A stretch of DNA of 64,000 nt from Chloracidobacterium validum (GTDB lineage Bacteria; Acidobacteriota; Blastocatellia; Chloracidobacteriales; Chloracidobacteriaceae): NCBI RefSeq assembly GCF_018304825.1, contig NZ_CP072648.1:231501-295500 (forward strand). Direction: 5' to 3'. Below, piece by piece: positions 1 to 64,000 of this stretch. Both the position numbers and the translations under genes were made by a program. Position 1 is the stretch's first letter; each line of letters starts with the position of its first letter. The notes below the pieces were generated by a model. That model ran no database searches and was not told the DNA's origin. It saw only the letters and a program-made list of their open reading frames with translations.

Positions 1-2590
1 GGCGCACGACTGGGGAGGCGTCACGGATGGCATCCAGTAACAGCGGCAACACATCCGGGTTGCCGTCTTCGCCAAGCCGCTGAAGCAACACGGCCCGGAC
101 GGCCGCATCACTCCGCGTCACGGCCTGACGCAACAGGTTCCGGCCCGGATCGCCGCACGCCAGCAGCGCGTCGGCTAGCTCGTCCAGGGTGACGGTGAAC
201 TCACCTGCCTGGCGCGCCAGCAGGGGCGCCAGCGCCGCGACATCGCCAAGTCGTCCAAGGGCTTCGACGGCGGCCGACCGCACCTGCGCGTCGGCATCGG
301 CCAGCGCCTCACGTAAGACGGTTCGGCTTTCGGGATTGGGTGGCAGCCAACCCAGAACCCGCATGGCGTCCGCGCGCAGCCGGGGCTGCTTTGAGCGGGC
401 GCGTTTCACGGCACTTTCCCGTGCCGTCTCGCCAAACGTGCCAATCGCGCGCGCCAGCCACCACCGGGCTGAAAAACGGTTTTCGCTGTCCAGTCGCCGC
501 AAGAGCGCGTCAAGCGTTGGTTGATCCTGGTAAGCTGGCAGTAGCGCGGCCGCCAGGGCGCGCGCGCTGGGATCGGGCGCATCGAGCTGCCGGAGGAGTG
601 CCTCGCGCGCCGCCTCTGGGGCTAGCTGCTGCAAGACCTCGTAGGCCCCATACCAACCGCGCGGCTCCCGCCGTTCAACCAGCCTCAGCAGCGCATCGGT
701 TGGTGCGGCAGCCAACTTCAGGAGCGACTGCCGCGCATAAAACCGAACGAGTGCCGAGGCGTCCCGGAGCGCTAGGGCCAGCGCCGGTGGAATGCGTGCA
801 TCATTGCAATCCCCAAGCGACCGGGCCGCCGCCGCCCTAACCCGCCAGTCCGGGTGCTCCAGCGTCGTCAGCAACGGTGCCATCGCCGCCGTTGACTGTG
901 TCTTGGCCAGTGCGGTGACGACCTCGCTCACAAGCAGGGCATCCCGCTCACGGAGCAGCGGCAGCAGCGCGGCTGCCGCCCGTTCATCGCCAACCTCACC
1001 CAGCGCGGTCGCTGCTTGCAACCGCAGGGCCGGCTCCCGGTCTTGCAACAGTCCGGCCAGGAACGGCACCGCTTCCGCCCGACGCATTCGCCCCAGCGCT
1101 GCCGCGGCCGCCAACCGCACCACGAGCGGTTCGGTATGCCGGAGGCGGGCCGCCACCGGGTCCAGGGCCGAGGCATGGCCAAGGCGTCCCAAGAGGCGCA
1201 GGGACTCGACGCGCAGCCCGATGTTCGGCGAATCCAGGTTGGCCAGGAGTCGCGCCGGCGTTACCCCAAGGCGCTCCAGCGTGGTTGCCGCCGCCGCCTG
1301 GATGGATGGCGTATCGTCATCGAGCGCCTCAAAAAGCAGTTCGACGGCGCGCGCGTCGCCAAGTTGACCAAAAGCGGCCATGACGGCGTGCTGGGTTGGT
1401 TGGTCGCCGGAAGCAAACAACTGCCGCAGGGTTTCAAAGGCCTTGGCGTCGCCCAACTGTCCCAGCCGAAGCGCCACGTCCACCCGTGCCAGCGGACTGA
1501 GTCCGGGGTCAGCGAGCTGGGCGTTGAGCGCGTCGGTCGTCAGACCGAGTTTTTCCAGTGCTGGCTCGATGGCCGGGACGCGCGCCTGCCGTGCCGCCAA
1601 CAACAAGGGCGCGACCTGATCGCGGTCAAGCGACGCCAGAACCTCCACGTAGGCCGCCCGCGCAGCAGCCGGCGGGTCACCTTTCAGCCGCTCGATGATG
1701 GCTTCCACCGTTTCACGGGTTGGGCGCGCGCGCAGGGTCGCCGTGAAAAAGGGCTGAATTTCGGCATCCAGGAGCGGCAGCGCATCGAGGGTCTCTGCCA
1801 GTGGGGCCTGCGCACCATAGGCCGCCCAGGCCTCGGCTGCCGCCAGCCGGTGCAGCGGCGATGCCGACTGCACCATCGTCAGGAGAACGGCGCTTGCCCG
1901 CGTTTCTGGCACTTGTGCCCAGTCCTGCAAAAGCCGCAACTGCGTTGGCGCATCAAAGCGTGCGAAGTCTTCAATGACGCGCGCGCCAAACGACTGGTCG
2001 CCGGTGCGATACCAGGCTAGGGCAAGGCTACGGTCAAGTTCTGCGTCCTGCCCAAACCAGCCCGCCAGCTTGGAAACCAGTGTTTCCAGCCGCAAGCGCC
2101 CCACGTGCCTGGCCACCAGCCGTTTTTCATCGAGCGTCAGGGGCTTTTCGATGAGCTGCGTCAGAACCGGCGCAACCAGCGTGTCATCGAAGCCCTCCAG
2201 CGCACCGAGCGCAACGGCGCGGAGGACGCTGGGTTCAGCTTCGGTTGCCCGTGCCACGAGCGGAAAGCCGGCCGCATCACCGACTTGCCCAAGGGCAACG
2301 ATGATCCGGGCCTGGTTATCCCAGTCTTCGCGGTCGAAACGCGCCACGAGCGCCGGAACGGCCGCAGAACAACGCTGTTGCCCAAGCCTCTGAATGGCGC
2401 GCGCGCGAACGTACCAGTGCGGGTCATCCAGGGCAGCGGGCAGCGCTGGAGCACATGGCTCGGTGTCCGCCAGGGCGGCTGCCCGCTTCGGCCAATCATC
2501 TAGGTCGGATGCGACCTGGGCCGTCACCGGACCGGCAAGCCCAGCGGTGAGTCCGAGCAGACCCCAGGCAAGTACCCATCGGCTACGCAT
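1..2590 (-). CDS. Secreted HEAT-repeat protein (3' end outside window)
   Basis: The frame is open from an ATG at 2590 to the left edge (863 codons), so the C-terminus is missing. It opens with a signal peptide (MRSRWVLAWGLLGLTAGLAG, then a likely cleavage near VTAQ). The rest is almost entirely HEAT/PBS-lyase-like helical repeats of about 31 residues, recognisable by recurring A-LG-LGD-RA-PAL patterns (for example near positions 2330, 1450, 1180 and 330). Such solenoids are protein-binding scaffolds; no catalytic motif is visible. The start overlaps the end of the upstream permease gene by 8 bp, suggesting translational coupling. An envelope scaffold role is inferred from the signal peptide and from the permease and TPR neighbours. 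Confidence 0.85.
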   Translation of the reverse strand, partial: MRSRWVLAWGLLGLTAGLAGPVTAQVASDLDDWPKRAAALADTEPCAPALPAALDDPHWYVRARAIQRLGQQRCSAAVPALVARFDREDWDNQARIIVALGQVGDAAGFPLVARATEAEPSVLRAVALGALEGFDDTLVAPVLTQLIEKPLTLDEKRLVARHVGRLRLETLVSKLAGWFGQDAELDRSLALAWYRTGDQSFGARVIEDFARFDAPTQLRLLQDWAQVPETRASAVLLTMVQSASPLHRLAAAEAWAAYGAQAPLAETLDALPLLDAEIQPFFTATLRARPTRETVEAIIERLKGDPPAAARAAYVEVLASLDRDQVAPLLLAARQARVPAIEPALEKLGLTTDALNAQLADPGLSPLARVDVALRLGQLGDAKAFETLRQLFASGDQPTQHAVMAAFGQLGDARAVELLFEALDDDTPSIQAAAATTLERLGVTPARLLANLDSPNIGLRVESLRLLGRLGHASALDPVAARLRHTEPLVVRLAAAAALGRMRRAEAVPFLAGLLQDREPALRLQAATALGEVGDERAAAALLPLLRERDALLVSEVVTALAKTQSTAAMAPLLTTLEHPDWRVRAAAARSLGDCNDARIPPALALALRDASALVRFYARQSLLKLAAAPTDALLRLVERREPRGWYGAYEVLQQLAPEAAREALLRQLDAPDPSARALAAALLPAYQDQPTLDALLRRLDSENRFSARWWLARAIGTFGETARESAVKRARSKQPRLRADAMRVLGWLPPNPESRTVLREALADADAQVRSAAVEALGRLGDVAALAPLLARQAGEFTVTLDELADALLACGDPGRNLLRQAVTRSDAAVRAVLLQRLGEDGNPDVLPLLLDAIRDASPVVR

Positions 2591-3830
2591 GGCGCAATCC
2601 ATCCACCGGATGCAGCGTGGCCGCCCGCCAGGCTGGATAGATGGTTGCCAGCAGGCTCATGCCAAGCGCCACGCCGAGCACGGTCAAGGTATCCCATACC
2701 GAGAAACGAAACGGCACGGATGAAATGGAATAAATCCGCTCATCGAGCTGAATGAGGGCATAGTGATCGCAAACAAGCGCCGTCGCTGCACCGAATGTTC
2801 CCCCCAGCAGCGCGCCGGCCAGCCCTAGGGCGAGTCCCTGGGCGACGAAGATGAGCAGCACGGCGCGCGGCGTCGCCCCCATCGCCCGCAGAATGGCGAT
2901 GTCGCGGCGCTTTTCCGTGACCAGCAGGACCAGCGTCGTCACGATATTGAGCGCAGCAACCAGAATGACCAGCCCGATGACCACGGCAAAGGCCAGGCGT
3001 TGGAGGTTGAGTGCTGCGAAGGCGGTCCGGTTCAGCGTCGCCCAGTCTTCAATGACGTAATCCGCGCCAAGCTGGGCTTGCAGGGCGGCGGAAACCTGGC
3101 GGTACGTCTGGAGGTCGTCCAGCATCACCTGGAGCACGGTGCCTGGTGACGCTTCACCGGTGAGCCGCTGGGCGGCGTCGAGGGAGATGTAGGCCCACGC
3201 GGAATCGTATTCATACAACCCAGACTCAAACAATCCGACGACGCGGAAGGTGTAGGCGGTGGGCAGTCGTCCAAATGGCGAAAGCTCGCCACGGGACTGC
3301 GGAAGCAGTGCCTCGACCACATCGCCCACGTGCAGGTTGGCTTCTTGCGCCAGGCGCTTGCCCAGAATGACGCCATCCAGTTCGGTGCCGTCCGGGCCGC
3401 GGGTCGGGGCAAGGTCAGCCAGTCGGCTGCCGTCGCGCAGCGTCCGCGTCAGCTCGAGTGCGTCGGGCGACTCCGTGAGGTCAACCGCCTTGAGCACGCT
3501 GGCGGCTGACCGTGACCCGCTCGAAAGCAGCGCCTCGCGGTAGGTGGTCACCGTGGCCGACCGCACTCCCGGTAAGCGCGTCACCTGGATTTTCAAGTCG
3601 CCCGGGTTTTCGAGCGGCCGTCCACCGCGCCGCAGCACGTTGAGGTGGGCGGTGCCGGCCAGGATTTTGGCCTGTAGTTCGGCTTCCATCCCACTTTGAA
3701 AGGCCAGCACGGCCGTGAGCGCCCACACGCCAACCGTGATGCCAATCACGGCCAGCCCAGCCACGATGGAAAGCGCAGCTCGCCGCCGTGCGCGGGTGTA
3801 GCGCCACGCGATGAACCACACATAACCCAT
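2583..3830 (-). CDS. LolC/LolE-like ABC transporter permease
   Basis: A 415-residue protein of the FtsX/MacB permease superfamily, at the usual LolC/LolE length. It has an N-terminal membrane segment at about residues 20-45, a large periplasmic domain of about 220 residues, and three C-terminal membrane segments (about 280-305, 325-350, 375-395). The segment LVTEKRRDIAILRAMGAT just after TM2 is typical of lipoprotein-releasing permeases. In Gram-negatives LolCDE lifts lipoproteins from the inner membrane. No LolD ATPase gene is next to it, so it must use one encoded elsewhere, or it is a different FtsX-type exporter. It lies 23 bp after the TPR gene and overlaps the HEAT gene, so all three are probably co-transcribed. 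Confidence 0.85.
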   Translation of the reverse strand: MGYVWFIAWRYTRARRRAALSIVAGLAVIGITVGVWALTAVLAFQSGMEAELQAKILAGTAHLNVLRRGGRPLENPGDLKIQVTRLPGVRSATVTTYREALLSSGSRSAASVLKAVDLTESPDALELTRTLRDGSRLADLAPTRGPDGTELDGVILGKRLAQEANLHVGDVVEALLPQSRGELSPFGRLPTAYTFRVVGLFESGLYEYDSAWAYISLDAAQRLTGEASPGTVLQVMLDDLQTYRQVSAALQAQLGADYVIEDWATLNRTAFAALNLQRLAFAVVIGLVILVAALNIVTTLVLLVTEKRRDIAILRAMGATPRAVLLIFVAQGLALGLAGALLGGTFGAATALVCDHYALIQLDERIYSISSVPFRFSVWDTLTVLGVALGMSLLATIYPAWRAATLHPVDGLRHA

Positions 3831-3853
3831 GGGACGCCCCTCGTGTGCCGCCC

Positions 3854-5893
3854 TTACTTTGTCTCCGCCGTTTGATCGCGCTGGAGCTTCGCATCAATCC
3901 GGTTGATTTCTTCGGGGTCGGTCGCCAGGCTGCGCGCCAGCTTCCACTGCCGCCGCGCGCCTTCCAAGTCGCCCATGCGTTCCAGCACATCGCCTAGGTG
4001 GTCGTTCAGGGTGGCGTTGCGCCGGTCGTAGCCAAGCGCCTGTTCGATATACTGCTTGGCGAGGTCAAGCCGGTTCTGCTTGAAATAGACCCAGCCCAGG
4101 CTGTCGAGAAAAGAACTGTTGGTCGGCTCGATGTTGACGGCGCGCTGCACGAGTGTCAGGGCTTCATCCAGGCGCTCGTTGCGCTCGGCCAGAAAGTAGC
4201 CCAGGTTGTTGAGCGCCGTTGGGTTGTCCGGGTCGAGGGAGAGCGCCGTCCGCAACAGTTGCTCGGATTCGGCGTATTGCTTACGGCGTTCGAGAATGGA
4301 ACTCAACGTGACCAAGTAGGCAATGTTTTTCTCATCGTAGCGAACGGCCTGCCGCGCGGATTGCTCGGCATCCTCGAAGCGGTTGGCGTCACTGAGGACG
4401 ATGGCTTTCATCTGCGCGACTTCGCCGGAGTCCTCGACTTCTTCGGAGAGCTTTTTCAGCTCCTTCATCGCTTGGTCAACCTGTCCTAGACGGGAGAGTA
4501 CCTGGGCTTCGAGGTAAGCAAACTGCCGCTCGCTGGGAAATCGCTGCCGAGCGCGACGCACGGCCTTGAGCGCATCTTCGTGCTTGCCTTCATTGCGCAG
4601 CCCCTCGATGACGAGGAGATCGGCGAGTGTGCTCTCCGGTCCCAGCAGTCGCCGCATGCGCTCATACGTGGCGTTTTCCTGGTCGGGCTTGCCGGCCGCT
4701 TTGTGGGCCGCCGCAATACGCATCAGAATAAGCTCGGCACGCTCACGCTGGCTCTCGCTCACCGAGTTGTCGGGGTTGGAAACACTGCGCAGCGCCGCCT
4801 CATAGGCGTCAACGGCTTCACTCATGCGACCTAGTTCAACCAGTGTTTCAGCGAGCGCGTACTGTTGGGCAAGTGTCTCGGTGACATCTTGACCGGCCAG
4901 CGCCTGGCGCAGGGTCTTGACCGCTTCCTCGCGGCGGCCACTGCGCCGCTGCACCTGAGCCAGAATCGAAAGCGCTTCTGGATGGTTGGGGCGCTCAGAC
5001 AAAATTCGCCGCACCTGTTGTTCGGCGTCAGCATAGCGCCCGCCACGCATCAACGCCTCGGCATAGCTGAGAATGAGCCGAAGGTTGTTACCGTTTTCTT
5101 CGAGCAACTCCTTGAGGACTTCAATGGCTTCCGTCGTTTGCCCGGAATAGAGCAGGGCCTGGGAAAGCTGGTAGCCCCACTGGGGATTTTCACCGCTCAG
5201 GATGTAGGCCTGCCGGGCCGTGCTGGCGGCGTCCCGGTAGCGGCGTTTGCGAAAGTAGAGCTCCGTTGCTGCGGCAAACTCCTCCGGCCCACCCTGATTG
5301 GCCCCGATCAACTTGGCATAGGATGAAAGCGCGTTTTCCGTATCATTCAAGTCCCGGTAAAGCCGTCCCAGCAGGCGGTGCACATCCAAGTTGAGTGCAT
5401 CCAGCTTGGCGACGGTTTCAAAGGCAGCGACCGCTTCACGTGCTTTTTCTGGATTGAGCGAAGCGCCCAGCGCCTGAGCATAGAGCAAGCGCCCAAGCAA
5501 CCAGTGCGCCATGGCGTCCTCTGGATCGAGCGCCACGGCCTGCCGGGCGTGGACTTCGGCTTCACGCAAATTTCGCCCTTCAAGGTAAAGATTCCCTAAC
5601 TCGACATGGGCGGCAGCCGCGCCAGGGTCAAGCTTCAGCACCTCTTTGAATGCCTCAATTGCGTTGAGCGGGTCTGCCTGCGCAATGTAGCGCCGCGCCT
5701 GCAAAAATTTCTCATAGGCCTGAATCCGCTGCTCGCGCGTTACCTCCGTCCCTGACTGGTCTGCCGTCCGCGACTTCTCCACCGGTGGCTTGGGTGACGG
5801 TTTGGGAGACTGTTGGGGCGCGGCCAGCACGGTCATCGAACCGGCCGTAATCAAGCAGCTCGAAAGCAATCTGGTGATAAATAGAACGGGCAT
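3854..5893 (-). CDS. Secreted tetratricopeptide-repeat protein
   Basis: 679 residues. A signal peptide (LSSCLITAGSMTVLAA) is followed by a Pro/Lys/Ser-rich linker and about 15 TPR units from residue 55 to the end; diagnostic units read A-FKEVLKLDPG-AAAH, LGRLYRDLNDTENALSSYAK and ALNNLGYFLAERNERLDEAL. TPRs mediate protein-protein contacts; no enzymatic domain is seen. The leader before residue 30 could be a lipoprotein signal, but there is no clear lipobox. GGAG lies 9 nt before the ATG. First gene of the leftward TPR, permease, HEAT operon; the grouping suggests an envelope assembly or export accessory role (inference). Confidence 0.85.
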   Translation of the reverse strand: MPVLFITRLLSSCLITAGSMTVLAAPQQSPKPSPKPPVEKSRTADQSGTEVTREQRIQAYEKFLQARRYIAQADPLNAIEAFKEVLKLDPGAAAAHVELGNLYLEGRNLREAEVHARQAVALDPEDAMAHWLLGRLLYAQALGASLNPEKAREAVAAFETVAKLDALNLDVHRLLGRLYRDLNDTENALSSYAKLIGANQGGPEEFAAATELYFRKRRYRDAASTARQAYILSGENPQWGYQLSQALLYSGQTTEAIEVLKELLEENGNNLRLILSYAEALMRGGRYADAEQQVRRILSERPNHPEALSILAQVQRRSGRREEAVKTLRQALAGQDVTETLAQQYALAETLVELGRMSEAVDAYEAALRSVSNPDNSVSESQRERAELILMRIAAAHKAAGKPDQENATYERMRRLLGPESTLADLLVIEGLRNEGKHEDALKAVRRARQRFPSERQFAYLEAQVLSRLGQVDQAMKELKKLSEEVEDSGEVAQMKAIVLSDANRFEDAEQSARQAVRYDEKNIAYLVTLSSILERRKQYAESEQLLRTALSLDPDNPTALNNLGYFLAERNERLDEALTLVQRAVNIEPTNSSFLDSLGWVYFKQNRLDLAKQYIEQALGYDRRNATLNDHLGDVLERMGDLEGARRQWKLARSLATDPEEINRIDAKLQRDQTAETK

Positions 5894-6253
5894 GGCAGTG
5901 AAGCTCCGAGAAAAGTGGAGAGAAAACAGGGGCGAACAAAACCGTGAGTCCGTTGACTCCGTAACGCCATACGGCGGCGTGCCGTTGCGGTTTATAAATC
6001 TAACCGACTTGCCGAAGCATGGGAATGACTCAACGTGGGCTTGGCCGAAGAACTGCTCAACGGCGTCGCCCGCATCCCGAACAGGTCATGACGCCCAAAG
6101 CGGTCGGTGGTTCAGTTTTCACGGTCTCGACGATTTTCCGAAAAGCGATGACCGTCCAGGTCTAGGCGCGGGGGGCTAGTCAGGTCCTTGGCACGAGGCC
6201 AGGCGGACACTTCACGACTGCGTATCAGATATGCGTATCATCAGATATGCGTA
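5894..6253. other. Intergenic region between TPR gene and carH-like gene
   Basis: No gene supported. It holds the leader of the leftward TPR gene; the only AT-rich spot is TATAAA on the minus strand (5991-5996), a possible -10 element without a good -35. At the right end is a short tandem repeat (listed separately). Reading frames through the region lack coding character. Confidence 0.5.
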
Positions 6254-6260
6254 TCAGATA
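6219..6260. repeat. Tandem GATACGCATATCT repeats at 3' end of carH-like gene
   Basis: On the minus strand GATACGCATATCT occurs twice, separated by GAT, then a partial unit GATACGCA. The array overlaps the carH-like stop codon (6254-6256), so the last codons are part of it. A second short direct repeat, GCGGAAAC, occurs twice just inside the coding end (6260-6267 and 6276-6283). It may be replication slippage; the unit contains an imperfect GATA/TATC palindrome. Confidence 0.6.
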
Positions 6261-7198
6261 GCGGAAACATCAGATGGCGGAAACTCGCGCCGAATATACT
6301 CAAGAAAGTCCGCTAACCCCAGAGCGTGAAAGTCGTGGGTAAAAATGTCGTGAACCTGGGGGTCGGCAAAGGCCGCGCCGCCAATAACGATACGTGCCGC
6401 ATGCTGGCGCGCCACACGGTAAAAATGCCCGTAGTCGCGACGCAGCCGCTCCAAGTCGTGAACGATGGTCGCTGAAATACAGACCAGTTGGGGCGAAAAC
6501 CGCTGTACGGCATCGGTAAAAGAAAACAACGGTGTGTTCGGGCCAAGCGAGAGGACGCGCCAGCCCTCGGTCTCAAGCACTTCAACCACCAAGTGCAGGG
6601 CGATTTGGTGCAAATCGCCCTCTGGACACCCGCACAGCGCCAGTCTCCCGTGACTGGGGGCGCGTGGTAACTGCCGGTGTAAATGTTCGGTGGCGGCAAG
6701 GGTCACTTGCGAAGCCAAGTGTTCTTCCCAGATGTTGAGTTCGCCACGCCGCCAACGCTCCCCAATCAGGTGCAAGACCGGCGTCAGGATGCGCTCGCTT
6801 AGCTCGATGGTGGAAATCCCGCTCTGGTAAGCCTGCTCCAACAACGCCACCCCGGCGGCTTCGTCCCCGGATACCGCCGCGTCATAGTAGAGGGTCTGCA
6901 ATGCCGGCCAATCGCGTCCGGCCAGGGCTTGCGCGAGCTGGGTCAGTCCGGCCGTCGCTTGACTCCGACCTGCGCCGTCCGCGTTCTGGAGCAGTCCGCC
7001 GGCTCGTTGGAAGTCGAGCAGGGCTTGCAGGGTAAAGCGCCGGTGGCCGCCAGGGGTGCGCACACAAGACAGTAGCCCACTGTCGCTCCACCGTTTGACC
7101 GACGACTCGCTGACCGCCCACATCTTGGCGACCTCTGCGGTGGAGTACGTCTGGCTCTGACTCAAGGTCGGCTCAGTAGCGCGTTTTGGACGAGGCAC
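6254..7198 (-). CDS. carH: CarH-like MerR-family B12-dependent light-sensing repressor
   Basis: 314 residues. Residues 17-65 form a MerR-type winged helix (YSTAEVAKMWAVSESSVKRW, then GGHRRF). Residues 85-178 form the four-helix cobalamin-cap domain carrying W149-x9-E159-H160, the Wx9EH signature of adenosylcobalamin photoreceptors. Residues 184-305 are a B12-binding Rossmann domain with the lower-ligand motif D195-L-H197; the usual glycine three residues after His is Ala200. In Myxococcus and Thermus, CarH blocks carotenoid genes in the dark and is released when light breaks the Co-C bond. Here it lies next to a polyprenyl synthase and close to bchP. A perfect palindrome 14 bp upstream (7212-7224) could be an autoregulatory operator (inference). 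Confidence 0.88.
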   Translation of the reverse strand: MPRPKRATEPTLSQSQTYSTAEVAKMWAVSESSVKRWSDSGLLSCVRTPGGHRRFTLQALLDFQRAGGLLQNADGAGRSQATAGLTQLAQALAGRDWPALQTLYYDAAVSGDEAAGVALLEQAYQSGISTIELSERILTPVLHLIGERWRRGELNIWEEHLASQVTLAATEHLHRQLPRAPSHGRLALCGCPEGDLHQIALHLVVEVLETEGWRVLSLGPNTPLFSFTDAVQRFSPQLVCISATIVHDLERLRRDYGHFYRVARQHAARIVIGGAAFADPQVHDIFTHDFHALGLADFLEYIRREFPPSDVSAI

Positions 7199-7211
7199 GA
7201 ATAACTCCCTG

Positions 7212-7224
7212 ATCTTGACAAGAT
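7212..7224. promoter_or_regulatory. Palindrome ATCTTG-A-CAAGAT, possible CarH operator
   Basis: Perfect 6-bp inverted repeat with a 1-nt centre, 14 bp upstream of the carH-like start and upstream of the candidate divergent promoter at 7232-7260. Its position fits an operator for the adjacent MerR-type regulator; no experimental or comparative support is visible. Confidence 0.4.
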
Positions 7225-7231
7225 GGGCGTT

Positions 7232-7260
7232 TTGAGCGTTTCAGGGGAAGTGGCTATACT
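7232..7260 (+). promoter_or_regulatory. Candidate sigma70-type promoter (rightward)
   Basis: TTGAGC (7232-7237), 17-bp spacer, TATACT (7255-7260). It would drive a long leader into the 7759-9410 gene pair. The -35 matches 4 of 6 consensus bases and the -10 matches 5 of 6. Confidence 0.4.
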
Positions 7261-7758
7261 GTAAGTTACTTGGAGAACTTTGGTCAAGTCATCGCTAGTA
7301 TTTAGCTTTTATTTTACAAATCACTTGTTTTGTTAGTTTTAGCTTTGAGAGTCGCGGTCTTGTAGGTTTGTCTCGGTAAAATTTTCATCAATTGGCTTGA
7401 CTGTTTTGGTCGTTTTTCTGTATGCTTCCGATTGTAAGCCAAACCACGGCGCTTGACGCCGGCAGGAATGGCTCAGGTATTTGAGAGCTTGGCGCGCATC
7501 GCTCTTGTTTGGAGGCTTGGAACGACGACTCCGGGGGGAGTTTTCAGGTCTCTCGACGCTTGGGGGGTTGCGGTGCGCGTCAAAACTTAGGGAGTCAGCC
7601 AAAGGCTGACTTGGCAAGCTAGGGTTATCCAGACGACATAGCCCTAGCGGCGCGGAAGCAAGCCGCTCGTTCGTCGTAGCTACACTTGGTTTGGTGAGCT
7701 TGCTTCATGTAGGATGGCACAACAGGTTCCCGTACGGCCAGTCTCCAAAGGCATGCTC

Positions 7759-8361
7759 ATGACATCACTCAAGCTTCGGGCGGCAGCCGCCGCGACGCGC
7801 TTTGCTCTGCGGTATCCACGCTTGACTTGGTGGGCCGCGCGGCGGATTGCGCCGCTGGCAGCCTGGTTGTTACGCCGCTTTCGGCGGTTTCGCCCAGCGC
7901 CAGAGGCACACTTGGTGGCCGAACTCACGCAGGAACTCAAACAAGCCACGGTGGGGGGCGACATTGATTGGCAGGACGTGCATACGCTCGGTGAGTTGTG
8001 TATTCGCCAGCGCGACTATGCGGGCGCTGCTCAACACTTTCAGCGCATTGCGGCCGCGGCCGCCGTGGATCGTGAACTCGTGGACCGTGAGCTTCAGCGT
8101 TCAGCCGCGTCCTGGCTTGGGCGAGCACTGGAGTACGCAGGCGACACCCAGGGCGCGCGCGTCGCTTATTACAACTACCTACGCGACTTTCCTGAGATAA
8201 GTAGCTTTGAGCGACAGCGGTTGGAACGTCGCTTGGCTGACTTGAGCGCGCTGCCACGCGCTCTTGATGCAGGCGCGGTCAATGACCGACTCCCCCTGGC
8301 GACGGCGTCGACATCGGACGACCGTCCAAGCCGAATTTCTGTCGGGAGACGTACATCATGA
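7759..8361 (+). CDS. Unknown protein with TPR-like helical domain, coupled to polyprenyl synthase
   Basis: About 200 residues from the chosen ATG at 7759, which has AAAGG 7 nt upstream; in-frame ATGs at 7714 and 7753 are alternatives. The N-terminus is basic and Ala-rich with a possible short membrane-associated helix (RLTWWAARRIAPLAAWLLRR, about residues 20-40). Residues 75-165 look like two TPR-like helical hairpins (LGELCIRQRDYAGAAQHFQR; LGRALEYAGDTQGARVAYYN). The C-terminus is Ser/Thr/Arg-rich and probably disordered. The stop overlaps the next start (ATGA), so the two proteins are likely made together; it may help position the prenyl synthase at the membrane (inference). Family not recognised. 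Confidence 0.7.
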   Translation: MTSLKLRAAAAATRFALRYPRLTWWAARRIAPLAAWLLRRFRRFRPAPEAHLVAELTQELKQATVGGDIDWQDVHTLGELCIRQRDYAGAAQHFQRIAAAAAVDRELVDRELQRSAASWLGRALEYAGDTQGARVAYYNYLRDFPEISSFERQRLERRLADLSALPRALDAGAVNDRLPLATASTSDDRPSRISVGRRTS

Positions 8362-9410
8362 TATCAGCGCCCGCCAATCTGGCGACCGCCAACGGCCTTT
8401 CCATCGCCTCAACCGGAACCACCATACCGGTGGCTTTTGCGCCACTCGTGGAGCGGGTTCACGCTATCGCTCAAGTCATTGACGCAGCAATTGCGGACGA
8501 CCTGGAAGAAGTCACCCAGCCGGAGCTGCGGCAGGCAGTCACCTATCTCTTCGAGGGTAAGGGCAAGCGCCTACGCCCATTTTTGGTCATCACGACGGCC
8601 GAGGCCGCTGGGGGGCGGTTTGAAGACGCGATTCCTCCGGCGCTGGCGGTCGAGTACCTTCACAATCTTTCCCTCATCCATGACGACATGATGGATGGCA
8701 GTACCGAGCGGCATGCGCAGTCCACACTGCACACGCGCTTCGGACTCAATCTTTCACTCTTGGTGGGCGATCTGCTCTATGCCAAGGCGGTCGAGCAGTC
8801 GGCGCGGATTCGCCGTCACGCGCTGCGGATGGTTCACGTGCTAGGGCAGACGGCCAAGCAGATGTGCTACGGGCAGTTTGATGACTTGAACTTCGAGCGA
8901 CGGCTTGACCTCGATGTGGAAGATTACCTTCGGATGGCATCCCGGAAAACGTCTGCGCTGTATCGCGCGAGTTGTCTTTTCGGCATGCTGACCGCCGACG
9001 CTGACGAGGCAGACCTGCTCGCCATGGCTACCTTCGGAGAAAAAATCGGTACCGCGTTCCAAATTTGGGATGACGTGCTCGATTTACAGGCTGACCCACT
9101 GCGTTTGGGGAAGCCCATCGGACTTGATATTCGGGACGGTAAAAAGACCCTCATTGTCATTCACTTTCTCAAGCATGCCAGCCCAGCCGCGCGTGGGCGG
9201 TTCCTGAAACTGCTCGGGAAGCGCGATCTCAACGGTGAACTGGCCGAAGCCATTAGCTTGCTTGAGGAAACCGGCTCGATTGACTTTGCCCGCAAGCTGG
9301 CAATTGACCATCTTATCGAGGCCAAACAGCACCTTGCCGTCCTGCCAGACAGTCCGCATCGGGTGTTGCTCAACCTGTATGCCGATTTCATGTTGCAGCG
9401 CCGGCACTAG
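8358..9410 (+). CDS. Trans-type polyprenyl diphosphate synthase
   Basis: 350 residues, full length for the family. It condenses isopentenyl diphosphate onto allylic diphosphates. Visible motifs: GKGKRLRP at 67-74 (IPP binding), first aspartate-rich motif D109-D-M-M-D113, GQFDD near 172-176, and second aspartate-rich motif D238-D-V-L-D242. Positions -4 and -5 before the first motif are Ser and Leu, not aromatic, arguing against a farnesyl diphosphate synthase and for a geranylgeranyl or longer product. It may supply bacteriochlorophyll and carotenoid side chains (crtE-like) or quinone tails (ispB/hepT-like); sequence alone does not decide. Followed by a strong terminator. Confidence 0.92.
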   Translation: MISAPANLATANGLSIASTGTTIPVAFAPLVERVHAIAQVIDAAIADDLEEVTQPELRQAVTYLFEGKGKRLRPFLVITTAEAAGGRFEDAIPPALAVEYLHNLSLIHDDMMDGSTERHAQSTLHTRFGLNLSLLVGDLLYAKAVEQSARIRRHALRMVHVLGQTAKQMCYGQFDDLNFERRLDLDVEDYLRMASRKTSALYRASCLFGMLTADADEADLLAMATFGEKIGTAFQIWDDVLDLQADPLRLGKPIGLDIRDGKKTLIVIHFLKHASPAARGRFLKLLGKRDLNGELAEAISLLEETGSIDFARKLAIDHLIEAKQHLAVLPDSPHRVLLNLYADFMLQRRH

Positions 9411-9439
9411 CGCGGACTGAGCCAATCATCACCTAAACC

Positions 9440-9483
9440 AAGGCGGGGCTTACTTGGGTGCCAGTCCAGGTAAGCCCCGCCTT
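9440..9483. terminator. Strong bidirectional hairpin terminator
   Basis: Perfect 14-bp stem (arms 9440-9453 and 9470-9483, AAGGCGGGGCTTAC) with a 16-nt loop, between the converging polyprenyl synthase gene and bchP. Only short T runs flank it, but stem strength and position make a shared terminator the natural reading. Confidence 0.75.
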
Positions 9484-9512
9484 CTAGGTTATAGACCAAA
9501 GCCGGCACATGC

Positions 9513-10709
9513 CTAGGCCGGCGTTGCGTTGAGCCGTGTTGGGCGATACAGCCCCAGCAGGGCCCGGGTCAGGTGATAGAAGTTCTTGCTCATGATGCGG
9601 ACGCCATCCAGCATCGGCATGCGCACCAGTGTCTTGTACATGTAGGACTGGAAGGTAAGGTCCTGCACGCCACGGTCGCGGCAAATGGCAACGAAGGCTT
9701 CCCGGCGAGCGTCGTTCTTATAGTAGATGTTTTGCATCAGCTCCAAAAACCGGAACGTTGCCCCATACTTTTTCAGAAACGCTTTTTGATACGCTCGGTA
9801 GAGTTTCGCCGCCCGCAAGTCGGACCGGCATTCGAGCAGTGCCTGGGCCGCCATCTCGCCGCTTTTCATGGCGTAAAAAATGCCCTCGCCTGAGCTTGAA
9901 GCGACCAGCCCGGCTGCGTCGCCGACCAGTGCGACGCGGTTCGTAACCCACCGGTCATAGGGCCGCAGTGGAATGGGTGCGCCTTCACGCAGCGTTGGAC
10001 GCTCTGCAATGCCGAGGTGACGCTTGAATGCTTCAAGGTGGCCCTTGAGGTTGGCGCTGCGAATTGCCGTGCCGGTACCAATCGCCACGTGATCAGCCTT
10101 GGGAAAGACCCAGCCGTAGAAATCGGGCGAATACTGTCCATCGTAGTAGATTTCGCACCGTTCATTGAGACGGCGCGCCGTTTCTGTATCGAGCGCAAAT
10201 CGCTCTTGGACGGCTGCCGCCACGAGTCCGCCGCGGTGCAGGTCGAATGTTCGGGCGACGAAGGAATTGGCTCCATCCGCGCCGATGATGGCATCGGCAA
10301 CCAAGGTTTGGCGGGTTCCCCCGGTCGTGGTGCAGACGACGGTTGCGCCGCGCTCGGTCGCGTCCACGTTTTCGACGCGGCCTTCGATAACCAGCGCGCC
10401 ATGGTTTCCGGCGCGTTGGCGGAGGAAAGCGTCAAACGCTTCGCGGCAGACCATACCAACGTAACCATTCTGGATGTCCATGGTCACGGCGCGCCCGGAT
10501 GGCGCATAGACGGCAACGGCTGAAACTCGGCGCTGGATGAGTCGCTCAGGGATGTCGAAATCTCTCACCAACACCGGGGGGATAGCTCCGCCACAGGGCT
10601 TGATGCGGGAAAAGCTCTTTTCGATAAGGACGGTTTCGACCCCGGCGCGGGCCAGGGTGTCTGCCGCTGTCGCTCCGCCCGGGCCCCCTCCGCACACAAT
10701 CACTCGCAT
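9513..10709 (-). CDS. bchP: Geranylgeranyl (bacterio)chlorophyll reductase
   Basis: 398 residues from the chosen ATG at 10709, which begins directly with the FAD-binding fold (MRVIVCGGGPGGATAADTL; GxGxxG at residues 7-12) and has GGGGAAG upstream; an in-frame ATG at 10817 would add an atypical 36-residue extension. Other signs: IKPCGGAIPP near 37-46, the second FAD motif VALVGDAAGLVASSSGEGI, and YDGQYSPDFYGWVFPK. Known BchP/ChlP enzymes reduce three double bonds of the geranylgeranyl tail to phytyl. Assignment to BchP rather than an archaeal-lipid-type reductase rests on family likeness and on the adjacent BCD-type carrier. The gene lies downstream of a duplicated hairpin array. Confidence 0.88.
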   Translation of the reverse strand: MRVIVCGGGPGGATAADTLARAGVETVLIEKSFSRIKPCGGAIPPVLVRDFDIPERLIQRRVSAVAVYAPSGRAVTMDIQNGYVGMVCREAFDAFLRQRAGNHGALVIEGRVENVDATERGATVVCTTTGGTRQTLVADAIIGADGANSFVARTFDLHRGGLVAAAVQERFALDTETARRLNERCEIYYDGQYSPDFYGWVFPKADHVAIGTGTAIRSANLKGHLEAFKRHLGIAERPTLREGAPIPLRPYDRWVTNRVALVGDAAGLVASSSGEGIFYAMKSGEMAAQALLECRSDLRAAKLYRAYQKAFLKKYGATFRFLELMQNIYYKNDARREAFVAICRDRGVQDLTFQSYMYKTLVRMPMLDGVRIMSKNFYHLTRALLGLYRPTRLNATPA

Positions 10710-11186
10710 AGTTGCTTCCCCCAGACCTTGGAGATATGAGCTGACCGCCGCCGCCGGATGCGTCTCCCGGTTCGGCAAAACAGCGCCGCGGAGACGACTC
10801 AACGTGTGTAACGCCACAGAGAAAAGCGGTTGAAAGGCGCAACGTACATTTGCTCGTTCCCACTCAACTCGGACACGTCATCGCTCCCAAAACAAGTCAG
10901 ACGCTTTCTCGTTTCACAGCTTCATCCAATTTGCAGGGAAGGAAGCGTCTGCTTGCTGCGTCCCCACTCAACAAGGACACGCTCCTCCCTGCAAACCCGG
11001 CCGCACTTGCACGCTCTTTGAGCCAAGTGCGGCTGTTTTCCGCAAGTCAATTTGCAGGGAAGGAAACGTCTGCTTGCTGCGTCCCCACTCAACAAGGACA
11101 CGCTCCTCCCTGCAAACTCGGCCGTATCGGGTGCGCTCAACCAGCGCGATACGGACTTCATCTCATTGTCAACGCGCGCGCTTTCG
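10710..11186. other. Non-coding region between BCD carrier and bchP
   Basis: 477 bp with no convincing gene. Most is taken up by a duplicated hairpin element and its variable companion hairpins (listed separately). Both flanking genes read leftward, so this is a long intercistronic spacer or the 5' leader of bchP. Confidence 0.6.
10838..11161. repeat. Duplicated palindromic element with variable companion hairpins
   Basis: Two copies of a 77-bp element (10927-11003 and 11048-11124, 2 mismatches, 121-bp period). Each is a long imperfect hairpin closed by TTTGCAGGGA and TCCCTGCAAA. Each is followed by a second, non-identical hairpin sharing a CCG/CGG base: GCCGCACTTG/CAAGTGCGGC (11000-11033), then CCGTATCG/CGATACGG (about 11122-11156). 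A degenerate third copy (about 10838-10897, sharing CCCACTCAAC and GGACACG) precedes them, and CAGACGCTT (10898-10906) is an inverted piece of the unit. It does not resemble a CRISPR array. Confidence 0.85.
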
Positions 11187-12575
11187 TTAGCTTGCGCTGA
11201 CAGCGTCAGCCAGATGCTCGACGCCGTGGCGGTCATCCCGCCGTTTTTGATTTCGCTGAGGCGTCGCCCGCCCCATCAACAACAATAGGCAGGCGGTGGC
11301 CACCAAAGCCAAGGCTTCGAGTGCGAAAACGCCTTGGTACGCTAATCCGATTTTCCCAGTGATGAGTTCCAGTCCGGCGCGGCCTACACCGGCGGTCAAC
11401 CCGGCCACCCCTTGCGCGACAGCCTGGGCAATGCCCCAGACCCCAAGGTAGGTCGCGGCTTGTCCAGGGCGGGTCATGTCCATCATCATGGAGAGCGCCC
11501 CAACCGCAAAAATGCCGTTTCCCATCCCTAGGGTGAAGACCCCTATGCGCAGCATCCCGGTGCCCAGATCGGCGGCGGCGATCACCAGTCCCAGTCCCAG
11601 CGTACTCAACACCGCGCCAATCAATGCCATGTTTTTCTGCGAGAGTTGGTGGGCCAGGATAAAGCCAGCCAAGAGCATCGAGATGAGGGTTGCCCCACCC
11701 CACATGGGCTGCAAGCGGGTGGTGTCGGCCAGCGACATCTGAAGCACTTGCGCGCCATAGGGTTCGAGCAGCACGTCCTGGGCGTTGACCCCAAAAATGC
11801 CAAGCGTGATGACGGCAAAGAACAGCTTCGAGTCACGGTCAGCGGTCATGATGGCGATGGTTTCGCGCAGCGTTGGCGGTGTTTCGTCGTCCGTCGCCGC
11901 TTGGTGGTGGCGCGGCTCCATGCCAATGATGGCGACCGCTGCCAGCACGATGGAAATGCCAACAACGGTGTAAAATAGCCTTCCAAGCACTTGGTCAAGG
12001 GCCGCCGCGTCCAGGGTCGTCACATCCGTGGAAAGCTTCGACAGGTTCAGATCAAAGTACTTGGCAATGACGATACCGGTGGTCACGATCCCAAAGGCCA
12101 CCATCATGAACCAGGCAACCGAAATCGTCCGCGCGCGGTATGGACCAGAAAGGTCGCTCATCAGCGCCAAGTACGGGACAGACGCGGTGTTGAGTCCCAG
12201 TCCCCAGAGCGCAAACGCCACCGCGCACGCGAGGCTGCCCCAGACCGGCTGGGTGCGAATCCACTGCGCGCTGTGCAAGATAAGGATGAGTGAGCCAAAC
12301 GCAACGGCCATGCCCCCGACAATGTAGGGTGTCCGCCGGTATCCCCAGAGCGGCTTGGTGTCTGACGCATACCCGGCGAGTGTTCGCATCGGGCAGACGA
12401 CATAGTGCATGCACACAAACAGGCCAACCAGCGCCGCATTGATCTGCCACTCACTAATCAGCACCCGGTTGAGTACGCCAAAGACAAGTAGGGCGTTCAT
12501 GCCAACGGTGACATTGAGGAGTCCCAGTCGAATCGTAGCCAGTAACGACAATGGTGGTCTAGCCGGAGATGACAT
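11187..12575 (-). CDS. BCD-family (PucC/LhaA-like) MFS transporter
   Basis: 462 residues with 12 predicted membrane helices. The N-terminal half is characteristic of the bacteriochlorophyll delivery (BCD) branch of the MFS: RLGLLNVTVGMNALLVFGVLNR at about 16-37, CPMRTLAGYASDTKPLWGYRRTP around 61-83, and PYLALMSDLSGPYRARTISVAW around 133-154. Family members (PucC, LhaA, Bch2) assist light-harvesting complex assembly or pigment delivery in the inner membrane. Its position beside bchP supports a role in phototrophy. The C-terminal 20 residues are cytoplasmic and basic. Confidence 0.88.
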   Translation of the reverse strand: MSSPARPPLSLLATIRLGLLNVTVGMNALLVFGVLNRVLISEWQINAALVGLFVCMHYVVCPMRTLAGYASDTKPLWGYRRTPYIVGGMAVAFGSLILILHSAQWIRTQPVWGSLACAVAFALWGLGLNTASVPYLALMSDLSGPYRARTISVAWFMMVAFGIVTTGIVIAKYFDLNLSKLSTDVTTLDAAALDQVLGRLFYTVVGISIVLAAVAIIGMEPRHHQAATDDETPPTLRETIAIMTADRDSKLFFAVITLGIFGVNAQDVLLEPYGAQVLQMSLADTTRLQPMWGGATLISMLLAGFILAHQLSQKNMALIGAVLSTLGLGLVIAAADLGTGMLRIGVFTLGMGNGIFAVGALSMMMDMTRPGQAATYLGVWGIAQAVAQGVAGLTAGVGRAGLELITGKIGLAYQGVFALEALALVATACLLLLMGRATPQRNQKRRDDRHGVEHLADAVSAS

Positions 12576-12861
12576 TCGTTCTCTGCTCAGCCCTTTTGTT
12601 CGGTGGAGGAAACATCAACCATCTGCTACCAACCTACTTTCAACTTGGCATAAGTCAAAATGAAAGTGTGTTCTTACGCACAAAGCTTTTCAGCGGCGAC
12701 GTTCGAGCTGGTTTCTTACTGGCTGGGGTTTCTGGAGCAAGTGTCTGCCTACGCACTTGAGTTATGGAAGGCCTTGGCGTAAGAAAAAAGCAACTGGATT
12801 GTCTCCAGTGGTTGCTGCGTCCTCGACATTTTCTGAAGTCCTGCCTGGGATGTTCTGACCT
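12576..12861. other. Divergent intergenic region with inverted repeats
   Basis: 286 bp between the leftward BCD carrier and the rightward MoaD-like gene. It contains a 9-bp inverted repeat TTCTTACGC (12671-12679)/GCGTAAGAA (12777-12785), a hairpin GCAAC-TGGA/TCCA-GTG-GTTGC (12790-12815), and TGTG-N8-CACA (12667-12682). A TTGACT on the minus strand (near 12652-12657) could be a -35 for the carrier, but no good -10 follows. No gene seen. Confidence 0.4.
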
Positions 12862-13155
12862 ATGGCCGTTACGATTGAACTTTCATCCGTGTATCTCCCC
12901 TTGACTGAAAACAACCGTGCTGTTCCGGTTGAAGCGACGACGGTGGGCGAGGCACTCCGAAAACTGACCGACAAGTACACCAAGCTCGGCAAAGAGATTT
13001 ACACCGGACGCGGGCTTCGTCAGCCGACCGTCAGCATTTATGTCAATAGCCGTGACATCAACACCCTGGAAGACATCAACACGCGCCTCGAAAACGGTGA
13101 TGTCGTTACGGTTGTGCCTTCGGTAGGGTGGAAGCGCCCCTACGGCACAATTTGA
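12862..13155 (+). CDS. MoaD/ThiS-like beta-grasp protein lacking the diglycine tail
   Basis: 97 residues with the order of a ubiquitin-like sulfur carrier: beta hairpin (IELSSVYLPLTENNRAVPV), helix (TTVGEALRKLTDKY), an extended loop, SIYVNSRDIN and the closing LENGDVVTVVPSVGW. Sulfur carriers end in Gly-Gly, which is adenylated and thiocarboxylated; this protein ends in KRPYGTI with no Gly-Gly anywhere. It may be a non-carrier relative, or be processed, although no internal Gly-Gly exists to expose. No E1-like adenylyltransferase or molybdopterin gene is adjacent. Function not assigned. Confidence 0.75.
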   Translation: MAVTIELSSVYLPLTENNRAVPVEATTVGEALRKLTDKYTKLGKEIYTGRGLRQPTVSIYVNSRDINTLEDINTRLENGDVVTVVPSVGWKRPYGTI

Positions 13156-13228
13156 GGTGTGAAGTCACCGGAAGTGCGTGCCGGGTGGCGTGACGCCCTG
13201 AGATCACACCTGAGATCAGAGTTGGGCA

Positions 13229-13942
13229 ATGCGCTCAAGGAAGCTTTGGTCAGCAAGCCTGCTGGTTGGGCTGTTGGGTTGCGTGACAAATGGTTGCGCA
13301 ACCAACGCCCCACGCCCTGTGGTGTCTTCTCCGCCGTCGCCGGTGGGCGCGCCGTCGCCCACTTCGCTGCCCGCAAATCCGCTTGACGATCCGGCGGCGC
13401 CGGTCGAGGTCGTCGCGCGTGCCGTGGTCGCGCAGCGGCAAATGAAAGACCGGGCTTTCAAGGAAGACGAAGATTCTCCGGTGCCGGCTGACCAGCGCGC
13501 AACCTTCACCGGCTTGGCCTATTTTCCCTTCGATGCCAAGTACCGCTTCGTCGCAACCCTTGAACCGTGTCCCCAGCCCGAGGTGATTGAAACGGAAACG
13601 ACGCGCCCGGATGACACGCGGCGCTACCGCTGTGCCGGGGTATTTCGCTTTACCGTGGATGGCGTGGCGTGTCGGTTGGTGGCCCTGACACCAGACTTGG
13701 GCGTTTCAGATGCCGCGACGGACCTGTTCATTCCCTTTCGGGATACGACGGCCGGCACGCAGACCTACCCGGCCGGGCGCTACCTGCAACTCAAGCGACG
13801 CGGTGACAATGCGTACGTGCTTGACTTCAACCAGGCGTTCAACCCCTATTGCGCATATGGCGGCAACTACAGTTGTCCGCTTCCGCCGCCAGAAAATCAC
13901 CTCACGGTTGCCATTCGCGCCGGTGAGATGCGCTGGAAGTAG
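13229..13942 (+). CDS. DUF1684-family putative lipoprotein
   Basis: 237 residues. The N-terminus is a lipoprotein-type signal (LLVGLLGC, modified Cys probably residue 18; a second Cys at 23 is an alternative), then a Pro/Ser-rich linker. The core from about residue 90 follows DUF1684: FTGLAYFPFDAKYRFVATLE, a central LFIPFRDTTAGTQTYPAGRY segment, and the conserved end LDFNQAFNPYCAYGGNYSCP with PPENHL and IRAGE. The family's function is unknown. It ends 11 bp from the convergent hutH gene with no terminator between. The start is weakly supported because no clear ribosome-binding site is visible. Confidence 0.85.
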   Translation: MRSRKLWSASLLVGLLGCVTNGCATNAPRPVVSSPPSPVGAPSPTSLPANPLDDPAAPVEVVARAVVAQRQMKDRAFKEDEDSPVPADQRATFTGLAYFPFDAKYRFVATLEPCPQPEVIETETTRPDDTRRYRCAGVFRFTVDGVACRLVALTPDLGVSDAATDLFIPFRDTTAGTQTYPAGRYLQLKRRGDNAYVLDFNQAFNPYCAYGGNYSCPLPPPENHLTVAIRAGEMRWK

Positions 13943-13953
13943 GCCGGGCCGCA

Positions 13954-15465
13954 CTACGCCTCATCCGCTCCTGCGGCTACTGCCAAGACTTCGGGCAGGT
14001 GTTCCCGGATGGCAGCGATACAGGGTGACAGGGGCGCATCCTGTTCGAGTGGCGGCACAAGCGTATGCAGGAAGTCCTCGACCCGCTGAAGCACCGGACT
14101 GGTCCGGCGCGGACGCAAGAAGGGGAGCGCCTGCGCGGCGGCCAACAGTTCGATGGCCAGGATATTGGCGACGTTTTCGGCAACCGTGCGGAGCTTGAGC
14201 GCGGCCGTCATGCCCATCGAAACAACATCCTCCTTCGCTGCGCCAGTCGGTAGCGACCCAACCGAGGCCGGGTGCGCCAGCCCCATGTTTTCATTGCACA
14301 GCGCGGCGGCCGTGACCTGCGCCATCATCAGCCCGGATTGGGTTCCGGGCTGGCGGGAGAGAAAGGCCGGCAGCTCGGACAAGTCTGGGTTGAGGAGGCG
14401 TTCGATGCGGCGTTCGGCGATGCCACCCAGCGTGGCCGCGGCCATGGCGCAAGCATCCAGCGCCAAGGCAACCGGTGCGCCGTGAAAGTTGCCGCCGGAA
14501 AGAACGTCGTTGTGGTCGGTGAACACCAGCGGGTTGTCGGTCGCGCTGTTGAATTCGGTTTCGAGTGTCTGGCGCGCGAAGTTGAAAACATCCCGGACGG
14601 CGCCATGCACCTGCGGCATGCACCGTAAACTGTAGGCGTCCTGGACACGTGGACAATCGCGGTGCGACGCCATGATTTCACTTCCGTTCAGGAGTCCGCG
14701 CAGGTGTGCGGCCACGGCACGTTGTCCGGCATGGGGGCGCGCCGCGTGGATTCGCGCATCAAAAGCGGTAGCCGTTCCGTGCAGCGCGTCGAGCGAAAGC
14801 GCCCCGGCCACATCGGCAAGTTGGGCCAGTTGAAGCAGCCGGGCCAGGGCCAGCCCTCCGACGGCGCTCATGGCTTGCGTCCCGTTGAGTAGCGCCAGCC
14901 CCTCCTTGGCTTCAAGGGCAATGGGGTACAGGCCGGCGCGGCGCAGCGCAGCTTGTCCCGGAAGACGTTCGCTGCCGAAGTAGGCTTCGCCTTCGCCAAT
15001 GAGAACGAGCGCCAGATGCGCCAGTGGGGCGAGGTCGCCGCTTGCGCCGACCGACCCTTTTTCGGGAATGACCGGGTGGACGCCGGCATTGAGCATGGCT
15101 ACGAGCTGCTCAAGGACGACCGGCCGCGCGCCGGAAAGTCCGTGCGCAAGCACATTGGCGCGCAGCAGCAGCATGGCGCGGGTTTCAGCTTCGGAAAGCG
15201 GATTGCCAACCCCGCACGCATGGGAGCGGACGAGGTTGACCTGAAGCTCGGCCAGGGACGTCGCCGGAATCGTAACCGACGACAGCTTGCCAAACCCGGT
15301 GTTGACGCCGTACACGATGCGCCCTTGGGCGATGATGTCGGTCACAACGGCCCGTGCCGCGACCAATCGGGCTGGCACGTCTGGCGCGATTTCGACCACC
15401 GATCGGCGGTCATGCGCGACCGCCGTCAGGTCGTCCAATGTCAAATCATAACCGGTCAGTTGCAT
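13954..15465 (-). CDS. hutH: Histidine ammonia-lyase
   Basis: 503 residues from the ATG at 15465 (an in-frame ATG at 15567 would add a non-homologous extension). It converts L-histidine to urocanate and ammonia, the first step of histidine degradation. The MIO cofactor triad A141-S142-G143 sits in [16 protein letters not shown]52 lies in [10 protein letters not shown], and [11 protein letters not shown] and [16 protein letters not shown] are the other conserved blocks. Length and motifs match bacterial HutH. No hutU, hutI or hutG is adjacent. It is divergent from gatA across a 190-bp region with a palindrome. Confidence 0.93.
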
Positions 15466-15544
15466 GGGCGAGTTGCTCCTCAGGGCCAAGAAATCAAGTT
15501 CAGCGATTGAGCCGGACGGCATAGGCAAGGCTGGTGGTCGTGAG

Positions 15545-15571
15545 CGCCAAATTGGCGTGAATGCCAAATTG
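15545..15571. promoter_or_regulatory. Palindrome plus direct repeat between hutH and gatA
   Basis: CGCCAA-A-TTGGCG (15545-15557) is a perfect palindrome; GCCAAATTG recurs at 15546-15554 and 15563-15571, 17 bp apart. Two half-related sites in a divergent promoter region look like a dimeric regulator binding site. The regulator is unknown. Confidence 0.4.
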
Positions 15572-15655
15572 ACGAAGGCGCAAGCAACCGGCTACCGTCA
15601 CGTAGCTTGTGGCGGCGCGAGCCGCCAAACACCATCCCGCCTTTGCGACACAACC

Positions 15656-17107
15656 GTGGCAACTCTACTCGATTTCGACATTGACCGCTTGCATGTGGCT
15701 TTTCAGGCACGCGACTGTTCCGCGACGGAAATTTGTCAATCCGCCTTGGATACGATTGAACGCCGCAATCCAGAACTCAACGCCCTGCTGTCAACGCTCC
15801 CGGAGCAAGCGCTTCGCCAAGCGGCGGAAACCGACGCCCGCCTGGCGGCCGGCGAGCCACTGCGTCCCCTCGATGGCGTTCCGGTCGTCATCAAGGACAA
15901 TCAGTGCCTGGCTGGGACGCGCACGACCTGCGCTTCAAAGATACTGGCCAACTACACGGCGACCTACACCGCGACGGCCGTTGCCAGGCTCGCGGCCGCT
16001 GGGGCCGTCATCGTGGGCAAGGCAAACCTCGACGAATTCGCCATGGGGTCATCAAACGAAAACTCGGCGTTTGGCCCGGTGCGCCATCCACTTGACCCGA
16101 CGCGCGTTCCGGGTGGTTCGAGCGGCGGCAGTGCGGCCGCGGTTGCGGCCGGGATGTGTTTGGCGGCAACCGGCAGCGACACCGGCGGTTCGATTCGTCA
16201 ACCGGCCAGCTTCTGCGGCATCGTCGGTGTCAAGCCGACCTATGGACGTGTATCACGCTATGGGTTGGTTGCCTTCGGGTCGTCGCTCGATCAAATCGGG
16301 CCCATGACGCGCACGGTGCGCGATGCGGCGCGGATGCTTGGCGTCATGGCCGGTCACGACAGCCATGACGCAACAAGCTCACTGCATCCAGTCCCGGATT
16401 ACCTGGCCGAACTCGATGCCGACCTGCGCGGCTGGCGGATTGGAATTGTCCGCGAAGCGTTTGGTGACGGACTCGATGCCGAGGTCAGCGCCGCGGCGCG
16501 GGCAGCCCTGAAAATCTATGAGAACCTTGGGGCGACGCTGGTCGAAGTCTCACTGCCGCACTTGAGCTACGCGATTGCCGATTACTACATCATCGCCACG
16601 GCTGAGGCGAGCGCCAATCTGGCGCGTTTTGACGGCGTTCGGTATGGCTATCGCGCGCCGGAAGCGACGACGGTCCACGACCTGTATGCCCTGAGCCGCG
16701 AGCAGGGTTTTGGGCCGGAGGTCAAGCGGCGCATTTTGCTGGGAACCTATGCCCTGTCGTCCGGCTACTATGATGCCTACTACCTGAAGGCCCAAAAAGT
16801 GCGCACGCTGTTGCGCCGGGACTTCGAGCAAGCCTTTGAGCAGTGCGAGGTTCTGGTGACGCCCACATCGCCGACTCCGGCTTTCAAACTTGGCGAGAAA
16901 ACGGATGACCCGCTCCAGATGTACCTTTCCGACATCTACACTGTCACGCTCAACTTGGCCGGTGTCCCTGGGTTGAGCCTGCCCTGTGGTAAAACCCGTG
17001 ACGGGCTGCCGATTGGGCTTCAGGTCATTGCGCCGATGTTTGAGGAAAGCCGAATGTTTCAGGCCGGCCGGGCGCTGGAGCAGTCGCTGGCCCAGGCGGC
17101 GGTGTGA
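15656..17107 (+). CDS. gatA: Aspartyl/glutamyl-tRNA amidotransferase subunit A
   Basis: 483 residues from the GTG at 15656; the frame is open further 5' to an ATG at 15464 inside hutH, but that extension is not GatA-like. GatCAB converts Glu-tRNA(Gln) or Asp-tRNA(Asn) to the amide form; subunit A supplies ammonia from glutamine. The amidase triad is visible: K80 (VPVVIKDN), S155 (GGSSGGSA) and nucleophile S179 ([13 protein letters not shown]). The [18 protein letters not shown] and [18 protein letters not shown] blocks are typical of GatA rather than other amidases. gatB and gatC are not adjacent. Confidence 0.92.
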
Positions 17108-17242
17108 CCCGTTTTTTCAATGAACGGGTCCAGCGGGGGGCGTGCTGCCGCGCCACCGGCAAGCACGTTCGGTGATGCCTTGGCGCGCCGGGCGTCACGC
17201 CAGTGGGTTCGGGAGAGATTCGTAGAAGGTTAGGTCTTTGCC

Positions 17243-18214
17243 ATGCTGATACCCTTTTTTTTGAGAAACCGGCTGGTGGCTGGCATCCTCACGGCGGCAG
17301 TGGGGCTTTCGCCGACAGTGGTGGCGCCGTCAATCCAGGTAGCGCATGCGTCGGCGGGTGTCTCGTCGCCGCTCGTTCGGGTGCTTGCGTCAGGTAATGA
17401 CGAGCGCCAGGCCAACCTGGAAGCGGCCCGAATGATTCTGGAACAGGGCCTTACTGAAAGAAACCCCGACCGGCGGAGTGAGGCCGCGATGGCCCTGAGC
17501 CTCACGCGGGTCGAGAATAATCCCTTCCCGCTGCTCGAAACGGCCATTGCCGACAAGGATATGTACGTTCAGATCGCCACCTGCGCAACACTGGCCGGGT
17601 TGCGCGATCCGCGGGCTTTGCCATTGCTCAAGCAGGCGCTCGCCAGCGAGACCCCCGAAGTTGCCTTTGCCGCTGCCAAAGCGCTGTATCTGCAGGGCGA
17701 CCAGGAAGGAAAACTCGCTTTGCTCGACATTGCCACCGGTGAACGTAAGGCCAAGTCTAGCTATTTCTCGGCACAGCGCCGCACGATGTTTCGTGCTATG
17801 AAGACGCCCGGCGGATTTTTCCGCCTGGCATTTCGCTACGGTATTGGTTTCGCGCCCGTGCCGGGTTTGGGCATGGGACTCTCCTCCCTGGCCGGATTGC
17901 TGGCGGACGCCAATCTTTCCGGGCGTGCCCAAGCCATTGCCGCGTTGCCCCCCGTGAAGGATGACGATACCGTAGTCATGCTGCGGGAGGCGCTGACGGA
18001 TGAAGACTGGACGGTACGCGCCGCGGCCGTTCATGCCCTGGCGATGAGTGACCAGACGGATGTGCTGGGCGACCTCGTGCCCTTGTTTCAAGATAAAAAG
18101 GAAGCTGTCCGGTATCGGGCCGCCGCCGCCTACCTCCGTTTGGCAGTTGAGCCAGCCAAACCACCCCGGCAGCGGGATAGAAAGCCGTCCACACCTCGGC
18201 GCCGGAGAGATTGA
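17243..18214 (+). CDS. Secreted HEAT-repeat protein
   Basis: 323 residues. A signal peptide (about 1-36, ending near VAHASA) is followed by HEAT-type repeats at about 60-160 (RSEAAMALSLTRVENN; VQIATCATLAGLRDPRALPLL) and 225-310 (WTVRAAAVHALAMSDQ; VRYRAAAAYLRLAV). Between them lies a hydrophobic, glycine-rich stretch (FGIGFAPVPGLGMGLSSLAG-like, about 198-220) that may associate with membrane. The C-terminus is strongly basic (last 18 residues mostly Arg/Lys/Pro). No catalytic motif; a scaffold role is inferred. A clear terminator follows. Confidence 0.78.
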   Translation: MLIPFFLRNRLVAGILTAAVGLSPTVVAPSIQVAHASAGVSSPLVRVLASGNDERQANLEAARMILEQGLTERNPDRRSEAAMALSLTRVENNPFPLLETAIADKDMYVQIATCATLAGLRDPRALPLLKQALASETPEVAFAAAKALYLQGDQEGKLALLDIATGERKAKSSYFSAQRRTMFRAMKTPGGFFRLAFRYGIGFAPVPGLGMGLSSLAGLLADANLSGRAQAIAALPPVKDDDTVVMLREALTDEDWTVRAAAVHALAMSDQTDVLGDLVPLFQDKKEAVRYRAAAAYLRLAVEPAKPPRQRDRKPSTPRRRRD

Positions 18215-18244
18215 CCAAGCTTTGTTGAGGACAAGCCACAGTAT

Positions 18245-18280
18245 AGCCGCGCCCCAAGTTGCTCACCGGCGCGGCTTTTC
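18245..18280 (+). terminator. Intrinsic terminator after HEAT gene
   Basis: Stem AGCCGCGCC (18245-18253)/GGCGCGGCT (18268-18276), 14-nt loop, followed by TTTC. It isolates the ATPase operon from upstream transcription. Confidence 0.75.
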
Positions 18281-18351
18281 CGATTCTCCACTGGAGATTC
18301 GGGGGTTTGGCCTACGCCAGATTTGCCTAGGTCAGATCGGCAGGGCACGTT

Positions 18352-18501
18352 ATGGTCACGGATGAAACAACCAGTGCTAAGAGCATGATGGGCGACACAG
18401 GGTCTATGAGGCGGGCATTGCTCTCTGCTTTGATTGGCGACACAATGGTGACCAAGCCCTTGCGTAAGTGCTTAGCCGAGCGGCGGTGGACGGGTGACTA
18501 A
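18352..18501 (+). CDS. Candidate 49-residue leader protein
   Basis: ATG at 18352 with CAGGG upstream; the TAA ends 2 nt before the ATPase start. The peptide is MVTDETTSAKSMMGDTGSMR continuing to a basic C-terminus (KPLRKCLAERRWTGD). It carries a doubled motif, MMGDTGSM and LIGDTMV, 15 residues apart. It may be a genuine small protein, a translational-coupling leader, or a chance frame. An alternative start is 18385. The GC-rich basic tail is the weakest part of the case. Confidence 0.35.
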   Translation: MVTDETTSAKSMMGDTGSMRRALLSALIGDTMVTKPLRKCLAERRWTGD

Positions 18502-18503
18502 CC

Positions 18504-21500
18504 ATGGCGGTGGAAACAACCAAAACGCAAAAAATTCGTGACTGTCTGAATCTGGCCGAATTTACCCCGGTGGATTTTGCCGCACTAGGCTGGGAACGTG
18601 AACTGCTTCAGCGCGCGCTGCTGACCTATGAGTTTGGGGATATTCTCCAACGCTTGAGTGAGCGCCTGGTCGAGCCAACGCCAGACGGTCACCGCGCTTC
18701 GCTGTTGGTCGGGCCGCCTGGGAGTGGAAAGTCGTACCTCCTGCGACTGGTGTGCGCGCTAGCCCAGGCGGCTGGCAAACCGTTTGGGCAAGGTTCGCGG
18801 CGGCTGCAAGACATTCATGCCCAGCTTGGGCCGCGGCGGTGGCAGGTTGTGAGCCTGTATGGTGACCAAGTCAACGTGTCTGATCCATCCCTCGCGCCAC
18901 TTGATTACCTGGGGCGTTTCATCAACTACGCCTTGAAGTCGGACCTGTCATCTTCGGCGAAGGCCACCCCCTCGGCGGATGACCTGTTGTCGGCTTGCCG
19001 CTCCATTCCCCAAAGCGATGGCATTGTCATACTCATTGACGGGCTTGATGACATATTGCAGTCCAGGACGCCCCGAACGGCCGGGCTGGTGGTGGAAACA
19101 CTCGTGCTGTTGAGCCAGCTTTCGTGTCAATTACCGTTGAGTGTTTATGTTTCAGCGACTGACATTTTGCTTGATAGTGTCAAGGGGCGTCGGCTGTCGG
19201 CCGACCAGATTGCCGAACTTCTGAAGCACTATCAGATTCAATACCTTGGCGAAAACGCCATTCCAGCCCTCATTGGCGCACACCTGCTGACCAAAAACGC
19301 CCGGCAGCGGCATGCCGTGACGCAGGTTCGCGAGCAGCTTCAGGCAAAGTTGCCTGAGCTTCAGCTCGATGAACCACGGCTCATCAACCTGTATCCGCTC
19401 CACCCAATGGCCTGGGATATTGGCGCGCGATTGCGGCGCTACCTGAGCGGCTTTTCTTTTCCGGCCTTTGCACTCAAAGCTGCTGAACGCATTCGGAACC
19501 GCCCGGCGGAAAGCCTCTTCACGGTGGACGAAATGTTCGATGCGCTTGAGCCGTTGCTGCGCGCTGCGCCTCCGCTCGCCTATGCTTTTGAAAACTACGA
19601 CCAGGCGATAGCGGCTGTCATTCCACGCATCAGTCAAGGGCAGCGCCTGCACACACGCATGCTGCTCAAAGCAGTATTGATGCACTCGCTCGCCGGCATT
19701 CCAGCGACGGTCCGCGACCTGACCAACGGGATTCTCTTTTATGACCTCTATGGTCAGAAACCCACCTACAAACTATCGGCCGCGCTGCTTCAACAAATCA
19801 AGGCGTTGACCAAGTCGGTCATTACCATCGGCGATGACCCGAATGAGCGCGAATATCGTTTCGCGTTGCAGCCTGGCGAGGCGCTCGACAATCTCGTTGA
19901 TGCTCAAGCCAGCACGATAACTGACAACGATCCCCGGATTAACCTGGCTTTGCTGGCCTCCGGCGGCCAGCTCTTCGATGACTTCCCATTTGGACTGGGT
20001 GATGGAGGCGACAAGCTCTGGAGTATTCGCTGCGCCCACCTCTGGCATATCATCCGGCAGGATGCGCTAGGGGTTGTGTGGGAGCCGGCGCAAGCCCACC
20101 GCGGCAGCGACTACCAGATGCGCGTTCACTTTCCGCGGCGGGTTGGGCAGGCCGACTTTGACCTCGACAACTTACGCGCCGATGAACCTGGGGTGCATTG
20201 GCTGCCCGGCGCGCTCGATAATGATGACGTCTGGACACTCAAGCGGCTGGTTTGCCTGTCTGATCCAACGCTGCTTGGCGGCGGTGTTCCGACCGACGAC
20301 ATTGCGCAACAAGTCTCTGATGCCACCCGCCAAGCGGGTGTCGCGCTGTTCCGTCGCAAGTATCTATCCGAAGGCCGTTTTGTCTTCCGAAGCGGCACGG
20401 TCAGTGATGTTCCACCACCAACCATGCCGGCACCGTGGCAAATGTGGGAGTGGCTGCTCCCACTCACGTCACCCATTTCGCCGGAAGGCGTACCGGAGGC
20501 GCTATCGCTCGATGCGGCCCTGTGGATCGGCCACCTCGTGGCGCCGACGCGCCAGCGCGTCGAGATGTGCATTCCAGAAGACGTGGACCGGGCGCTTTCA
20601 GAACTGGGCGCTTATTATCAAGCCTGGCGGCAGCGCGATCTTTCAAAAGCTGTCGAAGCCCTGTCACAAGCGCCTGAGCAAGAGACCGAGATTTGGGAGG
20701 CAATCGAAACCATCCGGCGGTTTGACCGGGTTGCGTCCCATGTGCGCCACGCCTTGCTGCGAAAGTCCATTGCGGAAGAGATGGAAGAGGTCATGTTCCT
20801 GTTTGACAGCGACCTCGATGCGCTGTGGCGCGACCGCGCCAGGCTGGAGGCGGTCTATAGTTACCGTCAGGCGCAGGCCAGTAGCGAAGCCAAGCTCCGC
20901 TACCTCAATGAAAGCTTCCCAACCAATAACCCTGTTGCCGAACGGATTCGTTCAACTTTCAAACTGCGGGGAGCGCCGGCTTGGCAGTTGTTTTACCCAA
21001 ACCATCGCAAGCAGGTGGACTTGGCCTTCGGGGCTTTTCAGCCGGTTTATGCCGAGTATTACACCTTGCTTCACGCCGGCGCGACGCAATCCAATGTCAT
21101 CGAGCCACTGTGCACGCGCCTGGTTTCAAGCCCAGAGTGGCGCAACATGGAAATGCTCACCCAGTTGAGCATGAGTCGGCAGGACTTTCTGGTGGATGCG
21201 ATCAATGAAATTTCCAACCTCTACCAAATGGTCTGCACCGAGCCGGTTGAGGAAATTCTCCTGACGCAGCCCAAATGCCGCTGCGGTTTCGCCCCAGAGG
21301 AAGCCGGCCGGCTGAAAGCTGCCGAAGAGCGGGCGCTCGGCCTGGTGCGCCGCGGCCTCGACATTCACCGTGATATTCTTCGAGGACTACGGGATGACAT
21401 CCGTGAGCGCCTCAAGCGGCGGCGGCAGCAAGTTTCGCCGGAGACGATTCACAAGATTGCGGCTCTTGTTGGGAACGATGAGATGCCACTGCTCGACGAC

Positions 21501-21539
21501 GAGACGATTCGAGTTCTGAATGAAGTGCTCACCGAGTGA
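18504..21539 (+). CDS. Large P-loop ATPase, DUF6079/BrxC-like
   Basis: 1011 residues. The N-terminus reads like BREX-type BrxC/PglY and DUF6079 ATPases: a TYEFGDILQRLSERL segment leads into Walker A G70-PPGSGKS-77, a Walker B-type strand GIVILIDGLDDIL (173-185), and VYVSATD (214-220) in sensor-1 position. Residues 270-700 are mostly helical with no other recognisable domain. Near the C-terminus, around 915-940, C-x(14)-C-x-C-G forms a zinc-binding-like cluster before a basic coiled-coil-like end (RGLRDDIRERLKRRRQQ). No BREX, Pgl or DISARM partners are nearby. It heads an operon with a small protein, PII and Amt. Family likeness is by pattern only; biological role unknown. Confidence 0.75.
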   Translation: MAVETTKTQKIRDCLNLAEFTPVDFAALGWERELLQRALLTYEFGDILQRLSERLVEPTPDGHRASLLVGPPGSGKSYLLRLVCALAQAAGKPFGQGSRRLQDIHAQLGPRRWQVVSLYGDQVNVSDPSLAPLDYLGRFINYALKSDLSSSAKATPSADDLLSACRSIPQSDGIVILIDGLDDILQSRTPRTAGLVVETLVLLSQLSCQLPLSVYVSATDILLDSVKGRRLSADQIAELLKHYQIQYLGENAIPALIGAHLLTKNARQRHAVTQVREQLQAKLPELQLDEPRLINLYPLHPMAWDIGARLRRYLSGFSFPAFALKAAERIRNRPAESLFTVDEMFDALEPLLRAAPPLAYAFENYDQAIAAVIPRISQGQRLHTRMLLKAVLMHSLAGIPATVRDLTNGILFYDLYGQKPTYKLSAALLQQIKALTKSVITIGDDPNEREYRFALQPGEALDNLVDAQASTITDNDPRINLALLASGGQLFDDFPFGLGDGGDKLWSIRCAHLWHIIRQDALGVVWEPAQAHRGSDYQMRVHFPRRVGQADFDLDNLRADEPGVHWLPGALDNDDVWTLKRLVCLSDPTLLGGGVPTDDIAQQVSDATRQAGVALFRRKYLSEGRFVFRSGTVSDVPPPTMPAPWQMWEWLLPLTSPISPEGVPEALSLDAALWIGHLVAPTRQRVEMCIPEDVDRALSELGAYYQAWRQRDLSKAVEALSQAPEQETEIWEAIETIRRFDRVASHVRHALLRKSIAEEMEEVMFLFDSDLDALWRDRARLEAVYSYRQAQASSEAKLRYLNESFPTNNPVAERIRSTFKLRGAPAWQLFYPNHRKQVDLAFGAFQPVYAEYYTLLHAGATQSNVIEPLCTRLVSSPEWRNMEMLTQLSMSRQDFLVDAINEISNLYQMVCTEPVEEILLTQPKCRCGFAPEEAGRLKAAEERALGLVRRGLDIHRDILRGLRDDIRERLKRRRQQVSPETIHKIAALVGNDEMPLLDDETIRVLNEVLTE

Positions 21540-21886
21540 CGCCCCCGGTCACCCTCGGCGTTGCGCTTGGTGGACGGCTCACCATGGTCAAAACGGAACG
21601 CACCTATCTCGGCAAGCTCGGTATGATTTTCAACTCCCGCTATCTTACTCAGACTGATGACGACCGGGTGGAGTATCGCTACATTGCCGCGTGCGGCGAG
21701 AGCTATCTGTTTGAAGTCGTCGGGGATGATGTGTACGTCGTGGCGGAACAGGGCACCTTTGATGAGTTCGAGGCCTATGCTCGTCACCTGGCCGAAGAAG
21801 TGTACCCAGCTCAGCGGGCGACTTGGGAGACCGTTGCGGCGGAACCCCTGCCGAAGCTGGTAGATGATGGAGAGCCAACGGTATGA
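21536..21886 (+). CDS. Small unknown protein between ATPase and PII
   Basis: 116 residues from a GTG that overlaps the ATPase stop (GTGA); an internal ATG at 21584 gives 100 residues starting MVKTERTYLGKLG and is equally possible. It is acidic (TDDDRVEYRY, VVGDDVYVV, DEFEAY) with alternating beta-strand-like segments then a helix (TFDEFEAYARHLAEEVYP). No known family recognised. Its stop overlaps the PII start (ATGA). Position between an ATPase and PII suggests an adaptor (inference only). Confidence 0.75.
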   Translation: MTPPVTLGVALGGRLTMVKTERTYLGKLGMIFNSRYLTQTDDDRVEYRYIAACGESYLFEVVGDDVYVVAEQGTFDEFEAYARHLAEEVYPAQRATWETVAAEPLPKLVDDGEPTV

Positions 21887-22305
21887 AGCTGATTACAGCA
21901 ATCATTCGCCCAGAGCGGCTGGCGGATGTCAAATCGGCCCTTTTCCGGGTCGGCGTAACCGGTCTGTCGGTGAGTGGGATTCGCGGCCACGGCGGAGAAC
22001 CAGAGATTGTCGAACACGTCCGCGGTCAACGCATCGTGGTTGAGTTTACGGAAAAGGTTGAGTTACGAATGGCGGTATCTGAACCATTCGTTGAGCCGGC
22101 TATCAACGCGATTCTGTCCGCGGCCAGAACCGGATCGGTTGGCGACGGGAAAATCTTTGTCCAGCCCCTGGAGCGCGTGATTCGTATCCGTACCGGCGAG
22201 GAAAATGAAGCGGCGCTGACGCCGCTCACGGCAGATGAAGTTCAAGCGCGAGCTTTGCAAGAAACGCCCGGCAAAACGACCGGCAAGCTTGGGAAGACAC
22301 CATGA
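21883..22305 (+). CDS. PII-family signal protein with non-canonical T-loop
   Basis: 140 residues. It aligns without gaps to GlnB through residue 108: core strand MKLITAIIRPERL, and the ATP-site signatures GSVGDGKIF (85-93) and RIRTGEENEAAL. The T-loop is altered: Tyr51, the uridylylation site, is Ile, Tyr46 is Val, Gln39 (a 2-oxoglutarate/Mg-ATP contact) is Glu and Arg38 is Gly; Lys58 is kept. A 28-residue C-terminal tail is extra. It likely binds adenine nucleotide but cannot be uridylylated at position 51, and 2-oxoglutarate sensing may be changed. ATGA overlaps on both sides couple it to the unknown protein and to Amt; PII proteins commonly gate Amt channels. Confidence 0.9.
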   Translation: MKLITAIIRPERLADVKSALFRVGVTGLSVSGIRGHGGEPEIVEHVRGQRIVVEFTEKVELRMAVSEPFVEPAINAILSAARTGSVGDGKIFVQPLERVIRIRTGEENEAALTPLTADEVQARALQETPGKTTGKLGKTP

Positions 22306-23597
22306 ACGAAACGGGTATTTCGGCTGGCGACACGGCGTGGCTCCTGGTTTCAGCCGCCTTGGTTTTTTTGATGACGCCTGGTCTGGCGTTTTTTTATGGC
22401 GGACTCGTCAACCGCCGGCACGTTCTCAACACCCTGATGATGGCCTTTGGCGCGCTCTGCGTGGCGGCAGTCATGTGGGTGCTGGTTGGCTATTCGTTGG
22501 CCTTTGCGCCGGGCGGCGCGCTGGTGGGTGGGTTGACGTGGGCTGGCTTTCAGACCGTGGGGGATGCCCCGCAGTCCGACTATGCGGCTACCGTACCGCA
22601 TCTGGCCTTCGCGGCTTTTCAGGGGATGTTCGCTGTGATTACCCCGGCCCTGATTGCCGGCGCGGTCGTGGGACGCATGGACTTTCGGGCCTATTTGCTC
22701 TTCGTTGCGCTGTGGTGCGTTGGGGTCTATGCCCCGGTCGCCCACTGGGTGTGGGGCCTCGGTGGATGGATTCGTGCATCTGGGGCGCTGGATTTTGCTG
22801 GTGGGACAGTGGTGCATATTACCGCCGGAAGCGCAGCGCTGGTTGCAGCGGCCCTGGTCGGCGCGCGCGCGGATGTCACGCGGTCGCCCCTGCGTCCGCA
22901 CAACGTCCCATTCGTGCTGCTTGGGGCGGGGCTGCTGTGGTTTGGGTGGTTTGGATTCAACGCCGGCTCGGCGCTCACGGCCGGGGGGCTGGCCAGTCTG
23001 GCGTTGGTGACGACGCACCTGAGCGCCGCCGCCGCGGTTTTGGTGTGGCTAGGCCTTGAGACGATCCGTACCGGCAAGGCCACCGCCGTTGGAGCAGCGA
23101 CGGCAGCCGTTGTTGGGTTGGTGGGCATCACACCCGCCGCCGGCTTCGTGTCGCCGCTGGCCGCGCTTGCCATTGGCGGACTCACCGCCGCCATCTGCTA
23201 CGCAGCCATCCAGTGGCGGTCCCGCCTCGCCCTGGATGATACCCTCGATGTCTTTGCCTGCCATGGTGTTGGCGGCATCTGTGGGGCGCTGCTGACCGGC
23301 ATCTTTGCCCAGCAGTCGCTCAACGCGGGCGGGGCTGACGGCTTGCTGGCGGGCAACCCAAAACTCCTGCTCACGCAGTTGATTGCCGTGGTGGCGACGC
23401 TTGGCTACACCCTGGTGGCGACGTTCATGTTGTTGAAGCTGGTGGGACTCATTCTGCCATTGCGTTTGTCACTCGCCCATGAGATGGAAGGTATTGACCG
23501 ACATGCCCATGGCGAAACGGCCTACCATGAGACAACCGGCGACGATGTATTCGGACTAGGCGCGCCATCCGATGGACTTGACCCAGCCGTGATGTAG
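22302..23597 (+). CDS. amt: Ammonium transporter (Amt family)
   Basis: 431 residues with 11 membrane helices. The twin-histidine pore is present: H172 in FAGGTVVHITAG and H321 in DVFACHGVGGICG. Other Amt hallmarks are TPGLAFFYGGLVNRR (25-39), FGWFGFNAGSAL (214-225) and the cytoplasmic tail EMEGIDRHAHGETAY, the region PII trimers contact. It begins with ATG overlapping the PII stop. Amt proteins conduct ammonium/ammonia across the inner membrane. The unusual PII upstream is its likely partner. A terminator-like hairpin follows. Confidence 0.93.
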   Translation: MNETGISAGDTAWLLVSAALVFLMTPGLAFFYGGLVNRRHVLNTLMMAFGALCVAAVMWVLVGYSLAFAPGGALVGGLTWAGFQTVGDAPQSDYAATVPHLAFAAFQGMFAVITPALIAGAVVGRMDFRAYLLFVALWCVGVYAPVAHWVWGLGGWIRASGALDFAGGTVVHITAGSAALVAAALVGARADVTRSPLRPHNVPFVLLGAGLLWFGWFGFNAGSALTAGGLASLALVTTHLSAAAAVLVWLGLETIRTGKATAVGAATAAVVGLVGITPAAGFVSPLAALAIGGLTAAICYAAIQWRSRLALDDTLDVFACHGVGGICGALLTGIFAQQSLNAGGADGLLAGNPKLLLTQLIAVVATLGYTLVATFMLLKLVGLILPLRLSLAHEMEGIDRHAHGETAYHETTGDDVFGLGAPSDGLDPAVM

Positions 23598-23616
23598 CCG
23601 TCTCCGGTGAAACGTT

Positions 23617-23660
23617 GTGCCTGATGTTGCCGTTCACCCAGGCACGTTGACTCGTTTTGT
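23617..23660 (+). terminator. Probable intrinsic terminator after amt
   Basis: GTGCCTG (23617-23623)/CAGGCAC (23639-23645) with a 15-nt loop, flanked by AACG/CGTT and followed by GACTCGTTTTGTTG. A competing stem GGTGAA-CG/CGTTCACC overlaps it. It argues that the next gene begins after 23660. Confidence 0.5.
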
Positions 23661-23680
23661 TGATTGACTTTGGTGCAACT

Positions 23681-24163
23681 GTGGAAAGTATCGCCCGACT
23701 CATTCCTGACGTAGTCAAGTTCGCCGACGGGCAAGACGATGTGCTGGCCGCGGCCTGTGGCGCGGCCTGGGCGCTTGCCGTCGGGGATGCCACGCTCAAG
23801 GCGAGCCGGGTGGTGAGCCTCACCGGGCGGACGCTCACCGTGGCGACCCATGACGCCCGGTGGAAACGCCAACTCGAAGCAATTGCGCCGCAAATTCTCT
23901 TCCAGCTCAACCACATCCTGCGTCAAACGCTGGTGACTCGCATTCACCTCACCGTGGATGAAAAGTTTGTCGCCCTAGCCCGGTACAAGCCACCATCTCC
24001 ACCGCTGCCGGTTGCCGTGCTGCCAGAAGACCTTGTCTCCAGCGCCAGCGTGATTACGGATGAGTCCATGCGCGCTCAGTTCCTGCGCTTGGCGGCGGCT
24101 TGTCTGGCCCGTGACCGCCAAATGGAGTCCGCCAGTCGCCACCCTGAACCGCGGAAGACGTAG
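23681..24163 (+). CDS. DUF721/DciA-like protein
   Basis: About 160 residues from the GTG at 23681; TTG codons at 23657/23660 are alternatives but lie in the terminator-like sequence. Residues about 20-100 match the DciA/DUF721 core: AAWALAVGDATLKASRVVSLTGRTLTVATHD, WKRQLEAIAPQILFQLN and a closing basic strand. DciA is the ancestral loader of the replicative helicase DnaB; short proteins of this domain also occur with unknown roles. The C-terminal 60 residues (Pro-rich, then helical) are not conserved-looking. No ribosome-binding site clearly fixes the start. Confidence 0.65.
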   Translation: MESIARLIPDVVKFADGQDDVLAAACGAAWALAVGDATLKASRVVSLTGRTLTVATHDARWKRQLEAIAPQILFQLNHILRQTLVTRIHLTVDEKFVALARYKPPSPPLPVAVLPEDLVSSASVITDESMRAQFLRLAAACLARDRQMESASRHPEPRKT

Positions 24164-24286
24164 AACGGCGGAAGAAGCAGGTGCGCGCCCGAGGCTCACG
24201 CAGTAGATTGGCGGCACAACGCTTGAGTGAGTCTTTCGCCGCCTGGCTTTTCGCGCATATTCCACCGTCAGCGGCAAGGCATCAGC

Positions 24287-25660
24287 ATGGCTATGTTCGT
24301 TTGCGCTGTTTGTCACTACGCGCTTGACGACGATCTGCGTATCTCTGCTTCGGGAATGTCGCGTTTGTCCCGCGATCTGCTGCATCTCAACCTGCCGCAC
24401 TGGGATGAACGGGACGCTGTGTGTCGGGACTGCCTCGACCGGTTCACCCACGCCCGTTCGCGGGTTGGCTTGTATCTTCCCTCGCCAAGCAGCACGCCCC
24501 CACCGAAGTTCAAGATTTTACCGACCCCTTTACGGCTTGGGGCGAGTCCACGCTACACGGGGCGGGGCATCACCATCGCGTTCTTGGATTCCGGTTTTTA
24601 TCCCCACCCAGACATCACTCAGCCGGTTAACCGGATTCTGCACTACCACAATGTCCTGACGCGCCGAACCGACCCGGCCGAGTTGGAAGCCCCAGATGAT
24701 TCGAGCTGGCACGGTTTGATGACTTCGGTCGTTGCGGCCGGCAACGGCTTTCAGTCCAAGGGGCTATACCGTGGGATTGCTTCGAGCGCCAGGCTGGTGT
24801 TGATCAAGGTCGGCACGACGCGCCGGATTTACCACGATGACATTCGGCGCGGATTGGATTGGGTGTATCGGCACCACAGGCGATTTGGCATCCGGGTTGT
24901 CAACATTTCCTGCGGCGGCGACTACGAAGCTTCCTACCTCACGGATGCCCTCTCGCAATCGGCCGAGCGTCTGGTCAAGGCCGGGGTGGTGGTCATCGCG
25001 GCCAGTGGGAACGCCGGACATCAGGCAGCTCACCCGGTTCTGCCACCGGCGAGCGCGCCATCGGTCATTGCCGTCGGTGGCTTTGACGACAAAAACACGC
25101 TCGACCCAAACGAACACGATGTGTACCACTCTAGCTATGGCGTGACGATGGACGGCCTTCAGAAGCCGGAGATCATTGCGCCGAGCATCTGGATTGCCGC
25201 TCCGATCCTGCCCGGAACCCCGACGGCACAGCAGGCCGCGCTGTACGAACAGCTTACCCGTGTGCCGGATAGCGAACTCAAGTCTGTGCTGGCCCAGCAG
25301 CCGGGCATTGACCCAGAGCTGGATACCGCATCCCACCTTGAGCCGTATCAACTCCGCTTGCTCGTCGAAGGCAAAATGCGGAATGAGAACGTGATTTCGG
25401 GACACTACAAACACGTGGACGGCACTTCCTTTGCCGCGCCCATCGTCTCGTCCATCGTGGCCCAGATGCTGGAAGTCAACCCGCGGCTGACGCCACAGCA
25501 GATCAAGCGCATTCTCATTCGCACCGCGCGCCGACTGCCCAACATCGAGCCTGACCGACAAGGTTGGGGTGTGGTCAATGCGCGCCAGGCAGTGGCGGCC
25601 GCCCTCAACGGCGGCGACGTATTCCCGTCAGGGAATGACCTCAACCTCAACGGGCAATGA
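24287..25660 (+). CDS. Subtilisin-like (S8) serine protease with N-terminal zinc-ribbon-like domain
   Basis: 457 residues from the ATG at 24287 (AAGG 8 nt upstream). The catalytic triad is complete: D101 (IAFLDSGFYPHPDI), H142 (SSWHGLMTSVVAAGNG), S381 (GTSFAAPIVSS), with oxyanion-hole N242 (AASGNAG). No signal peptide or pro-domain. The first 55 residues instead carry two Cys pairs, C6-x2-C9 and C46-x2-C49, a zinc-ribbon-like pattern. An insert of about 70 residues (300-370) separates the Asn and Ser motifs. The protein is therefore probably cytoplasmic. Its 3' end overlaps the convergent FnIII gene by 33 bp. Confidence 0.88.
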   Translation: MAMFVCAVCHYALDDDLRISASGMSRLSRDLLHLNLPHWDERDAVCRDCLDRFTHARSRVGLYLPSPSSTPPPKFKILPTPLRLGASPRYTGRGITIAFLDSGFYPHPDITQPVNRILHYHNVLTRRTDPAELEAPDDSSWHGLMTSVVAAGNGFQSKGLYRGIASSARLVLIKVGTTRRIYHDDIRRGLDWVYRHHRRFGIRVVNISCGGDYEASYLTDALSQSAERLVKAGVVVIAASGNAGHQAAHPVLPPASAPSVIAVGGFDDKNTLDPNEHDVYHSSYGVTMDGLQKPEIIAPSIWIAAPILPGTPTAQQAALYEQLTRVPDSELKSVLAQQPGIDPELDTASHLEPYQLRLLVEGKMRNENVISGHYKHVDGTSFAAPIVSSIVAQMLEVNPRLTPQQIKRILIRTARRLPNIEPDRQGWGVVNARQAVAAALNGGDVFPSGNDLNLNGQ

Positions 25661-26671
25661 CCGCTCGCTTTCATTCCCGAACACATCCACTGCCGTGACG
25701 AAGTAGCGGTAGGTCTTGCCGCTGACGCCGGTTTGGTCCTGAAACGTCGTGCGCTGGATGGGCGTTGGGGTCAGCTTGACCAGGCTTTCATCCGCGCCCC
25801 GTTCGCTGCGGTAGATGACATAGCCCCGCAGGTCGCGTTCCGGGTTGGCAGGGAAAAACAGGTTGACCAGCCCGGCGGCTGAAGCCCCGGTCAGGTTGCT
25901 TGGGGCGGCTGGCGGGAAGGTATCCACCGGACGCACCTGGAGCGCCGGCGATGGTTGGCTTTCAATGGGCTCCCCGCGCACCAGGCTCACGGCCCGAATG
26001 GTGTACACGTATTCCGTCTCGAACACGAAATCCGTGTCGGCAAACTGTGGCGTGGCGAGGGGGGCGTCATTGCGCCGTGTTTCCACCGAGCTGCCGACAA
26101 CGCGCCGATAGACGTTGAACCGGACTTCCGTCGCCGGCGAAGCGTCAAGATTTTTTTCCGGCGGCTGCCATCTGAGCTGAATCGCTGCCTGGGTCACGTC
26201 CGCCCGTACGTCGCCGGGAGCTTGCGCCACAGCCGCGGCCGGATAGGCGACCGCATAGCTCGACAGTGGTGACGGCCGGCCGCGGTCATCCACCAAGCGG
26301 ACGGCGTAGCGGATGCGCTTGTCGTTCCAGCTTGCGTCCGCCGGGTCAAACCGGTCGGCATAGGCTGGCGTGGTGGGCGTTGCCAGTTCGGCGCCGGTCA
26401 GCGAGCCGATGAGCCGCGCTTCGCGCAGGAATGTATCTTCGGGCAACGCCAGCGGGGCGTCGCGTGGTTCGACGCGGCGCAGGACATCGGCCCGCGCTGC
26501 CCGCTTGGATGCGGTCTGGTTGGTGGTCGTGAAGCGCACGATGAGCTGGTCGCCGTACTGCGTAACCGTGAGGTCATCGGCCGCGCTCAGGGTGAAGCGT
26601 GGCGGCGGGACGGGCGGCCCGACTTTGGCGCAACCAAGCCCACTTGCCGCCACGAACAGAACCCCCACCAT
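25628..26671 (-). CDS. Fibronectin type III domain protein, probable lipoprotein
   Basis: 347 residues from the ATG at 26671, where a short hydrophobic signal ends in GLGC; in-frame starts further upstream (26782, 26815) overlap hslU. At least two FnIII-like beta domains are visible: residues about 155-245 (RWQPPEKNLDASPATEVRFNVYR, TEYVYTIRAVS) and 255-345 (PAAPSNLTGASAAGLVNLFF, RDLRGYVIYRSERG, YRYFVTAVDVFGNESE). The region 30-150 may be a third, diverged copy. FnIII modules in bacterial envelope proteins bind carbohydrate or protein. Function not known; 82 bp downstream of hslU. Confidence 0.78.
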   Translation of the reverse strand: MVGVLFVAASGLGCAKVGPPVPPPRFTLSAADDLTVTQYGDQLIVRFTTTNQTASKRAARADVLRRVEPRDAPLALPEDTFLREARLIGSLTGAELATPTTPAYADRFDPADASWNDKRIRYAVRLVDDRGRPSPLSSYAVAYPAAAVAQAPGDVRADVTQAAIQLRWQPPEKNLDASPATEVRFNVYRRVVGSSVETRRNDAPLATPQFADTDFVFETEYVYTIRAVSLVRGEPIESQPSPALQVRPVDTFPPAAPSNLTGASAAGLVNLFFPANPERDLRGYVIYRSERGADESLVKLTPTPIQRTTFQDQTGVSGKTYRYFVTAVDVFGNESERSLPVEVEVIP

Positions 26672-26753
26672 CACCCCCAGCCAGCGCCAGGGATGGGCCA
26701 GGTTCGGCAAATCTGGCTGCTGTCGCCGCCGCTGACGTGAGAAGCTGCCCCGG

Positions 26754-28139
26754 CTAGAGGATGTACTTGCTGAGGTCTTCATTCTGGACGATGTCGGCCA
26801 GCACCTGACGGACATATTCCGCGTCCACCCGAAAGTGCTTCAGCTCCATGTCGGGCGCGGCAAACGATACTTCGTCGAGGACTTTCTCCATGACCGTATG
26901 CAGCCGGCGGGCGCCGATGTTCTCGGTGTTCTGGTTGACGGTGAAGGCAAAATCGGCCACGGCCTCGATGGCGTCTTCGGTGATCTCCAGCGTCAGTCCC
27001 TCGGTTTCAAGGAGCGCCACATACTGCCGAATGAGCGAGTTGCGCGGCTCGGTCAGAATGCGCTTGAAGTCTTCCTTGGTAAGCGGGTCGAGGTTGACGC
27101 GAATGGGAAACCGTCCCTGGAGTTCCGGGATGAGATCGGATGGCTTGGAAACATGAAACGCCCCAGCCGCAATGAACAGGATGTGGTCGGTGCGCACCAT
27201 GCCGTAGCGGGTGTTGACCGTCGTGCCCTCGATGATCGGGAGGATGTCGCGCTGGACACCTTCACGTGAGACATCCGGCCCGCTGCTGTTTTCGCGTCCG
27301 GCGATTTTGTCAATTTCGTCGAGGAAAACAATGCCGGATTCTTCGACGCGCTCGACAGCGAGTCGGGCAACCTGGTCCATATCCACGAGTTTTTGTTCTT
27401 CCTCTTGGACGAGATACTCAATGGCTTCGCTGACCGACATCTTGCGGAGTTTTGTCCGCGCGCCGGGAAACATCCCAGGCAGCATGTCGCGGAGGTTGAT
27501 GTCCATTTCCTCGATGCCTTGGGGCGTGATGATTTCGATGCCGGAAGGGAAGCCGCGTTCCTTGACTTCGATTTCAACAATGCGGTTGTCAAGCTTGCCT
27601 TCGCGCAACTGCTGGCGGAGCTTTTCCCGTGTGCGTTGAAAAGCCGCTTCGTCTTCCGGCGAGACGGTTTCGCCTTCGCGCCGTGCCGGAAGGAGCAGGT
27701 CAAGCAGCCGCTCCTCGGCGTTTTGACGGGCCTTTTCCTCCACTTCGGCAATTTTTTCTTCCCGGACGAGATCAATGGCAATGTCCACGAGGTCGCGGAT
27801 CATAGACTCCACATCCCGCCCGACGTAACCCACTTCTGTGAACTTCGAGGCTTCGACCTTGAGGAAGGGCGAGTTGGCCAGGCGCGCCAGGCGGCGGGCA
27901 ATCTCCGTTTTGCCGACCCCGGTCGAGCCAATCATGATGATGTTTTTGGGAATCACGTCTTGCGCCAAGTCTGCCGGTAGCTTCTGCCGACGGACGCGAT
28001 TACGAAGGGCAATGGCCACGGCGCGCTTTGCAGCGGCTTGGCCAACAACGTGCTTGTCCAGTTCTTGGACGATTTGACGTGGTGTGAGGTCGTCAAGGTG
28101 CGGCGTGTCTTCGACGGTGCCGGGAAGATAAATGACCAT
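26754..28139 (-). CDS. hslU: HslU, ATPase/unfoldase of the HslUV protease
   Basis: 461 residues from the ATG at 28139; the frame is open to 28745 but that extension is not HslU-like. AAA+ unfoldase feeding proteins into the HslV peptidase. Visible: [18 protein letters not shown] (17-34), Walker A GSTGVGKT (about 60-67), the [22 protein letters not shown] block, an intermediate domain (about 115-230) and Walker [13 protein letters not shown] (about 260-271). The C-terminus LSKYIL inserts into HslV in known complexes. hslV is not adjacent. Confidence 0.95.
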
Positions 28140-28492
28140 GGAAGTGATGGCGGGGATGCCTCGGAGTGAAGGTATGACGTTTCCGCCGGATTGGCGGCCG
28201 CGTGGGTGGACAAGCCACCCAACGTGCACATAATCCGATTGCGATGGCTTGTCAACGGACGAACGGCAGGCGGCGGCACGAGCCAGCGCGGGTGACATTC
28301 CGCTTTGCCTGAATGGCCGCCCTTGCCGCCATCGCTGATGCCAAAGGCAACGCTTCACGCGCCTGTCATGGTGGGTTGTTTCCTGTGCCACCGGACAAAA
28401 CGCGGTGTTCGGCAAAACGTGTGGGCATCCAGCGCGGGGGTTGTCCCCTGGGGCACGGGACAAACTGCCCACGGAATACGGATTGCGACGGA
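28140..28492. other. Intergenic region between nuoN and hslU
   Basis: 353 bp, no gene supported in any frame. Two hairpins: TTGTCCC/GGGACAA (28441-28463), 30 bp after the nuoN stop and a possible weak terminator, and GGGTGG-ACAAG-CCACCC (28204-28220), upstream of hslU. No convincing promoter hexamers or heat-shock (CIRCE-type) element seen. Confidence 0.5.
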
Positions 28493-29971
28493 TCACTGAT
28501 TTGGCGTTGGCGGCCGGATGGTTGGCGCTGGTTTGGGCTTGAGTCCGGCGAGGATGGGTTCTGGAAAGACGCCGATGTAGAGCGCAGCGGCAAGGGTCAC
28601 CGACAGCGCCGTGGTCAGCGCCCAGGGTAATTCCGGCAGTTCGTCCTCGGATGACAGGCGTTCCTGGAAAAACATCGTCACCACCGGACGCAGGTAGTAG
28701 TAAAGCGAGGCCGCGCTGTTGAGGACGGCCACGACCACCAGCCACGCATAGCCCGCCTGCCAGACCTCCCGAAAGAGCACAAATTTGCCCATGAAGCCGG
28801 CCGTCAACGGCAATCCGCCCAAGCCGAGCAGGAAGACCACCATGGCCACGGCTGCCCCCGGTGCCTGGCTGCCAAGCCCGGCGTAGTCGCTGATCAGGGT
28901 TCGGTCGTCATCGTCCCGCGCCATGTAGGCCACGACGGTAAATGCGCCGAGCGTCATCACGGCATAGCTCGCCAGATAAAACAGCGTGGCTCGCCAGTCG
29001 CTGATGATGACGCCCATCAGGGCATACCCGGCGTGCGCAATCGAGGAATAGGCGAGCATCCGCTTGATGTCATCCTGGACGATCGCAACGGCATTCCCGA
29101 TCACCATGGACAGTACGGCGACCGTCACCAGAATGAGCGTCCAAGTTTGGTGAATTGAACCGGCTTCGGCTGGGAACATGCCCACAAACACGCGCAGCAT
29201 CGCCACGAAAGCCGCGGCTTTCGGCCCCGCTGCCATGAAAGCCGTCACCGGCGTCGGCGCGCCTTGGTACACATCCGGGGCCCAGAGGTGAAACGGCGCC
29301 GCCGCCGCCTTGAAGCACAGCCCGACGAGCATCAACGCGGCTCCGGTCAACAGAAGGGGTTGCGAGACAAGCGTTCCGTTTTGAACCACGAGCTGCATGG
29401 TGGTCAGATTTGTCGTCCGCGTCGCGCCATAAACCAGAGCCATCCCATAGAGAAGGAAACCGGTTGAGAACGACCCAAGGAGGAAATACTTGATCGCCGC
29501 CTCATTCGAGCGGAGGTCATGGCGTCGAAAACCCGCCATGGCGTATGAGGCAATCGAGAGAATTTCAATGCCCAAAAACAACAGGGCAAGGTCGCCAGCG
29601 CCGCCGATGAGCAGCATGCCAACCACGCCAAACGTCAGCAGTGCAAAATACTCGCCGCCGCCGGTAGCTTTACCGCCAAAGGTGGGCATGGCCAGAAAAA
29701 CCGAGAGCGCGGCGACGAAAAGAAACACAAAGGCAAAGGCCGTGCGCATGGCGTCGGTGACGAGCATGCCGTTGAAGCTGGCTCCGGGCGATAGACCAGT
29801 CCAGCCCCATACGCCATAGGCCGCCGCCAGAATACCGCCTAGCACCAGCCATCCAGCCCAGTGACGGCTCTCCTTGGCAAAGGCGTCATAGAGCATGACG
29901 GCCAGTCCGGTAACAGCTAAACAGATTTCGGGAAAAACTGCGGTATAGTTGATGTCTGGGTTGACGGGCAT
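28493..29971 (-). CDS. nuoN: NADH-quinone oxidoreductase subunit N
   Basis: 492 residues with about 14 membrane helices. Antiporter-like proton-pumping subunit of complex I. Family blocks are visible: [43 protein letters not shown] (about 135-178, with the conserved Glu and Lys residues of the proton path), [27 protein letters not shown] (about 220-247), [21 protein letters not shown] (about 304-324) and [15 protein letters not shown] (about 395-409). Other nuo genes would be expected upstream, but the next gene is divergent, so here nuoN stands alone or starts its own unit. Confidence 0.93.
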
Positions 29972-30084
29972 CGTCGGTACATCGGAAAAGAAATGGGCTT
30001 ATGCGCGGTCTCACCATAATCACCCACGTTGAGAACGGCAAGCCACAAGCCGTCATGCTTTGTATGTTTCGTTACAGGCAGTGA

Positions 30085-30146
30085 CCTTGCAATCACCTTT
30101 TCCTAAGTCTTGACCGGGAAACGTTGCGCCGGTGGTGATTGCAAGG
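30085..30146. promoter_or_regulatory. 13-bp perfect inverted repeat in the leader of the SPOR-Ycf48 gene
   Basis: CCTTGCAATCACC (30085-30097) and GGTGATTGCAAGG (30134-30146), 36-nt loop. The loop itself can pair (ACCGG/CCGGT). It lies 67 bp upstream of the chosen ATG; no T tract follows, so a leader RNA structure or paired operator is more likely than a terminator. Confidence 0.55.
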
Positions 30147-30212
30147 CTTCTTTTGGTTAGCTCTTCGGTTTCGGCCAAAGTCATGACCGCAAAGATTGGC
30201 GTGAAGGTTGGT

Positions 30213-31853
30213 ATGACACTGGGGCGCGCCCTGCTTGGCTTATGCCTTCTCTGGCTGACGGCCGGCGGTGGTTATGGTCAGGGCCGCGCGCATACGGTTC
30301 AAGTGGCATCCGTCAACGATGAAACCGTTGCCCGCGAAACCGTTGCCGGCTATCGCGGGCGCGGTGTCACCGCGTATTACGTCAAGGTTGAGCTGCCCCA
30401 GGGGACGTATTACCGCATTCGGGTTGGACGCTTCACGACAGCGGCTGAAGCGCAACGCTATGCCCGGGCCATTGGCGTCCGTGATGCCTTCATCACGATG
30501 TATGACGGGCCGCCAGACGCGCCTGTGACGCGCGCGCCGGAAACGTCGCCCAAAGCCACGGCGTCCAAGTCAACCAATGTCGCTGCGGCCGGGTCCACGC
30601 CCTCCAGTCCGACGCTGCCGCCCCCGGTGATGGTCATCAAGCCAAAAGGCCAGCCTGCGCCACTGCCGCCCGCCACCACCCTGCCGGGGCCGGATTCACC
30701 CACTGGCCAGGTCGTCAGCCCCGCCGACGCCGCGCCGCCAGCCGCGCCAGGACGCCAACTACCCTGGCGGGCCGAACGCCCAGCCCTGCTGTTTGGCGAT
30801 TTGACGGCCCCTGCCGCGCCAGCCGGGATGGAGTTTCGCACTGATCCTTCGCCCTGGACCCGTTTGAGCACGCCAACCCGCGCCGATTTGCACTGCGCTC
30901 ATTTTGTGAATCCACAAATTGGTTGGGTTGGTGGTCGGCGTGGTGTCATCTTGCACACGGAAGACAGCGGCCAACGCTGGATTGAACAAGTCACCGGAAC
31001 CACCGCCAACGTCACCGGCTTGTTTTTTCTGGATGCCGACACGGGTTGGGCAGCAGTTGGCGGCACGTATGGCCTTGACCCACGGGTGGCAGGGATCGAG
31101 CCGGCGATTCTGCATACCAATGACGGTGGCCGGGTTTGGCGTCCGCTGGCTGAACTGGATGTCCGCGCGCTGTGGTTCGTCAATAAACAGGTTGGATTTG
31201 CCGTTGGGAACTACAGTTCCGTTTTCCGCACGACGGATGGCGGCGCAACCTGGACGCCCTGTGAGGGAATAGCGCGGGCCATCGAGCGCCCGGAAGGGCT
31301 ACCCGACGCCGTCTTGACCTTTACCCAAGTGCAGTTTCTCGACGAACGCCGGGGCTGGGTTGCCGGTAACTTTCTCGGGCGTGGTGTCACCCGCCCCGGC
31401 GGCGTATTTTTCACCTCCGACGGTGGCACGACCTGGACACGCTGTCCCATTCCATTTGCCGCCACCAGCGCCGACATTACTTCGATGCGGTTCATCGGCG
31501 CCCGGCGGGGCTTTGTTGTTTCAGAACTGTACCGAGGCGATGCCCGCTTTGTAACGTTACACTTCACCAACGATGGCGGCGCGACGTGGAGTGAGCGCCG
31601 CACGGCCGTGCCCGGCTTTCACGTCACGCACTTTCTGGACGAGCGCACCGGCTGGACGATGGGGGCGCTCCTGACCCGCGAGGGGTCGGCGCCACCCTAC
31701 GAAGTTGGCATCTGGGTGACGCGCGATGGCGGCCGCACTTGGCGCGAAGAAAAAACCCTGGCCGGCACGCAAATTTATGGCGCGTTTTTCCTTGATGACC
31801 AAACCGGCTGGGCCGTTGGGCAGGGTGGAACCGTACTGCGTTACCGGCCGTGA
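30213..31853 (+). CDS. SPOR domain plus Ycf48-like beta-propeller, secreted
   Basis: 546 residues from the ATG at 30213 (AAGG upstream); the open frame extends to a GTG at 30132. A signal peptide (MTLGRALLGLCLLWLTAGGG, cleavage near YGQ) is followed by a SPOR-like domain (about 27-95: HTVQVASVNDETVARE, YYRIRVGRFTTAAEAQRYAR), which in other proteins binds denuded peptidoglycan. After a Pro/Ala-rich linker (about 105-215), residues 220-546 form Ycf48/BNR-type blades: PQIGWVGGRRGVILHTEDSG, DADTGWAAVGG, NKQVGFAVGNYSSVFRTTDG and DQTGWAVGQGGTVLR. Ycf48 proteins assist photosystem II assembly, but this fold is also common in non-phototrophs. Overlaps the next permease (GTGA). Confidence 0.82.
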   Translation: MTLGRALLGLCLLWLTAGGGYGQGRAHTVQVASVNDETVARETVAGYRGRGVTAYYVKVELPQGTYYRIRVGRFTTAAEAQRYARAIGVRDAFITMYDGPPDAPVTRAPETSPKATASKSTNVAAAGSTPSSPTLPPPVMVIKPKGQPAPLPPATTLPGPDSPTGQVVSPADAAPPAAPGRQLPWRAERPALLFGDLTAPAAPAGMEFRTDPSPWTRLSTPTRADLHCAHFVNPQIGWVGGRRGVILHTEDSGQRWIEQVTGTTANVTGLFFLDADTGWAAVGGTYGLDPRVAGIEPAILHTNDGGRVWRPLAELDVRALWFVNKQVGFAVGNYSSVFRTTDGGATWTPCEGIARAIERPEGLPDAVLTFTQVQFLDERRGWVAGNFLGRGVTRPGGVFFTSDGGTTWTRCPIPFAATSADITSMRFIGARRGFVVSELYRGDARFVTLHFTNDGGATWSERRTAVPGFHVTHFLDERTGWTMGALLTREGSAPPYEVGIWVTRDGGRTWREEKTLAGTQIYGAFFLDDQTGWAVGQGGTVLRYRP

Positions 31854-33142
31854 ATCCCTCTGGAGTTGCACCCGTCGCCTTGCACTTACTACTTGAAAAC
31901 ATCTGGCTGGCGCTCATCAATGTCTGGGCCAACAAACTGCGCTCGCTGCTCACCGTGCTAGGGGTTCTCGTTGGAACGGCAACCGTGATTGCCGTCTCGT
32001 CGGTTCTCACTGGGGTCAAGGACCGCACCGCGAAACTGGCGGCCCAAGTCGGCCCCGAAGTGCTTTACGTGAGCCGGTTTGACTCGATTGGCCCACGCTT
32101 TTCCCGTCCAAGCGCCGAAGAACGCCAGCGCAAGCCCCTAACCGAAGAAGACGCCGAGGCCGTCAACCGGCTTCCTACCGTGAGGGCGGCCACGCCGCAG
32201 CTCGTGGTGGGCAGCTTTGGCCCGAGCGCCACCCAGTATCGGCTCAAATTCAAAGGGCGTGAGGCCACCCGTCCGATTGCCTTCGGCGTCTGGGCCAACT
32301 ACCCGGAAGTGCGCTGGCTGAATTTGCGTGCCGGCCGGTTCTTCACCCCCGAAGAACACAACCGCAAGTTGGATGTTGCCGTGCTCGGGCCGGTCGCGGC
32401 CGAGCAGCTCTTTGGCCAGCAGAACCCACTGGGTGAAATGGTGGAATTTGAAGGACGCTCGTACCGGGTGATTGGGGTCGTCGAGAAAGGGCCGACCGGC
32501 ATCTTTGGGGATACACCGGAAGACCGCCAAATCATCATTCCTTACGCCAACCTTGCCCAACGCTACCCAGAGCTGGTGCGCGACCGTGGCGTCACCATCA
32601 TTGCCCACGCGCAGGCCGGCCGGCTCGAAGCCATGCGCGATGAAATTACCGAACTCCTGCGCCGCCGCCGCCGGGTGCGCGCCGACCAACCGGACAACTT
32701 CGGCATCAGCACGCCAGACGCCATCTTTGCGACGTTCGACAGCATCACCTCGACGCTGGGCGTGATTGCGATTTCGCTGGCTTCGGTCAGCCTTCTGGTC
32801 GGCGGCATCGGCGTGATGAACATCATGCTCGTGTCGGTCACGGAGCGCACCAAGGAAATCGGCACTCGGCGCGCCGTTGGGGCGCGACGACGGGATGTGC
32901 TCACGCAGTTTCTGATTGAAGCCGTGGTGCTGTCGCTGATCGGCGGGGCGCTTGGGATCGGGATCGGCATGGGCCTGAGCGCCGGACTCAACGCCTTTGT
33001 TCCGAGCGTGCCGTCACTCGTTCCGCTCTGGTCGGTGGGAATTGGCTTTGGGATTTCGGTGGCGGTTGGGTTGCTGTCGGGCTTCCTCCCGGCGCTTCGG
33101 GCGTCCCAACTCGACCCAGCCGAGGCGCTGCGGTACGAGTAA
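31850..33142 (+). CDS. MacB-like ABC transporter permease
   Basis: 430 residues, GTG start overlapping the upstream stop. N-terminal membrane helix (about 25-50), a periplasmic MacB-type domain (about 55-290; the PQLVVGSFG and FGQQNPLGEMVEFEGRSYRVIGVV segments are typical), and three C-terminal helices including VSLLVGGIGVMNIMLVSVTERTKEIGTRRAVGARRRDV, the coupling region of MacB permeases. MacB systems move substrates from the periplasm outward using mechanical transmission. No ATPase or membrane-fusion gene is adjacent; the partner here is a SPOR-Ycf48 protein. Confidence 0.9.
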   Translation: MNPSGVAPVALHLLLENIWLALINVWANKLRSLLTVLGVLVGTATVIAVSSVLTGVKDRTAKLAAQVGPEVLYVSRFDSIGPRFSRPSAEERQRKPLTEEDAEAVNRLPTVRAATPQLVVGSFGPSATQYRLKFKGREATRPIAFGVWANYPEVRWLNLRAGRFFTPEEHNRKLDVAVLGPVAAEQLFGQQNPLGEMVEFEGRSYRVIGVVEKGPTGIFGDTPEDRQIIIPYANLAQRYPELVRDRGVTIIAHAQAGRLEAMRDEITELLRRRRRVRADQPDNFGISTPDAIFATFDSITSTLGVIAISLASVSLLVGGIGVMNIMLVSVTERTKEIGTRRAVGARRRDVLTQFLIEAVVLSLIGGALGIGIGMGLSAGLNAFVPSVPSLVPLWSVGIGFGISVAVGLLSGFLPALRASQLDPAEALRYE

Positions 33143-33312
33143 CGGCTTCTCTCAAGAACTAAAATCTTCGACTCGTTGGCTTGACCGACAGGCCTTGCTC
33201 ACAAAGTGTGATACAATTTGGCGCATTTACAAAACAGCGACCTGCATCCCACACGCCACTCAAAGATGTTACTTGTTGCTTTATTCCATCAAGTGAGTAA
33301 CAGACTGCGCCT

Positions 33313-35571
33313 ATGCCAACCAGTGAGCAGGATTATGAACAAACTTACGCAACAGCCTTGACGGCCTGGCTAGAGGGACAATCGGTCGCCATCAATCCGT
33401 TTGCCGATGTCCACGAAGCTGCCTGGCCGCCGTCGGCCGAGGTTGTCCGCCTACATCACCGCTTTATGGATGCCCGCCGCCGGCAGGGACCGCTCGCAGC
33501 CGAGGTCGAAGCCCGCGCCGCCGAGTTTCTTGCCGTGACGCTTCAGGCCTATGACACCCGCTACGGTCAGCTCAAAGGCGAAATAGCAGAAACCGAAACT
33601 GCATCAGGTATTGCTACCTGGCGCTACGACGTTGCCCAGCAGCGCCTCTTTTGGTCGCCGTATGCATTGGCGCAGATGGGTTTTGACGCCGCTACCGCGC
33701 CGCGCACCCCCCAGGAAGCGATTGCGCACTTCGTTCATCCTGCCGACCGTGACTATGTGTCGAAAATGCTTGGGCTGATACAGGCGGATGGCCAGCCCCG
33801 CGAGCTACGGTACCGCTTTTTGCATCCGCAGCACGGCGTGACGTGGCGACTCTGCAAGGCAACGGCCCACCGGGATGCCCAGGGGCGTGTGACCGATCTT
33901 CTCATTTTCTCGCGCAACATCACCGAGCTGGTTGAGTTGGAGGAACGCCAGCATCTCTACCAGGCTATTTTCGACCATATCGAGGATGTCGTTCTCGTGA
34001 CCGAGGCCGAGCCGATTGATTTGCCCGGTCCACGCATTGTCTATGTCAACAAGGCCTTTGAACGGATGACCGGTTACACCGCGGAAGAGGTGATCGGACA
34101 GTCACCACGCATTCTTCAGGGGCCAGGCACGTCGCCCGAAACCCGCGCCCAGATTCGCCATGCGCTTCAAACTTGGCAGCCGATTACAGTTGACATCCTC
34201 AACTATCGCAAGGATGGCAGTGAGTTCTGGGCGGAGCTTGCCATCACGCCGGTCACTCAGCCAAATGGTTGGGTGACGTACTGGGTCGCCGTCCAGCGCG
34301 ACATCACGGAGCGCCGGCGCCAGTCCGCGCGCCAACAACACCTTCAGAAAATGCAGGCCGTCGGTGAACTGACCGCCGGCATCGCCCACAACTTCAACAA
34401 TCTGCTGGCGATCATTCAGGGGTACAGCGAAATTCTCAAGCGTAACGCCCAAGATCAGCCGCAAAGTCAACGTCAAATCGAGACCATCCTTCGCGCGGCG
34501 CGGCGGGGTGCGCAACTCGTTCAACAACTCAGCCTGTTTTGCCGCCAGGAACGGTCAACCCCGGTGGTTGTGGACGTGCAGGCGATGGCCGAAGAAACCC
34601 TCACGCTGGTCAGGCAGTTGCTGCCGGCTGAAATCAGGGTGGATGAAATCGCCGATTCGGCGGCCACCTTGAAAGACGCCCGCCCGCTGCTGATTGAGGT
34701 GGATCGGAGCCAGCTATCGCAGGCATTGCTGAATCTGATCATCAATGCGCGGGACGCAATGCTGCCCGATGGAGGGCAGCTCACGGTGGCCGTTGGACGG
34801 CAGCGGATCACGACCGGTACGCTCAACCACCTGGCGGAGCGGGTTTTCTATGACGCTCCACCCGAAGCCGGCGAGTATGTGTGGGTAAGCGTGCGGGATA
34901 CCGGCATCGGGATGGATGCGTCCACCCAACGGCGCATCTTTGAACCCTTTTTCACAACCAAGCCGCCTGGCCAAGGAACGGGGCTGGGCTTGGCCATGGT
35001 TTATGGCTTTGTGGCCGAACATCGCGGGCTGATCACCGTCGCTTCTGCCCCCGGTGAAGGAACGACGCTCACGCTTTATTTCCCGGCTGTGGCGGCGGCG
35101 GCTTCTAACGAGGAGTTTTCAGGCGAGTACCGGTACTTGCCATTGTCATTGCCACCCGGAGCCACAGCGCTGGTGGTCGAGGATGAACGCGACCTCTGCG
35201 ACCTGATCGCGGAGATGCTGACCAAACTCGGATTTGCCACTGTGCATCGCGCTTATGATGGCGCCGCAGCACTCGACTGTTTACGGACACTCGACCAGCC
35301 GCTTGAACTGGTGGTGACGGACTATTCGATGCCGCTGGCATCCGGCAAACAGGTGGTTGATGAACTAGCCGCGCGTGGACTGGGCCACCGGGTGCTGCTC
35401 ACCAGCGGTTTGCCGCTCCTCGACAAGCTGTCATCCTTACCGCCGACCGTCCAGGTCATTCATCTACCGAAACCGGTATCGCTCTCGAAGTTATCCAAAG
35501 CGGTCCGTCAGTTACTCGACGACGCGGGCAAAACTGCTTCTGATGGAACGGCAACGCGCAAGCCGTCATAG
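33313..35571 (+). CDS. Hybrid PAS-PAS histidine kinase with receiver domain
   Basis: 752 residues, cytoplasmic (no membrane segment). Residues 90-205: PAS/PAC (FSRNITE end). Residues 213-333: a second PAS closely resembling LOV domains (GQSPRILQG at 262-270, LNYRKDGSEFW), but the flavin-adduct cysteine position is Pro265. Residues 345-410: dimerisation domain with H359 (GIAHNFNNLL). Residues 450-600: ATPase domain with LNLIINARDAM, VRDTGIGMD, FEPFFTTK and GTGLGLAMVYG. Residues 620-735: receiver with phospho-acceptor D670 (VVTDYSMP) and Lys in LPKPVS. No separate response regulator is next to it. Its last 64 bp overlap the convergent MBL gene. Confidence 0.92.
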   Translation: MPTSEQDYEQTYATALTAWLEGQSVAINPFADVHEAAWPPSAEVVRLHHRFMDARRRQGPLAAEVEARAAEFLAVTLQAYDTRYGQLKGEIAETETASGIATWRYDVAQQRLFWSPYALAQMGFDAATAPRTPQEAIAHFVHPADRDYVSKMLGLIQADGQPRELRYRFLHPQHGVTWRLCKATAHRDAQGRVTDLLIFSRNITELVELEERQHLYQAIFDHIEDVVLVTEAEPIDLPGPRIVYVNKAFERMTGYTAEEVIGQSPRILQGPGTSPETRAQIRHALQTWQPITVDILNYRKDGSEFWAELAITPVTQPNGWVTYWVAVQRDITERRRQSARQQHLQKMQAVGELTAGIAHNFNNLLAIIQGYSEILKRNAQDQPQSQRQIETILRAARRGAQLVQQLSLFCRQERSTPVVVDVQAMAEETLTLVRQLLPAEIRVDEIADSAATLKDARPLLIEVDRSQLSQALLNLIINARDAMLPDGGQLTVAVGRQRITTGTLNHLAERVFYDAPPEAGEYVWVSVRDTGIGMDASTQRRIFEPFFTTKPPGQGTGLGLAMVYGFVAEHRGLITVASAPGEGTTLTLYFPAVAAAASNEEFSGEYRYLPLSLPPGATALVVEDERDLCDLIAEMLTKLGFATVHRAYDGAAALDCLRTLDQPLELVVTDYSMPLASGKQVVDELAARGLGHRVLLTSGLPLLDKLSSLPPTVQVIHLPKPVSLSKLSKAVRQLLDDAGKTASDGTATRKPS

Positions 35572-36296
35572 GCCAGCTCGACCCCGGCCGGTAGCTGTGG
35601 GGCGAGTTCGGCATGGCGGATGTCATGGGCCATGTGCGTCAGGTACGCCCGCTTGGGCTGGAGGCGGGCAATGTAGGCAAGGGCGGCCTCCAGGTGCAGG
35701 TGGGTCGGATGGGGTTTGTAGCGGACGCAATCCAGCACGAGGGTGTCCAGTCCGAGCAGGCGCTCACAGGCGGCGTCGGGCAGGGCGCAGCAATCGGTCA
35801 CATAAGCGAAGTCGTTGAGCCGAAAGCCAAGCGTGGTCATGTCCCCATGCGGCAACTCAATCGGCGTGACGTGCAGCCCACAGAGCGTACAGTCGCCGCC
35901 AATCGTGTGCGGAACGAGGCGCGGACGACTTGACGGCCCAGGCGGGCCAAAGGCGTAACTAAACATGCGGTAGAGGTTTTGCCAGGTTTCGGCGCTGGCA
36001 AAGCAGGGCATGGCTCCCTGCCGATAGTTGAGCGCCCGGAGGTCGTCAATGCCGAACACATGATCGGCATGAGCGTGGGTAATCAACACCGCGTCGAGGG
36101 TTTTCAGCCCGGCGCGCAGGGCCTGCTGGCGAAAATCAATCGAGGGATCAATCAGGATGTGCGCGCCGCGATACCGGATCAGCAGCGAGACGCGCAGGCG
36201 GCGGTCGCGGGGATCGTCCGACGTGCAGGTTGGGCAGTCACAGCCGATCATGGGAACGCCCACCGATGTTCCCGTGCCGAGAAATTCAATCTCCAT
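35508..36296 (-). CDS. PhnP-like metallo-beta-lactamase-fold hydrolase
   Basis: 262 residues. MBL fold with the metal signature THAHADH (about 73-79) and later ligands His148 (ELPHGDM), Asp (VTDCCAL) and His (THMAHD). The N-terminal GTGTSVGVPMIGCDCPTC carries two Cys in CDCPTC as in PhnP and relatives, which bind a structural zinc. PhnP cleaves cyclic ribosyl phosphates in phosphonate use; other members with this N-terminus have unknown phosphodiester substrates. No phn genes nearby, so substrate is not assigned. Tail-to-tail overlap of 64 bp with the kinase gene. Confidence 0.85.
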   Translation of the reverse strand: MEIEFLGTGTSVGVPMIGCDCPTCTSDDPRDRRLRVSLLIRYRGAHILIDPSIDFRQQALRAGLKTLDAVLITHAHADHVFGIDDLRALNYRQGAMPCFASAETWQNLYRMFSYAFGPPGPSSRPRLVPHTIGGDCTLCGLHVTPIELPHGDMTTLGFRLNDFAYVTDCCALPDAACERLLGLDTLVLDCVRYKPHPTHLHLEAALAYIARLQPKRAYLTHMAHDIRHAELAPQLPAGVELAYDGLRVAVPSEAVLPASSSN

Positions 36297-36352
36297 GACC
36301 TTTTGACAACTGACCTTATCTGCGACACCGCGCGCGGAAGCCCTGAGTCAGC

Positions 36353-36385
36353 AAAAAGTTTGGCGGCCGGTTGTCCGGCCGCCAA
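36353..36385 (-). terminator. Intrinsic terminator of the FecR-domain gene
   Basis: 11-bp perfect stem TTGGCGGCCGG/CCGGCCGCCAA (36360-36370/36375-36385), 4-nt loop, followed on the minus strand by ACTTTTT. It lies 25 bp past the stop at 36410. Confidence 0.85.
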
Positions 36386-36409
36386 GTCAGTTTTCCGGTT
36401 ACGCCGCGC

Positions 36410-37855
36410 TTATTCAACAACTGGACTTTGGGTTCTGGTTGAGCCATCGCCACCGGAGCGGGCAGGTGGACCCTGGCGCATGCCACCGCCTGGACTTGGG
36501 CTGATGCCGGGGCCGGCATCGCCGCCGTAGCCCCCACGCATGGGCGCGCCGCCGTAATCCGGTGTCAGACCGCCACGTGTCAAGCCGCCGCGCATGGGCG
36601 GTTCGTACCCGGGTTTGCCGAAGCCGCCGTCATCAAATGATGGACGAGCAGTAGGTGAAGGGAGTTCCCGCCGCGGGAGCGCGGGGAGATGGTCGTCATC
36701 GGCCATCCCGGCCGCTGAACGCAGCCCTGGATCAAAACGCGGCGGCGTCGGCATCGGACGCGCCGTTGGCATTGGGCGCTGGCGGCCACTCATTTCACCG
36801 AGTGGTTCATGTCCGGGCTGGTGTGGGTCGGGATCGGCAGCCGGCGGCGGAGCTGGCGCTGCGGCCGGCGCTTGGCGCGTTCCGGCAGCCAGTGGCCCAC
36901 TTGGGTTCATTGGGTTGAACAGCAGCGTCGGACGGTAGAAATCCCAGGGCAGTCCCCAGGATGTGCCGTAGGCAAATCCATAGGGCGAGTTCCAGAAGCC
37001 ATAAAACGGAAAGAAGGTGTAGCCACCCAGTCGCATGTCAAACAGCCAGAGTCCGAAGAACGGCGCGTAGCCAAAGCCGTAGGCCCCGCTTTGCCGCCAG
37101 CCGTTGAAGGCCGTCAGCACATCCCGGTCCTTCAAGCGGGCGTTGGCGTCACGAAGCGTCTTGGCGCGGTTGCGGCTCCAGGCGTCAAAGTCATCCTGCG
37201 CTTTTTTATCGAGTTTGGCGACGGTCACGGTTGAGGCTTCGAGCGTGACCAGTTGCTTGTCCTTGACCGGGGTGAGGCGTCCGGCCTGGTCAACGGCGAT
37301 GCGGCCCTTGGCAATGGCAACGGTGGGTGCGCCGTCGGGCGGGACGGTGATCCGGTAGAGGCCATTGCGCGCCAGGTTGACCGTGCCGTTGGGCGTCAGG
37401 ATGCGCAGGAAGAGTTCCGTCCCATCCGTGCCGGTCACTTCAAACAGCGCGCTCCCGCGCGTGATTTCAATCGCCAGCGCGTCGAGATTGGGATTGGTCA
37501 GGACGATTTCCGCTTCGTGGTCGAGCCGCAAGTACGAACCTGGATTGAGCAGTAGTTCGGCACGGCCGGTGGGTCCGGTGCGCAGTCGGTCGCCGGTTTT
37601 GAGGCGGTTACCCGTTGTGACGGACTGCCAGGCATCGGTTTGTCGAGCGCGGCAGCTCAGGACTTCCCCTTCAACAAAGTTGATTGTGCCGGCTTTGGCG
37701 GAAACGATGAACTGTTCGGGCAAATTGACGGTGTTCGCTCCGCGAATGGGAACTTCGGTCGTTGGTGGCTGGGAAATCGTTTGGGCCGTGACCGGCGCGA
37801 CACTCAGGGCGCAGGCCCCTGCCAAGAAAGTCACAGTGAGAATAGAACGCTGCAT
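36410..37855 (-). CDS. Secreted FecR-domain protein with low-complexity C-terminus
   Basis: 481 residues from the ATG at 37855, fixed by GGAGG 8 nt upstream; the frame is open to 37978 but without a site. Signal peptide (SILTVTFLAGACALSVAPVTA). Residues 45-190 are a FecR-type domain (GTINFVEGEVLSCRA, GDRLRTGPTGRAELLLNPGSYLRL, GSALFEV). Residues 230-300 are helical and then aromatic/Gly-rich (GFGYAPFFGLWLFDMRLGG). From about 330 the chain is Pro/Gly/Arg/Met-rich (PPMRGGLTRGGLT repeats), presumably disordered. No sigma factor is adjacent, so a signalling role like FecR in iron uptake is unlikely; surface or envelope scaffold inferred. Confidence 0.82.
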   Translation of the reverse strand: MQRSILTVTFLAGACALSVAPVTAQTISQPPTTEVPIRGANTVNLPEQFIVSAKAGTINFVEGEVLSCRARQTDAWQSVTTGNRLKTGDRLRTGPTGRAELLLNPGSYLRLDHEAEIVLTNPNLDALAIEITRGSALFEVTGTDGTELFLRILTPNGTVNLARNGLYRITVPPDGAPTVAIAKGRIAVDQAGRLTPVKDKQLVTLEASTVTVAKLDKKAQDDFDAWSRNRAKTLRDANARLKDRDVLTAFNGWRQSGAYGFGYAPFFGLWLFDMRLGGYTFFPFYGFWNSPYGFAYGTSWGLPWDFYRPTLLFNPMNPSGPLAAGTRQAPAAAPAPPPAADPDPHQPGHEPLGEMSGRQRPMPTARPMPTPPRFDPGLRSAAGMADDDHLPALPRRELPSPTARPSFDDGGFGKPGYEPPMRGGLTRGGLTPDYGGAPMRGGYGGDAGPGISPSPGGGMRQGPPARSGGDGSTRTQSPVVE

Positions 37856-38149
37856 ACTCAGAACCTCCGTGGGGTGGGGTTGAGTCTCCCGGAAACCGAT
37901 GCGCTTTCCAGAGAAAGGTTGCGAGCGACACTCCGAACAAGGTTTTCGGAATATTGAAAGCGGAAGGCCTGAAGTCATGCCACAGAAAACGTCCTAACTC
38001 AAGCCAATTTGCCTGGGCGACTTGTCGGGCCTCACTGGTAACGCGCGTTGCCGCCGACCGGCCCGTTGGAGCCACCCTACCCACATCAACGGGATTTGCC
38101 CCGGATCGGTTCCTTCCGTTTGGCCAATCCCGCGGCGCGTTGGTCGTCG

Positions 38150-38782
38150 TCAGACGGCACGCCCCGGCAGGTGAGGCTTGCGGGCGACGAGATCAATTAA
38201 CGCCGACATCCCCTGGTGGGCAGTGCCTTCGGTGAGGACAGCATCGTAAGAAGCTAGGTGGAGCAGCTCGAAATCGGCAAACGTCTCACGTAACCAAGCT
38301 TCCGTGTAGAGGTTCTCAAGGTGTGGCGGTCCACCTGTCCGGTACTGCAATTGCTCTGTCCGGTAGCCTTCCACCAGGAACAACCCGCCCGGCTTGAGCG
38401 TCTGTTTGAGGTTGGCGAAAAGGTGGTCGCGGGCCGGCGATCCAACAAACTGGATGAAAATCGCCACGACGACATCAAACTGGTCGGGTGGAAAGGGCGT
38501 GGTGAGCAGATCGACCGTTTTGAACGTCACGGTGACACCACGCTGGGCAGCACGTTGGCGCGCTCTAGACTGCGCAACCGGCGATACGTCCACCGAGAGG
38601 ACTTCAAGCCCCTGTTCCGCTAGCCAGATACCATTGCGTCCTTCCCCGTCGGCAACCGCCAGCGCCTTCCACCCAGGGCGCAACCGGTCGGACTGCGACA
38701 CGAGAAAGCTGTTTGGCGCTTCGCCAAGTTGGTAGCCACCTTGGTACTTGGCATCCCATTCGGCTTGGTAATCAGATGGCAT
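38150..38782 (-). CDS. Class I SAM-dependent methyltransferase (TehB-like)
   Basis: 210 residues from the ATG at 38782; the open frame to 39070 lies over the SDR gene and is not homologous-looking. Opening WDAKYQGGYQLGEAPNSFLV and motif I LAVADGEGRNGIWLAEQG (about 39-56) are typical of the TehB/thiopurine group; SVDVSPVAQSRARQRA and LKPGGLFLVEGYRTEQ follow in the expected order. Substrate not predictable. It lies 40 bp downstream of the SDR gene and may be the last gene of the thiS-thiG unit. Confidence 0.85.
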   Translation of the reverse strand: MPSDYQAEWDAKYQGGYQLGEAPNSFLVSQSDRLRPGWKALAVADGEGRNGIWLAEQGLEVLSVDVSPVAQSRARQRAAQRGVTVTFKTVDLLTTPFPPDQFDVVVAIFIQFVGSPARDHLFANLKQTLKPGGLFLVEGYRTEQLQYRTGGPPHLENLYTEAWLRETFADFELLHLASYDAVLTEGTAHQGMSALIDLVARKPHLPGRAV

Positions 38783-38822
38783 GACACGCTTCGGTAAGTG
38801 CTGGTGGGTTGGGCAAGTCGGC

Positions 38823-39590
38823 CTAGCGAGCCAGCAACCCGCCGTCCACCGCGAGGTTGACTCCGGTGACCCAGCCCGCTTCACCAGACGCCAGATAGAG
38901 CGCCGCATAGGCAATGTCTTCGGGACGGCCGAGGCGTCCCAGCGGATAGCCCACTTCAAAGTCCCGCCGTCGGGCGGCCGGATCGGGTGCGTCGTCAATG
39001 AGGTGGCGATTGCTTTCGGTCGGCACGAAGCCCGGTGAGATGCAGTTGACTCGGATGCCATCGCGCCCATAGCGAACTGCCAAGGATTTGGTCAACGTCA
39101 CTAGGGCACCCTTGGAAGCCGCAAATGCCGGCGACGTTCCCGCCCCACCTTTGACGCCAAGCAGCCCGGCAATGTTGATGATGCAGCCACGGCGTTGCTC
39201 CTGAAAGTGCGGCATGGCGTGCTTGGCATAGAGAAACGCGCCACGAAGGTTGGCATCGAAGGTTTCCCGCCAGACTTCTTCGGTTGTGGCTTCGAGCGTC
39301 AGGCGGTGGTTGACGCCGGCGTTGTTGACCAGGATATCGAGCCGGCCGTAACGGTCGAGCGTCGCGTCCAGGCTGCGCTTGACGTCGGCTTCGTTGGTGA
39401 CATCCGCTTGAATGTGAATGGCCTGCCCACCCATGAGCGTCAGATGGGCCACGGTTTCCTGTCCGGCCGACAGCCGCCGCGAGACAATGGCGACCCGTGC
39501 GCCAACTTCGGCAAAGAGTTCGGCGATGGCGCGACCGATGCCCTGTGAGCCACCGGTGATGAGCGCCACATTGCCATCCAATCGAAACAT
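38823..39590 (-). CDS. Short-chain dehydrogenase/reductase with degenerate active site
   Basis: 255 residues, a classical SDR by every fold mark: TGGSQGIG (12-19), ADVTNEADV (62-70), NNAG (89-92), N114 and the PG-V motif ISPGFVPTE. The catalytic tetrad is broken: the Ser position in the NIA-LLG loop is G142 (codon GGG) and the Tyr of YxxxK is F156 (codon TTT, in SPAFAASK), while K160 and N114 remain. Either a pseudo-enzyme that binds a nucleotide or an enzyme with changed chemistry. It starts 3 bp after thiG, which ties its expression to thiazole synthesis. Related to glucose or gluconate dehydrogenase-like SDRs. Confidence 0.88.
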   Translation of the reverse strand: MFRLDGNVALITGGSQGIGRAIAELFAEVGARVAIVSRRLSAGQETVAHLTLMGGQAIHIQADVTNEADVKRSLDATLDRYGRLDILVNNAGVNHRLTLEATTEEVWRETFDANLRGAFLYAKHAMPHFQEQRRGCIINIAGLLGVKGGAGTSPAFAASKGALVTLTKSLAVRYGRDGIRVNCISPGFVPTESNRHLIDDAPDPAARRRDFEVGYPLGRLGRPEDIAYAALYLASGEAGWVTGVNLAVDGGLLAR

Positions 39591-39593
39591 GGC

Positions 39594-40391
39594 TTATGGA
39601 CGCGACCCAATCAGTCCATCCAGTGGGCTGCTGGCGCTGGCATACAGGCGACGTGGCATCCGCCCGGCGAGGTATGCCAGGCGTCCGGCCTCGATGGCTT
39701 GCTTCATAGCGGCCGCCATCAGTGGGGGGTGTTTTGCCGTCGCCACCGCCGTGTTGAGGAGCACGCCATCCATCCCCATTTCCATGGCAATGGCGACATC
39801 GGAGGCGGTTCCGACGCCGGCATCCACAATGATGGGGACTTCGGTGATCATTTCGCGCAGAATGCGGAGTGTGGTGAAGTTCTGAATGCCGAGCCCAGAG
39901 CCAATCGGGGCCGCCAGGGGCATAATCGCGGCTGCTCCGGCGTCAATGAGCCGCCGCGCCACGACCAGATCATCGTTGAAGTAAGGCAGGACAATGAAGC
40001 CTTCCTTGGCCAACACGCGCGTCGCTTCAATCAAACCTGCATTGTCTGGAAACAGGGTTTTTTCATCGCCGATGACCTCGACCTTGACCCACGGCGTGTC
40101 GAGTAGCTCCCGCGCCAGGCGTGCCGTCCGAATGGCGTCTTCGGCCGTGTAGCACGCCGCCGTATTCGGCAGGATCAGCATGCGGTCGAGATCGAGATAA
40201 TCCATCAGCGACCCAGCCGAGCGGTCGGCCAGATTGACGCGCCGGACTGCAACAGTGACGACTTCCGCCCCGGAAGCGCGATGCGCCGCGCGCATGGTTT
40301 CAAAGTCGGGATACTTGCCCGTGCCGATCATGAGCCGTGATTGGAATGTCCGACCGGCAATGACCAGCGCATCAGATGTGATGTCAGACAT
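39594..40391 (-). CDS. thiG: Thiazole synthase
   Basis: 265 residues. ThiG makes the thiazole phosphate carboxylate of thiamine from 1-deoxyxylulose 5-phosphate, dehydroglycine and ThiS-thiocarboxylate. K103 in [10 protein letters not shown] forms the Schiff base; other blocks are [13 protein letters not shown] (18-30), [26 protein letters not shown] and [26 protein letters not shown]. The ThiS gene lies 39 bp upstream. thiF, thiO or thiH and thiE are not in the window, so the source of dehydroglycine is unknown. No TPP riboswitch was found upstream of thiS. Confidence 0.95.
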
Positions 40392-40430
40392 AGTTTACGT
40401 GCAGGTGTCTCGGTGAGGTTGACCAGGGCA

Positions 40431-40634
40431 TCATCCGCCACCGACCAAGTGAACAATCTCCAGCCGGTCGCCGTCGGTCAAGGTGACTTCCGCCCAGGTC
40501 GAGCGAGCGGACAGTTCACCATTGTACTCGATGGCAATCCGCCGAGCATCTGTCAAGTTGAGCCGGTCAACCAAGTCTGCCAAGGTCAGTGGTTCTGGAA
40601 CGGTGTGGTGCTCCCCATTGATGATGATGGTCAT
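40431..40634 (-). CDS. thiS: ThiS sulfur carrier protein
   Basis: 67 residues from the ATG at 40634 (a start at 40664 would add ten residues). Beta-grasp: MTIIINGEHHTVPEPLTLAD, LNLTDARRIAIEYNGEL and DGDRLEIVHLVGGG. The C-terminus ends in three glycines; the usual ThiS tail is Gly-Gly. It carries sulfur as a C-terminal thiocarboxylate to ThiG, encoded next. It lies just behind the terminator at 40665-40708, so it probably has its own promoter. Confidence 0.9.
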   Translation of the reverse strand: MTIIINGEHHTVPEPLTLADLVDRLNLTDARRIAIEYNGELSARSTWAEVTLTDGDRLEIVHLVGGG

Positions 40635-40664
40635 AGCCAAGACGCGACCAAGCTGAAGAAACAA

Positions 40665-40708
40665 GTCAAAGAAAACGGTTTCAGCGCACTAACCATACGC
40701 TGAAACCG
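40665..40708 (-). terminator. Intrinsic terminator between the small PG-binding-like gene and thiS
   Basis: 11-bp stem CGGTTTCAGCG/CGCTGAAACCG (40676-40686/40698-40708), 11-nt loop; on the minus strand TTTTCTTT follows. Confidence 0.8.
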
Positions 40709-40761
40709 CTGTTGTTTTCAAACCGGTCAACCACGTTCCCCCAGCCGCACGGTGTGTGGCG

Positions 40762-41148
40762 TCAGGACTGGGGCGCAGCTTCGCCACCCTCTTCTTTCTT
40801 CTTTTTGGCCGGTGCTTTGCGCTTCGGCAGCCCCATTTTCTCGCGGGTTTCATTGTTGAGTGTTCCGGTTACTTTCAAACCATTCTGCTCCTGATACTTA
40901 CGAATGGCTTCTGTCGTTTCGGCATTCTTGTAACCGGTGACTTCACCCTGGTACAGACCAGCTTCCTTGAGTGTGGTTTGAGCTTTGCCGTAGTCGGTGT
41001 TGGGGTTGTTGGTACGTGGTTTCTTTTTCTTGGGCGCTGCGCCCGTTTCAGCGGCCGGCGCATCTTGGGCGAAGGTGAATGTCGGGCCGCCAAAACTGAC
41101 CAACATCAGCGCAACCACCAGGGCGAGCAAGGTACGTTTGTTTGACAT
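40762..41148 (-). CDS. Small secreted protein with peptidoglycan-binding-like domain
   Basis: 128 residues. Signal peptide (LLALVVALMLVSFGGPTFTFA), a basic linker (PKKKKPR), then residues 50-105 resembling the PG_binding_1 fold: AQTTLKEAGLYQGEVTGYKN, TTEAIRKYQEQNGLKVTGTL and NNETREKMG. The tail is Lys/Glu-rich. Such domains anchor proteins to cell wall; no catalytic domain is fused. AGGAGG lies 10 nt before the start, and a good terminator follows, so it is a single-gene unit. Confidence 0.82.
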   Translation of the reverse strand: MSNKRTLLALVVALMLVSFGGPTFTFAQDAPAAETGAAPKKKKPRTNNPNTDYGKAQTTLKEAGLYQGEVTGYKNAETTEAIRKYQEQNGLKVTGTLNNETREKMGLPKRKAPAKKKKEEGGEAAPQS

Positions 41149-41211
41149 GTAACGATGTCCTCCTTGGGTTTAGGAAATCAGAAATGGTGGAGTTCCTCGG
41201 TGGCCGAAGCC

Positions 41212-41745
41212 TCAAGGATTGAAAGGTTGGTAGGCTGACTCTGGTGGCGAAGCTTCAGTCGGTGGAGCCACCAGGATCATCCCAGTCTGCCGACGAGAAA
41301 CCGTCGAGCGCAACCGATAGCGAAAGCGCCGACAGCGCCGCGCGTAGGTTGGGACGGGATCGGCGTCAAGCACGAACCCGGCCGCATCGGCTTCAAAGCG
41401 AAAACTGTAGCCATACCAGCCGTCGCCGATGACTTCACTGGCTGCCACCCCGGCCAGGCGGCGCTCGAACCCATCCAGAAAACCCATGCGGTCAATGAGC
41501 TGCTCCCACGTGCCAAACCGCCCATGCGTGGCATGGTAAGCCGTTTGAGCCGTCACCATCGCGTGGACATGCTTGACGGCGCGGCGTTCGGCAACGACAA
41601 CCATCACCCATCGGTAAGCCAGAGCAGACAGCGCCAGCAAGCTGCCAAGGATCAGCAGGGCAAGCAGGACTTCAACCAAGCTTGCGCCGCGCCCGTGTCC
41701 CAGGCCACACAACCGGAGATGTGGGTGGAGCGTTGGGTATCGCAT
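41212..41745 (-). CDS. Type IV pilin/pseudopilin-like protein
   Basis: 177 residues. After a 21-residue leader comes RGASLVEVLLALLILGSLLALSAL: prepilin-peptidase cleavage after Gly, with the conserved Glu at +5 of the mature chain. The remaining globular part has WYGYSFRFEADAAGFVLDADPVP near 105-130, like major pseudopilins or PilA-type minor pilins. No other pilus or type II secretion gene lies nearby. The long, Arg/His-containing leader is unusual. Confidence 0.8.
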   Translation of the reverse strand: MRYPTLHPHLRLCGLGHGRGASLVEVLLALLILGSLLALSALAYRWVMVVVAERRAVKHVHAMVTAQTAYHATHGRFGTWEQLIDRMGFLDGFERRLAGVAASEVIGDGWYGYSFRFEADAAGFVLDADPVPTYARRCRRFRYRLRSTVSRRQTGMILVAPPTEASPPESAYQPFNP

Positions 41746-41909
41746 GGCAACAATTTGGCACAGGCCTCGTCAAACAAGGTGTTCAGGCAACAAAAAGTCC
41801 GGGCAAAAAGGCTGGAAAGAAGCTTTGGTGATGCAACCTTACTCAAGAATGATTGCACGAACAAGACGAGCTTGTGTTTTTGTAATGGATCGAGAGCGTG
41901 GCTTGCGTT

Positions 41910-42887
41910 TCAGTCGCGTTCAAGCGAATGCTGCGTCCGCTGGCTCACCGGGAGAACAAACGTCAGGCTGCGCCGGCGTAGGTCAAAACGGATCCGAAAC
42001 GGCCGCAGGGCGGCGCGGCCGAGCAGGGGCGGGGCTGTCGTGTCCGCGCCATGAAGCAGATCGGTCGGAATCTTTTCAAGATACAAGCTTTCCAACCACA
42101 CGCTGGTTGGCGCAACGCGCGCAACCCAAAAGGCGTTTCCGGCCACATCCTGTACGCTGCGGGACGGCGCACGGCGCGCGTCTTGGATGCCGAAGGTCGC
42201 CGCTTTTGAAGCTGGAATGGCAAGGCCAAAACTCGAACCCGTGTCAATCAGGGCTGCCTCATGACGGCCAACCCGCACAAACGGCCGCCGCCCGTTGGAT
42301 TCCGGCAGCCACCGTAACGGTATGCCGTCCACCTGCGCTTGGCGGTTGAGCGGTGACAGGGTTTGGTTCGGAAAGTCAATTTCGTAGCCTACATCGGCAA
42401 AAACTTCGGTTGGGTCGAGAACGCCATCCACATCCGAAGGTAGCCTATCAGCGATGACCATGCGCCCGGTTCGGGGGAGCCGGTTGTCGGGTGTGCCGAT
42501 GGCAAGTGTTCGGGCCGTGACAAGTGGTTGGGGGATACCCAAGCCGCGCCCGGTGCCCTGGAGCACCAAGATTTGTCCGGTGTCGGTAACGCCAGCACGG
42601 CGCGCCACACGCGGGGACAAGAGCGTGACGCCCGCGCCCGTATCTATCACAAAGTTGAACGGCCCGGCGTCATTCACCCAAGCCGTCAGGCACAGTCCCC
42701 GCCGGTCCTCGCGCCAGGCGACCGTTGCCGGGAGCGGTGCCGGTTGCGTTGTTGCGCGAGGTTTGGCGGGCTGCCGGTGTGCGGCGAAAGGCGCGGCGCT
42801 TGTGGAAGCCAGCGCCGCCAGGAGCGTCGCCACGAGCCATGCGCCAAACATAACCCAAGTGCGTATGAAGGGGAACCCAGACTTCAC
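41910..42887 (-). CDS. Two-lobed retropepsin-like aspartic protease, exported
   Basis: 325 residues from a GTG at 42887, chosen because AAGGAGG sits 8 nt upstream; the open frame continues to 43058. An N-terminal signal or anchor (WVMFGAWLVATLLAALASTSA) is followed by a Pro/Arg linker. There are two active-site motifs: D82-T-G-A (FNFVIDTGAGVTLL) and D215-T-G-S (AALIDTGSSFGLAI), each in a retropepsin-like lobe, so one chain can form the active site, as in pepsin. A PDZ-like or partner domain is absent. Substrate unknown. Confidence 0.85.
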   Translation of the reverse strand: MKSGFPFIRTWVMFGAWLVATLLAALASTSAAPFAAHRQPAKPRATTQPAPLPATVAWREDRRGLCLTAWVNDAGPFNFVIDTGAGVTLLSPRVARRAGVTDTGQILVLQGTGRGLGIPQPLVTARTLAIGTPDNRLPRTGRMVIADRLPSDVDGVLDPTEVFADVGYEIDFPNQTLSPLNRQAQVDGIPLRWLPESNGRRPFVRVGRHEAALIDTGSSFGLAIPASKAATFGIQDARRAPSRSVQDVAGNAFWVARVAPTSVWLESLYLEKIPTDLLHGADTTAPPLLGRAALRPFRIRFDLRRRSLTFVLPVSQRTQHSLERD

Positions 42888-42945
42888 GCGCACCACCTCC
42901 TTTTGGCTGGTCTTTCGCGTTACCGAATTTGGAGGTTCGGTCAGG

Positions 42946-43563
42946 TTAGTTACGCCGTCGGAGTCCGTACGTGTAGAGCGCCGTTCCGCCACCACCGGCG
43001 AGCGCGCCAATCCCCGCACCTTTTTTGCCACCGGCGAGTGCGCCGATGCCGGCACCAAGACCAGTTCCAGCCGCGATGGTCAACACATCACGCCGGTTGC
43101 GCTGCCACCAGGAGCCACGCCGCCGAGCAACCGGGGCGTCGTCATAGTTGTAATAGGCGCGCTGAGTCGTAGTTCGGGCGCGTGGCGCGCGTGAGTTCCG
43201 GTTTTGGCGAACTTGGGTGACGGGAAGGGTGTCTGTCGCTGGCTGAACCGGAGACGTGACTGGCTGCCCCTCTGGAACCAAGCGATAGGTTTGCCCCTGA
43301 ATCTGAACCGTGCCCTCGGATAGCGGCACTGGCTGAACCAGCTCTCCGGGTTGAGCCAGTGGCGTTGCCACCTGCGCCGCCGGTGCCGGCGGGGAGGCTG
43401 GAGCAGAAGAGGAGGCTGGAGCAGAAGCGGCTGGAGAAGAAGTCGGTGAAGAACTGGAACGTGTCGCAAATGCCCCAATCCCACTGCCCAAAAGCAAAAG
43501 CGTTAGCCCGCCGGCAATCAACTTGGGTGTGTGTGGATGCTTCATCAAAGCCTGTGGTGTCAT
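42946..43563 (-). CDS. Glycine-zipper envelope protein
   Basis: 205 residues from the ATG at 43563 (GGAGG 10 nt upstream; an ATG at 43572 is too close to it). One membrane or signal segment (LIAGGLTLLLLGSGIGAFA), then a Ser/Pro/Ala-rich stretch (about 38-75), a short beta segment (GTVQIQGQTYRLVPEGQPV), a basic linker, and a C-terminal double glycine zipper (GTGLGAGIGALAGGKKGAGIGALAGGG split at about 168-195), as in YMGG-like proteins. These zippers insert into or oligomerise at membranes. It ends 58 bp upstream of the aspartic protease gene; the pair probably forms one unit. Confidence 0.78.
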   Translation of the reverse strand: MTPQALMKHPHTPKLIAGGLTLLLLGSGIGAFATRSSSSPTSSPAASAPASSSAPASPPAPAAQVATPLAQPGELVQPVPLSEGTVQIQGQTYRLVPEGQPVTSPVQPATDTLPVTQVRQNRNSRAPRARTTTQRAYYNYDDAPVARRRGSWWQRNRRDVLTIAAGTGLGAGIGALAGGKKGAGIGALAGGGGTALYTYGLRRRN

Positions 43564-43572
43564 CGTCGTCAT

Positions 43573-43863
43573 CCTCCGTAAGAAATATGCAAGCCACGGT
43601 GTGACTCACCCCCGACGACTGACTTCCGTGACAAATACTGTGCCAATCTCGGAAGCTGGTCTGGAAAAAAGTGAGTACATCTGAGAAGAACTTGACTAGA
43701 AAATCATTGGTTTTGGTTTTTCTGCTGTTTTTCTAGCCTGGCTAGTGGATGGTGTGGAGGTTGAGCTTCAACCATTTGGTGTAAGGTTTCACGCGCCTAC
43801 CGGCCTGGTACACGATTTCGTGTAGCTGGTTGGCAAACCACAGGCTGGTATCGGCAGGAGACC
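43573..43863. other. AT-richer divergent intergenic region
   Basis: 291 bp between the leftward glycine-zipper gene and the rightward glycosyltransferase. It contains CTAGAAAA (43696-43703)/TTTTCTAG (43729-43736) around a T-rich loop, and GGTTGA-GCT-TCAACC (43762-43776). No promoter hexamer pair stands out; no gene seen. Confidence 0.4.
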
Positions 43864-44973
43864 GTGAGGCGAAATCTCGGCATGAAGCAGCTACCGTTCT
43901 CGGTCAGTGTCGTCATTCCCACGTACGAAGGCCAAGCGTTGCTGGCGCGGTTTCTGCCCTCGGTGATCGTCGCGCTCCAGAACTACACGGCGGCAACCGG
44001 CGCGCCGGTTGAAATCCTCGTGGTGGATGATGGTAGCCAGGACGCGACGGTGGGCTGGCTGGCTGCCCAAGCCTTTGCTTTCGTGCGGGTTTTGCCGCAG
44101 CCGGTCAATCAGGGCTTTGCTCCGACGTGCAATGTCGGTTTCGCCGCGGCGCGGCATGACCTGATCTGGTTGCTCAACAATGACATCGAAGTGACACCCC
44201 AGGCGCTCTTTCCCCTCGTCGGCCACTTCACAACGCCGACAGTGTTTGCCGTTTCCTCGCGCGCGCTGCGTCTGGGGAGCGATGCGATTGACGGCGCCGG
44301 ACGCCTGGGACGCTGTGTTCGCGGCTACTGGAAGGTCTTTGAAGGATACGACGTACTGATGCAGCAGATGCCGGCCGAGGCCGTCCTGCCGACGATGACG
44401 GCCAGCGGTGGCTACAGCTTGTTTGACGCGGCCAAGCTGCGCGAGCTTGGCGGCTTTGATGAGCTGCTCGCGCCGTTTTACTGGGAAGATGTCGAGTTAT
44501 GTTACCGCGCCTGGAAACGGGGCTGGGAAGTCCGCTACGAGCCGCGCAGTCTGGTGTTTCACCAATCGAGCGCCACCATCAAGGCGCGCTTCACGGCGCA
44601 GACGGTCAACGTGGTGGCTACGCGCAACCGCTTGCTCATGCACTGGATTCATCTCCATGACGCGCGCTGGTGGCTGGCGCATCTCGCCATGACGGCATTG
44701 CTGGTGCTGGGGGATCTGGTCGCGCGGCGCGGCTACCGCGAGGCTTTTCAGCAGGCGTACAAGCATCGGCAGCAGGTGCTCCAACGCCGAAAACAGGAAA
44801 AAGCGCGCCGCCAACGAACTGATCGTGAACTTGCCGCCATCTTTGCGGCGGTACGCCGTCGGCCTTACGTCAGAACATTCCGCAACCCGCAGGAAGAAGC
44901 CTTGTTTCGTGCCGCGCAGGCGTGGGATTCAAGCCTCGGCGAGGCATTGACGAATGATGAACCGACAGCATGA
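43864..44973 (+). CDS. Family 2 glycosyltransferase
   Basis: 369 residues from GTG (43864); the ATG at 43882 is equally likely. GT-A fold: SVVIPTYEGQ (about 15-24), ILVVDDGSQDAT (about 51-62), NQGFAPTCNVGFAAA (about 82-96) and the metal-binding DxD-like LLNNDIEVTP (about 103-112). The acceptor block APFYWEDVELCYRAWKRGWEV is that of rhamnosyltransferase-like members. A membrane-associated helix (LAHLAMTALLVLGDLV) follows at about 275-290, then a basic helical tail. Inferred role: cell-surface polysaccharide synthesis. Overlaps the convergent regulator gene by 45 bp. Confidence 0.88.
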   Translation: MRRNLGMKQLPFSVSVVIPTYEGQALLARFLPSVIVALQNYTAATGAPVEILVVDDGSQDATVGWLAAQAFAFVRVLPQPVNQGFAPTCNVGFAAARHDLIWLLNNDIEVTPQALFPLVGHFTTPTVFAVSSRALRLGSDAIDGAGRLGRCVRGYWKVFEGYDVLMQQMPAEAVLPTMTASGGYSLFDAAKLRELGGFDELLAPFYWEDVELCYRAWKRGWEVRYEPRSLVFHQSSATIKARFTAQTVNVVATRNRLLMHWIHLHDARWWLAHLAMTALLVLGDLVARRGYREAFQQAYKHRQQVLQRRKQEKARRQRTDRELAAIFAAVRRRPYVRTFRNPQEEALFRAAQAWDSSLGEALTNDEPTA

Positions 44974-45576
44974 CGCGCCTTCTGACAGGGCGCACTGGCG
45001 GGTCACTTCGGCGTCGAGCGACTCGGAAGCAATGACACAATCGCCATCGCACACCTCTGGGAAGTCGCGCGCAATCAGCAAGACCGGGCAGTGGTGCATG
45101 ACGACGATGTATTCTTCTGCCGATCCAGTTTCGACCCGAACGAGATAGCCCATTTCCTCGAAGGAGCGAGCAAATGCCTCGACTCGTTTTTTGAGCGGCT
45201 TCCCACTCAGGCGGGGCTTGATCCTGGCGGTAATCGTATCGGCGCGGCTGCGCAGAATGGACGTGACGACTTCGCGGCCAAAGCGCTGTTCGATTTGCTG
45301 GAGAATCTCGACGCTCAACACGTCATAGGCCTGGGGAAACAGTTCGTCGGCGCGTCTGGTCAAGCGGTAAAGGTGCACCGGGCGTCCGCGCTCACGCCGC
45401 TGGATCGTGGATTCAACCAAACCATCCCGGTCGAGCACTTCAAGGTAGCGCCGAACATTGACGCCGGACGTGGAAAGTTCGGTTGCCAAGTCCTCAACGC
45501 TCAGGGGCGCGCGCGTTTTGAGTAGAAAAACGATTTTTTCGCGCGTATCTTTTCCGCTTATGGGGTTCGTTTTCAT
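44929..45576 (-). CDS. SufR-like DeoR/ArsR-type regulator with cysteine cluster
   Basis: 215 residues from the ATG at 45576. Residues 8-60 are a winged helix (REKIVFLLKTRAPLSVEDLA, VNVRRYLEVLDRDGLVE). The C-terminal half carries the layout known from the Fe-S regulator SufR: C163 (HHCPVLL), C176 and C180 (FPEVCDGDC), and C203/C204 before the terminal strand. SufR represses suf operons when Fe-S clusters are sufficient. No suf gene is in the window; it is divergent from hmgA, 104 bp apart, so it may regulate that gene or itself. A longer start at 45657 is possible. Confidence 0.8.
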   Translation of the reverse strand: MKTNPISGKDTREKIVFLLKTRAPLSVEDLATELSTSGVNVRRYLEVLDRDGLVESTIQRRERGRPVHLYRLTRRADELFPQAYDVLSVEILQQIEQRFGREVVTSILRSRADTITARIKPRLSGKPLKKRVEAFARSFEEMGYLVRVETGSAEEYIVVMHHCPVLLIARDFPEVCDGDCVIASESLDAEVTRQCALSEGASCCRFIIRQCLAEA

Positions 45577-45680
45577 GGCGGCATTTTGCCACACTTGCCC
45601 GCTCTGAGAAACCCTGCCCAACCCGGCCTGTCCGCCTGCGATGGTGGCAACCGGCAAACAAGCACCTGGAGTCTCGCCCG

Positions 45681-46763
45681 ATGTATCAAGCCAAGGGACA
45701 CATCACCAAACAAGCCCACGTTGACATTCCGGCCGGCACGTATGAAGAACAGCATGGACGTGAAGGCTTTTTCGGCCCGGTTTCCCACCTGTATCACCGT
45801 CATCCACCAACCGGTTGGACGCGCATTGAAGGGGATTGCCGCCCGCAGGCGTTCCATGCCGACCGTGTGGAAACCACCGGCGACGCGCCAACCACATTGC
45901 TCGAAAATGCCGACGTGACCCTTGGCGTCGCCCGGCGACGTGGGACGCCACCCTACTTTGAACGCAATGCCGATGGCGATGAACTGTGGTTCACGCATCG
46001 CGGCGCCGGCGTCCTGGAAACCGATTACGGACAGTTACGCTTTGGCGTTGGCGACTATCTGGTGATTCCACGGGGCACCACCTACCGTTTTGCCTGCGCC
46101 GATGAATGCTTCTTTCTGGTCATTCAGAGTCTGGGCACGCGCCTGCGCCAGCCGGAGCGGGGCCTGCTGGGCCAGTATTCACTCTATGACGCGACAACCA
46201 TTCGAACCCCTGACCTGCTCGCCCTGACACGGACGGAAGGTGAATACGAAGTGCGTGTGCGGCGGGAAGGAAAGCTGACCCGCATCTTTTATCCCTTTCA
46301 TCCGCTCGATGTCGCTGGCTGGAAAGGCGATCTCTACCCGTGGGCGTTGAGCATCCATGATTTTTGCCCGGTGATGAGTCACCGGGCGCACCTGCCGCCG
46401 AGCGTGCATGTGACGCTGGTTGGGGAGGGTTTTGTCGTGTGCTCGTTCGTGCCGCGCCCGCTCGAAGAAACGCCCGGCGCGCAGCGGGTGCCCTTTTATC
46501 ACCGCAACATTGACTTTGACGAAGTGCTTTTCTACCACGCCGGAGATTTCTTCAGTCGTGACAACATCAGCGCCGGCATGGTGACGCTCCACCCGCACGG
46601 CGTTCATCACGGACCGCACCCCAAGGCGATTGAAAAGAGCTGGTCACCCGGCAAAACCCATACGGATGAGTATGCCGTGATGCTCGACACCCGCCGACCG
46701 CTCCACGCGACCGACGCCGCGCGCCAAGTTGAATGGAAGGAATACTACCTGTCCTGGCAATAA
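45681..46763 (+). CDS. hmgA: Homogentisate 1,2-dioxygenase-like cupin
   Basis: 360 residues, shorter than the roughly 430-residue classical enzymes but like the compact bacterial form. It opens the aromatic ring of homogentisate to maleylacetoacetate in tyrosine degradation, using Fe(II). Metal region: FYHRNIDFDEVLFYHAGDF (about 273-291) and HPHGVHHGP (about 305-313), giving His/Glu/His ligands; cupin strands include DELWFTHRGAGVLET and GDYLVIPRGTTYRF. CTGGAG lies 10 nt upstream of ATG. No hpd, fahA or maiA nearby. A related ring-opening dioxygenase is possible. Confidence 0.82.
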   Translation: MYQAKGHITKQAHVDIPAGTYEEQHGREGFFGPVSHLYHRHPPTGWTRIEGDCRPQAFHADRVETTGDAPTTLLENADVTLGVARRRGTPPYFERNADGDELWFTHRGAGVLETDYGQLRFGVGDYLVIPRGTTYRFACADECFFLVIQSLGTRLRQPERGLLGQYSLYDATTIRTPDLLALTRTEGEYEVRVRREGKLTRIFYPFHPLDVAGWKGDLYPWALSIHDFCPVMSHRAHLPPSVHVTLVGEGFVVCSFVPRPLEETPGAQRVPFYHRNIDFDEVLFYHAGDFFSRDNISAGMVTLHPHGVHHGPHPKAIEKSWSPGKTHTDEYAVMLDTRRPLHATDAARQVEWKEYYLSWQ

Positions 46764-46868
46764 ACCACGGCGCTGGTCACGCGAACGTTACATCCGCGAC
46801 CTAGCGTGCCGGTGGCCGCCACATTGTCTAGTTCTTGCTGATTCTGGCTGAAAGGAACTTTTTTTCCG

Positions 46869-47903
46869 GTGAGCGATTCTTCTTCGGCAGACTACGGTAT
46901 TGACGCCATCCGCGAGGCGCTCGAACGGCTCTATCCAGGCGCAGAACCAATCCACTTTGGCACGATCATGCGCTACAGCCTGGGTGGCCCAGACCCGCTC
47001 GATGGCATTTCTTTTTACGAACGCGCCACCCCGCTTCCGCATTGGCACTGTATTTCCTTCGGCATGAGTGAGCTATATGCCAAGACGCCCGGCAGTGATC
47101 CCAACCTGAGCGGCTGGGGCTTTGAGTTTACCTTTCGGTTGGCGCGCGCCGCTGGCGACACCAACCTTCCAACCTGGGTCATCCCGTTCCTGAACAATCT
47201 GGCTCGCTATGTCTTCAACTCCGGCAACCCGTTCCGCCCTGGCCATCACATGGACTTGCGCGACCCGCTGACGCCGGATGTCCCAACGACCTTGCTTTCG
47301 GCCATTGCCTTCGTGGACGACCCCGAACTCGCGCCCATTGAAACGCCGAACGGCCGCCTGCACTTTCTGCAAATCGTCGGACTCACCAGGGATGAACTAC
47401 AGGCCGTCAAGCGGTGGAACACACGCGGCGTGCTGGGACTGCTCGAAGAACGCTGTCCGCTGTGGATTACCGACCTGGAACGCGCTTCCATAACCGACCA
47501 AGCCGATGTCGTGGCGCGCATTCGGGATGGCATCGCCGCCGAGGGATCATCGTTGCAGGGGGAATATGTCGAAGTGGCCCGTTGGCGACTGGCCGACCCA
47601 CCCCGCCGAGAAGTTGAGATTGAACTCGACGCGGACGGGCTGCGTGACTTCGCCGAACTGTTCCCTGCGCGCCTGAAGTTTGACCGCGAGTTTCTCATCT
47701 GGGGCGCCAAGCAGACGCTTGTCTTTCGCCCGGCAACCACCGCCGGTTTCCAGGATGCCGGAAGTGGGGTGCTCGTTTTGGACATCACGCCCGACCTGAT
47801 TGACCAGTTGGCGCAGGCGCTCCGTCCCACGCCTGCCACCCACCGTTTCAATATCGGTGGCGAGGTCGTCGTGACGGTGGTGCCGACCGAAGATGCCGGG
47901 TGA
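46869..47903 (+). CDS. Suppressor-of-fused (SUFU) domain protein
   Basis: 344 residues, GTG start. The N-terminal 180 residues match bacterial SUFU domains: ALERLYPGAEPIHFGTIMRY, LDGISFYERATPLPHWHCISFGMSELY, LSGWGFEFTFRLAR and LPTWVIPFLNNLARYVF, then GHHMDL and LHFLQIVGLTRDEL. The C-terminal 130 residues are a separate acidic alpha/beta region. In eukaryotes SUFU represses Gli factors; bacterial homologues occur alone or as immunity proteins in toxin loci. No toxin is adjacent. Overlaps murI by 11 bp. Function in bacteria unknown. Confidence 0.87.
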   Translation: MSDSSSADYGIDAIREALERLYPGAEPIHFGTIMRYSLGGPDPLDGISFYERATPLPHWHCISFGMSELYAKTPGSDPNLSGWGFEFTFRLARAAGDTNLPTWVIPFLNNLARYVFNSGNPFRPGHHMDLRDPLTPDVPTTLLSAIAFVDDPELAPIETPNGRLHFLQIVGLTRDELQAVKRWNTRGVLGLLEERCPLWITDLERASITDQADVVARIRDGIAAEGSSLQGEYVEVARWRLADPPRREVEIELDADGLRDFAELFPARLKFDREFLIWGAKQTLVFRPATTAGFQDAGSGVLVLDITPDLIDQLAQALRPTPATHRFNIGGEVVVTVVPTEDAG

Positions 47904-48702
47904 CGCGCGCCCGATAGGGATTTTCGATTCTGGCGTTGGTGGGCTGACGGTGTACCGCGCGCTCCGCGCTCGGCTGCCCCAGGAATCATTCATTTACCTG
48001 GGGGACACGGCGCGCATTCCCTACGGTACGCGCTCGCCGGAAACCATCCGCCGGTATGCCCGCGAAGATGCGGCTTTTCTGCTCGCCTGCGGCGTCAAGC
48101 TCATTGTCGTGGCCTGTAATACGGCATCCTCCCTGGCGCTGGCGCAGCTCCAGGCTGAAGCGCCGGTGCCCGTCATCGGGATGATTGAGCCAGGCGCGCA
48201 GCAGGCGGCCGCCACGACCCGCACGCGCCGGGTCGGCGTGATCGGGACTGAAGCGACCGTTGCCAGTGCCGCTTATCCGCTGGCCATTCACCGGATCGCG
48301 CCTGAAATCGAGGTGGTGGCCCAGTGTTGTCCGTTGTTTGTGCCACTGGTTGAGGAAGGGTGGGCCGCCCATCCGGTGACCGCAACCGTGGCGGCTGAGT
48401 ACCTTGCGCCGCTGCGGCAGTCCGGCGTGGACACGCTGGTGCTGGGTTGCACGCACTATCCCTTGCTGGCCGAGGTCATCCAGCCGGTGATGGGGGATGC
48501 CGTGACGCTTGTGGATTCTGGGTCCTGTGCGGCTCAAGAGGTTGCGACCGTCCTCAGCCGGCGCGGTTGCCTTGCGCCACCCACCGCCACGCCCTGGACT
48601 CGCTTTTGTGTCACCGACGCCGGCGACCGCTTTCGTCGCGTTGCCGAACTCTGCCTTCAGGAAACGCTCCCTACGCTAGAAAGCGTGCGCGTCGAAACCT
48701 AG
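47893..48702 (+). CDS. murI: Glutamate racemase
   Basis: 269 residues. It makes D-glutamate for peptidoglycan by two-base proton transfer. Catalytic C75 (VVACNTASS) and C186 (LGCTHYPLL), with D12 and S13 in GIFDSGVGGLTV; YLGDTARIPYG is also conserved. ATG at 47893 overlaps the SUFU gene end, so the two are probably co-expressed. Ends 18 bp from convergent meaB. Confidence 0.94.
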   Translation: MPGDARPIGIFDSGVGGLTVYRALRARLPQESFIYLGDTARIPYGTRSPETIRRYAREDAAFLLACGVKLIVVACNTASSLALAQLQAEAPVPVIGMIEPGAQQAAATTRTRRVGVIGTEATVASAAYPLAIHRIAPEIEVVAQCCPLFVPLVEEGWAAHPVTATVAAEYLAPLRQSGVDTLVLGCTHYPLLAEVIQPVMGDAVTLVDSGSCAAQEVATVLSRRGCLAPPTATPWTRFCVTDAGDRFRRVAELCLQETLPTLESVRVET

Positions 48703-48719
48703 ACGCCGGCCCCCGGCGG

Positions 48720-49694
48720 TTACTTCAGCACCCGCTGGACGACATAATCCGCCAGTGTGTAGGGGTCGAGTTCGCGGTTGGCAATGCGCGCGACGGCGTC
48801 CTTGAGCAGTCCGTCGCCAAGGACACGTTGCCAGGCATGGCGCAAAAGCTGGTCACGGATGAGTTCAACGAGGCGCTGCTCCAAAATCTGCTGGCGTCGC
48901 CTGGCACGGGCGTCGGGATGCTGGGCGACAAACGTCAGGTAGCTATCCAGAGCTTCGGCTAGGGCTTCGAGACCGACCGGCGGCGTCGCTGTCGCAATGG
49001 TGCGCACGATGGGCGGATGCCAGCCGTCAGGGCGGACGGCAAGTTCGAGCAGCGCTTCGAGTTCCAGTTGTGTCCGCTCAACGCCGTCGCGGTCGGCCTT
49101 GTTGATGACAAAGACATCGCCAATCTCCATGATGCCGGCCTTGATGGATTGCACGTCGTCGCCCATCCCCGGCACGACGACAACCGCCGTGACATCGGCC
49201 GTCTTGACAATGTCCACTTCGTCTTGTCCGACACCGACGGTTTCAACGATGACGACATCGTAGCCGGCGGCATCCAGCAAAAGCACGGCTTCGGTCGTTG
49301 CCCGCGCCAGTCCGCCCAGGTTGCCGCGGGTTGCCATGCTGCGAATGAACACCCTGGGGTGGGTGGCGAGCTTGGGCATGCGAATGCGGTCGCCCAGGAT
49401 CGCGCCTCCGGAAAACGGACTCGACGGGTCCACGGCGACGATGCCGACGCGCTGGCCACGGTCCACATAGACTTGCGCCAGCTTGTCGGTCAGTGAGCTT
49501 TTTCCGGCCCCCGGTGCGCCGGTCAGACCGATGACGCGCGCCCGTCCCGTGTGTGGGAACATGCGCTTGAGAAGGTCGGTCGCTTCGGGAGCGTTATTTT
49601 CGACCAGCGAGATGCCGCGCGCGATGGCGCGTGGATGACCGGCCAGGATGGCATCGGCAAGTGTGGTGGCAGTGTGCGGAGCGGCGTTGGGCAT
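48720..49694 (-). CDS. meaB: MeaB/ArgK-type GTPase (methylmalonyl-CoA mutase chaperone)
   Basis: 324 residues. G3E-family GTPase that guards and reloads adenosylcobalamin in methylmalonyl-CoA or related mutases. Walker A GAPGAGKS (59-66), VAVDPSSPFSGGAILGDRIRM (about 85-105), the switch region RSMATRGNLGGL, VETVGVGQDE and the base motif NKAD. No mutase gene is within the window. Together with the CarH-like regulator it indicates that the cell uses adenosylcobalamin. 33 bp downstream of the TMTC-like gene. Confidence 0.92.
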   Translation of the reverse strand: MPNAAPHTATTLADAILAGHPRAIARGISLVENNAPEATDLLKRMFPHTGRARVIGLTGAPGAGKSSLTDKLAQVYVDRGQRVGIVAVDPSSPFSGGAILGDRIRMPKLATHPRVFIRSMATRGNLGGLARATTEAVLLLDAAGYDVVIVETVGVGQDEVDIVKTADVTAVVVVPGMGDDVQSIKAGIMEIGDVFVINKADRDGVERTQLELEALLELAVRPDGWHPPIVRTIATATPPVGLEALAEALDSYLTFVAQHPDARARRRQQILEQRLVELIRDQLLRHAWQRVLGDGLLKDAVARIANRELDPYTLADYVVQRVLK

Positions 49695-49727
49695 ACCGGT
49701 ACAAAGTGCCTCAGGTGAGGAAAGGGG

Positions 49728-51653
49728 TTAGCGGCGGTTGGCGAGTTGCGCCAGTTTATGTTCGGCTTCCTGGCGCGCCGCCGCATCAGAATCAACCTCC
49801 ACTACTTTACGATAGCAGCGCCGGGCCGTCTCTATGTTCCCCGCCGCAACGTAGAGATCGCCCAGCGCCATCCACCACCTCGGCTGGGTCGGGAACTGCT
49901 GTAAGGCCACGCCATAGTGATGAATGGCTTCCGGCAAGCGTCCCTGACGACGGCGGATGACAGCGAGTTGGGCATGGAGCTTGCCGTCGGCTGGGGCCAG
50001 TCCAAGCGCCGCCTCAAACTCGGCCGCGGCTTCATCTGTCCGTCCGGCTTCAAACAGCAGAATGCCGAACAGCTCACGGTAGGGCATCCAGACTGGGTCG
50101 AGTCTCGCGGCCATCCGGGCGGCAGCCAGCGCCGCCGGCGAGTCGCCTTTCGCCAAGTAGGCTTTGGCAAGCACGGCGTGCGTTTCGGCCAGCGGCAGAA
50201 TGGCGCGGGCGCGGTCAAGCGCCCGAATGGCCTCGTCTGGGTGTCCGGCATTGAGTTGTTCCGTGCCATACGCCTGCCACAACCAGACACTCCGCTGATT
50301 GCCGACCGCCAAGGAGCGCGCCAAAACCGTCTGACTGTCACGGTAAAACCCGACTTCCTGCCGGGTTTGCCAGGCGAGACTGCCGATGAGCAGCGCCACC
50401 GCGCCGGCCAGCGCCCAGCGCCAGAGCGGGCGGGGCAGGGCCTGCCAGCCGACGCGGAAGCCGGCGGCAAGCGCCAAACCGTAACCCAGGCTCGGCAGGT
50501 ACATCACCCGTTCGGCAAAGACAAAGCCCAGCGGCCGGATGAAATGCGAAAACAGCGCGGCGCTCCCCAGAAGAAACAGCAATCCAACCCAGGCCGGGGA
50601 TCGGCGGCGGTAAGCCAGTCCTACGCCGGCGAGAAAAAACGCCAGTCCCAGGCCTGCGCTCCACAACCGCCGATCCCGCCAGTCAACGACCAGCGGCAGA
50701 CTGTCGAATGAATAGTCCACTTGCAGGGGAAACGGCCAGAGGTGCATCCCAACGTACTTCATCAGCAGCACCACCCCGGTTGCCCAGCGTTCGAGGAGTC
50801 CGGCGTAAGCCAGTGGGTTCATTGGAAAGTCAATCGGCGCGAGTGGAACGCCTGATTGAATCCGCTGGTGACAGAACCAGAACCCCAAGCTGGCCAGACC
50901 ACAGGCCACGCCGGTTCGCCAACCGGCGGCAACCAGCGCGCGCTGCCAAGGTACGGATGCTGTTTGGCCGTTTGCCCAGAGTATGAGCAGCCACAGGGGA
51001 AAAAACAGCACGGCCGATTCCTTGGCCAGCCAACCAACGAGCAGACACAGCCCGGCCCCGGCCGCGAGTAACCAGCGCTGCCCACCGGCGGTCGCGTCGG
51101 TCAGCGCCAACTTCGCTTCGGCAAGGGCAAACGCCAGCGCGCCGAGCGCGCCGAGCGCGGCCAGCAACTCCGCGCGTCCGACCAGCATGGCCACCGCCTC
51201 CGTATGCAGTGGGTGCGCCACGAAGCACAGCCCGGCCAAGCCGGCCATCACGGTATCTTGCAGCCAGACATACATCAGCCAGCAACCAAGCCAGGCGACC
51301 ACGATGTGCAGGCCGACGTTCACCGCATGCTGGGCGGCCGGCCCAGGCCCAAAACGACGCGCAACGAGTGCGTAGGAGGCTATGGTCAGCGGGCGGTAGT
51401 GGAAGTTGCGGTTGAGTTTTTCCGTGGCCTGGACATCTTGCCAGTAGTGTTTTTTGAATAATTGGCGCAAGTCGGTCGTGGCTGCGGCATTGGGGTTGTC
51501 GCGCACGATGCCAACGTCATCAACGACATAGCCGTGTTTGATGGTGTTGCCGAAGATCCACCACCCCAGGCCGCCAATCAGGCAACTCCAGATGAGCATC
51601 ATCTGAACCGGCGACCATGTCCAGGCAATGACAACCGGCTGGTGAGCGGGCAT
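49728..51653 (-). CDS. TMTC-like membrane glycosyltransferase with C-terminal TPRs
   Basis: 641 residues. About 11 membrane helices in residues 20-430, the GT-C type. The first loop has YVVDDVGIVRDNPNA with an acidic pair (DD, catalytic position in this superfamily), followed by YRPLTIASYAL, LHIVVAWLGCWLMY and HPLHTEAVAMLVGRAELLAAL, the block also found in eukaryotic TMTC O-mannosyltransferases. Residues 460-635 are TPRs (LNAGHPDEAIRALDRARAIL; LGDLYVAAGNIETARRCYRK). It probably transfers a sugar from a lipid donor to periplasmic protein; donor and acceptor unknown. It starts 2 bp after tsaD. Confidence 0.82.
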   Translation of the reverse strand: MPAHQPVVIAWTWSPVQMMLIWSCLIGGLGWWIFGNTIKHGYVVDDVGIVRDNPNAAATTDLRQLFKKHYWQDVQATEKLNRNFHYRPLTIASYALVARRFGPGPAAQHAVNVGLHIVVAWLGCWLMYVWLQDTVMAGLAGLCFVAHPLHTEAVAMLVGRAELLAALGALGALAFALAEAKLALTDATAGGQRWLLAAGAGLCLLVGWLAKESAVLFFPLWLLILWANGQTASVPWQRALVAAGWRTGVACGLASLGFWFCHQRIQSGVPLAPIDFPMNPLAYAGLLERWATGVVLLMKYVGMHLWPFPLQVDYSFDSLPLVVDWRDRRLWSAGLGLAFFLAGVGLAYRRRSPAWVGLLFLLGSAALFSHFIRPLGFVFAERVMYLPSLGYGLALAAGFRVGWQALPRPLWRWALAGAVALLIGSLAWQTRQEVGFYRDSQTVLARSLAVGNQRSVWLWQAYGTEQLNAGHPDEAIRALDRARAILPLAETHAVLAKAYLAKGDSPAALAAARMAARLDPVWMPYRELFGILLFEAGRTDEAAAEFEAALGLAPADGKLHAQLAVIRRRQGRLPEAIHHYGVALQQFPTQPRWWMALGDLYVAAGNIETARRCYRKVVEVDSDAAARQEAEHKLAQLANRR

Positions 51654-51655
51654 AA

Positions 51656-52744
51656 CTAAGCTCGGAAGTGACGGGAATGCTCGGCGGGAACCTGCCCAAG
51701 CCGTAACGAGGGCGCTGGTTCCAGCGACCAGTCGTGACGCTCGCCACGCGCGAGGCGGGCATAGCCGGCGGCAGCAATCATGGCGGCATTGTCGGTGGTG
51801 TACTTGGGGTGCGGAACTCGAATCTCAATGCCTTTCCGGTGGGCCAGGTCGGCCAGCGCCTGCCGCAGTCCCGTATTGCAGACCACCCCGCCGCCCGTCA
51901 CGACCAGGCGTGGATGATAGGCGTCAATGGCGCGTTCCAGGACGCCAACCAGCGTATTGACCACGGCGCGTTGGAAACTGGCCGCCAAATTGCGAATGCT
52001 GTCGGGGGCTTGCGCGGAAATGTCTTCTGGATGAATGCCTTCTGGCAGCGGCGCAACCTGGTGCTCGCGGATGTAACGCAACACGGCGGTTTTGAGACCG
52101 CTGAAAGAGAAGTCGTATGGCGCATCGGGAATGAGCGGCGGGCGATACACCAGCGGCGCGTGGTCGGGCTGTCCGGCGCGCGCCAACCGGTCGAGGATCG
52201 GTCCGCCGGGGTAGCCCAGCCCCAGCCGGCGGGCTGTTTTGTCATAGGCCTCACCCGCCGCGTCATCACGGGTGTGCCCGATCCGTTCATAGGCAAACGG
52301 CGCGGCAATGTGAAACAGGTCGGTATGTCCGCCAGAGACAATGAGCGCCAGCGCGGGGTAATCCCAAGCTCCATACTCAAAAGTGGTGGAGAACATGTGT
52401 CCTTCGATGTGATGGACGCCGACGAACGGCACGCCGAGCGTCAACGCCAGGGCCTTGGCGTACGACAACCCGACCAGCAAGGCGCCGACCAAGCCTGGCC
52501 CGTAGGTGACGGCAATCCCATCGAGTCCCCGAAAGCCATCGTCCAACGGCTCCACGGCACGGGCGACGACGTCCGCAATGGCGTCTAAGTGCTGCCGTGA
52601 AGCAATTTCTGGAACTACGCCCCCATAAGCCTGGTGTAATGTCATCTGGGAGGCAACGATGTTGGACAACGCGCTTCGTCCATCCACGACGACGGCCGCG
52701 GCGGTTTCATCACAGGAAGTTTCGATCCCCAGAACGGTGCGCAT
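51656..52744 (-). CDS. tsaD: tRNA N6-threonylcarbamoyladenosine transferase TsaD
   Basis: 362 residues from the ATG at 52744; the open frame to 53128 overlaps the divergent bacilliredoxin gene and is not TsaD. It transfers threonylcarbamoyl to A37 of ANN-decoding tRNAs. ASKHA fold with LGIETSCDETAAAVV (5-19), SRQHLDA, metal ligands H112 and H116 (HIEGH), LIVSGGHTDL, DDAAGEAYDKTARRLGLGYPGG and VTGGGVVCNTGL. TsaB and TsaE genes are not nearby. Confidence 0.95.
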   Translation of the reverse strand: MRTVLGIETSCDETAAAVVVDGRSALSNIVASQMTLHQAYGGVVPEIASRQHLDAIADVVARAVEPLDDGFRGLDGIAVTYGPGLVGALLVGLSYAKALALTLGVPFVGVHHIEGHMFSTTFEYGAWDYPALALIVSGGHTDLFHIAAPFAYERIGHTRDDAAGEAYDKTARRLGLGYPGGPILDRLARAGQPDHAPLVYRPPLIPDAPYDFSFSGLKTAVLRYIREHQVAPLPEGIHPEDISAQAPDSIRNLAASFQRAVVNTLVGVLERAIDAYHPRLVVTGGGVVCNTGLRQALADLAHRKGIEIRVPHPKYTTDNAAMIAAAGYARLARGERHDWSLEPAPSLRLGQVPAEHSRHFRA

Positions 52745-52903
52745 GCTCGAAACGATACTAGGAATCAAAACGGCGGCACAAGGCGACGAAATTCCAATGG
52801 TCGTGCTAGGGTGAACGCATGACAGCATGCCGTCTGGCGCGCCCGGCTCGCTTTGCGTTGGCGCACTGACGTATGATTTTCTCCCGTGGAGGACTAACCC
52901 CCG

Positions 52904-53356
52904 ATGATGTATGGATTTGACATGGAGCGCGCGCTGCGCGCGATGCGCGCGGAGTTGACTGACCATGGCGTGCAGGAACTCCGCACGCCAGAGGAGGTGG
53001 ATGCCGTTTTGTCCAAGAAAGAAGGCACGGCGCTGGTTGTTGTCAACTCGGTATGTGGCTGTGCGGCCGGCGCGGCGCGGCCCGGCGTCGTGGAAGCGCT
53101 CAAGACGAGTCCGACGTTGCCTGATCACATCACGACGGTCTTTGCCGGACAGGACAAGGACGCAACCGCCCGCGCGCGCGAGTACTTCAAAGGCTTTGCC
53201 CCTTCTTCACCTTCCGTTTGGCTGCTCAAGGATGGTGATGTCGTGTTCAAGTTGGAGCGGCATCAGATTGAGCACCGCAGCGCGGCTGACATCGCGGCTG
53301 ATATTCGCAATGCGCTTCAGAAGCACTGCGCCCAGACCAGCGCGGCAGCGGTCTAA
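52904..53356 (+). CDS. Bacilliredoxin (BrxA/BrxB, YphP family)
   Basis: 150 residues. Thioredoxin-like with the C51-G-C53 active site in VVVNSVCGCAAGAARPG and the SPSVWLLKDGDVVFKLERHQIE segment typical of BrxA/BrxB. In Firmicutes these proteins remove bacillithiol from oxidised protein cysteines. GGAGG precedes ATG at 52904. Its presence suggests bacillithiol or a related low-molecular-weight thiol in this organism (inference); the synthesis genes bshA, bshB and bshC are not in the window. Confidence 0.9.
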   Translation: MMYGFDMERALRAMRAELTDHGVQELRTPEEVDAVLSKKEGTALVVVNSVCGCAAGAARPGVVEALKTSPTLPDHITTVFAGQDKDATARAREYFKGFAPSSPSVWLLKDGDVVFKLERHQIEHRSAADIAADIRNALQKHCAQTSAAAV

Positions 53357-53386
53357 CTTGCAAACCTTTCATAGCCCACAAGACGT

Positions 53387-54706
53387 ATGAGTCACTTCCC
53401 GGCGCCCGACTTGGTTGCGCCCGTCTCAGGCATTTCCGACGCTGACGCTTCGGCGTCAGCGTCACGTTACGCTTGGTACGTTCTGTTCATCCTGACCTTG
53501 GTACAGGTCGTCAACTATGTTGACCGGCAGATCATTCCGCCGCTGCTCAAGCCCATTCAAGATGAGTTGAATCTCAGCAACACGGCGGCCGGGTTTCTGG
53601 GGACGGCGTTCATGCTGGTGCATTCACTCGCCGCGGTTCCGCTGGGCATCCTGGCTGACCGGATTGCGCGGCGAAAAATCATCGCCGCCGGCATTGGTTT
53701 CTGGAGTCTGGCCACGGCGGGCGCCGGTTTTGCCAATTCGTATGTCCACTTGTTGCTGGCGCGTGGGGCGGTTGGCGTTGGAGAAGCGGCCTATGCCCCG
53801 GCGGCCACATCGCTGCTCAGCGACATGTTCCCGGCGCGGATGTGGGCCAAGGTGATCGGTATTTTCAACCTTGGGTTGGTCGTAGGCGCTGCCTTGGGGC
53901 TGGTGCTCGGCGGCGTTCTGAGCGAAAAGATCGGCTGGCGCTATTGCTTTCTCGTCGTCGGACTGCCGGGGTTGTTGCTCACGATTGTCGTCTGGCTGTT
54001 TCGGGAACCGGCGCGCAGCCACGCCACCGAACCAGCCAAATGGAACGACATTCTACAGTTGCTCCACATCAGATCGCTGTGGCTGGTCATTGCCGGCGCG
54101 GCCAGTGTGACGTTTGCGGCCGGAGCGCTCATCCATTTTCTACCAAAGCTCGTCACCGAGCTTTACGGGATTGAGTCGTCCAAGGCGGCTATCCGGTTGA
54201 CGCCGATTGTGATTGCGGCCTTTTTGGGCGTGATTACCGGCGGCTTCACCGCGGATTGGCTCCAGCAACGACTGGCGGCCGGGCGTGCGCTCACCATGGC
54301 GGTGGCGTTTCTGCTTGGCGCACCGTTCTTGTACTGGGGACTCTACGCGCCAACGCTCAATCAGTTTATCTTTGCTGGCTGCATGGCAACTTTTTTCATG
54401 AGCTTCTACCACGGACCGGTCGCTGCTATCGTTACCGACCTTGTCCCATCGTCGTTGCGTGCCACGGCCATTGCCTTTTACATGTTTGCCATCCACATTC
54501 TGGGCGATATGCCGTCGCCAGTGGTGGTTGGCTTTCTGTCGGATGTAATTGCCGGTGACAACGCCGCGCCGTCAGCCGCGACAGATGCTCTCCGGCAGGC
54601 CATGGTGCTGTGTGTGGCGGCAACAGCGCTGAGTGGTGTGATTTTTCTGGCGGTTTTACCTGTGTTGCGCCGCCGGCCGTCGCCAGCCAGTCCGCTGCCC
54701 GCTTAG
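53387..54706 (+). CDS. Spinster-type MFS transporter
   Basis: 439 residues, 12 membrane helices. The first helix pair has YVLFILTLVQVVNYVDRQIIPPLLKPIQDELNLS, whose NYVDRQ motif marks the spinster-like MFS branch; LGILADRIARRKIIAAG is the MFS A-motif and RGAVGVGEAAYAPAATSLLSDMFP the conserved TM4-TM5 region. Eukaryotic spinsters move sphingolipid-type molecules; bacterial substrates are unknown. 30 bp downstream of the bacilliredoxin gene, possibly co-transcribed. Confidence 0.9.
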   Translation: MSHFPAPDLVAPVSGISDADASASASRYAWYVLFILTLVQVVNYVDRQIIPPLLKPIQDELNLSNTAAGFLGTAFMLVHSLAAVPLGILADRIARRKIIAAGIGFWSLATAGAGFANSYVHLLLARGAVGVGEAAYAPAATSLLSDMFPARMWAKVIGIFNLGLVVGAALGLVLGGVLSEKIGWRYCFLVVGLPGLLLTIVVWLFREPARSHATEPAKWNDILQLLHIRSLWLVIAGAASVTFAAGALIHFLPKLVTELYGIESSKAAIRLTPIVIAAFLGVITGGFTADWLQQRLAAGRALTMAVAFLLGAPFLYWGLYAPTLNQFIFAGCMATFFMSFYHGPVAAIVTDLVPSSLRATAIAFYMFAIHILGDMPSPVVVGFLSDVIAGDNAAPSAATDALRQAMVLCVAATALSGVIFLAVLPVLRRRPSPASPLPA

Positions 54707-54899
54707 TTCCCCGTCACTGAACCGCTGTGCTGTGCTGTCTGTTATTCGGGGCTATTGGGCAAGTCAACGGTTGTGCCGAATGCCTTGCTAAGACGGGGCA
54801 GAGTTTTCTAACGTACGAGTCTTGCCAACGCCGCGCAGCACTGCCGGGAGAGGCTTTAGCTACAACCGATAAGAGCGGTCTAGGAGGTTTTGCCCGCTT

Positions 54900-56585
54900 A
54901 TGACGATGCCGTACATGCACAGCGCATGCATCACTCGCCTTTGGCGCGCCGCCTGGCACGCCAGTCTGGCGCTCGGTTTTGGGATCGCTACGGTGCTAAC
55001 GCCGGCGCTGGGCTATGCGCAGGATGACGCGCAACCCAAGAAGAAAAAACCGCGCAAGATTGAACTCGACAAGATTTATCAGCGTTGGGTCAATGAAGAC
55101 GTTGATTACATCATTACGCCCGAGGAGCGCGCCGCGTTCAAGAAGCTCCAAACGGACGAAGAACGAGAAGAGTTTATTGAGCAGTTTTGGTTGCGGCGCG
55201 ACCCTGATCCAGACACGCCGGAAAATGAGTACCGCGAAGAATACTACCGGCGCATTGCCTACGCGAATGAAAAGTTCACGTCCGGTATTCCGGGCTGGAA
55301 AACTGACCGGGGGCGGATTTACATCACGTGGGGGCCGCCCGATAGCGTCGAGTCACGTCCGGCCGGGGGGCCATACGAACGCCCAATCTATGAAGGTGGC
55401 GGAACAACGTCAACCTATCCATTTGAAACGTGGTTCTATCGCTATCTGGAAGGGGTAGGCTCCGGGATTGAGATTGAGTTTGTTGACCCAACGGGCAGCG
55501 GTGAATACCGCATTGCGCGCAATGCCGACGAAAAAGACGCGCTCCTCTTCGTGCCAAACGCCGGGCTGACGCTTGCCGAGCAACTTGGCTTGGCCTCGAA
55601 GGTGGATCGTCCGTTTTTCAGTCCGGGCAACCGGAACGGCAACAACCCACTCTACCCAATGCGGACGCAGGACATGCCTTTTGAGCGCCTGGCAATTCTG
55701 ACCAATTTGCAGCGCGCGCCGTCGGTCCGCTACCGCCAGTTGGCGGAACGGGTTGACCAGCAGGTTGAGTTCGACGTGCTGCCCTTCGATGTGCGAACCG
55801 ATTTCCTCCGCGCCGGGGAATCGGCCATCGTGACCACCTTCACGCTGATGTTCAACAACGGTGACCTAGGCTTCAAGGATGAAGGTGGAATCCAGAAAGC
55901 GCAGCTCAATATCTATGCGCGTGTGTCAGCGTTGACCGGCAAACGGGTGGGCATTTTTGAAGAAGCGCCGATCATCACCTATCAGCAGTCACAGTTTGAG
56001 GTTGGGCGCAAGCTCAGCTCGGTCTATCAAAAGAGCCTGATTCTGCCACCGGGGAACTACAAGATTGATTTCGTTGTCCGCGATGTGACGAGTGGTCACA
56101 CCGGGATTGTGCGGCAGGGCTTTGAGGTTCCCCGCTACTCGCCCGAAGCCCTTTCGACCAGTTCGCTCATTCTAGCCGATCTGGTCGAGCCGGTGACGCG
56201 CGTCTCCGGCAGCCAGTTCATCATTGGGGCCAACAAAGTTCGTCCCAGCGTGACCCAGCGCTTCAAGCAAAGTCAGAGTCTGGGGGTGTACATGCAGGTG
56301 TACAACGTCCAGATTGACCAGGCCTCGCTGCGGCCGGCTATCGAGGTTGACTATGTCATCACCAATACGAAGACCGGACAGGAAGTGAAGCGGATTCGTG
56401 AGGATGGAAAGAATGGCATTTCCGACCTGAGCGGCTACGGGCAGCAAATCGTGCTTGGGCGACTCATTCCCCTTGCCGAACTTGAGCCAGGGAGCTACGA
56501 AGTCACGGTGGTCATCACGGACAAAGTTGCTCGGCGCACCTTGTCCCCCAAGACCTTCTTCACGGTTGAGCCGTCCAGGTCATAG
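54900..56585 (+). CDS. GWxTD-domain secreted protein
   Basis: 561 residues. Signal peptide ([20 protein letters not shown]), a Lys-rich linker, then the GWxTD module: [20 protein letters not shown] (60-79), [24 protein letters not shown] (96-119) and the signature G132-W-K-T-D136, followed by [17 protein letters not shown]. Residues 230-560 are beta-rich with two or three Ig-like segments. GWxTD proteins occur in Acidobacteriota, Bacteroidota and Chlorobi-type bacteria; function unknown. GGAGG lies 12 nt upstream. Followed by the lptFG fusion. Confidence 0.88.
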
Positions 56586-56652
56586 CGCGCTGCGCTTCCA
56601 CCCATGACCGGCGCGATGGGTGGAAGCCGGCTGCGTTTACGCTTCACGCTCC

Positions 56653-59055
56653 ATGCGGCTCATTGATCGCTACCTCATCCGAGAAATCGTCCCGTACGTC
56701 GCCACGGTCTTCTTTTTGCTGACGGCCGTGATTTTTCTCCATGAGGCGGGACGTTTCTCCGAGCTTTTCGTTGTTTTTTCGCGGCGCGGGCTGTCGAGCA
56801 CGCCGCTGCTCATGCTTGTCCTGTCACTCCTGCCCGGCATCGTCATTTTCACGCTGCCGATTGCGTTTCTGGTTGGCGTGACGATGGCGATGGGCCGGCT
56901 GTCGGGTGATAGCGAAATCGTGGTGCTGCAAGCGAGCGGGGCTGGGCACTGGGCGCTGCTCCGACCAGTGTTGATGGTTGGCATCGTGGTGATGGGGGTG
57001 ACGGGATATCACACGTTTTACCTCCTCCCAATTGCCGTCAACTCGCTCAATCAGCTCAAGAAGACACGTTCCGAACTGCTCCTGCGAAGCATCGAGACCT
57101 ACATCAAGCCAGGCACCTTCACGGAAGACCTGCCGGGCCGGATTCTCTATGTTGACCGCAGCGATGGCGACAACGTCTGGCAGCGGATCTTTATCGCTGA
57201 AATGGCGGATCGTCCCGACCAGGAACCAAAAATTTACTCGGCCGAGTCGGGGCAACTGGTCTTGGGCAAAACACTGCAAGAAAGCGAGTTGCGGCTTGAA
57301 AAGGCCCGGATTTACAGCCAGGAATCGCGCCAGCCAGATGAGGCGGCAAGCTATTTCATGAACGCTTCCGGGAAGCTGACAGCCAGTTTTTCGCTCGGTC
57401 GCGGTGATGAGGCCAACCCGGACCTTCAGGCGCGCCCACCCGGGCCAGAGCTACTGACCTTCCCGGAGCTTTGGGTTTTCAAGCCGACCACGCCGAGCCA
57501 GGCACGGGCCGTCGCCACCGAGTTGCATCGCCGGTTGGCTTTGCCGGCGGCTTGCTTGCTGTTCGCGCTCTTCGGGGTTGTTTTGGGCGTGACGACGCTC
57601 CGGAGTGGGCGGTCGGCTGGCCTCTTCGTCGGCATTGCGCTGGCGCTGGCTTTTTACCTACTCACGTTGGGCGGCGAGCGCTCGGCCCGAAGCGGTGCCA
57701 TCCCAGTGGTCGTTGGGGTATGGCTACCCAACCTACTGTTTTTGGGACTTGCGCTGGGCATGCTGGGCGGCATCGGCCGCCGGCTGGGAGCCTGGGCCGG
57801 CTGGGGTTGGCTTTGGCGTGGCTGGGCGTGGTGCCGGGGCTTGGTCAGGCGCTTTGCCCTCCCGCTTTGGCAGGCGCGGCCCAGCAAGGAAAAGCCCCGC
57901 TGGCTGACGGAGGAAGCTTCTTCCGTGACGAGCCTGACGCCACCGAGACGGCTTGGGTTTCCGCGGATCATTGACGGCTTACTGTTCCGCGAAGCCCTTC
58001 GCTACTTTCTGCTGGTGCTGCTTGGGTTGGTGGGTATTTTTCAGGTGTTCACACTTTTTGAGCTGATCAACCCCATCGTTCAGAATCGCATCGGTGCAAG
58101 CGTTGTCGTTGGGTATCTGCTGTTCCTTACGCCGCAAATCGTGAACTACATGACGCCGTTTGCGGTCTTGGTCGCCACCTTGATCACCTTCGGATTGCTG
58201 GCCAAGTCGGCCCAACTGGTGGTGCTGTATGCCAGTGGGCAGAGTTTATACCGGCTGTCGGTTCCGTTTTTACTTGGGGCGGGATTGGTTGCCATGTTCA
58301 TGGCGGCGACGCAGGAACTGGTTCTGCCGATGTCGAATCAGCGCCAGGACTACCTGCGTTACCAGATTCGTGGTGGGACGTTGCCGCCACAAACCTTCCA
58401 CCAACGAAATCGTAAGTGGTTCCGTGGGCGTGAGCACCGAATGTTCAATTTCGCGGTGTTTGACACCGAGCGGAATGAGTTTGCGAGTTTTGGGGTGTAT
58501 GAACTGCATCCCACGACGGCCATGTTGGTGTCGCGGACCTATGCCGCCAAAGCGCGTTGGGACGCCCTCACTGAAGAATGGGTCCTGACAAATGGCTGGC
58601 GACGAACCTTTTCAGCCGACGGACTGGAAACCCGCCGCCAACCCATTCAGGAGTTGCGCTTGAAGTTGAGCGAAACGCCGGATTACTTCAAGCAAAGCGC
58701 GACCGACATTGCCAAGATGAGCGTGGGACAGTTGCAGCAGCAGGTCGCGGAACTCACCGCCCAGGGGCTGGATGTCGAAAATCTGGAGCGGGCGATTCAA
58801 ACTAAAATCGCCGCGCCACTTGCTTGTTTTGTCATGGTGCTCGTTGGGCTGCCGTTTGCCCTGACGATTGGCAAACGGGGAGCGATGGTTGGGATTGCGG
58901 TTGGCGTCGGACTGGCCGTGCTTTTTTGGGGCACCGTGAGCCTGTTTGAGCAGTTCGGCAACTACCGGACTCTCCCGTTGTTTTGGTCTGCCTGGGGGCC
59001 AAACCTGTTGTTTGGCAGCGGCGGCCTCTACCTTTTACTCTCGGCCAAGACCTGA
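56653..59055 (+). CDS. Fused LptF-LptG lipopolysaccharide export permease
   Basis: About 800 residues from the ATG at 56653 (GTG at 56620 is in frame). Two complete YjgP/YjgQ permease units lie in one chain. The first (about 1-375) starts IDRYLIREIVPYVATVFFLL, has a periplasmic jellyroll-like part (ILYVDRSDGDN) and helices at about 290-365. A basic linker (about 380-430) leads to the second (about 435-800) starting LLFREALRYFLLVLLGLVGI with its own jellyroll and terminal helices (ACFVMVLVGLPFALTIG). LptF and LptG normally are two proteins that, with LptB, extract LPS from the inner membrane. lptB, lptC and lptA are not adjacent. Confidence 0.88.
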   Translation: MRLIDRYLIREIVPYVATVFFLLTAVIFLHEAGRFSELFVVFSRRGLSSTPLLMLVLSLLPGIVIFTLPIAFLVGVTMAMGRLSGDSEIVVLQASGAGHWALLRPVLMVGIVVMGVTGYHTFYLLPIAVNSLNQLKKTRSELLLRSIETYIKPGTFTEDLPGRILYVDRSDGDNVWQRIFIAEMADRPDQEPKIYSAESGQLVLGKTLQESELRLEKARIYSQESRQPDEAASYFMNASGKLTASFSLGRGDEANPDLQARPPGPELLTFPELWVFKPTTPSQARAVATELHRRLALPAACLLFALFGVVLGVTTLRSGRSAGLFVGIALALAFYLLTLGGERSARSGAIPVVVGVWLPNLLFLGLALGMLGGIGRRLGAWAGWGWLWRGWAWCRGLVRRFALPLWQARPSKEKPRWLTEEASSVTSLTPPRRLGFPRIIDGLLFREALRYFLLVLLGLVGIFQVFTLFELINPIVQNRIGASVVVGYLLFLTPQIVNYMTPFAVLVATLITFGLLAKSAQLVVLYASGQSLYRLSVPFLLGAGLVAMFMAATQELVLPMSNQRQDYLRYQIRGGTLPPQTFHQRNRKWFRGREHRMFNFAVFDTERNEFASFGVYELHPTTAMLVSRTYAAKARWDALTEEWVLTNGWRRTFSADGLETRRQPIQELRLKLSETPDYFKQSATDIAKMSVGQLQQQVAELTAQGLDVENLERAIQTKIAAPLACFVMVLVGLPFALTIGKRGAMVGIAVGVGLAVLFWGTVSLFEQFGNYRTLPLFWSAWGPNLLFGSGGLYLLLSAKT

Positions 59056-59289
59056 CGCTGACTGGTTGGCGGGCGACTCCCTGGCTTGGTTCGGAAATTT
59101 TCCAGAAGTTCAGCAAGACAACCTGGCTTGTCAAGTGTTACGCTTGATACACTCCAGCAGTTGAAGTCACGGACTGCAACGGAAACTTAACTCATCCCCC
59201 AATGCTCGGTTCACGTCTCGTCGGGGATTGTGTGGCGAGACGACTGAATGAATCGTCATTCACTACTTGGGAGTGCGCGCGCTTGCCCT

Positions 59290-61359
59290 ATGACCATCAA
59301 AAACGCCATCTTCATTGTCTTCTTCTTCGCCGCGGTTGGTTACTTTCTGTTCAATGCCTGGCGACTCATCGAGTACATCCGGGTTGGTAAGCCGGAAAAC
59401 CGTTTCGACAACCTGCCGCGCCGATTCTGGGATTTGCTTGTCATTGGCTTTGCCCAAACGAAAATCATGCGCCACTGGTGGGCGGGCGCGCTGCACGTCG
59501 CCGTGTTCTGGGGTTTTTGTGTCTTGACGCTGGCTTCGTTCGAGGTTGTCCTGGAGGGCTTTCATCCCCAGGCTTCGCTGTATTTCCTGCCCGGCTACGG
59601 GCCCTTGACGTTGCTGCAAGACGTGTTTGGGGTGCTCGTGCTGGCCGCTTCCCTGACATTTCTCTTCAGGCGCTATGTCACCAAGCCCAAGCGGTTTTCG
59701 GGCGCGGAGATGAAGCCTGAAAGCCGAATGGACGCCACGCTCATCCTGGCCATGATCATCGCGCTCATGGTGACGATGTTTGTTGCCAATGGGACGCATC
59801 CGGCGACAAACAGCGTGATTTTCGGCAACCGTCCTATCTCAGAGGTGGTTGGCTTTTATCTCGGCGGCAATCAAAACGAAGTCCTGTTTGAAGTTGCCTG
59901 GTGGTCTCATGCGGTCGTGCTGTTTGTCTTCCTCAACTACCTGCCGTTCTCAAAGCACTTGCATGTGATTGCCTCGCTCCCGAATGTGTTTTTCGCATCG
60001 CATCAGTCATCGGGCGTTCTCCCCAAAATGGACTTGGAAGCCGAAGACATCGAAACCTTTGGCGCATCAGATGTTGAGCACTTCACCTGGAAGCAGTTGT
60101 TCGATAGCTACACCTGCACCGAGTGTGGGCGTTGCACGGCCGTATGTCCGGCCAACAACACCGGCAAGCCCCTTTCGCCACGTAAAATCATGATGGACAT
60201 CCGCCATCGTGTTGAGGAGAAAGGCGAACTGACCATCGGCAAGCTTGGGGCTTTCACAAAGGGCGTGGCCGCCAATGGTCACGGCAATGGTCACGGTGAA
60301 GTCGCGGAGAGCGTCAAGCATGCGCTCGCGCAAAAGATCATCGGTGAAGGCTTCATCACACCCGAAGAACTCTGGGCCTGCACGACCTGTCAGGCTTGTA
60401 TGCAGGAATGCCCGGTCAGCATCGAGCACGTCCCGACCATTGTGGACATGCGGCGCAACCTCGTTCTGCAAGAAGCTGACTTCCCAGGCGAACTCAATAC
60501 CCTCTTTACCAATCTCGAAAACAAATACTCGCCGTGGGCGTTCAGCCACGATGGGCGCGCGGATTGGGCGGAAGGCCTGGACATTCCGTTGATGTCCATG
60601 ATTGAAGCCGACCAGAAGCAGGTCGAGGTGCTGTTTTGGGTTGGTTGTGCCGGCTCTTACGATGATCGTTACCGCCGGGTCGTCCAGTCGGTGGCGCGGT
60701 TGCTCAAACGGGCCGGAATCGCCTTTGCCATCCTCGGCAAGGAAGAAAAGTGCACCGGCGACCCCGCGCGGCGGGCCGGTAATGAGTATCTCGCCCAAAC
60801 GCTCATCCAGGAAAACGTCGAAACCCTCAATAACTACAAGTCGCGCTTCAAGACGGTGCTTACCTCCTGTCCGCACTGCTTCAATGCCATCAAAAATGAA
60901 TGGTCGCAGTTTGGCGGCACCTTTGAGGTCATGCACCATAGCCAGTATCTGTCGAAGTTGGTCGCTGAGGGGCGTATCACGCCGACGCAGAAAATCGAAG
61001 CCACGGCGGTCTATCATGATTCGTGCTACCTGGGGCGCTCCAACCATATCTATGACGAGCCGCGCCAAACGCTGGTTCAGATTGGCGCAAAGCTGACGGA
61101 AATGGAGCGTTCCCGCGACAAGGGCATGTGCTGCGGCGCGGGCGGGGCGCGGATGTGGATGGAAGAAGCCGGGGAACGGGTCAACGTCGAGCGCACACGG
61201 CAGGCGTTGGAAACCAAACCCGATGTCGTAGCTGCGGCCTGTCCTTTCTGCATGACGATGCTGACGGACGGCCTCAAGGCCCACAACGAGGAGCGGGTCA
61301 AGGTCTTCGATATTGCCGAGCTGCTCGAACAGGCTACCGGCGGCGACAAGCGTATCTAG
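59290..61359 (+). CDS. Membrane-bound Fe-S oxidoreductase (HdrD/GlpC/DsrK-like)
   Basis: 689 residues from the ATG at 59290; one at 59248 is in frame. N-terminal membrane domain of about six helices (10-250) with His residues (MRHWWAGALHVAVFWGF) like cytochrome b-type NarI domains. Two 4Fe-4S motifs follow: CTECGRCTAVCP (about 275) and CTTCQACMQECP (about 365). The C-terminal CCG-type domains carry CTGDPARRAGNEY, SCPHCFN, CYLGR, MCCGAGGARMW and CPFCMTM, as in heterodisulfide reductase-like proteins. It probably passes electrons between menaquinone and a soluble partner. Adjacent ETF or acyl-CoA genes, often its companions, are not in the window. Confidence 0.88.
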   Translation: MTIKNAIFIVFFFAAVGYFLFNAWRLIEYIRVGKPENRFDNLPRRFWDLLVIGFAQTKIMRHWWAGALHVAVFWGFCVLTLASFEVVLEGFHPQASLYFLPGYGPLTLLQDVFGVLVLAASLTFLFRRYVTKPKRFSGAEMKPESRMDATLILAMIIALMVTMFVANGTHPATNSVIFGNRPISEVVGFYLGGNQNEVLFEVAWWSHAVVLFVFLNYLPFSKHLHVIASLPNVFFASHQSSGVLPKMDLEAEDIETFGASDVEHFTWKQLFDSYTCTECGRCTAVCPANNTGKPLSPRKIMMDIRHRVEEKGELTIGKLGAFTKGVAANGHGNGHGEVAESVKHALAQKIIGEGFITPEELWACTTCQACMQECPVSIEHVPTIVDMRRNLVLQEADFPGELNTLFTNLENKYSPWAFSHDGRADWAEGLDIPLMSMIEADQKQVEVLFWVGCAGSYDDRYRRVVQSVARLLKRAGIAFAILGKEEKCTGDPARRAGNEYLAQTLIQENVETLNNYKSRFKTVLTSCPHCFNAIKNEWSQFGGTFEVMHHSQYLSKLVAEGRITPTQKIEATAVYHDSCYLGRSNHIYDEPRQTLVQIGAKLTEMERSRDKGMCCGAGGARMWMEEAGERVNVERTRQALETKPDVVAAACPFCMTMLTDGLKAHNEERVKVFDIAELLEQATGGDKRI

Positions 61360-61407
61360 GGCGTGATGGTTTTGGGGAAGGCAATACCCGTGGCTTGCTT
61401 CCCCAGC

Positions 61408-62655
61408 TCACCCGGCCGGGACGGGATCGAAATCGGCAACCTGTCGCGCCGTCCAGCTTTGCGGCGGGCATTCACCCGCCGCTTGAACCAGCCGGAGGAT
61501 GGTGTCACCGAGCGCCCGATCCGGCGTGGATGCGCCGGACGTTAGTCCGATGTTGAGGCGTCCCGGTGGCAGCCACCCGCTGGATTCAATTTCCTGGGCC
61601 TGGAATGCCGGCTTGTGGCGGATCAACTCGGCCGACACGATGCAGTCCGGGGTGGCAATGTGGTAGGTCGGACACACGGCCGCGGCCATTTCACAGAGGT
61701 GTCCGGTGTTGCTGCTGTTGTAGCCACCGACAACCACCAGCAAGTCCAGGGGACGCTTGAGCAGTTCGGCTACGGCATCTTGCCGCACTTGGGTGGCACT
61801 GCAAATGGTGTCGAAGGAGCGGAAGCGGAAAGGTGTTTCATCCTCGCCATACCGAACCGTCATCGCCGCGCGAAGCCGCTCGGCAATGGCCAGCGACTCG
61901 CTGGCCAGCATGGTCGTTTGATTGGCAAGTCCGATCTTGCCGAGATCGCGCGTCGGGTTGAAGCCTGGCGAAGCCGCGCGCGCGAAAAAATCCCGTAGCG
62001 TTGCCGCCGGTTGCAGGCCGGTGATGACCGATGCAAGCTGTTCAGTTTCCTGGAGGTCGCGGACGACGACATACCGCCCACCCGGTATCGCCAGCACCTG
62101 TGAGCGAGTCGCCGTAGTTTCTTCATGGTCGTGCTTGCCGTGGATGATGGTGGTGAAGCCATCGCGGGCATAGCGCTCGACCCGCTTCCAAACATGAACG
62201 ACCGAGCCACAGGTCGTATCAACCAGTGTGCAGCCCACGTTGCGCAGTTGCTCCAGGTCGGAGGCCGGCAGCCCAAAGGCCGGAATGACAACGACATCCT
62301 GCGGCGTCACGTCGGCGATGTTTTCGAGCTGGTGAATACCCAGCGCCGCAAGTCGGGCGTTGACCGTCGGATTATGAATGATTTCGCCGGTGAGATAGAT
62401 CGTCCGCCCGGCGAACCGGCGGCGAGCTTCGTAGGCCAAGTCCAAGGCGTCATCCACGCCATAGCAAAAGCCAAACTCACGCGCCAAATGAAAGGTGAGT
62501 CGCCCAACCCGCAGCACATAGCCTTGCTGCCGGATGGTTTCGATGACGGGACTGCCAAAGTCGCAGTCCACTGCGCGTCGCGTCGCGGCTTGGACAGGCA
62601 GCCGTGCCCGAGACATGGCGACTTCTGATGACCTGACCGCAACCTGACTTACCAT
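61408..62655 (-). CDS. ispH: 4-hydroxy-3-methylbut-2-enyl diphosphate reductase
   Basis: 415 residues from the ATG at 62655 (AAGGA 9 nt upstream); starts at 62616 or 62694 are possible. Last step of the MEP isoprenoid pathway, giving IPP and DMAPP. The three cluster-binding cysteines are in FGFCYGVDDALDLAYEA, LVDTTCGSVVHVWKR and FDTICSATQVRQDA. Length and the extra segments match the long form of IspH seen in cyanobacteria and some other bacteria rather than the roughly 310-residue E. coli type. It feeds the polyprenyl synthase encoded at 8358. Confidence 0.93.
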   Translation of the reverse strand: MVSQVAVRSSEVAMSRARLPVQAATRRAVDCDFGSPVIETIRQQGYVLRVGRLTFHLAREFGFCYGVDDALDLAYEARRRFAGRTIYLTGEIIHNPTVNARLAALGIHQLENIADVTPQDVVVIPAFGLPASDLEQLRNVGCTLVDTTCGSVVHVWKRVERYARDGFTTIIHGKHDHEETTATRSQVLAIPGGRYVVVRDLQETEQLASVITGLQPAATLRDFFARAASPGFNPTRDLGKIGLANQTTMLASESLAIAERLRAAMTVRYGEDETPFRFRSFDTICSATQVRQDAVAELLKRPLDLLVVVGGYNSSNTGHLCEMAAAVCPTYHIATPDCIVSAELIRHKPAFQAQEIESSGWLPPGRLNIGLTSGASTPDRALGDTILRLVQAAGECPPQSWTARQVADFDPVPAG

Positions 62656-62861
62656 GGCCGAACGTCCTTGTCTTGCAGGATGGCTTGGGGGCAAGACCGA
62701 CGCGATCGCGCCTGGCGGTCACGACGTAACCAGAAATCTAACCGTCCACACCAGGCCCGCCAAGCCAAAAAGACGGAAGCCTTCCGTGGTGGCCGGCATT
62801 GCCACCCAGGAGCTTTTTAGGATGCCAGACCCACCACTTGGTCTGAAGCCGGTGGTTCAAA

Positions 62862-62879
62862 TGACTGTCTGAACAGTCA
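62862..62879. promoter_or_regulatory. Perfect palindrome TGACTGT-CTGA-ACAGTCA
   Basis: 7-bp arms with a 4-nt centre in the 280-bp gap between the leftward partial gene (62938-64000) and ispH. It could be an operator for ispH or a hairpin after the upstream gene; no T run follows. Confidence 0.4.
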
Positions 62880-62937
62880 GGTTGGGCCAGTGGCGCAGAC
62901 AGGAATGCCTATGCCAGGTTTCAAGCCTGCGCCAAGG

Positions 62938-64000
62938 CTATGGCGCGGCGCTTGACAATTCAGGTGTTTCCAGTTGGGAGGTGGACTGCTCCGTGACCTT
63001 CGGGCCGTAGGCAATGGCCAGAGGCGGACGCGGTGCGCCATCGTCCGTAACCGGTGGGCTGCTGTCTTTGGCAAAGCTGACCTTCACGGCCGTTCGGCGG
63101 GCCGCCGCCGCGCCCGCCATCTGTCCAGTGCCGTCCACCGTGGCTGGCTCGGTCGGTGGTGCTGGCGAAGGGGCTGGGGTGGCCGGAGTAGGAGCTGGTT
63201 TGCCGGCGTTTTGGATAAACGCCAGAAGTTGCTTGAATGGGCTGCCTTGTTCGACCATACGATCAATGGCCTGGAGGAGAAATGCTCTGGCGGCCGGGTT
63301 CTCGCTCACGGTGATGAGCAGCTTGTTGAGCGCCTCGATGAGCGCCGTAATTTGCCCGATGTCTTCGACTTTGGGGATCCGGTCCACCAGCTTTGAGAGT
63401 GTTTCATCAAGCCCAATGGACTTGCCTAGGTCGGTTGGAAACGTTCCGATGGCGTCTTTGGCCGCCTGCGCTACGCGATACACGGCATAGCTCGTGTTTG
63501 AAACAGGGCGTCCGGTGCCAAACGGCGAGTCAAGCGACGGTTCTTTGGTTGCCGCTTCCTGGGGTGGGACTGGGTGTGCCGTTGGCGCCGGGGTCGGCGC
63601 TTTGAATGGCGTGCCCCGCTTGGCGTGCGCCTCCTGGACGATGGCTCGGATGCGTTCAATGCGCGCGACGATTTCATCTGGCAAGGTGACTGGGCCGGCG
63701 GCCGTGGCGGAAGCCCCAAGCGGCTGGGCTGCCTTCGGCTTGTCAGACTGTCCGGCGTTCCAGGTGGCTAGGGCTTTCGTCAACTCAAACAGCTCCCCAA
63801 GGGCGGGGAGGTCCATGATCGGCAGCAAGTCAACCCGCGCCGTGAGTGCCTTGGGAACGGCCGGCGGCGTAAACTCCAGCGCCAACTCACCGTGCAGCGT
63901 ATCGGCTGCCTTGGCGCTCAGACGCACGCCGCGATAGTCCAGGCGGTCGAGAACATCCGACTGCAAGCCGCGCGCCCAAAGAATAAAGTGCTGGTCGGTC
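62938..64000 (-). CDS. Unknown Pro/Ala-rich protein (5' end outside window)
   Basis: The frame is open from 62938 to the right edge; a TTG at 63966 could be a start, but the upstream codons (TDQHFILWARG) continue in coding style, so the gene is called partial. Visible: an N-terminal domain (LQSDVLDRLDYRGVRLSAKA, AALEFTPPAVPKALTAR-like strand, about 30-60), a Pro/Ala linker, a helical domain of about 100 residues in the middle (AAKDAIGTFPTDLGKSIGLD; ITALIEALNKLLITVSENP; LLQAIDRMVEQGSPFKQLLA), then a Pro/Thr/Ala-rich tail. No family recognised. Confidence 0.65.
   Translation of the reverse strand, partial: TDQHFILWARGLQSDVLDRLDYRGVRLSAKAADTLHGELALEFTPPAVPKALTARVDLLPIMDLPALGELFELTKALATWNAGQSDKPKAAQPLGASATAAGPVTLPDEIVARIERIRAIVQEAHAKRGTPFKAPTPAPTAHPVPPQEAATKEPSLDSPFGTGRPVSNTSYAVYRVAQAAKDAIGTFPTDLGKSIGLDETLSKLVDRIPKVEDIGQITALIEALNKLLITVSENPAARAFLLQAIDRMVEQGSPFKQLLAFIQNAGKPAPTPATPAPSPAPPTEPATVDGTGQMAGAAAARRTAVKVSFAKDSSPPVTDDGAPRPPLAIAYGPKVTEQSTSQLETPELSSAAP

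Follow-up and report, generated by a model that had tools for sequence, protein, structure and literature searches.

Small RNAs of the CcsR, or 'cuckoo', class carry a CCUCCUCCC loop. The RNAs CcsR1-4 are cut by RNase E from the 3' UTR of ccaF1, and PcrX derives from the puf 3' UTR (PMC10253847, PMC8625941). The puf intercistronic hairpin stabilises the pufBA mRNA (PMC10253847), and clusters of hairpins act in termination (PMC8355165).

The array of hairpins described here lies between two photosynthesis genes of Chloracidobacterium validum. Chloracidobacterium-type bacteria form a rare line of chlorophyll phototrophs, independent of the others, and to our knowledge little is known about how they control pigment synthesis. 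The RepRanger paper (PMC12306157) names the species and holds nothing on the pucC-bchP locus; the literature retrieved for Chloracidobacterium with riboswitch or noncoding RNA, mostly judged by title, was unrelated to the array.

Organization of the pucC-bchP spacer

The genome of C. validum (G000) comprises 3.66 Mb in two contigs, and the window, i.e., the whole 64,000-nucleotide stretch that was analysed, is G000:C1:231501-295500. The minus strand carries, in this order, a PUCC-family transporter gene (stop codon at 11187-11189), a spacer of 477 nt and bchP. The bchP product scores 469.9 bits against TIGR02023 BchP-ChlP (cut-off 343.3). The features, in the order of the minus strand, are:

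11187..12575, minus strand: PUCC-family (LhaA/PucC-like) transporter gene, upstream (Pfam PF03209, E 2.7e-80)
11122..11154, minus strand: variable companion hairpin beside pucC, stem CCGTATCG/CGATACGG, preserved in relatives
11050..11117, minus strand: constant hairpin, copy 1 in transcription order (28-pair hairpin; R1 model, 97.5 bits)
11000..11033, minus strand: variable companion hairpin 2, stem GCCGCACTTG/CAAGTGCGGC (CCGCACTTG stem), preserved in relatives
10929..10996, minus strand: constant hairpin, copy 2 (R1 model, 98.8 bits)
10835..10888, minus strand: short divergent copy, core GUGUCC-NN-GUUGAGUGGGAA (R1 model, filters off, 18.7 bits, E 0.019)
10801..10819, minus strand: block CTGTGGCGTTACACACGTT, conserved, separating the array from bchP (identical, but for R, in G001, G003 and G006)
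9513..10709, minus strand: bchP (geranylgeranyl reductase), downstream gene, ATG at 10709 (NCBIfam TIGR02023 BchP-ChlP)

The duplicated, nearly identical 77-bp hairpin element reported in a first-pass annotation was recovered as two 77-nt copies (10927-11003 and 11048-11124), 97% identical and repeated with a period of 121 nt. The unit measures 68-77 nt, and its 68-nt form was used for identity comparisons. Its TTTGCAGGGA arms, two per unit, occur only at the two units within the 64-kb window, and a search of the whole genome gave no third copy. Each unit is a long imperfect hairpin with an apical core of about GCGUGUCCUUGUUGAGUGGGGACGCAGCAAGCARACG; the apical loop is AGUGGGGACG and the CU-rich tracts sit in the stem. 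Outside the array, no site matches the core at 0-2 mismatches in four genomes, in a scan that allowed up to 3 mismatches.

The same annotation had held that the element belongs to none of the common classes, i.e., CRISPR, simple REP or plain terminator, and this holds: the unit is not dispersed, and no terminator-like site lies inside the array. A REP or other dispersed palindromic repeat was rejected on finding two adjacent copies only, and one locus per relative. An intrinsic terminator was likewise rejected, as no terminator-like site was found in 10929-11154; the TGTTTT run after companion hairpin 2 is on the plus strand. None of the Rfam 15 families matches the window at its gathering score, and the best hits at E<=5 are chance matches to microRNA and snoRNA models, far below threshold.

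Structure and RNA strand

On either strand, the folds of both units are far more stable than those of dinucleotide shuffles (z -3.9 to -7.1), and all four folds tested clearly beat such shuffles. The two strands were distinguished by the changes among six distinct unit sequences. Read on the minus strand, the 28 pairs are formed in 95.8% of cells and four of them have changed on both sides. In 500 shuffles, neither the paired percentage nor the covariation score of these units was reached, and controls with a slid register pair in 45-56%. On the plus strand the same pairs are formed in 83.8%, 12 of them altered solely by mismatches, and the unit model scores about 36 bits there versus 99 on the minus strand. 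The difference arises because G-U wobble pairs of the minus strand become A-C on the plus strand. One unit of G008, a member of a second genus, replaces U20-A47 by C-G and has a wobble at pair 23-44, within the otherwise invariant apical region. Given the small set, to which G008 contributes most of the changes, the covariation is good but not massive. Pair-preserving changes confined to one strand are what a conserved structured RNA in the general sense displays, and they place the putative RNA on the minus strand, sense for the pucC-like gene and bchP. A plus-strand RNA, which loses 12 pairs, was rejected.

This polarity bears on a DNA-level explanation, either a mobile palindromic repeat or a protein-binding DNA array upstream of a bchP promoter. 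The array does lie upstream of a conserved block resembling a DNA site. However, the unit is not dispersed in the genome, and the strand asymmetry contradicts this reading: wobble pairs kept on the minus strand are A-C mismatches on the plus strand, a polarity that DNA sites lack. We consider it very improbable.

The companion hairpins are as first described, with a shared base and differing inner arms; their position is the reverse, as in a minus-strand RNA each variable hairpin precedes its constant hairpin instead of following it. Compensated changes in the variable arms were found in the relatives. The stem at 11122-11154 survives U-A to C-G and G-C to A-U changes and contains G-U pairs on the minus strand, while companion hairpin 2 (11000-11033) has changes on both stem sides with the pairing kept. 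Overall the stem sequences vary, with 104 of 110 cells still Watson-Crick and four G-U. The three companions of G008 are near-identical, pointing to a separate duplication in that genome. Since neither dispersal of the unit nor a lack of covariation was seen, selection for structure, which had been made dependent on compensated change, is well supported by the comparison.

Two further pairings were considered. At 37 C, an inner hairpin (GCGU-G-UCC with GGGGACGC) falls short of the long hairpin by about 13 kcal/mol, so energy gives no support to a two-state switch, which was rejected. A 12-nt inverted repeat (92%), 10898-10909 with 10940-10951, offers a possible pairing between the 3' arm of the bchP-proximal unit and the downstream spacer; it was not seen in those spacers of relatives that were inspected.

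Sequence constraint

Within the genus, the unit is identical at 66-68 of 68 positions (97-100%). Identity is about 60-75% over the remaining spacer and 37-48%, near saturation, at the four-fold degenerate sites of bchP. At position 52, the pucC-proximal copies of G000, G001 and G005 share one variant and their second copies the other. Because the variants are sorted by copy across these three species, the copies are probably older than the species, and selection, rather than a recent duplication, would then account for their sameness. Across two genera, the apical core is nearly invariant while the stems change. Strong selection on both the structure and the apical core sequence of the unit is thus supported by comparison. 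A conserved leader peptide was rejected: frames that span the unit and the divergent copy are shifted or interrupted by stops from one genome to another (GTG TCG TAA in G008, for instance), so that no such peptide is conserved.

The near-invariant core also bears on purely mechanical hairpins after pucC, acting as mRNA-stabilising or processing barriers or as a cluster-type terminator, with only the stability of the fold mattering. The very stable folds and the place between photosynthesis genes suit such a role, for which the puf hairpin stabilising pufBA mRNA (PMC10253847) and the hairpin clusters acting in termination (PMC8355165) are precedents, and the companion hairpins, with fold kept and sequence free, fit it exactly. 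It leaves the near-invariant apical core across two genera unexplained while stems vary, however, and the minus strand has no U-run after the hairpins, the terminator scan listing none inside the array. On balance we regard this explanation as unlikely.

The short divergent copy and the block before bchP

The region at about 10835-10888 had been taken for a decayed third unit. It proved to be a divergent copy of reduced length that stands in the same position before bchP in 8 of 8 genomes, and is therefore maintained, not decaying. Its core across genomes is GUGUCC-NN-GUUGAGYGGGGA, and the R1 model detects it, though weakly, at five of seven loci (11-19 bits, E 0.02-1).

This copy is followed on the bchP side by the block CTGTRGCGTTACACACGTT (10801-10819), which matches just one other site in the genome, at 3 mismatches. 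As TCTCTGTRGCGTTACACACGTT, it is kept in the genus at the equivalent positions of loci L003-L010, and partly (CTGT-N8-ACACAC) in G008. About 20 nt beyond it is TTTTGCCGG. The block may be a promoter or operator site of bchP. Were it bchP's own promoter, the array would be a 3' UTR of pucC instead of a leader of bchP.

Distribution and link to phototrophy

A 324-nt query from the spacer was searched against 20 relatives. The same pucC-like to bchP spacer with the array was found in all six other members of the genus and in G008, from another genus of the family. The search of genome and relatives that had been proposed gave one locus in each relative and no dispersed repeat. Full copies number two in G000, G001, G005 and G006, three in G003 and G008, and one in G002 and G004. 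Among the 162 genomes of the class, the covariance model of the unit matches these eight alone, and the array is absent from the other 154. In an even sample of 396 genomes of the phylum, the unit model matched nothing but the members of the genus included in it. Matches to the core pattern in 84,980 species genomes were confined to this lineage, and the viral contigs searched for the core gave none.

Exactly the same eight class genomes have strong PUCC matches, and the FMO antenna protein FmoA (PF02327) is encoded in these eight of the 162 and in no others. As all array carriers, and only they, encode FmoA, the element tracks phototrophy in this lineage. Two genomes of the same family, G007 and G009, encode BchP-like proteins (49-58% identity) after an atpG-like gene, and have no PUCC match, no FmoA and no array. 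As a near-invariant RNA hairpin confined to the eight carriers among the genomes searched, the element appears to be a previously undescribed regulator of photosynthesis genes.

Three side observations were made. GGGTTCA-type direct repeats lie between the atpG-like and BchP-like reductase genes of two apparently non-phototrophic family members (L071 1215-1385 and L072 1365-1500). Locus L061 (JAAFHI010000127.1), titled 'Actinomycetota bacterium', has an acidobacterial pucC-array-bchP arrangement, and its deposited name looks wrong. G008 contains, on contigs C111, C282, C285, C363, C489, C717 and C1035, a dispersed REP-like palindrome close to GTCCCCCGCTTGAGCGGGGA, unrelated to the array.

Proposed function

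The reading we favour, with about an even chance of being right, is that the array is a factor-bound intercistronic element of the pucC-like to bchP transcript, controlling its processing, stability or read-through. It would be a lineage-specific structured RNA, sense to both genes and presumably on one transcript with them. The invariant apical core would serve as the recognition site of a trans-acting factor, most likely a protein. The presence of one to three full copies, in addition to the short one next to bchP, would allow more of this factor to bind. Binding would set the processing, decay or read-through of the spacer and thereby the amount of bchP relative to the pigment carrier. Since the companion hairpins preserve their fold alone, they probably serve as spacers or insulators, so that each unit folds independently. 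An invariant core sequence with free stems and companions argues for a recognition site over a merely stable hairpin; the sense orientation, together with a constant location at the pucC-bchP junction, speaks for an element acting in cis on that transcript.

Each constant hairpin could instead be released as a small RNA acting in trans through its apical sequence, with copy number as dose, like CcsR1-4 of Rhodobacter. Its location directly after a coding gene, the tandem near-identical hairpins and the invariant core are all in line with this, and CcsR1-4 (ccaF1 3' UTR) and PcrX (puf 3' UTR) are precedents (PMC10253847, PMC8625941). Against it, sites complementary to the core, array sites included, numbered 17, 11 and 13 in three genomes versus 11, 16 and 9 for a reversed control, i.e., no consistent excess, and among 30 matches listed no non-array site shares its context between genomes. 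The loop CCUCCUCCC of the CcsR class is absent here as well. Release as a small RNA is given a low probability. The four functions originally listed, i.e., leader RNA, processing or stability array, protein decoy and small-RNA cassette, are narrowed accordingly: a sense-strand intercistronic element is favoured, a CsrA decoy is excluded, and action in cis and processed small RNAs are not separated. The CsrA/Rsm decoy was rejected because the genome, 99.95% complete, encodes no CsrA (PF02599 not found; positive in three control genomes).

It is more doubtful still that the tandem cores form a ligand-sensing RNA, either as a tandem riboswitch or through a bound protein that senses tetrapyrroles or light, coupling bchP expression to bacteriochlorophyll intermediates or light. 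If so, no earlier RNA of this kind is known to us from bacteriochlorophyll biosynthesis. As for the favoured intercistronic element, a near-invariant RNA, absent from Rfam, at the junction of pigment carrier and bchP in every carrier genome would offer a direct handle on pigment control and a defined motif for testing a binding protein or ligand.

Comparison with known systems

REP/BIME repeats resemble the array as short imperfect palindromes in an intergenic spacer; unlike them, it occupies one locus per genome, is conserved by position and has the polarity of an RNA strand. Tandem leader RNAs and tandem riboswitches, too, consist of conserved structured units repeated ahead of a biosynthesis gene, whereas the unit here is a single long hairpin in which neither an expression platform nor a terminator is visible and which matches no Rfam family.

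The array shares with the alphaproteobacterial CcsR1-4 ('cuckoo') RNAs a tandem series of homologous hairpins that follows a coding gene of a phototroph and may be excised from a single transcript. The array departs from that class in two defining traits: its apical loop is AGUGGGGACG, not CCUCCUCCC, and its neighbours are PUCC and BchP genes, not DUF1127 (ccaF1). It also alternates variable and constant hairpins and is tied to bchP. The puf intercistronic hairpin of Rhodobacter capsulatus, which confers segmental mRNA stability, is likewise a stable hairpin between photosynthesis genes, presumably on one transcript. A puf-type position, the spacer of a photosynthesis gene pair, is occupied in eight genomes here; unlike the puf hairpin, the array occurs in multiple copies, keeps its apical sequence invariant and is accompanied throughout the lineage by a divergent copy. 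By analogy, CcsR1-4 and the puf intercistronic hairpin would be the nearest functional parallels of the array, differing from it in sequence, neighbours and layout.
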